Virus record (IMG/VR): IMGVR_UViG_3300036859_000066 | Span: 1-39,326 of that record | Direction: 5' to 3' (one strand) | Origin: a virus | DNA: 39,326 nucleotides | Shown here: positions 1-39,326 of the stretch, piece by piece | How positions within the stretch are numbered: position 1 is the first letter of the stretch | How the letters are laid out: every line of letters begins with the position of its first letter | Notes under the pieces: generated by a model | Told to the model about the DNA's origin: nothing | What the model saw: the letters and a program-made list of their open reading frames with translations, nothing else | The model's database searches: none | Program-made: the position numbers and the translations under genes

Positions 1-240
1 CGAAAAGCAAAAGCCGTTTCGTATTCCGCTCACCTCAAAAGTCTGACATGCGCTGTGGTCATCGCTGCCTCGGTGCTATCCATGACCGCCTGCATCATCG
101 CCCCCATCGCGCGAAATGGCGAGAGCGACGAAACCCCCATCACCCCGATCTTGCTGGTGATCGGCGTGGGCGCCTGGGCGCTCTGGCGGGACGAGAAAGC
201 CGAGTGCGAACAGGTACCGCCATGCAAGGAGAAACCGTGA
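1..240 (+). CDS. Partial small membrane or lipoprotein-like protein
   Basis: The reading frame is open from the first base, so the gene probably starts outside the window; a GTG at 55 is the only internal start of note. A hydrophobic stretch ends in LSMTAC, which resembles a lipobox. A second hydrophobic segment (ILLVIGVGAWALW) follows, then a short charged tail rich in Glu and Cys. I do not recognise a family. It is the first gene seen of the plus-strand operon and ends 15 bases before the next start. An Arg-rich alternative frame (48-266) looks like a shadow. Confidence 0.5.
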   Translation, partial: RKAKAVSYSAHLKSLTCAVVIAASVLSMTACIIAPIARNGESDETPITPILLVIGVGAWALWRDEKAECEQVPPCKEKP

Positions 241-255
241 AAACAGGAGCCGCCA

Positions 256-656
256 ATGGACGCTGACGAACGCGAAGAACACGAAACCTACGAGGAAGTG
301 CACAAGCGCATCAAGGAGGGCGTCTACGGCTCCCCTGTCGGGCTGGGCGAGTTCCTGGCATCGGACGCCATCACGGAATCCCCGGAGTTCATCGCCGCCC
401 TGCTGCTGTTCCTGAACCGTCGCCCCGCATCGCCGGAAAAGCTGCGCGACTTGCTGGACGACGCAATCGAGCAGTACGCCCAGCGCGAGGCCGACGATGA
501 GCAGTTCAACCGCCCGATCTACAAGCCCTCGTTCACGCCCACCGACATGCTGCAAATGGTCGGGGATATCTTCCGGCCCGCCTCTCTACCCGATGCGCTG
601 GCTGCGCGAGTTGCTGCAGCGAGAGGGATTCCACAAACAGTGAAGGAGCAGAAACC

Positions 657-660
<4 letters not shown>
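256..660 (+). CDS. Hypothetical phage protein, 134 aa
   Basis: This is an acidic, helix-rich soluble protein with no recognised domain. The N-terminus is strongly charged (Asp/Glu/Lys/His), the middle contains a Leu/Phe-rich helix, and the C-terminus is Ala-rich. An AGGAG-like sequence precedes ATG 256. The stop codon overlaps the next gene's GTG start as GTGA, which points to translational coupling in the early operon. The function is unknown. Confidence 0.75.
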
Positions 661-1569
<909 letters not shown>

Positions 1570-1580
<11 letters not shown>

Positions 1581-1761
1581 GACAGCGGACTACTTCATTG
1601 ACTACGGGCGCGAGAACGACCAGCCCCAGGACGACCCGGACGGGCATCTGCGGCTCGACATAGCCAAGGTGTGCGAAGCGGCGGCCAAGATCGGCGGCCA
1701 CCCGGCAGACGGGGCGAGAAGCATGGAGCGCGCCCTGCTGGCCTACGCGGGGCCTGGATGA
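1570..1761 (+). CDS. Hypothetical protein, 63 aa
   Basis: ATG 1570 is preceded by GGAGG at the expected distance and overlaps the end of the Ala-repeat gene by 11 bases. The protein is acidic (a run of Asp around DQPQDDPDG) with a helical C-terminal half. No family is recognised. An 84-base gap without a gene follows; it contains a small GCGGC-TTA-GCCGC hairpin with no T tract, so it is not an obvious terminator. Confidence 0.6.
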
Positions 1762-1845
1762 AATCCCGGAGCGGGACGATTCGCAGCCGGACCTTTTCGC
1801 GGCTTAGCCGCATAACGCGCTGAAAGATCGCGCAGAGGCAGCACC

Positions 1846-2601
1846 ATGAGCCTGAGCAACCCGACACAGAATGCCCGCAACCCCTCCACCCGCTGGTTTG
1901 AGTGGCACGGTAGCAAGGGCCAGATCAACTACTGGGACAAGGAGGCCAAGAAAAAGGTCTTTCTCGACCTGCCCTTTACGTTCCTGCTGCTGGACGAACT
2001 GGCGACGGTGCGGGGCTTTCACGAACCCAGCAATTCCGGCGTGTTCGCCAACGAGGTGCGCGACACCCGGCAGGAAACCATGCTGGTGCGGGCCTTCGAG
2101 GGCGGCGAGATTGCTTCCGGCCTGTACGCCAGCATCCGTGACCGCGTGAAGGCGCATGGCGGCTACTTCCAGGCGTCCTGCTACATCGCCTACAAGGACG
2201 GCGACGCACTCAAGATCGGCAACCTGGGCCTTAACGGGGCATCGTTGCAGGCGTGGTCGGAGTTCAAGAAGGGCAAGAGCCCCTACGGAAGCGCCGTGGT
2301 TATCACCGGCTTTGAAGATCGCACCAAGGGCGCGACGAAATACCGCATCCCGACGTTCACGCTCAAGGCGACCAGCCCGGAAACCGTGGCGAAAGCCACT
2401 GCGCTCGACGCCGAGTTGCAGACGTTCCTGACGGGCTACCTCAAGCAGCCGCGCACCGAACAGGCCGCCAAGCCCGCCGCTGCGCACGTTGACGACGAGC
2501 AGCCGCCGCTGCCCGATGCGGTGCCCGCTGGCGGTGGCGGTGGCGGCGATGGATTCGAGGACGACGACATTCCGTTCATCACGCGGCACTCGGTCTGGTA
2601 A
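1846..2601 (+). CDS. SSB-like phage DNA-binding protein, 251 aa
   Basis: The body (residues 1-200) looks like the single-stranded-DNA-binding proteins that sit beside nucleases in phage operons. It has alternating hydrophobic beta segments and many Tyr/Trp/Phe residues. A flexible Ala/Pro/Gly linker containing a run of six glycines leads to FEDDDIPF at 237-244. This nearly copies the partner-binding tip of bacterial SSB (DFDDDIPF). Unlike canonical SSB, seven residues (ITRHSVW) follow the tip. The stop overlaps the next gene's start as TAATG, coupling it to the PD-(D/E)XK nuclease and suggesting a recombination or replication pair. The SSB-like role is inferred from the tail and the context; the fold is not proven. 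Confidence 0.85.
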   Translation: MSLSNPTQNARNPSTRWFEWHGSKGQINYWDKEAKKKVFLDLPFTFLLLDELATVRGFHEPSNSGVFANEVRDTRQETMLVRAFEGGEIASGLYASIRDRVKAHGGYFQASCYIAYKDGDALKIGNLGLNGASLQAWSEFKKGKSPYGSAVVITGFEDRTKGATKYRIPTFTLKATSPETVAKATALDAELQTFLTGYLKQPRTEQAAKPAAAHVDDEQPPLPDAVPAGGGGGGDGFEDDDIPFITRHSVW

Positions 2602-3626
2602 TGAACCTCTCCCCGGCTGCCAAGGAATCCGGCCATTTCTACAGGCCGGACGGCTCCCCGTTCTACGACGTGCCAAACAAAAGCCGTCCAGGGGAACTCC
2701 GTCCGGCAACTGTCCGTGACGCCTTGGCTGCCGGGGCGGAGCCTTCGGTTTCAACCGTGTTGAAGTGCGCGGCGGCTCCCGGCCTTGACCGCTGGAAGAT
2801 CGAGCAGGCCGTGGATTCCGTCCTGACGCTGCCCCGGCTGCCGGGGGAGACGCTGGACGCATTCAAGGCCCGCGCCATGCTGGATTCGCAGGAGCAGGGT
2901 CGCAAGGCCCGCGAGCGCGGCACAGCCTTGCACGGGGCGATTGAGCGCGACCTGCAATGCCTGCCGAGTGACCCGGCGTTCGCCTCGCACATCAGAAACG
3001 TCGCGGGCGCGCTGCAATCGGAAGGGATTGATATTCGCGCCGGTCACTCCGAACGGTCGTTCTGCCTGCCCGGTCAATTCGGCGGGAAGGTGGATTGGCA
3101 CAGCGAATCTGTCGTGCTGGACTTCAAGGGCATCGAGGACAGCAAGATCGGCGGGCGGCTTGGGTATGACGAACACATCCGCCAGCTCGCCGCTTACGGT
3201 CACGGGCTGGGCCTCAAGTCCCCCCGGCTGCTGAACGTCTTTATCGGGCGCGAACGTGGGGACGTGCAACTGCGGGAGTGGAAGCCCGCCGAGGCATCCA
3301 AGGCGCTTGCGGAGTTCCTGGCCCTGCTGAGGTTCTACCGGCTGAGCAAAGGCTTTCCAGTGGGCGCTACTGAGTCACAGATGACCACGACCCACCGCGC
3401 AACAAGTGATGACGGTCAAACAGAAACAAATCTTTCGGAGGCCGCATGGGCCGCGCTGCTGCTTTGGCTGCGCTTCGTGGCGAAGATCGCGCCGCGCTCG
3501 AATGCGAAACGGCGCTTGGGCCAGCTTTTGCGCCGCCGCGCCACTGAGGCAAAGGAGACCACGACAGGTCCACGCCCGTCAGCCGAGGGGACAACTGAAA
3601 CAAATCTTTCGAGGGTCGGCCCATGA
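2601..3626 (+). CDS. PD-(D/E)XK (RecB/Cas4-like) nuclease, 341 aa
   Basis: The motifs of the RecB/YqaJ/Cas4-type nuclease fold appear in order. RGTALH is at 106-111 (GxAxH), a Glu at 151, GKVD at 162-165, LDFKG around 173-177 giving the D-x-K pair, and QLAAY at 195-199. It is therefore a probable metal-dependent DNA exonuclease, plausibly the partner of the upstream SSB-like protein in phage recombination. The recognisable domain ends near residue 255. About 85 residues of low-complexity sequence follow, in which TETNLS occurs twice because the underlying DNA is duplicated. A nested reading frame with a good SD lies in this extension, so the natural C-terminus is uncertain. The start overlaps the upstream TAA as TAATG. 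Confidence 0.88.
   Translation: MNLSPAAKESGHFYRPDGSPFYDVPNKSRPGELRPATVRDALAAGAEPSVSTVLKCAAAPGLDRWKIEQAVDSVLTLPRLPGETLDAFKARAMLDSQEQGRKARERGTALHGAIERDLQCLPSDPAFASHIRNVAGALQSEGIDIRAGHSERSFCLPGQFGGKVDWHSESVVLDFKGIEDSKIGGRLGYDEHIRQLAAYGHGLGLKSPRLLNVFIGRERGDVQLREWKPAEASKALAEFLALLRFYRLSKGFPVGATESQMTTTHRATSDDGQTETNLSEAAWAALLLWLRFVAKIAPRSNAKRRLGQLLRRRATEAKETTTGPRPSAEGTTETNLSRVGP
3446..3547 (+). CDS. Possible nested 33-aa peptide
   Basis: A small frame starts at ATG 3446 with GGAGG five bases upstream, inside the 3' extension of the nuclease gene but in another frame. It codes an Ala-rich 33-residue peptide. The leader before it (gaaacaaatctttcg) is repeated exactly before the next real gene at 3623. 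This suggests both are ribosome-binding regions of duplicated origin. It may be a remnant; the call is speculative. Confidence 0.25.
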   Translation: MGRAAALAALRGEDRAALECETALGPAFAPPRH

Positions 3627-4750
3627 GCAATGACAGCCCCCCGCTGCTGAGCGCCCGACTGGCGCAAGGTCTGCTGCAACAGATGGGGCCGACCGACCTG
3701 TGGCTGTCCGGCCACTCCGAAATCATGGCCGCGCTGGAAGCAATCGCCTCCGGCAAGACGGAGTGCCGCCCAGCCGGGGCCGTGCCAGCAGACGTAGAAG
3801 GGCTGCTGCGGGAGGCGGACAAGTGGATCGGGGATTACCACGACGATCCGACACCCGTCGCTGACGGGGGCCTGCTCGACCGCGCGGAACATCTCATGTG
3901 CCAGTTGTACTGCGCCCTTCGGGGCCGCGTAGTCGGGGGAGCAGCGCCGGGGGAGCGGGAGGCGTTCGAGGCGTGGTTCCGCACGCAATGGCCCATGTAC
4001 ACCCTGCTCAGGTCGGCGGATGAGAAGGGATATTTCTACGACATGCCCAACGCCGCGTGGCTCGCGTGGCAAGCCTCAGCGACGGGGCCGCTTGAGTATG
4101 TCGTCCCGCTCGTCGCAACGCCCGCGATGCTCGACGCGCTCGATCACGCAATGCCGGGACAATACAAAATCGGCAGAAAGGAGGCGCGGAAAATCTGGGA
4201 CGCGGTTGTAGAGGCCGCTCCGTTCCACGCCCGCGCCGCCCTCACAAGTGCAGCGCCGCCCCCGCCAGCGGTATGGGGCGGGTTCACCGAAATGGACAAG
4301 GTAACGCTGAAGCATCTGCAATTCGCTATGACAAGCGACCAGCGCGCCCTCGTCCCAGGCATCGAAACTCTTGCGGGCGAAGCCCTGCACCTAATCCGCC
4401 GGATGAGCGAGGCGCTGGCAGCGCCGCCCCCGCGTTGCGTCCACGGCAAGACCGCGAGCGAGTGCGGGCAGACGGCGTGCGAAGCGCCGCCCCCTGTGGT
4501 GCCCCAGGTGGTGCAGGACGCTGCGCGGTACAGGTGGCTGCGCGACGCCGCGAATACCGGCCACTCCGCATGGCTCCGGCTTACCCATATCGACTGCGTT
4601 GGCGAATTGTTCGACGCCGAAGTGGACGCCGCCCTAGGTGCAGCCCAGAGGCCCGATATGGCCGTCGGTCGCGCTCATCGCCAACACGAATCGGCTGCGC
4701 GCGCCTCGCTTTCGGACACCGTGCCTTCGACCACCAAGGAGAAGCCGTGA
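3623..4750 (+). CDS. Mosaic hypothetical phage protein, 375 aa
   Basis: A modular protein with several short segments separated by Ala/Pro linkers. Residues around 110-155 contain the EREAFEAWF...AWLAWQA pattern, and residues around 300-345 contain the DAARYRWLRD...ELFDAEVDAAL pattern. Both are common in unannotated early proteins of proteobacterial phages. A Cys/His cluster (CVHG...CGQTAC) lies between them and might bind zinc. The start is in an ATGA overlap with the nuclease gene, and the end overlaps the next GTG. The function is unknown. Confidence 0.8.
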   Translation: MSNDSPPLLSARLAQGLLQQMGPTDLWLSGHSEIMAALEAIASGKTECRPAGAVPADVEGLLREADKWIGDYHDDPTPVADGGLLDRAEHLMCQLYCALRGRVVGGAAPGEREAFEAWFRTQWPMYTLLRSADEKGYFYDMPNAAWLAWQASATGPLEYVVPLVATPAMLDALDHAMPGQYKIGRKEARKIWDAVVEAAPFHARAALTSAAPPPPAVWGGFTEMDKVTLKHLQFAMTSDQRALVPGIETLAGEALHLIRRMSEALAAPPPRCVHGKTASECGQTACEAPPPVVPQVVQDAARYRWLRDAANTGHSAWLRLTHIDCVGELFDAEVDAALGAAQRPDMAVGRAHRQHESAARASLSDTVPSTTKEKP

Positions 4751-4971
4751 CGCCAATCAAGTTCCCGCAGCACAACCGCGTATGGGCCGAGGACCAGCCC
4801 GAGTACCTCCCGCTGCCGGCGCACACCGGCCCGCAGGTCACGACGACCTGCTGGCGGCTGTCGTGGCTGGAGCGCGTGCGTGTTGCGCTCACCGGGCGAC
4901 TGTGGCTCCAGCAGTTGAACTTCGGCCAGCCGTTGCAGCCGCAGAAACCGAGCGCGGAGTGCCCGCTATGA
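4747..4971 (+). CDS. Hypothetical protein, 74 aa
   Basis: GTG start in a GTGA overlap with the upstream stop, preceded by AAGGAGAAGCC. The protein is small and rich in Pro, Gln and Trp. Its central segment (TCWRLSWLERVRVALTGRLWLQQ) is a possible amphipathic or membrane-associated helix, listed here only as a pattern. Its stop overlaps the next ATG as ATGA. No family is recognised. Confidence 0.7.
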   Translation: MTPIKFPQHNRVWAEDQPEYLPLPAHTGPQVTTTCWRLSWLERVRVALTGRLWLQQLNFGQPLQPQKPSAECPL

Positions 4972-5288
4972 CCCCGAACGAGCAGCCCCAGGACGCGAGG
5001 GGCGAGGAAGCCGACGTGCTGACGCGCGCCGCTGCCGAAAAGTTCTTGAGTGAAATCGACTTGATGAACGAAATGCAGCTAGCGGGCTTGCCGCCGGAAC
5101 TCGACCAAGACGTGCGCGATTTGGTCAGGCTCATTTCCGACCACGGCGACAGCTACAAGGACACCGAGCATGGCGACATGACCGTTTCGCTGCTCGGCAG
5201 CCTCAACCGGCTGGTGCAGGCCGCGCGTAAAGGAACGGACGCATCGCCCTCCAGACCCATTCGAGAACGACGACGGGTGTCCCAATGA
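4968..5288 (+). CDS. Hypothetical protein, 106 aa, NEQPQDARG N-terminus
   Basis: An acidic, mostly helical protein in ATGA overlap with both neighbours. It begins MTPNEQPQDARG. The same nine residues NEQPQDARG open the protein at 5602 because a 33-base DNA segment is duplicated exactly. The remainder is unrelated to that protein. The function is unknown. Confidence 0.75.
   Translation: MTPNEQPQDARGEEADVLTRAAAEKFLSEIDLMNEMQLAGLPPELDQDVRDLVRLISDHGDSYKDTEHGDMTVSLLGSLNRLVQAARKGTDASPSRPIRERRRVSQ
4972..5004 (+). repeat. 33-bp direct repeat, copy 1
   Basis: The segment is identical over 33 bases to 5612-5644. It covers the first codons after the start of this gene. The second copy lies 640 bases downstream at the equivalent position of another gene, so two otherwise different proteins share an N-terminal peptide. 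Confidence 0.95.
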
Positions 5289-5605
5289 CTAACGAAATGA
5301 AGGCATATGAGCGTGTGGTTCTTGAAGTTGCGCTCGAGCGCGAGCGGCAAATCGAGAAAGAGGGCTGGACGCCTGAACACGACGACCATCACTCTGACGA
5401 CGAGCTTGCCAACGCCGCCGCCTGCTACGCATCCACTAAGAGGTTGCTTTACTCATCGAAAGTGGTGGGCGGTGACACGACGTATATCTATCTGTGGCCG
5501 TGGCGGGTATCGGACTGGAAGCCGAAGAACCGTCGCCGAGATTTGATTCGCGCCGCCGCCCTCATCGTCGCCGAAATCGAGCGGCTGGACAGGAGCAAGC
5601 CATGA
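5285..5605 (+). CDS. Conserved phage protein (ERERQIEKEGWTPEHDD type), 106 aa
   Basis: It contains the signature ERERQIEKEGWTPEHDD followed by ELANAAACYA, then WPW, WKP and RRDLIRAAALIVAEIERLDR. This is a widespread phage and prophage family that I recognise by pattern. The Glu-rich helices separated by a His/Asp motif hint at metal binding, and a distant link to all-alpha NTP pyrophosphatases (MazG-like) is possible but unproven. Both junctions are ATGA overlaps. Confidence 0.85.
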   Translation: MTNEMKAYERVVLEVALERERQIEKEGWTPEHDDHHSDDELANAAACYASTKRLLYSSKVVGGDTTYIYLWPWRVSDWKPKNRRRDLIRAAALIVAEIERLDRSKP

Positions 5606-5982
5606 CCACGCCCCCGAACGAGCAGCCCCAGGACGCGAGGGGCGCACTTGAGAGCGCAGACCCCTACGTCAAGGACGTTATCTCGCACGAGGAGGCCGAG
5701 CAGATGCTGGCGCGCTTCTGCGCCTCCCACTTCAACAACCCGACCGAGCACGCGCGCATCCGCATCCCAGCCGATCCGAAGCATGACGACGACCTGCGGC
5801 TACACGCCTACATCCGCCAACGGCGAGCGGCTGAATCTGTCGGAGCGCCGCAAGAGAGGGCAGAGGTGGCAACGGTTCGTTACGTCCGGGTGGACGGACA
5901 AGTGCTGATCCACTGGTGGGCTAACGAAACGCCGGCCGAGCGCCGCGACGAGGGTCAGGCAAGCAAGGAGGGAACAGCATGA
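5602..5982 (+). CDS. Hypothetical protein, 126 aa, NEQPQDARG N-terminus
   Basis: Starts in an ATGA overlap and carries the same NEQPQDARG N-terminal peptide as the protein at 4968. A helical acidic middle is followed by a C-terminal beta-like segment (RYVRVDGQVLIHWWANE). No family is recognised. The shared N-terminus comes from a 33-bp DNA duplication and may be a graft rather than a functional domain. Confidence 0.75.
   Translation: MTTPPNEQPQDARGALESADPYVKDVISHEEAEQMLARFCASHFNNPTEHARIRIPADPKHDDDLRLHAYIRQRRAAESVGAPQERAEVATVRYVRVDGQVLIHWWANETPAERRDEGQASKEGTA
5612..5644 (+). repeat. 33-bp direct repeat, copy 2
   Basis: Identical to 4972-5004. Both copies lie just after a start codon and are read in the same frame. 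Confidence 0.95.
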
Positions 5983-6533
5983 GAGTCAACGTATACGCCG
6001 AGGAAATGACCGACCGCATCAAGATCATTTCCAAGGAAATCGACGGGCGCACCTTGGCGGCTCCGCAAGGCGGCAACGTGGACGGCGAACTGTGGTCGTT
6101 CCTACGAGCGGCGATGGCGAGGGGCGCGAACATCGGCGTTGACTTCGCGCAAGGCAAGCTGACCTACGAGCAGCACAGCGCGCACCTTGACGCAGAGGCA
6201 GCCTACTACGGCAAGCTGATGCGCGACCTGCTCTACGCCACCCCGCCGCAGCCGCCAGCCGGGTGCAGGGAGGCACTTGAGAAGGCCGCAGACACGTTCG
6301 CCGATGCGGCCCAGACGTTCACGCTGTTCGGCAAGGACATGGCCGCAATGGCGATGAAGCTCGCCGAGAAAGGCTGCCGTGACGTGCTCGCCGCCGCCCC
6401 GCAGGTGGGGCCGGATAAGCCCCTGCTGATGGAAACTCTATGCGTGCATGGGTACGAACCGCACGAGAAATGCCAAGCGTGTAGCGACCTTGCCGCCGCG
6501 CTGGCAGCAGCAGCGCTACCGGAGAAGAAATGA
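5979..6533 (+). CDS. Hypothetical phage protein, 184 aa
   Basis: It opens with MRVNVYAEEMTDRIKIISKE, an N-terminus I recognise from unannotated early proteins of other proteobacterial phages. The middle is helical with a DxEAAYYGKLMRDLL segment. The C-terminus carries CVHGYEPHEKCQACSDL, a Cys/His cluster that resembles the CVHGKTASECGQTAC segment of the protein at 3623. A small zinc-binding tail is plausible. The function is unknown. It overlaps the next gene as ATGA. Confidence 0.78.
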   Translation: MRVNVYAEEMTDRIKIISKEIDGRTLAAPQGGNVDGELWSFLRAAMARGANIGVDFAQGKLTYEQHSAHLDAEAAYYGKLMRDLLYATPPQPPAGCREALEKAADTFADAAQTFTLFGKDMAAMAMKLAEKGCRDVLAAAPQVGPDKPLLMETLCVHGYEPHEKCQACSDLAAALAAAALPEKK

Positions 6534-6694
6534 AAGACACAAGATTTGTTTCCGCCGTACCGCCGCTGACACCCGATGGCGCTGTAGTGCCGCTGGCCGT
6601 TGGGTCTGGGAAGGAGAATCTGGACGGGGCCGGACTGGAAAGCGGCCGGGGACTGCACAAAACCTGCATCGCGCCCCCTGTTGATTCTTCTTAG
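6530..6694 (+). CDS. Small hypothetical protein, 54 aa
   Basis: ATG 6530 overlaps the upstream TGA as ATGA, and GGAGAAG lies just before it. The product begins MKDTRFVSAVPPLTPDGAV and is Gly/Pro-rich without a predicted helix. It is the last gene of the plus-strand operon. The converging minus-strand block ends only four bases later, and I see no convincing terminator between them. Confidence 0.55.
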   Translation: MKDTRFVSAVPPLTPDGAVVPLAVGSGKENLDGAGLESGRGLHKTCIAPPVDSS

Positions 6695-6698
6695 ATTC

Positions 6699-7025
6699 TC
6701 ACTTAACGACGGTGAGTTTTGGCTTTCCCCGCCGGGGCTTGGTCGTAGTAGCACTCGGGGGGCCAGCGGTGTCCTGGGGGCCAGATGCTGATTCGATTGA
6801 GTCCAGCAAGGGCGCGAACCAGTGCTTCCAGAAGCTGTACGTCCAGATCAGCGCGCACAGGACGCTTGCGGCAAAGAACGCTGGCTGGTTTGGCTGGAGT
6901 CCGGCGAACCAACCTAACTGCCCGCCGAGTCCGGGGAAGCACGCCCACCGCCTTAGGCTTTCCACCTGCGTCATTGCGATGGCGGGGACGCCGAGTAGGA
7001 GGACGAGCCATTGATCCCACGTCAC
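6699..7025 (-). CDS. Membrane protein, 108 aa
   Basis: Two hydrophobic segments are visible: WLVLLLGVPAIAM near the N-terminus and FFAASVLCALIWTYSFW in the middle. A basic, Pro/Thr/Lys-rich cytoplasmic-type tail follows. It is the last gene of the long minus-strand operon and overlaps the exonuclease gene upstream by four bases. Its role is unknown; its position next to the lysis genes makes a lysis accessory or superinfection function possible but unsupported. Confidence 0.75.
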   Translation of the reverse strand: MTWDQWLVLLLGVPAIAMTQVESLRRWACFPGLGGQLGWFAGLQPNQPAFFAASVLCALIWTYSFWKHWFAPLLDSIESASGPQDTAGPPSATTTKPRRGKPKLTVVK

Positions 7026-7753
7026 GCCGCCACCAGTTCAGGCTTTGCGTATTCCTTCGCGTTGACGCGCTTGCGACTCCAGCCGCCGCACTTCTTGCAC
7101 TGGTGTCGCCGGTATACCAGCGTCTTGCTGCGGGAGTAGCCCCTGGCCTGAGTAGCGCCACCGCAGGTCGGGCAGAGGTGGCCCTTTTCTCCGCTGTAGA
7201 GCTGCACGTTGGGGTGGCCATCAATCCACGGAAGCAGGCGCGTATACACGGCTTCGGTTAGCTTCACGTCGCCTTTGTTGTAGGACTCCATGGTGGTCCA
7301 CGCCTCGGGCAGACCGGCCATGCACTCTTTCCAGAGTTCCATGCCCTTGTGTTCCACCTTCGCGCCGATGCCAAGGACGCGGGAAACGTAGTCGAGGCGA
7401 TTGCTGGCGAACTTGAACTTGCGGCGGCAGGTTTGGAGCAGGTCTATCTGCTTGAAGGGTGACGGCGGTGCAAGTTCCGCCAGCAGGAATTCCCGATTCA
7501 GGGTCGGCACGTCGAACTTCTTGCCGTTGAAGTGAACCACCGCGTCTGCACGATCTAGCAGGCGATGAACCGACCGGATCATGTTCTTGCCGTGCCGATG
7601 GATGGAGCCGAACATTACTGATTCCTCGCCCAGCCACTTGGCGGCCCAGCAGAGCGTGTAGCCAGGCTCTACGATGTGGTCAGGCGAAACGTACTCTGTG
7701 CGACAGTCCCATATGTAGGCTTTGTGCGGCGCTGTCTCGATATCTAAAATCAA
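7022..7753 (-). CDS. DnaQ-like 3'-5' exonuclease with C-terminal zinc ribbon, 243 aa
   Basis: The three exonuclease motifs of the DEDD/RNase H-like fold are visible: DIE at 4-6, NGKKFD ending at Asp81, and YNKGD with Tyr158 and Asp162 (DEDDy type). A C-terminal four-cysteine module follows, CPTC at 194-197 and CKKC at 219-222, typical of a zinc ribbon that may bind nucleic acid. The likely start is TTG 7753, because no ATG is available in frame before motif I. No polymerase domain is attached, so this is a free-standing exonuclease. It may proofread, trim DNA ends or degrade RNA/DNA; the substrate cannot be read from sequence. Confidence 0.85.
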   Translation of the reverse strand: MILDIETAPHKAYIWDCRTEYVSPDHIVEPGYTLCWAAKWLGEESVMFGSIHRHGKNMIRSVHRLLDRADAVVHFNGKKFDVPTLNREFLLAELAPPSPFKQIDLLQTCRRKFKFASNRLDYVSRVLGIGAKVEHKGMELWKECMAGLPEAWTTMESYNKGDVKLTEAVYTRLLPWIDGHPNVQLYSGEKGHLCPTCGGATQARGYSRSKTLVYRRHQCKKCGGWSRKRVNAKEYAKPELVAA

Positions 7754-7758
7754 AATCT

Positions 7759-8103
7759 TCAGACAAACCCCCTTGACTCGTAGCCCATCGCGCTACAGAC
7801 GCGCTTGGCTATTTGTCGGTAGAGCCGGTTGTGCTGACTGGTGCTGTTCTCCGTGCCCGCAATTCTTTGGTGCAGGTGGATTACTTCGTGCGCCATGACG
7901 CACAAAAGCCCCTGCCCGGTAGTCACCAGCTTTCGGCTGATGGCGATTTGGTGTTCCCCGCCTGGGTTGTCGTAGGAACCGAATTCCTCGCGGGAGTTGG
8001 TCACGCGCAGCGTGATATCTGCGGGGAGATTCCAGCGATTGAACGGGGGCAGCGTGCGGAGATAGTCGTAGGCGGCGCGCAGCATGCGGGCCGTGGGTTT
8101 CAC
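7759..8103 (-). CDS. SprT-like zinc metallopeptidase, 114 aa
   Basis: The motif HEVIHLHQ gives the HExxH zinc site, followed by a His/Tyr-containing helix (HNRLYRQIAKRVC), as in SprT/Spartan-like phage proteins. I chose GTG 8103, which overlaps the upstream stop as GTGA and is preceded by GGGGG; the product then begins with KPTARML. An ATG at 8115 in the same frame is the alternative. The family includes DNA-protein crosslink proteases, and phage versions are largely uncharacterised. It lies between small lysis-type genes and the DnaQ-like exonuclease. Confidence 0.85.
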   Translation of the reverse strand: MKPTARMLRAAYDYLRTLPPFNRWNLPADITLRVTNSREEFGSYDNPGGEHQIAISRKLVTTGQGLLCVMAHEVIHLHQRIAGTENSTSQHNRLYRQIAKRVCSAMGYESRGFV

Positions 8104-8240
8104 CCCAGCCCCCATATCCACGCCTGGTAGGCCACACAGGCGCGCATCAGCATTGGTACGGCGAGCATCACGACAATCAGGAGGATTACGTCTAGCGGGT
8201 CGCGGATGTTTCGCTTGAGCCAGCGCCATAAGCGTTTCAT
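8100..8240 (-). CDS. Small membrane protein, 46 aa
   Basis: ATG 8240 opens a 46-residue product with a basic N-terminus (MKRLWRWLKRNIRD), one strong transmembrane helix (VILLIVVMLAVPMLM) and a short Trp-containing end. It overlaps both neighbours by four bases. No family is recognised. A small amphipathic-plus-transmembrane protein in this position may assist membrane disruption. Confidence 0.65.
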   Translation of the reverse strand: MKRLWRWLKRNIRDPLDVILLIVVMLAVPMLMRACVAYQAWIWGLG

Positions 8241-8500
8241 GTTGGGTGGGACTCCTTCGTTTTGGAGAGAGTCGCGCGAGCCGCAACGCCGTGGTCGTCC
8301 ACGACGCAGTTGAAGTCCCCGTCCTGCATCTCAAAGCAAATCAGGGCGCGGCGGGTTTCGCCCGCATGTGGGGTTACCGTTAGCGCGTAGACCTTTCCAT
8401 CCAGCCCTATCAGGGGGATGGTGTAGGGCTTTTGTTCATCCGCGCAGAGGGCTAAGAGGGGGAATGCAATCAGGACTAGCGCAGCGAGCGCCTTACGCAC
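8237..8500 (-). CDS. Secreted small protein, 87 aa
   Basis: GTG start. A clear signal peptide (MRKALAALVLIAFPLLALCA) is followed by a small beta-rich domain with two cysteines (ICFEMQDGDFNC) that could form a disulfide in the periplasm. It overlaps the holin candidate upstream by eight bases. No family is recognised; it may be a periplasmic lysis accessory. Confidence 0.75.
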   Translation of the reverse strand: MRKALAALVLIAFPLLALCADEQKPYTIPLIGLDGKVYALTVTPHAGETRRALICFEMQDGDFNCVVDDHGVAARATLSKTKESHPT

Positions 8501-8696
8501 CGCGCCCTTTGCTGTTGCGGTGCAGATACCACCAGTTCACGGCGAGGCCGATGATTCCAACCGCGATGCCGACAAGGACGCCCAGGGTCGCTATGGCCTG
8601 GTGGTTCTCGGCCATCCAGCCCCAGACACCGCTGCTAACCGCCACCGTGGCCCCGCCCCTTTCTGCCGCTTGCGCTAACTGCTGTGGGCCGATCAT
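8493..8696 (-). CDS. Class II holin-like protein, 67 aa
   Basis: A short protein with an Ala/Gly-rich N-terminal helix and one strong transmembrane segment (ATLGVLVGIAVGIIGLAVNW). It ends in the basic tail YLHRNSKGRGA. This organisation and the NWWYLHR ending fit phage class II holins, which set the timing of lysis by forming inner-membrane lesions. A second holin candidate is encoded at 8986. Confidence 0.8.
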   Translation of the reverse strand: MIGPQQLAQAAERGGATVAVSSGVWGWMAENHQAIATLGVLVGIAVGIIGLAVNWWYLHRNSKGRGA

Positions 8697-8989
8697 GTGC
8701 CCGCCAGCGAGATTTGAACGTAGATGTAGCCGTCCTTGCCTTTCGCAAGACAGTTCATCAGCAGGTATTCCTCTGCCGGGGTGCAGAAAATCACGCGCCC
8801 GTCAAAGTCAGTCGGGAGAATCTGCGCCTCGTAGACCGCATCGGGCATGATTACCGGCACCCAATACGGCTGGGGCTCAGACTTCCCGAAGTAGCACTTG
8901 ACGCTTAGCCCGTCTGGGCCGCAGTCCTTCAGGCCCGCGCAGCCGGTGAGTACCAAAAATGATACGAATAGGGCGGCTAATCGAATCAT
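8693..8989 (-). CDS. Phage lipoprotein, 98 aa
   Basis: Start chosen at ATG 8989 because the product then begins with a lipoprotein signal peptide, MIRLAALFVSFLVLTGCAGL, with lipobox LTGC. The mature domain contains four further cysteines and a beta-rich composition. It overlaps both neighbours by four bases. It is not Pro-rich, so it does not look like a typical Rz1 spanin; an outer-membrane lysis or exclusion role is possible. Confidence 0.78.
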   Translation of the reverse strand: MIRLAALFVSFLVLTGCAGLKDCGPDGLSVKCYFGKSEPQPYWVPVIMPDAVYEAQILPTDFDGRVIFCTPAEEYLLMNCLAKGKDGYIYVQISLAGT

Positions 8990-9495
8990 GGCTTCGCCAC
9001 CAGCGCGGCATCTTTGGCGCGGCTGCTCGCGCTGGAGCCGAAGTAGAAGTTCACCACCGCGCCCCACGCTGTTCCCAGCGCGCCGAGCATGACCAGCATC
9101 GCGTCCCCGCCCTCATGCGGCAGGCCGTACTTCAGCAAGTAGCCCAGCACGCCGAAGAAGCCGAGCGTGATGAACACCGCCAGCCCTCCGGGAATCCAGT
9201 CCCCGGTTTCAATCCGCATCCGCCTCGCGCTGGCCCGATCTTCAGCGGCGATGCGCTGCTGCTCCAGTTCAAAGCTGTTGTCGGCCTCTTTCAGCTTCAG
9301 GAGGATTTCTGGATTAGCTTCGGCCAGTGCCGCCTCCATCTGTTCCTTGGAGGAATCGTCCCTGCCGGTGAGTACCTTTGACAGCGTGCGCAGCGCAAGG
9401 CCGGCGCCGGGGCCGCCGATGGCTGTTGCAATGACCGGCGCGAATGGCGCGACCTTGCTAACGAGGGATTTCAGCTTGTCGGTTAGCTTGCTCAT
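8986..9495 (-). CDS. Three-TM holin-like protein (GTA_holin type), 169 aa
   Basis: ATG 9495 gives MSKLTDKLKSLVSKVAPFAP. A long charged helix (residues 45-100, rich in Glu/Ala/Lys) is followed by two strong transmembrane segments (GGLAVFITLGFFGVLGYLL and MLVMLGALGTAWGAVVNFYF). The ending FYFGSSASSRAKD is typical of the holin family named for gene-transfer-agent release. With the class II holin two genes away, the cassette holds two possible holins, one of which may act as antiholin. Confidence 0.82.
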   Translation of the reverse strand: MSKLTDKLKSLVSKVAPFAPVIATAIGGPGAGLALRTLSKVLTGRDDSSKEQMEAALAEANPEILLKLKEADNSFELEQQRIAAEDRASARRMRIETGDWIPGGLAVFITLGFFGVLGYLLKYGLPHEGGDAMLVMLGALGTAWGAVVNFYFGSSASSRAKDAALVAKP

Positions 9496-9983
9496 TGCGC
9501 GGGCCTCATGGCGTCTGACCACTTGATCGTGGCCGTTAGGTTCTTGCGGTCTTTCCAGCGTGCGCGCAGGCGCTCCAGCGTGCGGCGGGAATGGTTCACG
9601 CCCCAGCCCTGCGGCGCATTGGAATCTTCGTGGTGCGGGTGGTCGAAGTGGACGACCGACACGCCGACTGCAACGCATCCCTGTAGCTGGTCGGGGTCGT
9701 TGGCGTTGTGAATGAGGCACTTGTCCCGGGCCGGGCCGGGGTCTGGCGCTTCCTTGTCGTCCAGCCACACGTTTAGATCGTGGTTGATGAAAGCGACGAC
9801 CGGCCCGTACTTCGGCGAATCCCACGGCACAAGGTTGTATTCCCCCGCCGGGATGCAGGAGATGTAGGGCTTGTTGTCACGCCACGGCTGCTCGCACGTC
9901 GCGCAGAACAACTCGCCGTCAACGAACATCTTTCCAAACACGCCCTCGGGTTCAATCCTGTCGCGCAGGATTTCTATATGCAT
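9492..9983 (-). CDS. DUF5675-family protein, 163 aa
   Basis: Start at ATG 9983 (MHIEILRDR); a GTG at 10013 is an alternative. The family pattern is visible: an early FGKMFVDGELFC, the CIPAGEYNLVPW segment, a central CLIHNAND...LQGCVAVG, and a C-terminal SRRTLERL...LTATI. DUF5675 proteins are found in phage lysis regions, and to my knowledge their activity is not established. No lysozyme, amidase, transglycosylase or typical endopeptidase is seen nearby, so this is a candidate for a wall-active enzyme by position only. Confidence 0.85.
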   Translation of the reverse strand: MHIEILRDRIEPEGVFGKMFVDGELFCATCEQPWRDNKPYISCIPAGEYNLVPWDSPKYGPVVAFINHDLNVWLDDKEAPDPGPARDKCLIHNANDPDQLQGCVAVGVSVVHFDHPHHEDSNAPQGWGVNHSRRTLERLRARWKDRKNLTATIKWSDAMRPAQ

Positions 9984-10046
9984 GGAGCAAAACGCACGAT
10001 GACCACAGACCACACGGACGCATGGAACGAGAGGGCACGCTCGAAA

Positions 10047-10172
10047 CTATCTGTCATCGTGTAGCAGCCAGTTAACAAACAGGCACCAAGCAACCCAACC
10101 AAGCCCAAGCAGGAGTCCTGCACAAACGAGAACGGCGGCGAGCAGCCCGAGGGCAATCAGGGACTCGGGCAT
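10047..10172 (-). CDS. Small transmembrane protein, 41 aa
   Basis: ATG 10172 opens MPESLIALGLLAAVLVCAGL, and almost the whole protein is a hydrophobic Leu/Gly/Val-rich segment ending in WLLHDDR. It sits between the tailspike and DUF5675 genes. No recognised family. It could be a small lysis protein or antiholin; the evidence is limited to hydrophobicity and position. Confidence 0.55.
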   Translation of the reverse strand: MPESLIALGLLAAVLVCAGLLLGLGWVAWCLFVNWLLHDDR

Positions 10173-10175
10173 GGG

Positions 10176-11744
10176 TTACGGGGCTGCATAGGTGAACGCG
10201 GCCACGGTGATATCCGCGCCGATAGCGACGCTCGCCATTACCTTGCCCGCCGTTATCGTCTGCGCGTTGCCGCCGTCGGTGCTGATTGAGGCCGTCGCGC
10301 CTGCTGGGACGAAGATGCGCAGGGACGACACCCGCACAGTATTGTTCGTGGATGCGCCGAAAGAGATTCCGCGCCGCGCTGTGTTGGACCCGTTGATGCG
10401 AATGTCCAGGTCGTCAATGTCCAGTGTCTTAGCCGTCGAGCCGGACAGGACAATACCGTTCACCTCCGTCTCAATGCGCCCGCCCAGCTTCAGCGTGCCG
10501 CCCGAAATCGTCACGGCGCTGTTCAACGCCCCGGCGGTGTAGTCCACATGAGCATCTACCCACGCCTCACCAGCCGATACGTTGACGCCCGTCCCGCTCG
10601 CGCTGATGTTGCCCTTGAAGTAAATCACGCCGCCACTGATTTGGAGGCCGTTCTTGCTGCCAACAGCCGTATAGGGGGCGTAGACCGTGCCGGTTAGATA
10701 GAGCGTGCCGCCGCTGATGCCGATACCGTTGCTCTGCTCGGACGTAAAGGTGCCGCTCGCGCGACACAGCCCGCTGCTATTGGTTATGGCGTTTGAGGCG
10801 GTCGTGTAGATGTTGCCGACCCAATTGCAGACCGCCGCAGAGTTGTCCATCTGAATGCCGATGCCGGCAGATTTGATGGTCCCACTGCCGTAGACCGTGC
10901 CGCCCGCGAGATAGATGCCGGGGGCGATGGCGTCGCCTGTGCGAACAATGTCGCCAGTGACGTAGATCGTGCCCGATGCAATGGAGAGCGTTCCGCGCCC
11001 GGTGGCCGTCGCGTCGGTGGCCGTAAAGCGCCCATGCGCGTGAACGGTGCCGCCGTGGTTAGCGAAGCATTTGGTCGCGCTGCTAATTTCGCCGTCGAAA
11101 TAAATGGTGCCGGAGTTGGTATAAACGCCGTAGCCCGTAACGCCGTTGATCTTGCATCCGTAGAAGCCGGAGGTGCCGTCGCAGATGGCCGCGATGAGTG
11201 CGCCGGTTGCGCCGTCAGTGATGTTCCAGTTTGAATCGTCCAGCGTGCAGCCCCAGAAGCGGAACACGCTGCTCGCGTGCTGCTGGCGCACGGTGTAGCG
11301 CGCACTTCCTTCGGCCCCTGACAGGGCGGTCCCGTCACCGGAACGCCGGAACGTCAGGCCACGAAAATCAATCGTCATGGCCGTGTTGCCGTCGTCAATC
11401 ATTGTGCCAACGGCTTGGCTCAGATACTCGACTACCGTTCCGGGCTCGCCCACAACTGAAACGCCGCTCTTGATGGGAAGCGGACTGGTCGTGCGCCAAG
11501 TACCCGCCGCCGGAGGGAAATAGATGGTGTCGCCAGCAGAGGCCGCTGCAAACGCCGCCGCGAATGCTGTGGCGTTGTTGGTGGAGCTATCGCCGACTGC
11601 GCCGAATCGCGCCACGCTGACAGTGCCTCCGAACAGATTGCGGGCCGTGATTGCCCGCGTGTTGCCTGACTGAACCAGCGGGAACAGGTCTTCATCATCA
11701 ACGGCCGTCGCCCGCGTAAGTTGCGAAATCGTCTTATCCGTCAC
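10176..11744 (-). CDS. Tailspike with right-handed beta-helix, 522 aa
   Basis: The N-terminus (MTDKTISQLTRATAVDDEDL) is a common virion-attachment start of phage tail proteins. Residues 45-90 carry SVARFGAVGDSSTNNATAF, the usual entry of pectate-lyase-like beta-helices. From about 150 to 450 the sequence is a series of degenerate coils with GGTLYLTGTVY-like turns, Gly/Ser/Thr-rich. The C-terminal domain has a beta pattern suitable for trimerisation. It is likely to recognise, and perhaps cut, host surface polysaccharide. I cannot identify catalytic residues. It overlaps the upstream 60-aa gene by four bases. Confidence 0.88.
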   Translation of the reverse strand: MTDKTISQLTRATAVDDEDLFPLVQSGNTRAITARNLFGGTVSVARFGAVGDSSTNNATAFAAAFAAASAGDTIYFPPAAGTWRTTSPLPIKSGVSVVGEPGTVVEYLSQAVGTMIDDGNTAMTIDFRGLTFRRSGDGTALSGAEGSARYTVRQQHASSVFRFWGCTLDDSNWNITDGATGALIAAICDGTSGFYGCKINGVTGYGVYTNSGTIYFDGEISSATKCFANHGGTVHAHGRFTATDATATGRGTLSIASGTIYVTGDIVRTGDAIAPGIYLAGGTVYGSGTIKSAGIGIQMDNSAAVCNWVGNIYTTASNAITNSSGLCRASGTFTSEQSNGIGISGGTLYLTGTVYAPYTAVGSKNGLQISGGVIYFKGNISASGTGVNVSAGEAWVDAHVDYTAGALNSAVTISGGTLKLGGRIETEVNGIVLSGSTAKTLDIDDLDIRINGSNTARRGISFGASTNNTVRVSSLRIFVPAGATASISTDGGNAQTITAGKVMASVAIGADITVAAFTYAAP

Positions 11745-11923
11745 GACTCCTGCCGGATCGCGGTTGCGTCTTCATTCAGCAAGCGCGGGTGGTACATATC
11801 CGTCGTGCCGGTCAGCGGCTCAAGCAGAATGGCTCCGGTCAATGGGGATGTGCGGTAAAGCCCGCGCCGGCCGGTTTCCGGCGGCGTCTTGAACTTGCGG
11901 CCGTTGGAAAACGTGTAGGTCAC
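11741..11923 (-). CDS. Hypothetical protein, 60 aa
   Basis: GTG 11923 in a GTGA overlap with the upstream stop. The protein is small and hydrophilic (MTYTFSNGRKFKTPPETG) with Pro/Gly turns. It lies between two tail genes and is probably a small structural or chaperone protein. No family is recognised. Confidence 0.65.
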   Translation of the reverse strand: MTYTFSNGRKFKTPPETGRRGLYRTSPLTGAILLEPLTGTTDMYHPRLLNEDATAIRQES

Positions 11924-12366
11924 GGGGAGCCGTTGGCTGCGAAGTTGGAAGATTCGGAAAGCAGCGGAGCGGCGATGTTGACTTCGCGTATCTCCACAAG
12001 AATGTCGGCAGAGGCGTCTGCGCCCGACTTCGAGACTTCAATCGAGCGATTGGCGGTTAGCGCGGTGTATGACGACGCGCCGTTCGTGATCGTTGGCGAG
12101 CCGACTTGGTTTGACGGCGTAAACTTCACTTCAAAAATGTCGCCGACTGTGCTGAATGGGCTGGCCGCCCAACTGCCGCTCGTGGGCGTTCCGGCTGGAG
12201 TGTCGCCAGAGCCAAATGTGATTGCCCAGGTGCCGGCTCGGTTGACGGTCAGGATTACCGAGGTTGCAGCCCCGGTTTCCGTGGCCGAGTAATTCGACGC
12301 CATGCCGAAGTCGTTTACAAACGGGTGTGCCTTCGGGATCGTCAGGGCGAAGAATGGAAGCGTCAC
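11920..12366 (-). CDS. Virion-associated protein, 148 aa
   Basis: A beta-rich, Ser/Thr/Gly-rich protein with the composition of a phage structural protein (NYSATETGAATSVILTVNRA). It overlaps the tail-fibre gene upstream and the 60-aa gene downstream by four bases each, so the three are translated together. It may be a small tail appendage; the family is unknown. Confidence 0.72.
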   Translation of the reverse strand: MTLPFFALTIPKAHPFVNDFGMASNYSATETGAATSVILTVNRAGTWAITFGSGDTPAGTPTSGSWAASPFSTVGDIFEVKFTPSNQVGSPTITNGASSYTALTANRSIEVSKSGADASADILVEIREVNIAAPLLSESSNFAANGSP

Positions 12367-13589
12367 GCGAAGGCTTTATTCAGCACCGCGTACCACTTGG
12401 TTGTCGAGCCGTTGTAGACCGCCGACAGCACATCAACGGCCGCCGCTGTAGTGGTAAGCGTCGGGTCAGTTCCGCCGGGGAAAAGCCAGTCGGCGTGATA
12501 CGCAAGCGTCCGTGAGCCGGAGCCATCCTGCGTAATAAATATCGTGATGCTCTGGCCGTCCTTGGGGTTCGTCGGCTGGCCGAGCGTGCGATTACCGCCG
12601 AGCGTTACCGTGAACACGTTTGACAGCGAGGCGTCCACCGCAACAGTCGCCGCATCGGTCAGGGCCGATCGGTCAACGCCCTGCGCCTTCGTCCACGACT
12701 GATTGCGATTAAGGCGCGGGGTGTTTATGTCTATGTATTCAATGCACCGCACAACGCTGGAAGCCTCGCCCCGGAATCGGGCTGTAGCTCCCGCAACCGC
12801 CGTAATGTCTGCGGCCCACGGCAGGATCAGGTTGGCGCCATTGGTCAGGGTGGGCGTGCTGCTGAATACAACATCGCACTCGCGCCCATTGCTGAGCGTG
12901 ATCGTCCCAATGGGTCCCGTTGAGCCCGTGATGCGGACGTAGGCGGAATCCGTAGCGTCGAGGTCTACGGTGGTCGCAGAGGCCACATCAACCCGGTTCG
13001 CCTCCTGGTTGTCGATGGCCTCCAGCAGCAGATAGGTGCCGTCGTAGATCGCCCGATACCAGCGGCTGGCGATGATTTCCCCGCCGATCAGGTCGTTTTC
13101 GTCTTCCTTCTTGAATGTCTTTGCGCCAAGGCCGTTGACATTCATTGTCGCGGCGCTGGTGTTGGTGCTGCCAGCCTTGAACAGAAACTCGTTGCCCTGC
13201 GCGTAGGAGGCGGGGCCGTTGCTGAACGTCAGGGTTTGGGCGTTGGCGGTTCCGCCAGAGGTGCCTGCGAAGTAGGTAACGCCCAGCGCGGAGGTGTCGT
13301 TAATGCCCGCTACGTTGTCCCACGTCGGCCCGATCTGAACGTCTGCCGAGGTCTTGAATACCAGCTTGAAGGTTTCACCCGCAGTGGCCCATACGGGGTC
13401 AGACAGGCGCCCAGCCGAGTCCAGGACGATGGGATTGGCGTGGGCAACCGACAGCGCCTGCTGCTTGTAGGTGGACTGGTTGGTAGTGGTCCCCGCGACG
13501 TAGGTGTAAAGCTTGCCGCCGGCCAGCACAGCTCCGCTGTCCGACAGGGCCTGCAAGATGTTTGCGACGGGTAGGAGTACGCCTGCCAT
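12363..13589 (-). CDS. Tail fibre / appendage protein, 408 aa
   Basis: The N-terminal 100 residues carry the pattern NILQALSDSGAVLAGGKLYTYV...PIVLDSAGRL...FKLVFKTSADV...WDNVAGIN. This is common to virion-proximal ends of phage fibres and tailspikes. The C-terminal 250 residues are a beta-rich, Asn/Thr-rich domain (VFTVTLGGNRTLGQPTNPKDG) like many receptor-binding or neck-appendage domains. An intrinsic terminator lies just upstream at 13608-13629, separating it from the HNH homing gene. Confidence 0.85.
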   Translation of the reverse strand: MAGVLLPVANILQALSDSGAVLAGGKLYTYVAGTTTNQSTYKQQALSVAHANPIVLDSAGRLSDPVWATAGETFKLVFKTSADVQIGPTWDNVAGINDTSALGVTYFAGTSGGTANAQTLTFSNGPASYAQGNEFLFKAGSTNTSAATMNVNGLGAKTFKKEDENDLIGGEIIASRWYRAIYDGTYLLLEAIDNQEANRVDVASATTVDLDATDSAYVRITGSTGPIGTITLSNGRECDVVFSSTPTLTNGANLILPWAADITAVAGATARFRGEASSVVRCIEYIDINTPRLNRNQSWTKAQGVDRSALTDAATVAVDASLSNVFTVTLGGNRTLGQPTNPKDGQSITIFITQDGSGSRTLAYHADWLFPGGTDPTLTTTAAAVDVLSAVYNGSTTKWYAVLNKAFA

Positions 13590-13607
13590 TTGGTCGGGCC
13601 TCTAATG

Positions 13608-13629
13608 AAAAAGCCGCCCGGAGGCGGCT
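13608..13629 (-). terminator. Intrinsic terminator downstream of the HNH gene
   Basis: Read on the minus strand, a seven-base-pair stem AGCCGCC/GGCGGCT closes a TCCG tetraloop and runs into five U. It lies between the stop of the HNH gene (13639) and the ATG of the tail fibre (13589). Late transcripts must pass it to reach the tail fibre, tailspike and lysis genes. Confidence 0.85.
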
Positions 13630-13638
13630 GTGTGTGAT

Positions 13639-14088
13639 TTAAACTTGGAAATTAAGCACGGCGAACTCGCCGTGTATTTGGCGCGCCATCCAGTCGTATG
13701 CAAGCGCCGCCCGTGCCGCAACATCAAATGGCCCGCGCCGATAGCGCCTGCCGGCGAACTTAACCACCGCGACGAATTTGTCGCCCTTCTTCTCTACGCC
13801 GCGATACTTCTTCGAGCGGGGGACGATCCTATTTGCCTGGTTCTGGCTGGGGCTACACAGCCTTAGATTGCAACGTCGGTTGTCGAGGCCGTTTCTGTTT
13901 ATGTGGTCTACTGGGGTGCCAGCGGGAGCCCGCATAATCATGCGGTGCATGTAGGTGCCGCCGCACATCGCGTACCACTTCCCGCCACTTTTACACTCAA
14001 AAGCTCGCCATTTGAGCCCCGCGAGAGCCGCATAGTCCTCGTCATCAACAACAGCGGACCTGCCCTTAGTTAGGGGTATTTCCCTCAT
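13639..14088 (-). CDS. HNH homing endonuclease with AP2 DNA-binding domain, 149 aa
   Basis: The HNH core is readable as MHRMIM...VDHINRNGLDNRRCNLR, with catalytic His in VDHINRN and downstream Asn. An AP2-type domain follows (KYRGVEKKGDKFVAVVKFAGRRYRRG...AARAALAYDWMARQIHG). This is the standard layout of free-standing phage HNH homing endonucleases. It is followed by its own terminator and preceded by a 152-base stretch with no minus-strand gene. It is probably a selfish insertion between the ejection-protein and tail-fibre genes. Confidence 0.92.
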   Translation of the reverse strand: MREIPLTKGRSAVVDDEDYAALAGLKWRAFECKSGGKWYAMCGGTYMHRMIMRAPAGTPVDHINRNGLDNRRCNLRLCSPSQNQANRIVPRSKKYRGVEKKGDKFVAVVKFAGRRYRRGPFDVAARAALAYDWMARQIHGEFAVLNFQV

Positions 14089-14117
14089 TGTTTTCCCTGC
14101 TGTGGTACAGTTTTGGG

Positions 14118-14279
14118 ATGACGACTTGGCAAGTGGCTCTACTGCTCAAGCCCTTGGCTTACATCATCGTTTTCGGGTTCATCGCCATCGGCCTGCGCGT
14201 GGCCGTGATGCACTACATGCGCGACGGATGGCTTAAGAAACTACTCTTGTTCGAGCTTTACCCCGACGACTGGAACTGA
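14118..14279 (+). CDS. Orphan plus-strand membrane protein, 53 aa
   Basis: This is the only plausible plus-strand gene inside the 33-kb minus-strand block. It encodes one strong transmembrane helix (PLAYIIVFGFIAIGLRVAV) followed by a basic/aromatic tail (DGWLKKLLLFELYPDDWN). This resembles small membrane proteins with LKR-LLL-type tails found in other phages. It fills the gap left between the HNH and ejection genes and overlaps the end of the latter by 39 bases. No strong SD or promoter is visible (only a poor TACAGT -10-like site near 14106), so expression is uncertain. A TTG start at 14088 would add ten residues. Confidence 0.5.
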   Translation: MTTWQVALLLKPLAYIIVFGFIAIGLRVAVMHYMRDGWLKKLLLFELYPDDWN

Positions 14280-15956
14280 TGCGGTAATCGCCTTGCGCGT
14301 GCCGGCCGCAATCTCCGGGGCCCGCTTCATCGGGATTTTTGCTCTCGGCGTTTTCGGCACAACGGCGGCGCGCTGATAGGGCTTCGAGAGAATCGCGGAC
14401 CTGACCGCCGGCCTGCCAACAATCGCCCCAAGCACTTCCGCACGGCCAGAGGCCGCCGCGCCTATTCCTGCCGCAGCAGTATCAAGCGGGCTGATGGAGG
14501 TCTGACTGCCGATGGTGTCCACGTTCTGCGCGGCCTTCGGGAACGCCTGCGAGAATTGGGCGATGCGCTTTAGCTCGCCGGTCAGCGGGGCGCCGCGATC
14601 CATGATTCCGGCTAGGTAGCGGGCAGACACGTTGCCGGTCGTATCGTTCAGCGCGGCCTCTACGTCGTAGGTCTTGGCAATCAACACGCGGGCGGTCTTG
14701 TAGGACTCGGCAAGCTTCTTCTGCCCGGCCCGGGAAAGGTTGGTCTCGATCAACTCGTCTACCGCATCGGCGGCGCGGCGCTGCGCGAAGCCAAGCGCCC
14801 GCTTTTCCGGCTCCGCTGCGCGCAGGTTGGCCTTGGCGTCAAAGCGGAGCTTGCGCACCACCGCAATGGCCCCGGAGGGCGTCATCTGCTCTTTAAGCAA
14901 GGACTGACGCAGCCCGAGAATCGCGTCGTTCTTTACAAGGTCCGGGAACTCGTCAGCGGCCTTGGCCCACTCATCGCCCAGCTTTTCGATCTGCGCCTTG
15001 TAGCGCGGCGTGGCCTTGAGCGGCGCGGGCGAATTGGAAACTGCCGCGTATGCCTTGCCGGCGTTCTTGCGGACAGCCTCAAGCGCGCCGTCAGAAAGTT
15101 CAGCCTCATCAGCAAGGCCTACGGCCCTTTTGGCGAGGCGGTTGCTGGTTTCCTGGTTGAACGTCGAGGCGGTCTGCTGCGTTCTGATCTTGCCCGCGAA
15201 GCCCTCCGCAAAGCGGTTCAGCAGTGACGGGTTGGCTTGGGTCGGGGGCAGGACATACCCGTCAGCCGCCGCACGCTGCGCGGCCTGCTGCGTCTTGTTC
15301 AGTGTCTGGGCCGGAGCCGAGGCGGTGAGTTTGTTGGCGATGCGCCGCCCGACTTCCGAGCCAATCGCCTGCCCCGCCGCTCCGGTGACTGCGCCGACCT
15401 TTGCGTTCTGTGCCCGCTCACGGCCCGAGGCCGCCGGCTGCGCTCCGCCCATTGTCGCGCCAAGCAACGTCGCCCCCGGCATAGTCGCCATGCCCGGAAC
15501 CGCAGAAGCCACGAGCGCCATGCCGACGTTGCCAGCGAAGTTGCCGACCTTGCCCGCCGTGGTTTCCATCAGCGGCTTGTCGAGTTCCGCCGTTTCGGCA
15601 ACCTCCTGATCTACCGCCGCGCTTTTCTGCCAGTTGACGTTCGACTGTCCCGGCGCAGTTACGCGCAAGCCGCCGGGCGCACTGAGCAGGTCGGAGACAT
15701 TGGCGACGTGTTGCGCGGCCCCTAGCTGAGCCTGATTAACGGCTTGCCCCGCGCCGGCCGCGACTTTCTCGCCGACCCCCATGTCGTCGGTGGGGTTGCT
15801 GGCGGTGGACGCGCTCATGGCCTTGTAGTCATCGAGGCTGCGTTGCGGGCCGCCACGCGCAACCTTGTAAGCCCGCGCCACAGTGTCAAACTCCGGCGTG
15901 CCCTTCTTGGCCTGATTCGCAACAATCCATGTTGCGTACTGCTGGGCGGTCGCCAT
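14241..15956 (-). CDS. DNA ejection (P22 gp16-like) protein, 571 aa
   Basis: A long Ala-rich, largely helical protein with a hydrophobic central part (GKVGNFAGNVGMALVASAVPG). It opens with a short repeat-like motif, QQYATWIVANQAKKGTPEFDTVARAYK, shared by phage ejection proteins (listed as pattern only). It is third in a row of ejection genes behind the neck genes, the usual place for proteins injected with the DNA to form the channel through the cell envelope. It overlaps the upstream gene as TAATG. Confidence 0.78.
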   Translation of the reverse strand: MATAQQYATWIVANQAKKGTPEFDTVARAYKVARGGPQRSLDDYKAMSASTASNPTDDMGVGEKVAAGAGQAVNQAQLGAAQHVANVSDLLSAPGGLRVTAPGQSNVNWQKSAAVDQEVAETAELDKPLMETTAGKVGNFAGNVGMALVASAVPGMATMPGATLLGATMGGAQPAASGRERAQNAKVGAVTGAAGQAIGSEVGRRIANKLTASAPAQTLNKTQQAAQRAAADGYVLPPTQANPSLLNRFAEGFAGKIRTQQTASTFNQETSNRLAKRAVGLADEAELSDGALEAVRKNAGKAYAAVSNSPAPLKATPRYKAQIEKLGDEWAKAADEFPDLVKNDAILGLRQSLLKEQMTPSGAIAVVRKLRFDAKANLRAAEPEKRALGFAQRRAADAVDELIETNLSRAGQKKLAESYKTARVLIAKTYDVEAALNDTTGNVSARYLAGIMDRGAPLTGELKRIAQFSQAFPKAAQNVDTIGSQTSISPLDTAAAGIGAAASGRAEVLGAIVGRPAVRSAILSKPYQRAAVVPKTPRAKIPMKRAPEIAAGTRKAITASVPVVGVKLEQE

Positions 15957-17056
15957 TACTCGCCGTTCAGGATTGCGTCTGCCGCATCGAGAACATCTTG
16001 GTCTGAGCCGGGCGCCTGTGCCCCGGGCTGCTGGCCCTCGTTGACGATATCCGCGTAGCCGGAATCGAGGTTGTTAATGAAGTCCTCCAGGTCTTTGATC
16101 TTCTGCGCCGTGGAGCTTTCGTAGTCGCGCCTAGTCGGAAGTTTCGACTGGTCAAGCTTGGTTTCGTAGTCCGACATTGCGCCGACGCCGGGCGTGCGCG
16201 TAAGCGAGGTGATCGTGGAGCGGAACTGGTCCACCGCCGCGTCGAAGTTGCTGCCGGCCTCAGTCGGCAACCTGCCCGCAAGGAAGGGGCCCGCCGATAT
16301 CGCGCCGTCCTTTCCGGTGAGTGCCGCCCATTTTTCCTTGATGTTCGCAAGCTGCTGGCGGGCGATGCCGACAGTGCGAACCTTGTCCCGCGCCGCCTGC
16401 AACTCCTTGGCGCTGTAGCGGGTATTGTTCTGCGCTCGCGGGGCGGGCGCCGGCTGGCCCACCGCGCCCTCGGGGGTCTGGTAGACAAAGCCCGTGGGCG
16501 AGTTCTTGTCTGCAACCGGGACCGGACGGCCGCCGCCCTTCGGGGCGCTTTCCGTTGCCCTGTTGTGCCGCTTGGTTTCGTCCAGAGCTGCGGACTGGCG
16601 CTTGTCGTCTTGCGTCTTGAAATGCAGGTCCAGCGCGTTCTTCGCGCCCATCAGCTTCGGCAGGATCATGCCAAGCTCGCCCGCGTTGAATTCCTGCCCG
16701 AACTGCTGCAACTCCTGCTGATCGTACAACGGGGAGCCGTCGTCAAAGCGTTCCGAGGCAAGCCCGCCCAGCTCGCGCTTGAAGTCCTCCTGCATCGCCG
16801 CATGGGCGGACTGCTCGCTGAAGCCCTGTTCTTTGAGGCTCTGGTACTTCATGAACAGCCCGACGCCCCTGTCAGCCAAGGAGCTGATCTTTTTATGCGT
16901 GCGCTTTTCCTGCATCTGCTGCTGTTTGGCCGCGTCGCGCTGCTGCATGGCGTCCTTCATCTGAAAGACCTGCAACGTGTTGCCGAACTGCTGCTGTTGC
17001 TGGCGCGGGTCCGCGCCCATGGCGCTAAGCGGAATCTGGGGGTCTAACTGAGCCAT
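15956..17056 (-). CDS. DNA ejection / internal virion protein, 366 aa
   Basis: A Gln-rich N-terminus (QQQQQF...MQQRDAAKQQQMQEKR) with coiled-coil character, a Pro/Ala-rich linker around 170-205, and a helical C-terminal half. This composition and the position between two other ejection proteins fit a P22 gp7/gp16-type internal virion protein. The exact homology cannot be set by eye. Confidence 0.75.
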   Translation of the reverse strand: MAQLDPQIPLSAMGADPRQQQQQFGNTLQVFQMKDAMQQRDAAKQQQMQEKRTHKKISSLADRGVGLFMKYQSLKEQGFSEQSAHAAMQEDFKRELGGLASERFDDGSPLYDQQELQQFGQEFNAGELGMILPKLMGAKNALDLHFKTQDDKRQSAALDETKRHNRATESAPKGGGRPVPVADKNSPTGFVYQTPEGAVGQPAPAPRAQNNTRYSAKELQAARDKVRTVGIARQQLANIKEKWAALTGKDGAISAGPFLAGRLPTEAGSNFDAAVDQFRSTITSLTRTPGVGAMSDYETKLDQSKLPTRRDYESSTAQKIKDLEDFINNLDSGYADIVNEGQQPGAQAPGSDQDVLDAADAILNGE

Positions 17057-18076
17057 TTATGATCCCGCCGGCTTGTTGAACAAGGCCTGTTGTAATTGGT
17101 AGTTCTGCCAAGCGTTCGTCGCGCCCTGGATGCCGCTGTTGATCGCATTGGCTGAACCAACCTGACCAGCCGCCAGCGAGTTACCAATGCCGAGCGCGTT
17201 GTTGCCGATGGTCTGCCCGGCTTGCCCAAGGGCGTTTGCCGCAGTCGCTCCGGTGGCCTGTGAGGCGGTCTGACCGATACCGGCGAGTGACGCCATGCGG
17301 TTGAACAAGTCCGACTGCTGGCCCGTGTAGCGGTTGTAGGCGTTGCCGTATTCCTGCGAGGCGTAGTCCTGCGAGAACCGCGAAAGGTCTTTCAGCGTTG
17401 AGCCGGAAAGCTGCATCCCGCGAGCAGCAGCACTGTTCTCGATAGCGCCCAAGTTCTGGTCTAGCCGGAACTTGTAGGAGGGGTCCATCTGCAAATCAGA
17501 AAGCGTGGGGGCGCGAGTTAGATAGCCAAATTCCGCGCCCGGCGCTCCGGGTGCGGGCATGCCTGGGATGAGTGAGCGCGGGTCCGTGCCGGTGACGGCG
17601 GGGAACTTCATGGGGCCGCTGCCGCCCATTGCATCGAAGGTGTTTTGCAGCCCCGTGATGCCGAAGTCCGGCCTGTTGCCGGTGGTGAGGCTCCCCAAAA
17701 AAGTCGAGTTGGCGATGGACTCGGCGGTATCCCTCGCGTAGTCCCCGCCGTGCATGGTGTCGCTTCCGCCGGGCGCGTAACTGCCACTAGGCGCGGCCCC
17801 GCCGTAACCCGAGCCCATGCCATCAGGGAACGCCTGCCGGGGGTCAATGCCGAGCATGGACGCGAGCTGATAGAGCCCCAGCGTGCCGATGTTCCGGCCC
17901 GGGGCGGTGGCATAGGCCTGCGCGCCGATCTGATCGAGTGCGGTCTGCCGGGCAACGTCGGACGAATAAACGCCCGCTCTGGCTTGTGTATTCGCGGCAT
18001 CCCGAGCGGCATTCGCGGCCAGCATTCCGCCGCCAATTGAACCCGCTGCGCCGATTATCGCGCCGGCTGCGGGCAT
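17057..18076 (-). CDS. DNA ejection (P22 gp20-like) protein, 339 aa
   Basis: It begins with a Gly/Ala-rich hydrophobic segment (AGAIIGAAGSIGGGMLAANA) followed by helices with Gln/Asn/Ala (DPSYKFRLDQNLGAIENSAAARGMQLSGS). The C-terminus is Gly/Ala/Asn-rich. This pattern is typical of DNA-transfer proteins that cross membranes during injection. It overlaps the end of the upstream acetyltransferase-like gene by 22 bases and abuts the next ejection gene. Confidence 0.8.
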   Translation of the reverse strand: MPAAGAIIGAAGSIGGGMLAANAARDAANTQARAGVYSSDVARQTALDQIGAQAYATAPGRNIGTLGLYQLASMLGIDPRQAFPDGMGSGYGGAAPSGSYAPGGSDTMHGGDYARDTAESIANSTFLGSLTTGNRPDFGITGLQNTFDAMGGSGPMKFPAVTGTDPRSLIPGMPAPGAPGAEFGYLTRAPTLSDLQMDPSYKFRLDQNLGAIENSAAARGMQLSGSTLKDLSRFSQDYASQEYGNAYNRYTGQQSDLFNRMASLAGIGQTASQATGATAANALGQAGQTIGNNALGIGNSLAAGQVGSANAINSGIQGATNAWQNYQLQQALFNKPAGS

Positions 18077-18528
18077 GGGTCGCTCTCTCTCATTGGTATC
18101 TCCATCGTGAGAATGGCTTGGTCAATCAACCGGCCATCCTTCAAAAAACTGTTTGGTAGGATTCCCTGCAATCTCATTCCAACCGCTTCAGCCAGCCGCC
18201 TTGCCCGGACGTTTCCCTTCGGAATCCGGGTGAGCAGGCACTTGCATGGGGTGTTCTGGCGCAGCCATTCGGCGCACGCCGTGACGTATTCGAGCGAGTG
18301 TTCCCGGTACTCTGGAAGCACTGCGCTATGCACCTCCCAGACAATCCGGGTGTGCGGGTGAAACAGAAAGCACGCGCCGCCTTCCTCGGGCCTCAGATAA
18401 ATCGCGTGCTCGTTTACAACCGGCTCCCACTTGTCTGCGGGAGGGTCGTGGTCCTCCGAGACAAACGGGTAGATGCTTGGATGCGTAAAGACCGAACGGA
18501 TATATTCCCGGTCGGTGGTGCGAATCAA
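18055..18528 (-). CDS. GNAT-like phage protein, 157 aa
   Basis: Start chosen at TTG 18528, which overlaps the upstream TGA as TTGA; a GTG at 18555 in frame is possible. The layout fits the GNAT fold: a HPSIYPFVSED start, strands around IYLRPEEGGACFLFHPH, then VWEVHSAVLPEYREHSLEYV and NVRARRLAEAVGM. The last element corresponds to the N-x-x-A-x-x-h-h-e-k-h-G-f motif of acetyltransferases. Similar proteins occur next to head-neck genes of podoviruses. Substrate unknown. Confidence 0.78.
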   Translation of the reverse strand: MIRTTDREYIRSVFTHPSIYPFVSEDHDPPADKWEPVVNEHAIYLRPEEGGACFLFHPHTRIVWEVHSAVLPEYREHSLEYVTACAEWLRQNTPCKCLLTRIPKGNVRARRLAEAVGMRLQGILPNSFLKDGRLIDQAILTMEIPMRESDPCPQPAR

Positions 18529-18749
18529 ACTGTATTTCCCGCAGCGTCCTGCCACACCACGGGGCTAATCGTCTTCACCCAGATGGGAAGGTTTAGGGTC
18601 GTATCGAAGTAGGTGCGGCCGATCCACAAACGTGCAATGGGCCTGTTTGCCGTCGTGCCGCTCTGCTGTACCGCGAACAGAATCAAGAACGCCTGCGCGA
18701 ACCAGCCAACGTCCGGCGGGTCGGCTGGCGGTCCGATTACTTGGCTCAC
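18525..18749 (-). CDS. Hypothetical virion-region protein, 74 aa
   Basis: A small mixed protein with a hydrophobic segment (WFAQAFLILFAVQQSG) and a beta-like C-terminus (RLWIGRTYFDTTLNLPIWV). It overlaps the gp10-like gene upstream and the GNAT-like gene downstream by four bases. It may be a small tail or neck component. No family is recognised. Confidence 0.68.
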   Translation of the reverse strand: MSQVIGPPADPPDVGWFAQAFLILFAVQQSGTTANRPIARLWIGRTYFDTTLNLPIWVKTISPVVWQDAAGNTV

Positions 18750-20197
18750 TGCGCCCTGCCGTGGACCTTCCAGGTGCCGCGTGCGATGCAGAACTTAACC
18801 GGGTCGGTCATGGAGAACCGAAAGACAAAATCCTCTGCGGAGCCACACCGACGCACTTCTACGCGGGTCAGGTACTCGCCAAGGGCACCAATGTCTATCC
18901 ACTGCTCCGGGCTGTACGAGCGCCCGCCGTCCCGCGATACCTCGACCATCAACTGCGGGTCAGAGCCCTGCCCGGTTTCCAGCCCCACGCCGGTTTCCAT
19001 TTCAAGGCGCAGGGCGTCAATCGTGAATCTGTTTCCGCCTCGCGTCAGATGGCGGGTGGCAACAATGCGCTTGATTACTGCGCCATCGTCCGAATAGGCC
19101 GAAGAATCCAGCTCGTACACCTCTGGGTTGCTCTGGCGGTAGTCCGTGATGTACGTCTTGCCGTTGATGACCAGCGAGTGCTGCCCGATGTGCCGGCCCG
19201 TCGCTGTCGGCCCCGTGGAATCCTCGCTCCAAATCTGCGTTGAGGCGTCAAAGCGCCACGTCTTGTTAGCCGAGGGGAACGTGATCTGATACATGGGGTG
19301 CCCGTCGAGCAGATACGACAGGGCCACCGCATCGCTCTTTGTTGCGTAGGCGTTGATTGCGTTCTCAACGTCTGAGTCGGAAGCGCGCTCCACGCCCCAG
19401 CCGTTGATGCGCATGACCTGCACTTGTCCCTGCGCGTTCTGCCCGAGGAAGTACAGCATGTTGTCCAGCTTGGCCCGGCTGAAGGGCGCCGCAAGGCCCC
19501 AATTCTGTGTTGCGCTAGTCACGGGAGCGAAGGGGAAATCCAGCGCCCCAATCGGTTGCCACGCCTCCAGGGTCTTGGTGCCGAACGGGACCAGATGCCC
19601 GCGATAGGTGTCAACAGCGGCCAGATTGTCTGAGGCCTGCTCCGCTGTGGCGAAGTTCGTGCCGCTCCAGGCGGTGCCGTCGTAACTGTCGCTGATGTTG
19701 AAGCGGCCGGGGTATCCGGGGTTGTCCACCACAAAACGTCCGGTGAGGCAGGTAATCGTCCGCGCCCCATCAGGAAAGTCGCTATCGCTGATAACCGCAA
19801 GCGTGCTGCTGCTGGTGTCGAATCCCGTCAGCAGATAGCCGGCCGTGCCATCAACAAACGCGAGCTGCGTTCCGTTGTCCGCCATGCTCACGTTGCCCGA
19901 CGTGGACAGGATGACGCCGGTAAACGTGGTCTGTGTGAGCAGGTCGGCCGTGACTCGGTACAGCGTGTCCCCGGCCACGATGTAGGCGTAGTTCTCGCCC
20001 TCATGAACACCCCGGATGGGCCCGTTAGGTGTCGGTGAGAGCGTCAGCCGATTGGTGAGGCCGGGGCGGCCAACAACCACCACGTTCGCCTTGTCGCCGT
20101 CGGGCCGAATCTCGAAGTAAACATTGACGCGACGTTGGGCGGTAATCGTGGCGGCTTTGGACAGCGTGCCGCTGCCCCAAAGCTGGACCGGCTCCAC
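18746..20197 (-). CDS. P22 gp10-like packaged-DNA stabilisation protein, 483 aa
   Basis: GTG 20197 directly follows the upstream stop. Repeated beta-propeller-like blades are seen in the middle (YIVAGDTLYRVTAD, MADNGTQLAFVDGTAGYLL, GRFVVDNPGYPGRFNISDSYDGTAW). The C-terminal region contains RLEMETGVGLETG...VEVSRDGGRSYSPEQW. This set of motifs and the position directly after the gp4-like gene match P22 tail-hub gp10 proteins, which plug the portal after packaging. Confidence 0.85.
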   Translation of the reverse strand: MEPVQLWGSGTLSKAATITAQRRVNVYFEIRPDGDKANVVVVGRPGLTNRLTLSPTPNGPIRGVHEGENYAYIVAGDTLYRVTADLLTQTTFTGVILSTSGNVSMADNGTQLAFVDGTAGYLLTGFDTSSSTLAVISDSDFPDGARTITCLTGRFVVDNPGYPGRFNISDSYDGTAWSGTNFATAEQASDNLAAVDTYRGHLVPFGTKTLEAWQPIGALDFPFAPVTSATQNWGLAAPFSRAKLDNMLYFLGQNAQGQVQVMRINGWGVERASDSDVENAINAYATKSDAVALSYLLDGHPMYQITFPSANKTWRFDASTQIWSEDSTGPTATGRHIGQHSLVINGKTYITDYRQSNPEVYELDSSAYSDDGAVIKRIVATRHLTRGGNRFTIDALRLEMETGVGLETGQGSDPQLMVEVSRDGGRSYSPEQWIDIGALGEYLTRVEVRRCGSAEDFVFRFSMTDPVKFCIARGTWKVHGRAQ

Positions 20198-21157
20198 CTA
20201 GGCCCCGGGCTCGAAGTATCGCGTTTCCGTTTCCGGGTACGCCGAGCGGGCGCCGGCAAGGGCCATTGTGTAATTCGCCTCAAGTTCGTTCGTCCACACC
20301 GCCCCGAACATGGGCGCGATTAGCTTGGCAAGTCCCAACACAACCGGCAGATACCAGACCTGCGGCATGTCCAGTTCGTCAGCAGCCGCCGTCATGTCCT
20401 CGATGGGCTCAAGCCATACAACGTGCAGTTTCTTGGTCACATCGGACACGCCGGCCACGTCCAGGTACAGGACGCCGTTGGTTAGCTGCGGCTCGTAGTA
20501 GACCGCCGAAGGGTCGCCGCTGGTCGTCGTGTCGGCCTTGGACGGCAGGAGCATGAATTCCTGCATCGTCATGAACCGCACGGGAACGTCGCTGTTGTCT
20601 ATATCCCGAAGCACTACGGCCTCAAGGTTGTCCGGGCGGTTGGCCTTGGTCGTGTAGTTGAAAACGTAGTTTCCCGAGGCGGCGCTGTCGCCCGTCGGGA
20701 TGCCCGTGGTAATCGTGATCGTGGAGCCCGAGGGGGCGCCGTTAATCGTCGTCCAGTGAATGTCCCCGCTGTCCAGCTCGATGCCGATGTAATCACCGCT
20801 TGAGGCGTTCGTGATCGCGCTACAGGTCAGGGTGGTATCTGCGGCAGGGCTCGCGGCAGTCAGGGTGCGGCTGTAGGTCGTTTCGGACCAATGACCGCCC
20901 GAAGGGCCCAGCGAGAATGAGTTGGTGTCTTCCTCAAAGTACAGGTCGGCCCTGCGGCGTTTCCAGAGCTTGAGCCCGGGCGCAAAATCCGCGCGGGCCA
21001 TCCACCCCTTAAGCATCATGTTCAAAAAGTCGGTAACGTCTACCGCCTCGTTCGCGTCGGGCGTACCGTTACCAGGCAGTGCGCCAATGGACTTCATGGC
21101 GAGCGAGCGGATTTTCGTCAGCGAGGTGCTGTAGGTGACAGTCCCGGATGTGGTCAC
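20198..21157 (-). CDS. P22 gp4-like head-completion protein, 319 aa
   Basis: GTG start in a GTGA overlap with the GT9-like gene. The N-terminal helical part (DVTDFLNMMLKGWMARADF) and the C-terminal segment (MPQVWYLPVVLGLAKLIAPMFG...YETETRYFEPG-like ending) resemble P22 gp4-type tail accessory proteins. These bind the portal and seal the DNA. A beta-rich Ser/Thr/Gly segment around 95-165 is inserted between them. The position between portal/capsid and gp10 fits. Confidence 0.8.
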   Translation of the reverse strand: MTTSGTVTYSTSLTKIRSLAMKSIGALPGNGTPDANEAVDVTDFLNMMLKGWMARADFAPGLKLWKRRRADLYFEEDTNSFSLGPSGGHWSETTYSRTLTAASPAADTTLTCSAITNASSGDYIGIELDSGDIHWTTINGAPSGSTITITTGIPTGDSAASGNYVFNYTTKANRPDNLEAVVLRDIDNSDVPVRFMTMQEFMLLPSKADTTTSGDPSAVYYEPQLTNGVLYLDVAGVSDVTKKLHVVWLEPIEDMTAAADELDMPQVWYLPVVLGLAKLIAPMFGAVWTNELEANYTMALAGARSAYPETETRYFEPGA

Positions 21158-22512
21158 GCGGCCCTCTTGAACTTGTTAGCCAGCACGGCCTCAACGGCGG
21201 CCCAGCAGGTATCGGCGGAAATCTGTGACTGGCACATGGCGGCCCCGGCTTCCTCGTCCTTCCAGCAATGCGACCAGTTGTGGTGAAGCCTCAGGCACGG
21301 GTAGCAATGCACCGATAGCGGCGGGGTCAACGACTCGCAATTCACCCAATCCCGACTCAGGGACTCCTTGGGCGAGTGCGACAGGAAAAGAACCTTGGGC
21401 ACTGGCCTGTGACTGGCCGCGTTAAGGACGCCGGTTTCCGGGCCAATTACGAGGTCGGCAAATTCGATAAACGCCAAGCTCTGGCGGATGCTCCACTTGC
21501 CGCACATCCTGTGAACCCGTGGCTCGCTCTCCCAGCCCGTTTCCAGAACTTCGCATTCCGGCCCGCCCACCAGAACAACATGCGCCTCGGGGCAGCTCAG
21601 GAACAGGCGCGCAATGATCTGGTCCAGATACGGCCAGTGCTTATGAACAGACGAGCCCGACAGTGACCACAGCGCCACGAACGCGCCCATCTTTGCCCGC
21701 TGCTTTCTGGCCCACTCTGTTTCCTCGGGCGTCGGGTAGAACCGCACCTGTGGGTCATGCGGCAGGCCGGCAAGCTCGTGCTGGAACTCGACGTAGTTGC
21801 GCGTCATGTACTTGCGGCGAAGTTCTACGGGCCACTCATGGTTTGCCCTGTTCGGCAGGGCCAGCCACGCGCCCTCTACCGACTCCGACAGGTTCACGAA
21901 CTTGTCAAACTTGGTGCGCTGGTAGTTCCAGAAATCCACTAGCCGCACATTCGGCACCTGATCGCGGTCAAGCACCATAAGCCTGTCGATGTTCGGGTCA
22001 TGCGTGATTACATCGGCTCCGGGGCTCTGGGCGATTACCGTAACGTGATAGCCCTGTTTCTTGAGCCCGGCCCACACACTGGACGCCTGCATCATGTCGC
22101 CGAAGGCTCCGCACCTGTACACCAGCGCGGTCTTGCCCTGCGGCTTGTCCTTGTAGCTCTCCCGGCACTTGCCCGAGGTCAGCTTCTTGTAGACCGCCAG
22201 CCCCTCGATCTTGCTAACGCAGTCCCAGATACCGTCCGGCTCGCCCTCGCCGGTTACGCACAGATGCCCGCCGGGGCGAATGACGCGCCAGTATTCGGCG
22301 TGCACCTCCGGCGCTACAACCGCATCAAAGCTTTGGTTGGCGAAGATGCGTAGGTCGTGAACGTCCTTGACCGTTACATCTGGGCTGAGCAACCGCCCGT
22401 CAATCTCTACCGGATGATCGTTGACGTGGATGAAGTGCCGGTAAAGCTTCCCGGCGATGTGCAGCACCTTGCCGCGCGTGTATTCGGGAAGTTCCCAGCG
22501 AATGTCCGTCAA
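21154..22512 (-). CDS. GT9 (heptosyltransferase-family) with N-terminal methyltransferase-like part, 452 aa
   Basis: TTG 22512 overlaps the previous stop as TTGA and has AAGGA upstream. Residues 1-105 look like part of a class I methyltransferase fold (LRIFANQSFDAVVAPEVHAEYWRVIRPGGHLCV), without a clear SAM motif I. From residue 128 the GT9 pattern appears: ALVYRCGAFGDMMQASSVWAG, a VALWSLSGSSVHKHWP segment, VVLVGGPECEVL, and ADLVIGPETGVLNAA in the donor-binding region. GT9 enzymes move heptose from ADP-heptose to LPS or to autotransporter proteins. With gmhA/hldA/hldC in the same phage, ADP-heptose is the natural donor guess. The acceptor is unknown; the neighbours are tail and neck proteins. 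Confidence 0.85.
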   Translation of the reverse strand: MTDIRWELPEYTRGKVLHIAGKLYRHFIHVNDHPVEIDGRLLSPDVTVKDVHDLRIFANQSFDAVVAPEVHAEYWRVIRPGGHLCVTGEGEPDGIWDCVSKIEGLAVYKKLTSGKCRESYKDKPQGKTALVYRCGAFGDMMQASSVWAGLKKQGYHVTVIAQSPGADVITHDPNIDRLMVLDRDQVPNVRLVDFWNYQRTKFDKFVNLSESVEGAWLALPNRANHEWPVELRRKYMTRNYVEFQHELAGLPHDPQVRFYPTPEETEWARKQRAKMGAFVALWSLSGSSVHKHWPYLDQIIARLFLSCPEAHVVLVGGPECEVLETGWESEPRVHRMCGKWSIRQSLAFIEFADLVIGPETGVLNAASHRPVPKVLFLSHSPKESLSRDWVNCESLTPPLSVHCYPCLRLHHNWSHCWKDEEAGAAMCQSQISADTCWAAVEAVLANKFKRAA

Positions 22513-22730
22513 GCGGTCCTTTTCCAAGCGGCCAGGTATGCAATGGCCTCGGCCATACGGGCCGAACACTTGGCCCTGAACCCCTCGGATTTCGGCCTGC
22601 CGCGCATGGCGTCTCCGATCTTTCTGCGCGTTTCGTCCGATTTGTTCTTTCCGGGGTTGGCGTGTCGCGCCATTGCCTCGCGCTGCTTCTGTCGGTATTC
22701 CTCAGTTCTCACATACACGCCGCGCGGCAT
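22509..22730 (-). CDS. NUMOD3-type small DNA-binding protein, 73 aa
   Basis: A basic protein with the pattern NPGKNKSDETRRKIGDAMRG and a second partial copy before it. This matches NUMOD3 motifs usually attached to GIY-YIG or HNH homing nucleases, but no nuclease domain is present. It starts in a TAATG overlap with the tail-collar gene and ends in a TTGA overlap with the GT9 gene. It may be a remnant or a regulatory DNA binder derived from a homing endonuclease. Confidence 0.72.
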   Translation of the reverse strand: MPRGVYVRTEEYRQKQREAMARHANPGKNKSDETRRKIGDAMRGRPKSEGFRAKCSARMAEAIAYLAAWKRTA

Positions 22731-23413
22731 TAACTAACCCGCTTCCAAAAATGGACAATTATGTACGGCTGCAAGTTGTTATGCGCGCCGCCGCCGCCAG
22801 TGTTCTGATTGGTGGCCGTGGCGTTCTGGTTGACCGCCGTCGCGTTCTGATTGACCGCAACGGCCGTTGCCGTGGTTTCCGTCGCTTCGGCCTCGGCCGA
22901 GCTGGTATCCAGCGTGCCGTGTTCGTAGCTCGTCGCGCCGCCCGTCGTGGCGGTTTGCGAAGTGATGATGTGGCTATGCGCGTCCTGCGTGTGCGTGTGC
23001 GCGTTCTGGGTGTGGGTGTGGGCGTCTTGGGTGTGCGTGTGCGCCGGCATTTCTGCGGAGGTCAGCGTGTGCGTCTTTGCGCCGCCCGTTTCCTCGGCCG
23101 TGTCGAATTCGGTTTGGCCGGAGTCAAGACCCACCAGCACCCGGCCGGCGCCGAACGCCTCCCATGTGCCGATGCCAAAGACCGTCGCCGGGTTGGTACT
23201 GACTACGGAGGTGTAGATGCAGCCCACCGGGTAGACGCCCTCTAGGGCTTCTTCAAGCGTGATCCCGCCGCCCTCGCCGGCTTGCGCAGCAATCGCCTGC
23301 GCTATGCGCTCCGGCGTCCATGTCCTCGCCGCAGTCCCCGTACCGGCCTCTGCCTCGGCCTGTGTTGCTACCTGCGGGGCGTTCCAGTCGAGTACGTTGA
23401 AGTTGTCTGCCAC
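22730..23413 (-). CDS. Tail-collar fibre protein with His-x-His repeats, 227 aa
   Basis: GTG 23413. The region around residues 60-110 (YPVGCIYTSV...FGIGTWEAFGAGRVLVGLD...TGGAKTHTLTSAEMPAHTH) is the tail-collar domain pattern. Residues 125-148 contain AHTHTQD/N repeats and residues 187-204 VNQNATA repeats. The protein ends with HNNLQPYIIVHFWKR, the usual C-terminus of this family. The His pairs resemble metal-binding HxH sites in T4-type fibres. It is probably a short fibre near the tail tip. Confidence 0.86.
   Translation of the reverse strand: MADNFNVLDWNAPQVATQAEAEAGTGTAARTWTPERIAQAIAAQAGEGGGITLEEALEGVYPVGCIYTSVVSTNPATVFGIGTWEAFGAGRVLVGLDSGQTEFDTAEETGGAKTHTLTSAEMPAHTHTQDAHTHTQNAHTHTQDAHSHIITSQTATTGGATSYEHGTLDTSSAEAEATETTATAVAVNQNATAVNQNATATNQNTGGGGAHNNLQPYIIVHFWKRVS
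22965..23048 (-). repeat. His-Thr-rich coding tandem repeat
   Basis: On the minus strand the tract codes four alternating HTHTQ(D/N)A / HSH units with near-identical DNA (GCGCACACGCACACCCA-like units). It lies in the collar-fibre gene just after the EMPAHTH motif. Copy number could vary in frame. Confidence 0.85.
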
Positions 23414-23426
23414 GTTAGGCGGCGCG

Positions 23427-24173
23427 TCAGACTATGACGCTGGCTCCAACGCTATAGGTGATGCTGTCGCTGTCGGCGTGCGTGGCGTCAATGCGCCACG
23501 TTCTCGGCAGCAGGTCGGATACCGAAGCGTTCGCGGCGGCGGTGATGCCGGGGTGGACCTTAAGCACGGTTGTCCCGGTGCCGGTGATCGCTGAACTCGC
23601 AAGGATGGTGTAATACTTCCCGCTCAGCGCGTCCTTGCCCTGAATCGTGAACACCACCGAAGGAGTTGCAGATGCGGCGGTCACGTCAATGACCAAGTGC
23701 ATACCGCGCCCGTTGTAGTTGGTGATATCCGATGACTGGTTTGTGGCCGTGCGGGCGGCGGAGGCGAGGATGGTCAGGTCCATATTGTTGCGCCAGCGGT
23801 CCCAAGTCCCCGAAGTGTTGTTGTTCAACGCATAGTTGTTAACACCAATGGAGCGGTTAGCCGTTCCATTGCGGTCAATCAGACCGCCGTGAGTATTGGA
23901 GGCGCTGTCGGCCCCGGCTATGTCATGCGTCGTCGCAATGACGCCCTGGGTGCTTGCCACCAAATCAACTGAGTCTCCGGTTGTGACGGCCGTGATTGCG
24001 CTACTGATGCCGCGCGCACCAACCCGCACTGGATTTCCAACAATGGCCGAGTCGTGCGCGCCAGCGCCCTGCACCGCGCTGGCGGAAGCTCCGGTTGGGG
24101 TCGTGACCGGGATCGCCTCGCCGGACGAATTGCCCTGCACCGTAAGCGGGCTGTCGTAGTTTGCTGATTGCAT
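23427..24173 (-). CDS. Structural (decoration or tail) protein, 248 aa
   Basis: Ser/Thr/Ala/Gly-rich beta protein with an AAGGGA-type SD before ATG 24173. A C-terminal domain around 130-245 shows repeated strands (MHLVIDVTAASATPSVVFTI; YYTILASSAITGTGTTVLKV). It follows terminator 24193-24213, so a read-through or separate transcript must supply it. The family is not recognised. Confidence 0.78.
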   Translation of the reverse strand: MQSANYDSPLTVQGNSSGEAIPVTTPTGASASAVQGAGAHDSAIVGNPVRVGARGISSAITAVTTGDSVDLVASTQGVIATTHDIAGADSASNTHGGLIDRNGTANRSIGVNNYALNNNTSGTWDRWRNNMDLTILASAARTATNQSSDITNYNGRGMHLVIDVTAASATPSVVFTIQGKDALSGKYYTILASSAITGTGTTVLKVHPGITAAANASVSDLLPRTWRIDATHADSDSITYSVGASVIV

Positions 24174-24192
24174 GTTTCTAGTCCCTTAAATG

Positions 24193-24213
24193 AAAACCCC
24201 GCACTCGGCGGGG
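24193..24213 (-). terminator. Intrinsic terminator downstream of the glycosyltransferase cassette
   Basis: On the minus strand CCCCGC/GCGGGG forms a six-pair stem with a five-base loop followed by four U. It lies between the stop of the GT8-like gene (24235) and the start of the next structural gene (24173). The U tract is short, so termination may be partial. Confidence 0.7.
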
Positions 24214-24234
24214 CTTGGCTTGTTGTTGCGGGGG

Positions 24235-24879
24235 TTATGCGGCCTTAAGCCGCTCCTGAACGTGTTTGTTGTGAACGGACTTCCCCATCAGCTCCGCGTA
24301 GGGAACCGTGGCGTTTGCTGCCTTGGCTTCTTCATGCCATTGCGCCGCGTACTCGCAGCCCTGCGTTTCGGGCCAGCAGGGGATGCCCTGCGTGTAATGG
24401 ATTAGCTTTGCGTCCTGCGGCTTGTCGTAGCCCACAAGGTGGTTCCACTCCGGCGGCAGTGCGCCGATGACGTTGCCCTCGAAAATCCCGAACGGATCGC
24501 CGGTCTGGACAAATTCGGGCGTGAGCGCCGAACACAGGGCGTTGTTGAACACCATCACGCTGGGCCACTCAAACTGGCGGACGTTCTTAACTACGCTGAT
24601 GGGGGCGTTTGGATCGGCCGCCGCTACCAGCTTGGCAATGTCATCCAGCACGATAATGTCGGCGTCCAAGAACACCGCCATGCCCTCGTAACCGCACAGG
24701 TGCGGCACCAGGAAGCGGCTGAACGTGAACTCGGTCAGTCCCTTGCGCGTCAGCGGCAGCGTCTTCAACACCAGCGGCGTGATCGCCACCGGAACACTGG
24801 CCCGCCTCAGAATGGACGACTGGCAGACCGTGTAGGCAAGCGGCTGGCGCGGCTCGTAGCCGATGAAGACTCGAATCAT
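24235..24879 (-). CDS. GT8-like glycosyltransferase, 214 aa
   Basis: The N-terminus has MIRVFIGYEPRQPLAYTVC, typical of GT8-like transferases. The donor/metal motif FLDADII sits at 70-76, with Asp-Ala-Asp at 72-74. A conserved SVMVFNNA segment and the late HYTQGIPCW give the His of the usual HFxG-like site. It probably transfers a sugar from a nucleotide-sugar donor. The gene is in ATGA overlap with the DUF115-methyltransferase gene, forming a two-gene cassette between terminators. The acceptor is not known. Confidence 0.83.
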   Translation of the reverse strand: MIRVFIGYEPRQPLAYTVCQSSILRRASVPVAITPLVLKTLPLTRKGLTEFTFSRFLVPHLCGYEGMAVFLDADIIVLDDIAKLVAAADPNAPISVVKNVRQFEWPSVMVFNNALCSALTPEFVQTGDPFGIFEGNVIGALPPEWNHLVGYDKPQDAKLIHYTQGIPCWPETQGCEYAAQWHEEAKAANATVPYAELMGKSVHNKHVQERLKAA

Positions 24880-26426
24880 GCCGCCACCGCCACGCTGTTA
24901 GCTGAGCCCTTTTCAGAGGCAATCTTTTCCGTAGCGTCCGGCTTCTGGCAGGCGAGATAAACGGAGTTCTCGTCCACAACTGCCTCGACCACCACGAAAT
25001 ACTGCGACACCTTCTTGTGCCACCACTGCGCCGATCTAAGCGTGATGTGTGCGTTGCGGCCGTCCGGCAGGGTCTTGCCCGCTTCCTCAAGCGCAACCGA
25101 GAACACCGCCACATACCGCGCCTTAGCCGCGATGTACTTCAGCGTGTTCTCTACGCACTGTTCCTCAACGTGTTCCAGCACGTCGAAGCACGTCACAATG
25201 TCGTGAACGCCCGGTTCCGGGTTGTCCCGCCACCTGGGGTGAAACGGGTCGTAGTTCGTAACGCTGACCGGCCTGAACAGGTCAGTCAGTGACTTGCCCA
25301 GCGCACCAGACCCAGCCCCGTAGTCCATGACGGTGATGGGCCGCTTGAGCTGGTCGTAGAGCGAGAGAATCCCCCGGCCAATGGTTTCGTTTTCGTGGTC
25401 GCCCCAGAGGCCGTAGCCTCCTTGTTCGTGCAGTTGGCGCTGCATCTGTGCGTACTCATCCGTCCAGCGCCTGTCGCCAATTGCGGCCCTGATGCGCTCC
25501 TGCTGCTTGCGGTGAATCTCAAGCCAGTGGCGGTTGAGCGAGTCGCCGTGGACAACTACGTCCAAACGCCCCTCCAGCCGATCTACCCACTTGATGAACT
25601 GCTTAGCCTGATGGGCAAACCCGGGCGAGGTCAGGAACTCCCTGCCATCCGGGGTCTTGGCAACCTGGATCGCCTCGGCCCGGAATTTCTTGTAGGCGTA
25701 AAAAAAGCCGCCCTCGGCGGCTTCGTCTACGACGTATGTCCTTGGACTGTCTTCGTCCTGGTATTGCAAGCCCTCGCTTTTCTTCAGCGCCTCGGCAAAC
25801 CTCGGGTCGTCCGAGTAGATGACCGGCGGCTGCTGGTCGGTGTAGCAGGAGTCGAAGCCGTAAAACTCCATGCGGGCATAGCCCAGCATCACGGTAAACG
25901 GCATGGCCCGCAGCGGCGTCATGGTCCCGCCCACTACATAGTCGTGGCCCGGGTTGTCATAGAGCCGCTTGTGCGCCTTGATATCGGATTCATCGTCCAG
26001 CCCGTAGGCAACGAGAATCTTGGTTACGTCGTAGCCCTCAAGGTTCTTGAAGACCCCGGGATTACACACCGAGGCAACGTAATACTTGACGCACTTCTGC
26101 GGGTTTTGAACGCAGTCCTTAACCGACTCCCGAGGATCAATCAGAATACATGCGTTGGGCATGATGCCGTTCTCAATCAGGTAGTCGTGAGTGTTGTTTG
26201 AGGTCAGAATGAACTCGCCAGCCTCGTGGCGCTTCTTCAGCTCCGGCAGCGTCTTCAGCAGCGACGGCCCACCGGCTACAAAAATCAGTGTCCCGCCGTG
26301 GGACTTCAGCTTACTGAACACCGGGACACCATTGGTCCCGTTCGCCTCGATATTGGCGATTACTTCAGTTGTCGGTATTGGCCCGCCCTTCACATCTTCA
26401 GCGGGTTTGAAGCCGTCGTCTGACAT
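24876..26426 (-). CDS. Maf/DUF115-like glycosyltransferase fused to a class I methyltransferase, 516 aa
   Basis: Strong SD AGGAGG before ATG 26426, directly after the U tract of terminator 26436-26471. Residues 45-195 match the DUF115/MptE-like domain of Maf flagellin glycosyltransferases: LIFVAGGPSLLKTL, SNNTHDYLIENGIMP, CILIDPRE, VVGGTMTPLRAM and ARMEFYGFDSCY. Residues 363-470 form a SAM methyltransferase, with DYGAGSGALG as motif I and FDVLEHVEE downstream. Maf proteins glycosylate flagellin in bacteria. Here the fusion suggests that a sugar is both transferred and methylated. An intrinsic-terminator-like sequence lies inside the coding region at 25700-25723. Confidence 0.87.
   Translation of the reverse strand: MSDDGFKPAEDVKGGPIPTTEVIANIEANGTNGVPVFSKLKSHGGTLIFVAGGPSLLKTLPELKKRHEAGEFILTSNNTHDYLIENGIMPNACILIDPRESVKDCVQNPQKCVKYYVASVCNPGVFKNLEGYDVTKILVAYGLDDESDIKAHKRLYDNPGHDYVVGGTMTPLRAMPFTVMLGYARMEFYGFDSCYTDQQPPVIYSDDPRFAEALKKSEGLQYQDEDSPRTYVVDEAAEGGFFYAYKKFRAEAIQVAKTPDGREFLTSPGFAHQAKQFIKWVDRLEGRLDVVVHGDSLNRHWLEIHRKQQERIRAAIGDRRWTDEYAQMQRQLHEQGGYGLWGDHENETIGRGILSLYDQLKRPITVMDYGAGSGALGKSLTDLFRPVSVTNYDPFHPRWRDNPEPGVHDIVTCFDVLEHVEEQCVENTLKYIAAKARYVAVFSVALEEAGKTLPDGRNAHITLRSAQWWHKKVSQYFVVVEAVVDENSVYLACQKPDATEKIASEKGSANSVAVAA
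25700..25723 (-). terminator. Intrinsic-terminator-like sequence inside a coding region
   Basis: On the minus strand the codons for EAAEGGFFY (residues 235-243 of the DUF115 protein) form an eight-pair stem AAGCCGCC/GGCGGCTT with a GAG loop, followed directly by seven U. The stem is almost the same as that of the terminator at 13608. Two Phe codons are TTT TTT although TTC is common in this GC-rich genome. Termination here would leave a DUF115 fragment without the methyltransferase. Confidence 0.7.
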
Positions 26427-26435
26427 GTGCCTCCT

Positions 26436-26471
26436 AAAAAAGAACCCCCGGGGCCGTGAAGCCCCGAGGGT
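26436..26471 (-). terminator. Intrinsic terminator after the capsid genes
   Basis: On the minus strand an 11-base stem (one mismatch) with a six-base loop is followed by UUCUUUUUU. It lies between the stop of the 150-aa structural gene (26486) and the start of the DUF115 gene (26426). The downstream SD overlaps the end of the U tract, so there is no room for a separate promoter after it. Confidence 0.88.
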
Positions 26472-26485
26472 CCGAGTTACAGCGG

Positions 26486-26938
26486 TTAGCCCAGCGTGTT
26501 GTGCGTCAGGTCATCGTCCCCGCCACCGGGGAGCATGCGATAACGCCACACAATGTCCGTCAGGACCGCCACCTTATCCAGAGAAGCCGCGTTCGGCCGA
26601 AGCAGAGCGCAGTCCCCCAGAGAGGCAATGGTCATCGCGGACACAAGGCTAATGTCGTACACGTCGCCCGCAGCGCTGGCGCCTGCCGACATGGCAATCG
26701 TCAGAACCTGCCAAGAACTCTTGCTGCCGCCAGCGAGAACGCGGGCGATAGCGATGGAGTTCGAGCCGGCAGCAGAGCCGCCGGAACCGATACGGAACGC
26801 ACAGCCGACAACAACAGCCTTGTTTCTGGTGCGAAGGGTGGACCCGATGTATCCGCTCTGCACGGCCGTCGCAGAAATGCCTGCGGCAGTGACGTGCTTT
26901 TCGCGGACAACCAGGTGGTTGGGGTGGTTATAGCTCAT
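26486..26938 (-). CDS. Small structural protein after the capsid, 150 aa
   Basis: An Ala/Gly/Ser-rich beta protein starting 13 bases after the capsid gene, with GGGAGAC as its SD. Its position and composition fit a head decoration or minor capsid protein. No named family is recognised. A terminator follows it, which may favour high production of capsid plus this protein. Confidence 0.78.
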   Translation of the reverse strand: MSYNHPNHLVVREKHVTAAGISATAVQSGYIGSTLRTRNKAVVVGCAFRIGSGGSAAGSNSIAIARVLAGGSKSSWQVLTIAMSAGASAAGDVYDISLVSAMTIASLGDCALLRPNAASLDKVAVLTDIVWRYRMLPGGGDDDLTHNTLG

Positions 26939-26951
26939 TGGTATGTCTCCC

Positions 26952-27926
26952 TTAGGCCAGCGAGTCCCACTTCAGGACTCTGCATTCCGCCGCCTGGGTG
27001 TGAGCCAAGCCAAAGCCGCCCAAGTAATACCAGGCGACGCCCTTTGAACGACCGTAGTCAGTCGGAATCTTCCCGCGCATTTCCTCGGGGACGGCAATTG
27101 CTTCCGCCACCGTGTCAGCGCCGAAGAAGAAAATCCAATCAGACTTGGCCTGCGCCCACGCCGTGCCGGTCAGACCGCCATTGGTCGTGATGCCCTTGGC
27201 GATGTTGGTCTGCTCGACATAGCGCACATTCTCGTAACGGCCGACTTCGCCGTTTTTGATCATGTTGAACCCCTCGGACGTATACTGCTTGATCGTTTCG
27301 AGGTTGTTCTTGAAGGCGCGCAGAGTGGTCGGCCACGCCAGAGCGTAGTAGTCGTCACTGACGTAGGGCGGGATGTTCCGCTCCTTCATCGTGTCAACAA
27401 TGCTCTTTGCGTGGTTGTTGCTGAACGCGATGGTGTTCGTACCCGTCACCGTACCGTTGGTGTAGAGGGTGATCGAGCCCGTGTCCGTGCCGCTCGACGC
27501 GATTGCGCGAAGCGCGCAAGTGTCGAACTGCTGGAACGCTTCGCGGTCAAGCGCCTTCACAACATCATCCTTCAGCGCCTTGTCGATGATCATCTCAACG
27601 TCAAACTTCGAGAGGTCATCGAGCTTGCCCGTGTAGGGCACGGAGTTGCCCAGCTCGCGGATCGTCAGGGTGCCCTGCGCGATCGTGAAGTTGGTTTCCG
27701 GGATGGTGTTGGTTTCATTCAGGCGAGTGCCGCTCACCGAAACGTTGTTCACAACGTCCCAAGTGAAGGTGTCGCCCTTTTTCTTGCCCTGCTGGGTGGC
27801 GTCCTTGATGTCGCAGAACTGGCGGAACTTGCTGAGAGGCTGAACAGCCTTCCGCAGCTTGTTGCTCAGATTGCGCGAATAGAGGAAGCCGCCCAGAGAG
27901 TCAGTGGCCCAAAGTTGGCCTGACAT
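26952..27926 (-). CDS. Major capsid protein (N4-gp56 type), 324 aa
   Basis: Start at ATG 27926 with GGAGTAA upstream. Recognisable segments are LYSRNLSNKLRKAVQPLSKF near the N-terminus, KKGDTFTWDVVNNVS, ELGNSVPYTGKLDDLSKFD, and the C-terminal SDWIFFFGADTVAEAIAVPEEMRG with DYGRSKGVAWYYLGGFGL. (Longer motifs are given in pieces.) These fit the N4-gp56-type major capsid family rather than P22 gp5 itself. It follows the scaffold gene directly. Confidence 0.9.
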   Translation of the reverse strand: MSGQLWATDSLGGFLYSRNLSNKLRKAVQPLSKFRQFCDIKDATQQGKKKGDTFTWDVVNNVSVSGTRLNETNTIPETNFTIAQGTLTIRELGNSVPYTGKLDDLSKFDVEMIIDKALKDDVVKALDREAFQQFDTCALRAIASSGTDTGSITLYTNGTVTGTNTIAFSNNHAKSIVDTMKERNIPPYVSDDYYALAWPTTLRAFKNNLETIKQYTSEGFNMIKNGEVGRYENVRYVEQTNIAKGITTNGGLTGTAWAQAKSDWIFFFGADTVAEAIAVPEEMRGKIPTDYGRSKGVAWYYLGGFGLAHTQAAECRVLKWDSLA

Positions 27927-27948
27927 GGTGGGTTACTCCTGTAGTGGT

Positions 27949-28923
27949 TTACCGGGCGTTACGCTGTTTCGCCATTTCGGCGACGGTTTCAGCGTGCGAC
28001 TCCGGCTTTTCTTCCGTCTTGCCAGCCGCCCTGGCCGCAGCCGTGGGGATGACAGTGACGGTCGCTTTCCGGGCCTCTTTCTGTTGAACCTGGGCCGACA
28101 CAGGAACGAGGGATGCCTTCCACTGCTTCAGGTTCTCTCCGATTTCAAAGAGGTTTTCCTGATAGCTGCGCGGGTCCTGGCGCTGGATTCTCTGTTGGAG
28201 TTCCATTTGCACCATTGACCGCAAGTAAGGGTCCTGCACTATGTCTGCGTACTCAGTTTCAAATTTCCGATTGGCCTCGGTGATGGCAAGTTGGGTATTC
28301 ACGATGCGTAGAACGTCGTCGGTCGAAGCCGATGGACGTGCGCGCATTTTCTGAATCGCCGCAATTGCCTCTTGCTCGGTGCCCGTTTGTATCGCGCGGG
28401 CCAGCGCGGCGTCGTCTTCCTCGACGCTCGCCGGGGCTTTAGGCTCCGGCGCGGGTTCTTTGGCGGTTTTGTACAACTGCGCCGCCTGCTTGAGATAATC
28501 GTCTGCCGCCTCGATTTTCTGAACGCGGGCGATCATTTCCTCAGTAGTTAGCTCCTGCTCCCTACCGTTTACCTTGATCTTGTGCTTGATGACCGGGGCC
28601 GGCTCTGACGTGGGCTCCGGGGCCTGTTCCTCCACGGGCGCGGCCTCCGCAACTGGCTCGGGCTCCGTCTTCTCGGCTGCCGGCTTGGCCTCGGGGTCTT
28701 TCGGAAGGAAACGGCCTGTCTCGGGGTCTTTGGGCTGGTTCACCAGCTCCCGCGTGACCTTGGGTTCCTCCTGCCCGCCGTACTGCGACGTGGCTTTCTC
28801 GGCCAACTGGTCGAGCCTATCAAGCCGGTCTTGGTCCACAACACCGGCAGCACCGCCCGGGCTCGGGCCGCTCGGAGCTTCCTGGGGGGCTTCAACAGTG
28901 GGGGCCTGACGCTGCTTAGTCAT
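27949..28923 (-). CDS. Scaffold-like protein, 324 aa
   Basis: A charged protein with long Pro/Glu/Ala-rich disordered segments (residues 1-125), helical middle (VQKIEAADDYLKQAAQLYK) and a Gln/Glu/Lys-rich C-terminal helix. This composition directly before the major capsid gene is typical of capsid scaffolding proteins, which direct procapsid assembly and are then lost. The start overlaps the upstream gene by eight bases. Confidence 0.85.
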   Translation of the reverse strand: MTKQRQAPTVEAPQEAPSGPSPGGAAGVVDQDRLDRLDQLAEKATSQYGGQEEPKVTRELVNQPKDPETGRFLPKDPEAKPAAEKTEPEPVAEAAPVEEQAPEPTSEPAPVIKHKIKVNGREQELTTEEMIARVQKIEAADDYLKQAAQLYKTAKEPAPEPKAPASVEEDDAALARAIQTGTEQEAIAAIQKMRARPSASTDDVLRIVNTQLAITEANRKFETEYADIVQDPYLRSMVQMELQQRIQRQDPRSYQENLFEIGENLKQWKASLVPVSAQVQQKEARKATVTVIPTAAARAAGKTEEKPESHAETVAEMAKQRNAR

Positions 28924-29206
28924 TCTTATCCTCGATGATGTTCATGGCCTGATGGCCTTCGGTGATGGCTTCGGCGAGCCAGTGCATCACTCGCTCTGCC
29001 GTTGCTATGCGGTTTTGCAGGCGCGCAATCTTTCGCCGGCCCCATGGCCAGTCGGGTGAAATGCGCTTGAGTTCGTCCAGACAGTCGCTTATCTCGTCGT
29101 CGGCGCGCTGAGTGATGTAGCGGCCAATGTCCCCGTTGACGAAATCCTCAACCTGCTTGCCAAACACCGCCGTCCTGACTACGGGGTCCTCAGGATTTAG
29201 CGTCAC
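28916..29206 (-). CDS. Hypothetical head-region protein, 96 aa
   Basis: GTG 29206, overlapping the end of the portal gene by 17 bases. A small helical protein (DFVNGDIGRYITQRADDEI...RISPDWPWGRRKIARLQNRIA) with a probable coiled-coil section. It lies between portal and scaffold genes, where podoviruses often have a small protein of unknown function. Confidence 0.75.
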   Translation of the reverse strand: MTLNPEDPVVRTAVFGKQVEDFVNGDIGRYITQRADDEISDCLDELKRISPDWPWGRRKIARLQNRIATAERVMHWLAEAITEGHQAMNIIEDKND

Positions 29207-31268
29207 GCTTCTGCTTCGCCTGCTGTTCGTTCTTGTCCATGTTCACCTTGGCGGTAACCAAGGCGCGGCGGTTCTCGGCGTCTTCGTGCATGCGCGCCTT
29301 GATGAGGTCCGCCTTGATTTCCATTTCCGTCGCCTGCATGTCGGCGCCGATTTCCATGCGCTTGGTGGCGATAGTCGTCTGCGCCCCAAGCTGGGCCTTC
29401 TGCATGTCGGCCTGCGCCTGCACTTGGGTCTGCGCGACCTTGGCCTGGCCCTCGGCGCCCTTGCTCTTGAGCTGGGCGTCCATTTGCTGCATGACGCCAA
29501 CCATCTGCTGAATCTGCTGCTGCATCTGCGTCTTCTGCGGATCAGAGCTAATCATGAAGCGCGAGCCGTCCCGATAGCCGGCGTGCGCGAAAATCTCCTT
29601 GGAGACTTCCGTCATGTCCATGCCCGTTTGCTGTGCGGTCAACGCAATCTCGCTCAGCATCTTTGCCGCGTACCCAAACCTCTGAAGCTTCTGGGCCGGG
29701 TCTGATGCGCCCATCGCAACGTTGGCTTTCACCAGCAATTCCTCGTCAATGAGCTGGTCTACCTGTATGTCCATGCCGTACTTGGCGCGGAGCTGGGCCT
29801 TATCGCCCGCGATAGCCAGCACGCGGCGGTCTGTCTCGTACTTGGCCCCAAGGAGGATTAGGAGGCGCAGCACGCGCTCGACAAATGTCTCCGTGTACGT
29901 CATCAGCATGTAGGTGGTGAGGCCGCCTGCGGCTTGCGCCATCAGGTTCATGCCGCCAACGGTTTCATTCAGCTTGCGATTGGTCTGGACTGAGCCGCCG
30001 GAGAAATTGCCGATCAGGTCGTCAATGTCCGCGTTGATGCGGTCCTGTTCCTGAAAGCTCGACGCCGTAACGTCGGGCCAGTTGTACTCAACAATGTCCT
30101 CTTTCGGGTCGTCGGCCATGACCACGCCGCCCGGCACGTTGCGGATGATGGCCGCCACGTCCACGTTCCTGCCGCGCTTGACGCCCCAGCGCTTGTTCAA
30201 AACAAACTTCACGTTATCGAGGCGCTGGTTAGCTACCTCGTTGGTCTCCCGCTGAAGCCCGTCAATGAGCTGCGGCACGCTGTCCGGGAATACCCGGTGT
30301 GTTTCAATGCTCGCAACGCCCATCACATACGGGCGCCGGCCGTGGAATTCCACCTGTTCAAGCGGAACCGGGTCAGTCAGCAGCCGCTCAGTCCCCAGCG
30401 TGTAGAAGTGGTAGTCCTGCCCGTAGCTGCGGTGGATGTGCCGCTGCACCCAAACCTTTTCGTAGTCCCCGATAGGGGTTCTGTTCTCGTGTACGTCTTC
30501 CTGCCCAGGGTTGCGGGCCTGCCGGGTCTGGTCCGGCGTGCTCTGCATAGCCTGCCGAATGGTCGCGTCGTCAAACTGCTTCCACTCGCCGCTCTGCATC
30601 TTGACGTGGATATCGCAGACAAACATCGGGCGCAGTTCAATCAGATACGGGCTGGTCCTAATCGGGTCGTACCAGTGCGCGCCTGGGTCAATGCGGATGT
30701 TCTCAACCGGGAGCAGCTCTACCCACGGGCGGTCCTCTACGACCTTTTCGCCAATCTTCTGGTACTTCCACTCAACGCGAGCCACGGCCGCGCTCTGCGT
30801 CTGTGCGTCCTGCAATCCGCCAATGACGATCTGAAACCACGGGATGCCGTTCTTGTCCGGGTCGGCCTGGAGCCGGTATTCCAACCACGCCTTGTAGATA
30901 TCCGCGTTGACGCGGGCCCTCGGGTCGCCGTCGTTCTCGGCGCTGATTGTTACCGTGTCAACGTTGCTGAAGAAGGCAGTAGCAGCAGCGGCCTCGTTCT
31001 TGCGGATCGTGGCGCGGGTCTTAGGACGATAGATGCGGCTGCGCTTGTCGAATGCCGCCGTGTTGTACTTGCTGTCAGCCGAGTGCTGGTTGTGGAACGC
31101 CCGGATGCTGTCGTCCCACTTCTGGCGGTAGTTGCTGTCAACGTACGACGTGCTGGAGAAATACGCCTCGCGGGCGCGGGTCAGCCAGTCGGTATCGCCC
31201 TTTAGCTCCGTGCTGGAGTCCGGGGAGCCGTCGTTTACGTCGGGCGGCTTGTCGTTGTAGTCGCTCAT
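29190..31268 (-). CDS. Portal protein (P22 gp1-like), 692 aa
   Basis: A large protein of the size of P22-type portals. The N-terminal part has DWLTRAREAYFSSTSYVDSN and KTRATIRKNEAAAATAFFSN, the middle carries PVENIRIDPGAHWYDP and YVMGVASIETHRVFPDSVPQ. The C-terminal 150 residues are a Gln/Lys/Ala-rich helical barrel-like extension (MQQQIQQMVGVMQQMDAQLK, then a Gln/Met/Lys run). P22-like portals likewise end in a long helical barrel. It forms the DNA entry vertex and binds the gp4-like protein. Confidence 0.9.
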   Translation of the reverse strand: MSDYNDKPPDVNDGSPDSSTELKGDTDWLTRAREAYFSSTSYVDSNYRQKWDDSIRAFHNQHSADSKYNTAAFDKRSRIYRPKTRATIRKNEAAAATAFFSNVDTVTISAENDGDPRARVNADIYKAWLEYRLQADPDKNGIPWFQIVIGGLQDAQTQSAAVARVEWKYQKIGEKVVEDRPWVELLPVENIRIDPGAHWYDPIRTSPYLIELRPMFVCDIHVKMQSGEWKQFDDATIRQAMQSTPDQTRQARNPGQEDVHENRTPIGDYEKVWVQRHIHRSYGQDYHFYTLGTERLLTDPVPLEQVEFHGRRPYVMGVASIETHRVFPDSVPQLIDGLQRETNEVANQRLDNVKFVLNKRWGVKRGRNVDVAAIIRNVPGGVVMADDPKEDIVEYNWPDVTASSFQEQDRINADIDDLIGNFSGGSVQTNRKLNETVGGMNLMAQAAGGLTTYMLMTYTETFVERVLRLLILLGAKYETDRRVLAIAGDKAQLRAKYGMDIQVDQLIDEELLVKANVAMGASDPAQKLQRFGYAAKMLSEIALTAQQTGMDMTEVSKEIFAHAGYRDGSRFMISSDPQKTQMQQQIQQMVGVMQQMDAQLKSKGAEGQAKVAQTQVQAQADMQKAQLGAQTTIATKRMEIGADMQATEMEIKADLIKARMHEDAENRRALVTAKVNMDKNEQQAKQKRDAKS

Positions 31269-31609
31269 AGGATTGGCCTGCGCGGGTCCGCGCCCTCAAG
31301 ACTCGTCGCAAACTCACCATTGGCCTTGCCGCGCTTCATGTTGGCGCGCTCAAGCAGCTCGCCAGCAAACATGATGGCCTTGTGCTTCAGCTCAGAGGCG
31401 CTGTAGCTGTTGTCGGGGTGGATGTAGAAGCCGTAGTCGCCGCCGACGTAGCCGTTGCGGACCACGATGGAGCCGCCCTGGTGCCCGACCATCCAGAAGT
31501 GCCCGGGGTAGTGTTCAGTCAGCACCGCGCCGATCTGCCCGCACAGAGAGGCCAGTTGGGCCTCTCCTGCCGCACTACGCTCTATCGTGCCGGTCCAAAC
31601 ATCACCCAC
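31265..31609 (-). CDS. Hypothetical head-region protein, 114 aa
   Basis: GTG 31609 overlaps the upstream small gene by eight bases. A globular protein with a His/Gly/Tyr-rich core (EHYPGHFWMVGHQGGSIVVR, then GYVGGDYGFYIHPD). It lies between terminase and portal genes. The family is unknown. Confidence 0.75.
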   Translation of the reverse strand: MGDVWTGTIERSAAGEAQLASLCGQIGAVLTEHYPGHFWMVGHQGGSIVVRNGYVGGDYGFYIHPDNSYSASELKHKAIMFAGELLERANMKRGKANGEFATSLEGADPRRPIL

Positions 31610-31772
31610 GCTCGTACACGCCGTGGTTGCTGTTGTCCGTGGACTTGAACTCGCGTGCGCCGCCCCTGCCGTTGCTGAACTTGTAGGCGGTCTCCACCTC
31701 GTCGTAGTCCGGCCCCCACGCCTTCAGCACAAGGTCGCGCCAGTTGATGATGCTGGTGTTTACTTCGCTCAT
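31602..31772 (-). CDS. Small hypothetical protein, 56 aa
   Basis: ATG 31772 overlaps the TerL stop as ATGA. The product begins MSEVNTSIINWRDLVLKAW and is hydrophilic at its end (KFSNGRGGAREFKSTDN). It is translated together with TerL and the next small gene. The function is unknown. Confidence 0.7.
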   Translation of the reverse strand: MSEVNTSIINWRDLVLKAWGPDYDEVETAYKFSNGRGGAREFKSTDNSNHGVYERG

Positions 31773-33319
31773 GTGTAGGCCGGCTCCAATTCGTGCGATT
31801 CGTAGATGACCGGAGGGCTGGCCTCCATGTCGTAGATGCGGGCGAATGCGTCGATCAGGTCTTTGTATGACCCGAACGGGAAATAGTGGGCCTGAATCTT
31901 CAGGTCTTCCGATACGTCGTAAATCTTGCGCTCGCCGTCGAGGCGCTTGATGGGCCGGGATATGCGATGGCCCCAGCCCTCGTCCTGCGCCCGCCGTTGC
32001 AATGCCGTCAGGCGCTTGTCGTCGGTCGGGTACGGCAGGTAAATGCGGTGATTCTTCAGGTCCGGCACTAGCCGCTGCACGCGGTCTACCTTGCTGCCGT
32101 CGCCCTCGCGGGGCCACGCCAGCTCAGTAAGCGGCATGCTCACGCGCTCAACCGCTATGCGCTCGCGGAAGTAGTCGAAGTCAGCCTGTGCCCCATAAAT
32201 CTCATAGCCGATCTGGAGCGTCTGGATGCCGTTGGCCCTGTACCATTTCTGGTACAGCTCCTTCATGCGCTGCCAGCGCTCCTGCAAGTCCATGCGGTGG
32301 TTGTAGCCATCCAGCAGGTACTTGTTGCCGGCGTAGTCCAAACCAACTAGCGCCATTGCGGTCTTGGCGCTGTCCTTCTTCCTGCTCCGTGCGGGGTCTA
32401 TCAGCAGGTAGCAGTTGAGAACCTCGGGGCGCACCTCGTATTCCCGGAAGTCCTCAACGTCAAACATCCGCTGTTTGCCGGCCAGCGGGTTTTGCAACAT
32501 CTGGCAACTAACCGTTGCCTCGCCCTGCGTCTTGACCTTTTCGGCCCAAAGCTCGGGGGAGAACAGCACCGGGTTGCCGTCGATCTTCCCGTTATCGGTC
32601 GCAGCGTGTAGCCGTACCTTCGCAGCCCCGCGCTCGATGATGGCCTGATAGGTGTCCGCGTAGCTGTACCGCGTGCCAATGTGCCACTTGCGCCCGCCGT
32701 CTTTGCCGAGGTTGTCCGACAACTCCCAGGACTCGGTTGTCTTCTGAATCTGCTCCGGCGTGCTAACCGACTCTTTCGTAACTACGTCGTCGTAGATCAA
32801 CAGCCCGAAGTGGCGTGACGTGGGCTGGCCGTCTACAAGGCCGTGCGCCTCTAGGCTCGCCTCTTTCGGGTTGGCCGAACGCTTGAGTATCAGCCCGCCA
32901 TCCAGCGACCATGCCGGCGCTTCGTCGTGCGGGTTGGCCCAGATAATGTCCGGGAATGCCGCCCTCAGAATCTCGTTTGTCTCAAACTCGCGCTTGATCT
33001 GCCCAAGGAACGCCTTCGCAATCGGCTTGGTGTGGCTGAAGATGCCAACGGTCAGGTTGGGGTCGCGTAGCAACTCCTGAATCGCCCCACCAAACGTGAT
33101 GATTGTGGACTTGTAGTGTTCGCGCGCCCACAGGTCCAGGTATCCATCGGGCTCGGCCTCTACCTCTCTACACCGGGCGTACAGCCACGGGTGCAGCAGG
33201 TCTGTGCGGCCCAGGGCCTTTACAAGCAGGTAGTAGCGGTCGAGTTCACAGAGAACCCTGACCCCGGTTAGAGCGGCCCCGCGCTTATCAATCTCGTCCC
33301 AATACTCAAAGACTTCATT
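31769..33319 (-). CDS. terL: Terminase large subunit; start codon not found
   Basis: The ATPase and nuclease parts are clear: WAREHYKST (Walker-A-like) near 33110, LLIYDDVVTKES as the Walker-B region, then LLIDPARSRKKDSAKT, GYEIYGAQADF and SYKDLIDAF supplying nuclease acidic residues. The frame stays open upstream to a TAA at 33395-33397, yet no ATG, GTG or TTG occurs in frame before TTG 33073, which lies after the ATPase motif. The upstream amino-acid sequence (NEVFEYWDEIDKRG...CELDRYYLLVKAL) looks like a genuine TerL N-terminus. I have set the boundary at 33319, where the homing-endonuclease gene overlaps; the true start is unresolved. Confidence 0.88.
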   Translation of the reverse strand, partial: NEVFEYWDEIDKRGAALTGVRVLCELDRYYLLVKALGRTDLLHPWLYARCREVEAEPDGYLDLWAREHYKSTIITFGGAIQELLRDPNLTVGIFSHTKPIAKAFLGQIKREFETNEILRAAFPDIIWANPHDEAPAWSLDGGLILKRSANPKEASLEAHGLVDGQPTSRHFGLLIYDDVVTKESVSTPEQIQKTTESWELSDNLGKDGGRKWHIGTRYSYADTYQAIIERGAAKVRLHAATDNGKIDGNPVLFSPELWAEKVKTQGEATVSCQMLQNPLAGKQRMFDVEDFREYEVRPEVLNCYLLIDPARSRKKDSAKTAMALVGLDYAGNKYLLDGYNHRMDLQERWQRMKELYQKWYRANGIQTLQIGYEIYGAQADFDYFRERIAVERVSMPLTELAWPREGDGSKVDRVQRLVPDLKNHRIYLPYPTDDKRLTALQRRAQDEGWGHRISRPIKRLDGERKIYDVSEDLKIQAHYFPFGSYKDLIDAFARIYDMEASPPVIYESHELEPAYT

Positions 33320-33854
33320 GAGGCTTAGCGCGTGCCCCGGATAGCATTGCGCGGGATAGGTTTTTTCTGTGCTCGTCAGAGAATTTTCTTCCCTTTAGCG
33401 CCGCCGCGATCTTCGCCCTGTGCTCTGCCGACTTGGGCTTGCGGGCGGCCAATTTGAACGCCTCGGACCTTGGGCCGCGCCCGAATTGATTGCCGCGCAT
33501 TCGCTCCGCGAGGCGGGCCTTGTGCTCTGGCGTGTGGCGATAGCCAAGAGCGCCGTCCCCGCCATCAGTAAGATTTAAGAGTCTCGCCCCGGTCTTCCTG
33601 TAAAAAGAAATCAGTTGCCGCTCTGTTTGGCCCCAAACACCGAACTGCGGCGGGGCCAACACCACGGCCCGCACACTCTCGCCACGAGCCCGCAAAGAGC
33701 GAATCCATCTATGAACCGGGGTCTTGCCGGAGGCGCTATTGCCAAAATGCCGCGTGAGCCGAACGCCTACCGGGCGTATCGTCTGACCGACGTACCGAAT
33801 CTCGTATTTGGATGCCGCCGTCAGCCCGTAGACCCAACAACTATTTGCTTTCAA
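33315..33854 (-). CDS. GIY-YIG homing endonuclease with NUMOD3 motifs, 179 aa
   Basis: Start taken at TTG 33854 with GAGG four bases upstream; another TTG at 33878 is possible. WVYGLT...IRYVGQT gives the GIY-YIG pair at residues 8-23, followed by an Arg in RLTRHF, a Glu in GQTERQL and an Asn in LLNLTDGGDG. Three NUMOD3-type motifs follow (HTPEHKARLAERMRG, KSAEHRAKIAAALKG, FSDEHRKNLSRAMLSG). It overlaps the hldC stop and the first TerL codons. It is a selfish homing gene placed exactly at the 5' end of terL. Confidence 0.92.
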   Translation of the reverse strand: MKANSCWVYGLTAASKYEIRYVGQTIRPVGVRLTRHFGNSASGKTPVHRWIRSLRARGESVRAVVLAPPQFGVWGQTERQLISFYRKTGARLLNLTDGGDGALGYRHTPEHKARLAERMRGNQFGRGPRSEAFKLAARKPKSAEHRAKIAAALKGRKFSDEHRKNLSRAMLSGARAKPQ

Positions 33855-34275
33855 GCAGCCTCGTTGTCGAATGGCCAACGTGGTACGGCAGCACCAGCGC
33901 CCTGCCGGCGTATTGCCTGCCGGCGATCTGCTCGGGCTGGTAGTCGCCGCCCTTCACCAGCACATCCGGCAGAACTAGCCCAATCAGCCGCTCCGGCGTG
34001 TCCTCGCTGAAAGCCGCAACCGCGTCCACGCAGCGCAACTCAGACAGCACCGCCATGCGATCTGCCAGCGTGTTGATGGGCCGGCCCGGCTTGAGCCTGC
34101 CCGTTGATTCGTCGTCGTTTACCGCGACAATCAGCGCATGGCCCAGGTCGCGGGCGGCCTGCAGATACCGGATGTGCCCGACGTGCAGCAGGTCGAACAC
34201 CCCGTTAGTCATCACAATCTTCCAGCCGAACACACGGGCCGCATTGACGTAGGCCAGCAGCTCAGGCTCGGTCAC
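33841..34275 (-). CDS. hldC: D-glycero-beta-D-manno-heptose-1-phosphate adenylyltransferase, 144 aa
   Basis: The nucleotidyltransferase motif [10 protein letters not shown] is at 25-34, with [12 protein letters not shown] and [15 protein letters not shown] in the usual places and a C-terminal HSTTRLLE. This is the RfaE2/HldE C-terminal type. It transfers AMP from ATP to heptose-1-phosphate to give ADP-heptose. The gene is separate, not fused to the kinase as in enteric HldE, and overlaps hldA by four bases. Its stop lies within the start region of the GIY-YIG gene. Confidence 0.95.
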
Positions 34276-35084
34276 AGGCCCAGCTCGGCCATGGTGACTG
34301 TGGCCGCCCCAAGCTTGCCAACCTTGATGCCGGCGGCCTTGTTCGCCAAATAGGCCGCCTCAGACATGCTCGCGCCATCGGCCAGCATCACGGCCATAGT
34401 CGCAATGACCGTATCGCCCGCCCCGGTTACGTCGTACACCTCGCGGGCTTGAGCGGGCAGATGCAGCGCCGGCTTGCCGCGCTCGATCAGCGTCATGCCG
34501 CTCTCACCGCGAGTGACGAGCAGGGCCGTCAGGTCAAGTTCTTCAACCAAGCATTCGCCCTTGCGAGCAATGTCGGCCTCATCGCGGCACTTGCCCACGT
34601 ACACCTCAAACTCGGACAGATTCGGCGTGAGCAGCGTCGCCTCCTCATAGCGTCCGTAGTCATCGCCCTTGGGGTCTACCAGCACGGGCTTACCAGCCGC
34701 CATCTCGATCATCTGCGCCACATCAACCAGCGTGCCCTTGCCGTAGTCCGACAGGATCACAACGTCAGCGTCGGGCAGTGCTGCGCGGTACTCCGCCAGC
34801 AGCGCCTTGCGGTCAAACTCTAACGGCCGCTCGAAGTCCAGCCTGATTAGCTGCTGATGCCGCGACATGACGCGCAGCTTGCGTATCTGCGGGCCGAAGT
34901 CGCCCAGCAGGGTTACGTCTGCGCCCAGCGCCTTGACGTTTGCCGCCACGTTAGCGGCCCCGCCCGGCCTAGTCTCCGTGTGCTGCACCAGCACCACCGG
35001 GACAGGGGCCTCGGGCGATATGCGCTCAGTTGCCCCGGTCCAATATTCGTCCTGCATCACGTCGCCAACAACCAGCACGTTCAC
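34272..35084 (-). CDS. hldA: D-glycero-beta-D-manno-heptose-7-phosphate kinase, 270 aa, shortened
   Basis: Start GTG 35084 in a GTGA overlap with gmhA. PfkB-family signatures: [10 protein letters not shown] at 22-31, [10 protein letters not shown] at 41-50, [23 protein letters not shown], and the catalytic DVTGAGDTV near residue 230. Against the E. coli HldE kinase as I remember it, about 28 residues are missing between LLGDFG (59-64) and [19 protein letters not shown]. Everything else aligns well. It would phosphorylate the C1 position of heptose-7-phosphate. Whether the shortened enzyme is active is open. Confidence 0.93.
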
Positions 35085-35644
35085 AGCCCTAGCGCCGCCT
35101 CGATGTGCGCGCACAGGGCGTGCCCGATGAACTCGTGCGCCTCCTGGATGCGGGCGGTTACGTTGCTGGGGACGCAGACAGCGGCGCGGCAGAACTGACG
35201 GACCTCGCCGCCATCGCGCCCAAGCAACCCCACAACCGGCATCCCGATATCTAGCGCCGCCTTGGCGGCCTCAACAATGTTCGGCGAATTGCCAGAAGTA
35301 GACAGGACCACAAGCAAATCGGCCTCGGTCCCAAGCGCGCGTAGCTGGCGGGCGAACACTTGGTCATAGCCGTAATCGTTGGCTATGGCCGTCAGCGCGG
35401 AGGTGTCAGTGGTAAGCGCGATGGCGGCCAGCGGCGGGCGGTCGTGCACAAACCGGCCGGTCAGCTCCGCAGCAAGGTGCTGCGCGGCGGCGGCCGAACC
35501 GCCATTGCCGCAGAGGAACAACGCGCCCCCTGCGTTCTTAAGACAGCCCACCATCTGGCTGGCAACCTGTCTGAATGGAAGGTCCAGCCCGTCCATTTCC
35601 TTGAACAGCGCCACATGCTCGGCTAGTTGCTGGCTGTATGTCAT
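35081..35644 (-). CDS. gmhA: Sedoheptulose-7-phosphate isomerase GmhA, 187 aa
   Basis: The SIS-fold motifs are complete: [18 protein letters not shown] at 43-60 with the catalytic-type Glu60, STSGNSPN at 115-122, and QEAHEFIGH at 167-175 with His170. GmhA converts sedoheptulose-7-phosphate to D-glycero-D-manno-heptose-7-phosphate, the first step of ADP-heptose synthesis. It sits just downstream of the TerS candidate with ATGA overlap and is the first gene of the cassette. Full length for the family. Confidence 0.96.
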
Positions 35645-35937
35645 TGGCCCCTGATCTTTGCCCGCAGTTCCTCGGCGCCGCGCACAAGCAACTCCATCGG
35701 GCCGCCGCCGGGGGCGCTAACGGCCACGGGCTGCTCGGCCTTGCCATCCAGCCTGTCGGCCAGCTCCTTGAATGCCGCGATCTGCCCCTTCTCGCAGGAA
35801 TCCAAGAACTTGTCCGCCAATTCGTCAATGGCTCTGATGCGCTGGTCGCCCGGTACGCGGCGCTCTAAGGCGCGCTCAATGGCGGCGGCCCAAATCTTGG
35901 CCTTCGCTGCGTTCTGATTGCCTACCGGCGCTCCCAT
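35641..35937 (-). CDS. Small terminase-like / DNA-packaging protein, 98 aa
   Basis: It begins MGAPVGNQNAAKAKIWAAAI, a start seen in small phage DNA-packaging proteins, and continues as a charged helical protein (QIAAFKELADRLDGKAEQ). It is the best TerS candidate because no other is found before terL. Assignment is by pattern and position only. The heptose cassette separates it from terL by about 2.3 kb. Confidence 0.72.
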   Translation of the reverse strand: MGAPVGNQNAAKAKIWAAAIERALERRVPGDQRIRAIDELADKFLDSCEKGQIAAFKELADRLDGKAEQPVAVSAPGGGPMELLVRGAEELRAKIRGQ

Positions 35938-35941
35938 TAAC

Positions 35942-36142
35942 TCAACCTATCCCTTTGTTTTCTCTACACGCCTGCCGCCGCTCAATCGCCGCCATGATGC
36001 TGGCCTGGCGCTCCAATTCCTCTACACGCACGATCTGGTCTATCTCGCGCTGCGTCAGGCTGAGCGGGCGGCTTGGCTTGCGGCCCCAGAATGGGTCCGG
36101 GCCGTCTGTCAGGCTCAGCCAAAAATCGGCTAGCCAGTTCAA
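35942..36142 (-). CDS. Hypothetical protein, 66 aa
   Basis: TTG 36142 overlaps the upstream TGA as TTGA. N-terminal Trp/Leu-rich segment (NWLADFWLSLTDGPDPFW) followed by a long charged helix (REIDQIVRVEELERQASIMA). Possibly a packaging accessory protein. No family is recognised. Confidence 0.65.
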   Translation of the reverse strand: MNWLADFWLSLTDGPDPFWGRKPSRPLSLTQREIDQIVRVEELERQASIMAAIERRQACRENKGIG

Positions 36143-36294
36143 TTCAGCCTCGCCTTGGGCGGTTCCTCAGCATCAATCTCAAAAGCCCCCTTACTCATCG
36201 TGTCCAGCCAGATTTCGCTGTACGGGGGCATGTGGGCCAGCACCTCCACAAGATCAATGCTCGACCAGTCCTCCACAGCAATGATCTGGGTCAT
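36139..36294 (-). CDS. Small hypothetical protein, 51 aa
   Basis: ATG 36294 with GGAG upstream; the product begins MTQIIAVEDWSSIDLVEVLA and ends in a Glu/Lys tail. It is the first gene downstream of the probable late promoter. A short leader frame of 18 codons (36291-36347) ends in its start as ATGA and may be coupled to it. The function is unknown. Confidence 0.6.
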   Translation of the reverse strand: MTQIIAVEDWSSIDLVEVLAHMPPYSEIWLDTMSKGAFEIDAEEPPKARLN

Positions 36295-36504
36295 GCGGGG
36301 ACTCCGGGAATAGGTCGCGCCGACACGCGGCGATTCAGTCCGTCCATCTAAGGATTTTGTGGGCTGGCCGGGACGGCGCGATGTTTGGTTAAGGTGCTGG
36401 CCTCGCGGGGCGGGGCGGGGCCGTAACCGACTCGGCGCATGGCGGAGCGGCGGTGTTCTTGTTGCGGCGCGGCAATGCTACAGGCGTAGGATGCCGTGCC
36501 GCCG
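36295..36504 (-). other. Leader region of the late transcript
   Basis: About 200 bases without a clear gene between the promoter and the first late gene. It holds three runs of four G on the plus strand (36407-36420) and an 18-codon frame at 36291-36347. A Q-type antiterminator normally acts on such a leader, but I see no textbook terminator with a U tract in it. Confidence 0.5.
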
Positions 36505-36513
36505 ATTATATCA
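36505..36513 (-). promoter_or_regulatory. Probable late promoter, extended -10
   Basis: On the minus strand the sequence TGATATAAT is a perfect extended -10 (TGn plus TATAAT). No -35 consensus is found at 16-18 bases; the nearest TTGACC is 24 bases away. The start point would fall near 36498. The promoter follows the Q-like gene and precedes the packaging genes. Confidence 0.65.
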
Positions 36514-36546
36514 AACCTTTAGTGGTTTGTGTTGGGTCAAACCACT
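36512..36546. promoter_or_regulatory. Operator-like array of CAAACC half-sites
   Basis: Three half-sites alternate in orientation: CAAACC at 36512-36517, GGTTTG at 36524-36529 and CAAACC at 36538-36543. The last two belong to a nine-base inverted repeat AGTGGTTTG/CAAACCACT (36521-36546) with an eight-base spacer. The array covers the -35 position and touches the extended -10. It starts at the stop of the Q-like gene. It probably binds a phage regulator, which could activate or repress. Confidence 0.7.
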
Positions 36547-37117
36547 ATCCACTGTGCCTTTCATCGGAAAGTTGCCGCGCCAGTTCCGCTATCGCCCTGC
36601 CCTCAAGCTGGCTCAGCTCGCGGTACACGTCCTCATAGCGCCACTTCCACGGTGGCTTGCCGTGATCCCATTGGGCGGGCGGAATCTCAAGCGCCTCGCG
36701 CCGATCCTCCACGCTCAGGCGCTCGCTGCCCGTTGCATCGCAAACATGACACGCCCTGGTGCCGATGAACTTGGCGCCCTTGCACACCGGGCACGGGCGG
36801 GGGGCCAGCATCTCGTAAAGGGCTCCATGGGCTAACCGCCTGTACCACCGCTCACCCTTTGGCCCGTCATCCCAGCCCTTCCTGATGGCGAGCTGGATAA
36901 CGCTGTCGTACACCTCCCGGTAGAACTCCGGGCACTGCTGGGTGGTGTAGTGGTTGAAAACGTACTTGTGCAGCAGGATTGCGCCACCGATTGCGTTGCA
37001 GTGCGCGACCCCTAACGCAATGTCCTGGGTGGTGAATTCCGGGATGCCGTTAGGGGCGGCTGCCTTCTCAGGCCAGATTGAGCGAACCGTCAGCTTGGTG
37101 ATCCGCTCTGCGCTCAC
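36545..37117 (-). CDS. Q-like antiterminator with zinc-binding motif, 190 aa
   Basis: GTG 37117 in GTGA overlap. The helical N-terminal half (TTQDIALGVAHCNAIGGAILLHKY) is followed by CPVC...CHVCDATG, a four-cysteine zinc motif similar to that of phage 82/21-type Q or DUF1133 proteins. The tail has a WKWRYEDVYRELSQLEG helix. The position between the nin-type genes and the late promoter fits late-gene antitermination, and the late operon contains several intrinsic terminators. The family assignment is by pattern. Confidence 0.78.
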   Translation of the reverse strand: MSAERITKLTVRSIWPEKAAAPNGIPEFTTQDIALGVAHCNAIGGAILLHKYVFNHYTTQQCPEFYREVYDSVIQLAIRKGWDDGPKGERWYRRLAHGALYEMLAPRPCPVCKGAKFIGTRACHVCDATGSERLSVEDRREALEIPPAQWDHGKPPWKWRYEDVYRELSQLEGRAIAELARQLSDERHSG

Positions 37118-37422
37118 GCGCCCCCCTTCCCGCTCTTGGGCCGCGCCCGCGCAAATGGCCCGCTTAGCGTTGCCGCCCACTCCGCAACTTGCCAAGCGTA
37201 AAGGGCCCCCGCGTTCTCAACCCGCGCCCCGCCCATGTGGGAAATTCGAATGTCGGGCCTTGGCTTGACGGTGCGCTTGCCCCTGAACAGCGGGCACTCC
37301 GCCCCAATGACCAGCCGGAACTCCCGCTCCGTCGTCTGCGGTGCCCGACCCCACAAAAGAAAATGCAGCAGACTTTTTATCGACCCACCGTCACAACTTG
37401 CTGATCGAAGCGCTGTGGTCAT
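37114..37422 (-). CDS. Hypothetical nin-region protein, 102 aa
   Basis: ATG 37422 with GAGG upstream; an in-frame earlier start exists but would overlap RusA more. The protein begins MTTALRSASCDGGSIKSLLH and contains a basic segment (FRGKRTVKPRPDIRI) followed by AGALYAWQVAEWAATLSGP. No named family is recognised. It sits between RusA and Q, a place where small nin-type genes are usual. Confidence 0.7.
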   Translation of the reverse strand: MTTALRSASCDGGSIKSLLHFLLWGRAPQTTEREFRLVIGAECPLFRGKRTVKPRPDIRISHMGGARVENAGALYAWQVAEWAATLSGPFARARPKSGKGGA

Positions 37423-37429
37423 CGGGGCC

Positions 37430-37774
37430 TCAGTTGGTGCTCGATGCAAAGCGTTCCCGTAAATGAATCCACACTTCTGCGGGGCCTTTCTCTTGCCGAT
37501 ACGACCAGCGCACCTGTGGGTCGCGGTCGTTCACGCCAAGCCTGTCTGCTACGCCGTCCCTGATTGCCTTCAGCGCGGGGCGCAGGTTGTCGTCGTCCAA
37601 TTCTCGCGGGCTTACGCGGGTCAGCGTCACGTCCACCGGCAATTCCATGTGCGGCGTCATCAGGAACGCAACATTGCGCTCCGCTTTCGTGCGCTTCGCC
37701 CGTACCGCCCAATGCTCCCGCTTGTTCGCCGCGGATACGGTCTTGATGGGCAGGACAACTATGGCGAGGCTCAC
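37430..37774 (-). CDS. rusA: RusA-like Holliday junction resolvase, 114 aa
   Basis: The motif ELDDDNLRPALKAIRDGVAD (residues 59-78) carries the acidic cluster of RusA, and Asp83 lies in VNDRDPQV. The N-terminal part (SAANKREHWAVRAKR) has the usual basic residues. RusA resolves four-way junctions in phage recombination. It overlaps NinB by four bases, the common order in lambdoid phages. Confidence 0.92.
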   Translation of the reverse strand: MSLAIVVLPIKTVSAANKREHWAVRAKRTKAERNVAFLMTPHMELPVDVTLTRVSPRELDDDNLRPALKAIRDGVADRLGVNDRDPQVRWSYRQEKGPAEVWIHLRERFASSTN

Positions 37775-38121
37775 GCCGCGCGCTCCAGCGATTCAAGCTC
37801 GGGGTCATGGAATACAACGCCGCGCTCTGCACCGAACGCCGCAATCATTTCCATCACGTCACCCGCTTCCTGCACCGTGAGGCCGCGAGAACTGGCCCCC
37901 AACATCACAAACCCGTTGCCCTCAATTGCCGGGACGGTTTTCCAGCCCTTGTATGTGCCGCAGAAGATCCAGCGCCAAGAGTCTTTGTCTACGCGCATTG
38001 CGCCCGCGTGGGACTCGCCCAAGTTCGCCGGGCCGACGTAGCGCCCCTCAACGGTCAGCCACACTTGCCGCTCCAGGTCCCCGCACATGGCGTTAAGGCG
38101 TTTCTGTTGTTCGCGGGTCAC
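37771..38121 (-). CDS. ninB: NinB-like recombination protein, 116 aa
   Basis: GTG 38121 with GGAGG eight bases upstream, in GTGA overlap with the zinc-protein gene. Family features are DSWRWIFCGTYKGW, AIEGNGFVMLGASSRGLTVQEA and MEMIAAFGAERGVVFHDPE. NinB (Orf) modulates phage recombination by acting on single-stranded DNA and RecA/RecF partners. It lies directly before RusA as in many lambdoid genomes. Confidence 0.9.
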   Translation of the reverse strand: MTREQQKRLNAMCGDLERQVWLTVEGRYVGPANLGESHAGAMRVDKDSWRWIFCGTYKGWKTVPAIEGNGFVMLGASSRGLTVQEAGDVMEMIAAFGAERGVVFHDPELESLERAA

Positions 38122-38258
38122 TTGCGCGGCCTCCGATAGTCCATGCACTTGCAGCCGATCACACGGCACAGCGCCCCGCCCGGCCCGTATTCCGTCGCGT
38201 GCGCGGGACGTACATGGCGGCACGTCCGACACCTAGCGGCGCGTTTTCTTTTCGTCAC
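38118..38258 (-). CDS. Small zinc-binding protein, 46 aa
   Basis: GTG 38258 overlaps the upstream TGA, and the stop overlaps NinB's start. A basic N-terminus (MTKRKRAARC) leads into CRTCRH and a second pair CRVIGCKC, giving CxxC...C(4)CxC. This is a compact zinc-ribbon-like protein of the NinF/NinY size class. Function not known. Confidence 0.6.
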   Translation of the reverse strand: MTKRKRAARCRTCRHVRPAHATEYGPGGALCRVIGCKCMDYRRPRK

Positions 38259-38467
38259 CGCGCCACCTCATGCCGGATGACCACAGCGACCTCTGATGCG
38301 AGGTGAGCGAGCCAAGAAACAAGCTGTAGGGCCCACCACGCCACCATCATCAAGACGCAGGCTCCGACCTCTGCGAACGGCAAACAGATTTCAAGAAGGT
38401 TCGTGGCACGCTCTCGGCCGTGCTCAGAGAGCATCGTTGTCATCCAGCGTTGGGTGGGATAGCTCAC
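38255..38467 (-). CDS. Membrane protein, 70 aa
   Basis: GTG 38467 in GTGA overlap with the Ref stop. A hydrophobic helix (AEVGACVLMMVAWWALQLVSW) follows a hydrophilic N-terminus. It lies in the nin-type block. Its role is unknown; a small inner-membrane protein is the most that can be said. Confidence 0.65.
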   Translation of the reverse strand: MSYPTQRWMTTMLSEHGRERATNLLEICLPFAEVGACVLMMVAWWALQLVSWLAHLASEVAVVIRHEVAR

Positions 38468-38946
38468 GCGGCCTCCAGCTCGAACTCGTAGAACCATTCC
38501 TCGGCGCGCTTGCCCTCCATCCAATACTTGACCTTGTATTCGTTTTGTTCGTCCGCATTGGCGAGGCGCGAGAACACGAACCCGACGGCCTCAATGCCCT
38601 CAATCTTTACGCGTTGGAAGTTGCGGAACTTGAAGTCCGCGTTTTGATATTTCAGGAGGCGGTCATCCGAGCCATATGCGCGATGAAACGCCGCGCTGCC
38701 GTCCATAAGCGAAACGCCGTAGTGGCGCTTGGGGCTAAGCACGGATTTCCGGTGAATCCACGCGCTAAGGCCGATGGTGAAGTCGTGGCCCATCCGAACA
38801 TTGCCGGATTTCAAGTGGTGGATTTCGCACGGAACGAACCCCATGCCCTCGCTCCGCGCGATGATGCAGCCCTTGGCGCGTATCAACTCCCACCGCCGCT
38901 TCTGCTCTGCGGTCGGGGGCGGTAGGCTTTTGCTTCCAAGGCTCAT
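38464..38946 (-). CDS. Ref-like HNH nuclease (RecA-dependent recombination enhancer), 160 aa
   Basis: ATG 38946 in ATGA overlap. The zinc/HNH pattern is Cys40-EIHH (43-44), GHDFTIGL with His54, HRKS with His65, then YGVSLMDGSAAFHRAYGSDDRLL. This is the conserved core of P1 Ref-type, RecA-dependent nucleases. A C-terminal extension of about 55 residues (FRNFQRVKIEGIEAVGFVF, ending FELEAA) is not part of the usual core and I do not recognise it. Confidence 0.88.
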   Translation of the reverse strand: MSLGSKSLPPPTAEQKRRWELIRAKGCIIARSEGMGFVPCEIHHLKSGNVRMGHDFTIGLSAWIHRKSVLSPKRHYGVSLMDGSAAFHRAYGSDDRLLKYQNADFKFRNFQRVKIEGIEAVGFVFSRLANADEQNEYKVKYWMEGKRAEEWFYEFELEAA

Positions 38947-39116
38947 GACGCCACCCAACGTCTGTTGATAACGGAGACACGCGCACCGGGAGCGGCGCCA
39001 CGAAACGGCTTCTGCTTTTCTCTTTTCAATCGTTCTACCTCTTGTTCAAAAGCCAGAGCATCTTTCAGGGGAAGCTCGAAGCTCAGCGGGAATCCATCGG
39101 CATCACGACGCTTCAT
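38943..39116 (-). CDS. Hypothetical protein, 57 aa
   Basis: ATG 39116 in ATGA overlap with the upstream stop. The product (MKRRDADGFPLSFELPLKD, then a Glu/Lys-rich helix) ends in the basic segment GARVSVINRRW. It may bind nucleic acid; no family is recognised. It overlaps Ref as ATGA. Confidence 0.65.
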   Translation of the reverse strand: MKRRDADGFPLSFELPLKDALAFEQEVERLKREKQKPFRGAAPGARVSVINRRWVAS

Positions 39117-39316
39117 GCGGCCCTCGTCCCGCGCGGCATCCAAACGGCCAGCGGTCCCCTCCCAACGCGCTTCATCGGCTCTGGCTGGCGCTCATAGCCC
39201 CACACCTCACGGCTTGCCATGCGAGCGCGCATTTCGGACACCTCGCGCGCCGTCCCGTACCTGGCAACCAGGGCGCGGCCCTGCATCTCAAAACGTTTAC
39301 GCTCTAGGTCAGTCAT
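39113..39316 (-). CDS. Hypothetical protein, 67 aa
   Basis: ATG 39316 lies ten bases from the window edge and has AAAGACC before it. A basic helical protein (MTDLERKRFEMQGRALVARY) with a Pro-rich end. It is the first gene of the minus-strand block visible here; its promoter is outside the window. Confidence 0.65.
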   Translation of the reverse strand: MTDLERKRFEMQGRALVARYGTAREVSEMRARMASREVWGYERQPEPMKRVGRGPLAVWMPRGTRAA

Positions 39317-39326
39317 GGGTCTTTCT

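Follow-up and report, generated by a model that had tools for sequence, protein, structure and literature searches.

A GT9-fold glycosyltransferase in the capsid and neck gene block of a podovirus-like lineage, with a recurrent ADP-heptose supply cassette

Protein heptosylation has a precedent in the BAHT family, in which TibC binds ADP-D,D-heptose as donor and contacts the beta-phosphate through Thr226 and Lys230 (PMC4358343). Among phages, glycosylation of capsid and tail proteins by phage-encoded glycosyltransferases has been described for mycobacteriophages (PMC12363180, citing Freeman 2023). Here we compare with such systems a gene from a window of 39,326 bases, meaning the whole stretch of DNA analyzed, which is the single IMG/VR virus record IMGVR_UViG_3300036859_000066.

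The encoded protein resembles the lipopolysaccharide (LPS) heptosyltransferases WaaC and WaaF (CAZy GT9) in its GT-B fold, the catalytic Asp of its GD motif, its KxW lysine, its TG loop, and its co-occurrence in one genome with genes of the ADP-heptose pathway, but it is about 12 to 15% identical to them, carries ETGxxN instead of DTGxxH, and belongs to a family that is fused to a methyltransferase and encoded in a capsid block rather than in an LPS locus. With TibC/AAH it shares a GT9-like catalytic core, a Ser/Thr-xxx-Lys phosphate motif (S287-xxx-K291, resembling Thr226-xxx-Lys230 of TibC), four conserved cysteines near the C terminus, and the expected donor, ADP-D,D-heptose (PMC4358343). 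In contrast to TibC/AAH, the phage system is without an autotransporter substrate, its cysteines (403/406/416/427) are spaced unlike those of the four-Cys iron finger of TibC (339/342/358/370), and the BAHT N-terminal beta-barrel was not recognized in the phage protein, where a methyltransferase (relatives) or its remnant (window) is found instead.

Likenesses within phages are looser. GT9-like proteins of uncultured Caudovirales in BFVD (RfaF-like and Aah/TibC-like) have the same fold and are 12 to 16% identical. Cyanophages S-CAM1 and P-SSM2 also bear ADP-heptose pathway genes (GmhA/HldE), but they are of other phage types, and no relative of this GT9 was found in the phage collection, tblastn of the protein against its 50,697 records having returned no matches. 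Mycobacteriophages Che8, Corndog, and Myrna likewise encode transferases modifying capsid and tail proteins, and we liken them by function, not sequence; their hosts are different, and they are not known to carry a heptose supply cassette (PMC12363180).

Fold and active site of the GT9 protein and decay of its methyltransferase part

The gene occupies 21154 to 22512 on the minus strand and encodes a predicted GT9-fold glycosyltransferase (approximately residues 124 to 452 of the 452-residue form) preceded by a decayed methyltransferase remnant. Its ORF is open from a GTG at 22569 to 21154, and 22512, a TTG overlapping the upstream ORF's stop codon (TTGA), is a plausible start given that homology sets in at about 22503. 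The earlier note had placed a GT9 gene here, and although the match by sequence is weak (Pfam Glyco_transf_9, PF01075, 19.3 bits against a gathering cut-off of 22, E 7.6e-4, residues 254 to 386; 21.6 and 15.8 bits in two relatives), the gathering score being a detection threshold and not a biochemical criterion, the assignment was confirmed by an AlphaFold model and by a PDB fold search led by GT9 enzymes.

A protein search returned 8 relatives, and a search with their alignment raised the number of encoding IMG/VR contigs to at least 155, from which 80 were retrieved; among the matches listed, relatives are 39 to 57% identical to the window protein. The model built from a 54-sequence alignment (pLDDT 89.4, pTM 0.87), which replaced a mediocre one from 7 sequences (pLDDT 70), has a GT-B fold nearest to WaaC/WaaF, and its top PDB matches are GT9 members (E 1e-12 to 1e-6), with GT9 3TOV first, then WaaF (1PSW) and WaaC (6DFE/2H1H), followed by TibC (4RAP/4RB4). 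Because at least 155 contigs encode relatives and the fold search ranks GT9 enzymes first, the GT9-like family is real and not a chance match. On the strength of the predicted structure, the window protein is very probably a GT9-fold glycosyltransferase, and by analogy with other GT9 enzymes it would be predicted to act with inversion.

All 54 sequences keep G135, G138, D139, S287, H290, K291, E359-T360-G361, and the four cysteines. D139 aligns with the catalytic Asp (WaaC D13) and K291 with the donor Lys (WaaC K192); in a profile-sequence alignment these two residues and the TG loop fall on the GD, K, and DSG of WaaF, but profile alignments to single E. coli Waa proteins have low probabilities by themselves, and the residue-fold claim rests on the structure search. 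The donor loop reads ETGxxN, with S/T replacing N in 4 sequences, against DTGxxH in WaaC; TG is kept, E stands for D and N for H, and donor identity therefore cannot be read from the pocket.

In relatives, the N terminus is an intact class I methyltransferase (Methyltransf_11, 1e-9 to 3e-11) that scores 284 to 307 bits against a model of the fused domain. The window copy (22190 to 22503, minus strand; bounds approximate, from the alignment) scores 44 bits; its motif I reads HIAG in place of DLGCG (DxGxG), the SSHLLEH and YLPH..GANPDHKHDF regions are lost, and the motif I and SAM-binding core that define class I SAM methyltransferases were not found in it. What had been taken for a methyltransferase-like part does have methyltransferase ancestry, but it is a decayed remnant and not an intact domain, almost certainly nonfunctional to judge by its sequence. 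One subgroup (L100, L132, L140, L153, and L170) carries the methyltransferase as a separate gene of 172 to 173 amino acids upstream of a GT9-only gene, and these split versions score 292 to 296 bits against the fused-domain model; methyltransferase and GT9 belong together in either arrangement.

Position of the GT9 gene in the late gene block

The cassette half of the minus-strand late block consists, in order, of GmhA-like, HldA-like, and HldC-like genes, a NUMOD3 ORF, TerL, portal, a gene in the scaffold position, and the major capsid protein (MCP) that defines the lineage (26952 to 27926; phrog_1357 and MCP alignment). Beyond it, on the same strand, lie an MptE-like domain with a C-terminal methyltransferase (24876 to 26426; PF01973, 2.6e-14; PF13489, 4.7e-8), a GT8-like gene (24235 to 24879; PF01501, 3e-6), a 248-residue protein, a Gp10_C collar/fiber-like protein (22730 to 23413; PF21939, 1.8e-33), a 73-residue NUMOD3-type homing-endonuclease-like ORF abutting the GT9 start (22509 to 22730; PF07460, 3.8e-4; phrog_314), GT9, a gp4-like head-completion/neck gene (20198 to 21157; PHROG match and synteny) that in relatives is the syntenic downstream neighbor of GT9, and head-closure Hc3 (18746 to 20197; phrog_578, 5e-98). 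The tail-collar fiber and gp4/gp10 neighbors described in the earlier note were borne out, and to these we add the NUMOD3, GT8-like, and MptE-like/methyltransferase genes that also lie between MCP and GT9. The GT8-like gene is a rival user of activated sugar and the MptE-like/methyltransferase gene a rival transferase; neither had a full-length relative in the fetched loci.

As a test independent of the GT9 gene, viral contigs were searched with the MCP alignment, and the closest MCP relatives (80 loci) were taken. GT9 is present in 42 of these 80 and in all 30 whose sequence continues downstream of the MCP for more than 6 kb, some of the 30 being near-duplicates, and the order MCP ... GT9, gp4-like, Hc3 is maintained in most loci. 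The same position is seen in prophage regions of two Paraburkholderia genomes (L119 and L120, which look intact; Paraburkholderia sp. C35 and P. rhynchosiae) and in contigs of Nevskia and Sulfuricaulis MAGs. Isolated phages with 49 to 52% identical MCPs (Escherichia phages PTXU04 and HelliStehle_Bas95; Vibrio phages 219E41.1 and 1.232.O) have no GT9 in the MCP-neck region. In this podovirus-like lineage of bacterial viruses of soil and freshwater, GT9 is a core gene placed between MCP and neck genes, and its constancy within the capsid/neck block hints that it serves the virion.

Several further features of these genomes are recorded here in their own right. A contig of a Deltaproteobacteria MAG carries two GT9-like genes near the MCP (L124:3228-5758). 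NUMOD3 homing-endonuclease-like ORFs at 33315 to 33878 and 22509 to 22730 directly adjoin the heptose cassette and the GT9 gene, respectively. At 33073 to 33334 (minus strand), TerL homology continues upstream for about 87 residues before the first in-frame ATG/GTG/TTG, and no canonical start can be seen near the expected N terminus; interruption by the NUMOD3 ORF was rejected, TerL homology being unbroken up to 33334. An ORF on the early strand (657 to 1580, plus) contains a long low-complexity stretch rich in Ala, Asp, and Tyr with AAADAAYAAA repeats, and its homologue in G004 is shorter. No Rfam families were found in the window.

ADP-heptose supply genes and their link to the transferase

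The heptose cassette that the earlier note had seen at 33841 to 35644 on the minus strand is genuine. It comprises a GmhA-like sedoheptulose-7-phosphate isomerase (35081 to 35644; SIS_2, 2e-27; TIGR00441, 1e-52, 177.9 bits against a cut-off of 209), an HldA-like heptose-7-phosphate kinase (34272 to 35114; TIGR02198, 350.1 bits, above the equivalog cut-off of 345), and an HldC-like heptose-1-P adenylyltransferase (33841 to 34275; TIGR02199, 164 bits against 181.5; phrog_7878, 9e-29), the isomerase and adenylyltransferase matches being strong but below cut-off. The window HldA is missing about 20 residues after residue 75 compared with longer phage homologues, a gap common to 4 of 6 compared relatives. 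Neither GmhB nor HldD was found in the window; among the 18 records with both cassette and GT9, GmhB occurs in 3 of the 17 relatives, and HldD at cut-off in none of the 18. The window cassette would therefore require host GmhB and would yield the D,D form.

Of the 11 relatives found through GT9 that reach 40 kb or more, 5 carry HldA (G004, G006, G037, G040, and G045) and 6 had none detected, so GT9 need not be accompanied by the cassette. The public phage collection has HldA-like genes in 31 of its 50,697 records. Of 50 kinase-bearing records obtained with kinases of this lineage as query, 11 also encode the GT9 family (E < 1e-100), a co-occurrence that is biased because the query kinases came from the lineage itself. 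GT9 shares 4 bp with the HldA gene in L207 and 35 bp with the gene of a bifunctional HldE in L265 to L267; in L203 the kinase lies between portal and MCP, and in many lineage members, as in the window, the cassette is directly upstream of TerL. Because the cassette occupies several places in the late block, HldA-GT9 adjacency in any one case may be due to chance. In the kinase tree, the lineage is strongly clustered (6 changes against 22 in shuffles), which is compatible with a single origin followed by losses; independent acquisitions, considered at first on a count of 13 changes, were dropped once relabeling of same-lineage fragments brought the count to 6.

The earlier note had proposed supply and transfer modules 11 kb apart in one late operon. 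A functional link between them is supported because the cassette recurs in 5 of the 11 long relatives and HldA or HldE overlaps GT9 in two divergent groups, making a supply-plus-transfer system plausible. The single operon is doubtful, as a strong terminator-like hairpin (26442 to 26473, minus strand; 14 pairs, 10 of them GC, with a T run) lies between the two, with the cassette-to-capsid genes on one side and the MptE-to-GT9 genes on the other.

In other records, heptose genes are found in other company. In L020 (930-6336), L023 (4714-9340), L200, L205, and L208 they belong to a recurrent cluster that also includes radical-SAM/SPASM enzymes, TPP-dependent enzymes (E1/transketolase-like or TPP_enzyme_N), and in most cases a GT2, a grouping that resembles a phage route to an unusual, modified heptose. 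In L113 (7195-12609) and L115 (5945-11787), corresponding to G037 and G042, HldA, GmhA, HldC, and GmhB have a thymidylate-synthase-like gene and the gene of a 5-hmdU DNA kinase (HMUDK) in their vicinity, with a TET-associated glycosyltransferase in L115, and sugar-hypermodified DNA is possible there.

Donor, acceptor, and alternative readings

The reading that we favor, tentatively, is a virion-protein heptosyltransferase fed with ADP-D,D-heptose, donor and acceptor not being independent of each other in this estimate. The GT-B-fold enzyme of the GT9 family has a constant place among the head/neck genes of the lineage; GmhA, HldA, and HldC, together with GmhB of the host or, in three relatives, of the phage, would raise the ADP-heptose pool, and phages without the cassette would draw on that of the host. 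What would follow, in most relatives, is methylation of either the sugar or the acceptor by a fused or neighboring SAM methyltransferase, a step that the window's phage has lost. ADP-heptose is the probable donor, and a virion protein seems a somewhat better than even choice of acceptor, which we infer over host LPS because GT9 is constantly linked to the capsid/neck block.

It is possible, but rather unlikely, that the GT9-fold enzyme uses another donor, such as a UDP- or GDP-hexose, and that the cassette feeds the GT8-like or MptE-like enzyme in the window or GT2, GT4, or the TET-associated glycosyltransferase in relatives. The 6 long relatives with GT9 and no detected HldA would fit this, as would the ETGxxN donor motif in place of DTGxxH and the cassettes that come with their own GT2/radical-SAM/TPP, GT4, or hypermodification genes: 9 of the 18 records with cassette and GT9 carry such possible sugar users (GT2 in six, GT4 in one, DNA-hypermodification genes in two). 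GT2, GT4, and HMUDK were nevertheless not found in the other 9, several of which are fragments, and there the remaining candidates are GT9 and, in the window, the GT8-like and MptE-like genes; moreover, HldA or HldE overlaps GT9 in two groups, and among solved structures whose donor is known, those nearest in fold are ADP-heptose enzymes.

An LPS heptosyltransferase that adds heptose to the host LPS core, and so blocks re-adsorption or superinfection, appears unlikely. Modification of LPS by phages is a known strategy, the fold is that of WaaC and WaaF, and the weak NCBIfam match is to LPS heptosyltransferase III (2e-4). Presence in every testable MCP-selected locus at a fixed place between capsid and neck genes is, however, unlike typical accessory conversion genes, and the cassette is without the HldD epimerase, which produces the L,D form found in LPS core heptose.

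Universal presence in the head/neck block would also suit a structural or moonlighting neck protein that retains the GT9 fold but has lost activity, a reading made highly unlikely by the invariance of the catalytic Asp, Lys, and loop residues in 54 diverse sequences and by the co-occurrence of ADP-heptose genes. Decoration of phage DNA against restriction is the least probable, for although the G037 and G042 cassettes lie near HMUDK and a thymidylate-synthase-like gene (that of G042 by resemblance only), and G042 also has the TET-associated glycosyltransferase, the window and 15 further records with cassette and GT9 have no HMUDK, no DNA-modification genes were detected among the tested window ORFs, and GT9 is linked to the capsid block rather than to hypermodification genes.

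Heptosylation of virion proteins from ADP-D,D-heptose could be carried further, to a lineage that obligatorily heptosylates, and in most members also O-methylates, its own capsid/neck proteins through a dedicated methyltransferase-GT9 enzyme, many members with their own ADP-D,D-heptose supply, as an integral step of virion maturation; this stronger form we regard as doubtful. A literature search, most subscription journals lying outside its scope, found no phage combining heptose supply with a capsid-block GT9.

Phage glycosyltransferases are, to our knowledge, common and usually accessory-looking, their donor and acceptor not identified, whereas here a glycosyltransferase is a constant component of the capsid/neck block across a whole lineage, and recurrent supply genes suggest its likely donor. 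The Paraburkholderia prophage regions may render the system testable and, if true, virion heptosylation would add a new type to the known modifications of phage particles.

Follow-up and report, generated by a model that had tools for sequence, protein, structure and literature searches.

A terminator-like hairpin within a phage MptE-like/methyltransferase gene: probably a latent element of chance origin

Introduction

When a hairpin and T run resembling an intrinsic terminator lie deep inside a phage gene, do they regulate the genes that follow, or are they a by-product of the protein and its codons? The question is raised by IMG/VR virus record IMGVR_UViG_3300036859_000066, whose 39,326 bases are referred to below as the window. 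About 700 nt into a minus-strand gene that fuses an MptE-like (DUF115) part to a methyltransferase, a hairpin begins that is followed directly by a run of T. The original prediction was that this element could halt transcription ahead of the methyltransferase part and of the adjoining GT8-like gene unless RNA polymerase had been modified by a Q-type antiterminator.

In-gene terminator-like sites are, as a kind, already known. According to Li and colleagues (PMC4824070), a terminator in E. coli works efficiently when it lies within the first 100 bp of a coding region, whereas one placed further in is repressed, partly in the tested construct, by the following ribosome. Terminator-like structures inside genes serve as background in PMC1852404.

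Results

The minus strand at 25724-25700 reads GAAGCCGCCGAGGGCGGCTTTTTTT. Within it, the 24 bases at 25723-25700 (8+3+8+5) comprise a 5' arm (AAGCCGCC), a GAG loop, a 3' arm (GGCGGCTT) and then TTTTT. The hairpin is G+C rich, the U tract follows immediately, and both lie on the transcribed strand, such that the in-gene element is real and matches an intrinsic terminator in the sense direction. It had been described as eight pairs plus seven U; the hairpin, its loop and the T7 run all exist, but two T were counted twice in that description, and the element has either 6 G-C pairs with U7 or 8 pairs with U5 (9 pairs with G-U). Residues 235-243 are encoded, as claimed, by GAA GCC GCC GAG GGC GGC TTT TTT TAC, a G+C-rich coding stretch specifying Glu-Ala-Ala-Glu-Gly-Gly-Phe-Phe at the hairpin, with TTT used for both phenylalanines.

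The predicted fold of the hairpin alone is -12.9 kcal/mol. Folded within a 40-nt context it reaches -21.0, where shuffled sequences average -9.6 (z -4.8). Its T run is the longest in the window, and neither strand has another run of 7 T; runs of at least 6 T number 5. A stock terminator scan of the window did not list the in-gene hairpin, and our reading of this omission is that the rule of that scan counts too few T once the stem has been extended into the run. The d'Aubenton-Carafa score is +16 or +36 depending on the choice of stem end, and +43 for the intergenic terminator upstream of the gene (Table 1).

Table 1. Features of the window relevant to the in-gene element
Feature	Coordinates	Strand	Basis or remark
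In-gene terminator-like hairpin and T run	25700..25723	-	sequence, fold, codon draws
MptE-like (DUF115, PF01973) + methyltransferase (PF13489) fusion, 516 aa	24876..26426	-	Pfam
Insert, codons of residues 196-234	25725..25841	-	lacking in aligned homologues
GT8-like gene	24235..24879	-	start overlaps MptE-methyltransferase stop
Stronger intergenic terminator, after capsid cassette, directly upstream of gene	26436..26473	-	scan, fold, relatives
Terminator-like hairpin (T4), just past GT8 gene	24197..24213	-	perfect-stem scan
Weakly Q-like ORF; alternative start GTG at 37117	36545..37195	-	PHROG 127
Candidate late promoter	36505..36547	-	TGATATAAT at 36513-36505, repeats
GmhA-like isomerase	35081-35644	-	
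HldE kinase domain	34272-35114	-	over NCBIfam cut-off
HldE adenylyltransferase-like	33841-34275	-	

In the protein, Pfam places the MptE-like part at residues 25-197 (53.8 bits, with a curated cut-off of 34.6) and the methyltransferase at residues 347-449 (33.4 bits, cut-off 27). The hairpin starts at the end of an insert of about 39 residues that sets the window protein apart from its syntenic homologue in locus L093 (30% identical in one comparison, 34% over the alignment) and that matches nothing else in the window or in the fetched loci. In alignments, MptE-like homology resumes past the hairpin and extends to about residue 303; the element is thus situated within the MptE-like region and, as predicted, upstream of the methyltransferase part and GT8. 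An intergenic terminator fused at the joint between the domains was considered and ruled out, since MptE-like homology extends past the site. In an AlphaFold model, residues 198-251, a poorly predicted loop containing the hairpin codons, have a pLDDT below 50, and the top Foldseek match of the model is the Maf glycosyltransferase PDB 5mu5 (E 3.3e-6).

No close homologue of the fusion gene was found in our searches: tblastn returned none in the 84 loci retrieved on the basis of capsid and portal, and PF01973 was absent from the 49 of those 84 records that were searched whole. Distant homologues were recovered by two alignment-based scans, one using a methyltransferase alignment and the other an alignment of two proteins. 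These gave 33 further ORFs containing an MptE-like part, the number of contigs being 30 once three duplicates had been set aside. The methyltransferase is also present in 31 of these 33 ORFs, in either domain order (reversed in L199, L244, L231, L104, L217 and L096), and a standalone short methyltransferase gene is also found in phages. The hairpin has no counterpart in any homologue examined, with 0 of the 30 contigs bearing an interior terminator under the same definition with at least five T. The conservation expected of a selected terminator is therefore not seen among these proteins, which are only about 24-33% identical to the window protein and too distant to reveal recent selection. 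The aligned stretch of L093 contains neither hairpin nor T run; the terminator in L093 and L173 is intergenic, right before the ribosome-binding site of the MptE-like gene.

Taken alone, the window genome is unlikely to contain such a site. Among 300 synonymous draws of its 27 minus-strand coding sequences, the mean number of comparable sites (at least 6 pairs, at least 5 of them G-C, and at least six T) was 0.027, and 1 was observed. When codons were redrawn for the unchanged peptide, 713 of 40,000 draws (~1.8%) yielded a comparable site, and 208 of 40,000 yielded one with at least 8 pairs, at least 6 G-C and at least six T. Both phenylalanines of the hairpin are encoded by TTT although TTC is commoner (174 versus 72), and the other four Phe-Phe pairs listed are all TTCTTC.

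Because the finding was picked from a scan of the whole window, the fair test is the rate in comparable genes. This rate was obtained from 1,992 genes (1.55 Mb) in the window plus 245 fetched phage loci, with genes called as longest ORFs and 20 shuffles per definition. Repeats L001, L093, L137 and L110 were removed before counting, and some same-contig locus pairs (e.g., L095/L185 and L161/L206) were kept in the observed and shuffled sets alike. Interior sense sites with at least 6 pairs, at least 5 G-C and at least six T numbered 3, compared with a synonymous-shuffle mean of 2.90 (sd 1.84), so the excess over synonymous-codon expectation that would mark selected terminators is not present. 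The corresponding values were 3 observed versus 1.95 shuffled for at least 7 pairs, at least 6 G-C and at least five T, and 2 versus 0.75 (sd 1.09) for the strictest class (at least 8 pairs, at least 6 G-C, at least six T), which is mildly over expectation on small numbers. In-gene terminator-like sites thus occur near the chance level in these phage loci. The pattern with at least 6 pairs occurred 18 times in 0.256 Mb outside genes and 11 times in 1.529 Mb of coding sequence (both strands, gene edges included), and this roughly 10-fold higher intergenic density indicates that the definition does detect terminators.

Two further sites resemble the in-gene element. The portal gene of a capsid relative (L010, 2051-2078, plus strand) holds a similar in-gene terminator-like site (GAAGCCGCC..., T8), and the stem of the window's terminator at 13629-13605 (minus strand), after an HNH endonuclease gene, is nearly the same as that of the in-gene site.

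Perfect-stem terminators with T4 or more number four in the window, all on the minus strand. Their stems, excluding the T runs, lie at 26473-26442, at the in-gene site, at 24213-24197 past GT8, and at 13629-13612 after the HNH gene. The one upstream of the fusion gene folds at -27.5 kcal/mol, compared with -12.9 for the in-gene hairpin, and its T run ends beside the ribosome-binding site of the gene (26436/26435). In the window (26427-26441, minus strand) as in L173 (3845-3865, plus strand), the T run of the terminator reaches right up to the probable Shine-Dalgarno sequence of the MptE-methyltransferase gene. In 8 of 9 cases (the window and 7 of 8 hand-picked relatives) the capsid cassette has a terminator close to its end, two of these terminators overlapping a short called ORF. 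Sequence continues for 700 nt or more beyond the capsid gene in 78 loci, window included, and 15 of these have a perfect-stem terminator within 1,200 nt past that gene.

By its position, the upstream terminator would be passed by any polymerase coming from the capsid genes before the in-gene site is reached. With this stronger terminator in front of them, the MptE-methyltransferase and GT8 genes already depend on read-through, barring an unseen promoter. A scan with an E. coli consensus found no sigma-70-like promoter on the minus strand from 39326 to 19500. A search for a T7-type RNA polymerase gave no match, as did its control.

The MptE-methyltransferase/GT8 pair is bracketed by terminator-like sites (24197-26473, minus strand). 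Where relatives lack the pair, the capsid and GT9-like genes lie closer together, and the pair looks like an accessory module. The gene at 21154-22569 (minus strand) has a sub-threshold GT9 match, and genes 44-52% identical to it occur near the same place in 8 of 8 relatives; its product may be a structural protein and not a glycosyltransferase. Elsewhere on the minus strand, at 33841-35644, three adjacent genes for ADP-heptose precursors are found (Table 1), and no GmhB phosphatase was named among the proteins scanned.

For the proposed link to Q-type antitermination, the window offers one candidate protein. An ORF near NinB has a weak 64-residue match (E 1.5e-5) to PHROG 127, annotated as anti-termination Q-like. 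It had no match to the Pfam Q families PF06530 and PF03589, neither PDB sequences nor phage tblastn yielded a relevant match, and searches for its relatives gave no matches. Among 45 related records, the one other match to phrog_127 is a DnaJ-type zinc finger, and the model of the ORF from its lone sequence (mean pLDDT 44.9) is too poor for use. Just past its stop lies the window's only TATAAT, in the extended -10 form TGATATAAT, with 0.10 expected by chance. The candidate promoter also has a perfect 10-bp inverted repeat (36547-36520) and 7-bp direct repeats 26 nt apart, which form a candidate operator-like arrangement. From 36505 to the next genes, no tR'-like terminator was found on the minus strand in a scan covering perfect stems only. 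Together, the ORF and the TATAAT make late antitermination plausible in the window, but the homology is weak and no tR'-like perfect-stem terminator was seen.

Discussion

We put at roughly three in four the probability that the in-gene element is an accidental, latent (cryptic) intrinsic terminator, which translation masks together with whatever lets polymerase through the upstream terminator. This assessment draws on the observed sequence, its predicted fold, its chance-level frequency, its absence in homologues and the terminator-like site upstream. The terminator would have arisen by chance in a G+C-rich coding stretch and, in translated late mRNA, would be mostly silent, with a ribosome closely trailing RNA polymerase presumably covering the 5' arm of the hairpin. 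Any polymerase arriving there would have passed the terminator at 26473 through leakiness or a processive antiterminator. When translation of the gene fails, the element could stop the polymerase, which would amount to a polarity effect with no dedicated switch.

Several observations count against this explanation: the site is improbable in the window genome (0.027), the strictest class is over expectation (2 versus 0.75), TTT TTT is used despite the preference for TTC, and repression late in the coding region was only partial in the construct described in PMC4824070. Runaway transcription occurs in some hosts, as outlined in PMC13323073, and in such hosts ribosomes would not mask the element.

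Selection could instead have retained the element as a surveillance terminator, silent under trailing ribosomes and cutting transcription of the module once translation is blocked. Its position far inside the ORF, in a region where terminators are repressed by ribosomes, suits this role, which is proposed for such terminators in PMC4824070, and intragenic 3' ends in P. aeruginosa rise under a ribosome-targeting antibiotic, as summarized in PMC8297930; with neither an excess over synonymous shuffles nor conservation, the reading is unlikely. Gating by Q, in which unmodified polymerase would halt and Q-modified polymerase would continue into the methyltransferase part and GT8, is quite improbable. 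It accords with a good sense-direction match, with the weakly Q-like ORF and the candidate late promoter, both of which lie upstream and on the strand of the site, and with the presence of all four perfect-stem terminators on the late strand, but the same chance-level frequency and lack of conservation apply, the Q homology is weak, no tR'-like terminator was seen in the leader, and the stronger terminator just upstream would gate these genes already, so that Q-type gating at the in-gene site would add little. Given the chance-level frequency, the absence from all homologues examined and the prior gating, a regulatory role for the site finds no support.

The hairpin might alternatively be the remnant of an intergenic terminator captured by fusion or insertion, given that it directly follows an insert unique to the window protein and nearly shares its stem with the intergenic terminator at 13629-13605. 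The insert, however, lacks a match elsewhere in the window or loci, and MptE-like homology runs on after the hairpin; an old fused terminator is unlikely because the hairpin codons sit in a loop of low model confidence inside the MptE-like region and away from the domain joint, and we regard the remnant reading as very improbable. Slippage or frameshifting at the T7 run, which sits in frame after the hairpin, would give truncated MptE-like proteins of 274 or 264 aa when a base is gained or lost; such products would have only short extra tails, the T run is lacking from the aligned stretch of L093, and the truncation would fall within the MptE-like part, leaving this reading barely credible. 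It is also highly improbable that a working mid-ORF terminator sets the balance between truncated and full MptE-methyltransferase and GT8 transcription, whether via Q-type antitermination or ribosome proximity. If it did, a glycan-modification module would be dosed within a single ORF.

For the phage loci sampled, the base rate indicates that in-gene sites match codon use and protein sequence, being neither favored nor purged, on small numbers. At such a rate, one conspicuous site of this kind within a gene counts only weakly as evidence for regulation. Of more use is the neighboring anatomy: a post-capsid terminator common to several relatives, then, in this phage, an accessory glycan-modification gene pair, then a closing terminator.

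Known systems resemble different parts of this locus. The Maf glycosyltransferase 5mu5 aligns to the window protein with TM-scores of only 0.33/0.27 and 12% identity, and unlike it the window protein is fused to a methyltransferase. Q-dependent late antitermination in phage 21 (PMC6606751) resembles the window in that a weakly Q-like ORF precedes a repeat-bearing candidate late promoter, and the window's late genes are on the same strand as the ORF. The 21Q binding site, as given there, is a 6 bp direct repeat with contacts at -21 and -13, whereas the window has 7 bp repeats at 26 nt and an inverted repeat, weak homology and no tR'-like terminator seen. In T7 and LUZ100, as presented in PMC10134795, a strong terminator follows the major capsid gene, and the terminator at 26473 likewise ends the capsid cassette; this likeness belongs to that neighboring terminator and not to the in-gene site. 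The in-gene site itself, although in a late gene of an uncultured phage, shares with the putative intrinsic terminators in E. coli coding regions treated in PMC4824070 a sense hairpin and U tract deep in an ORF, where masking by translation is expected.
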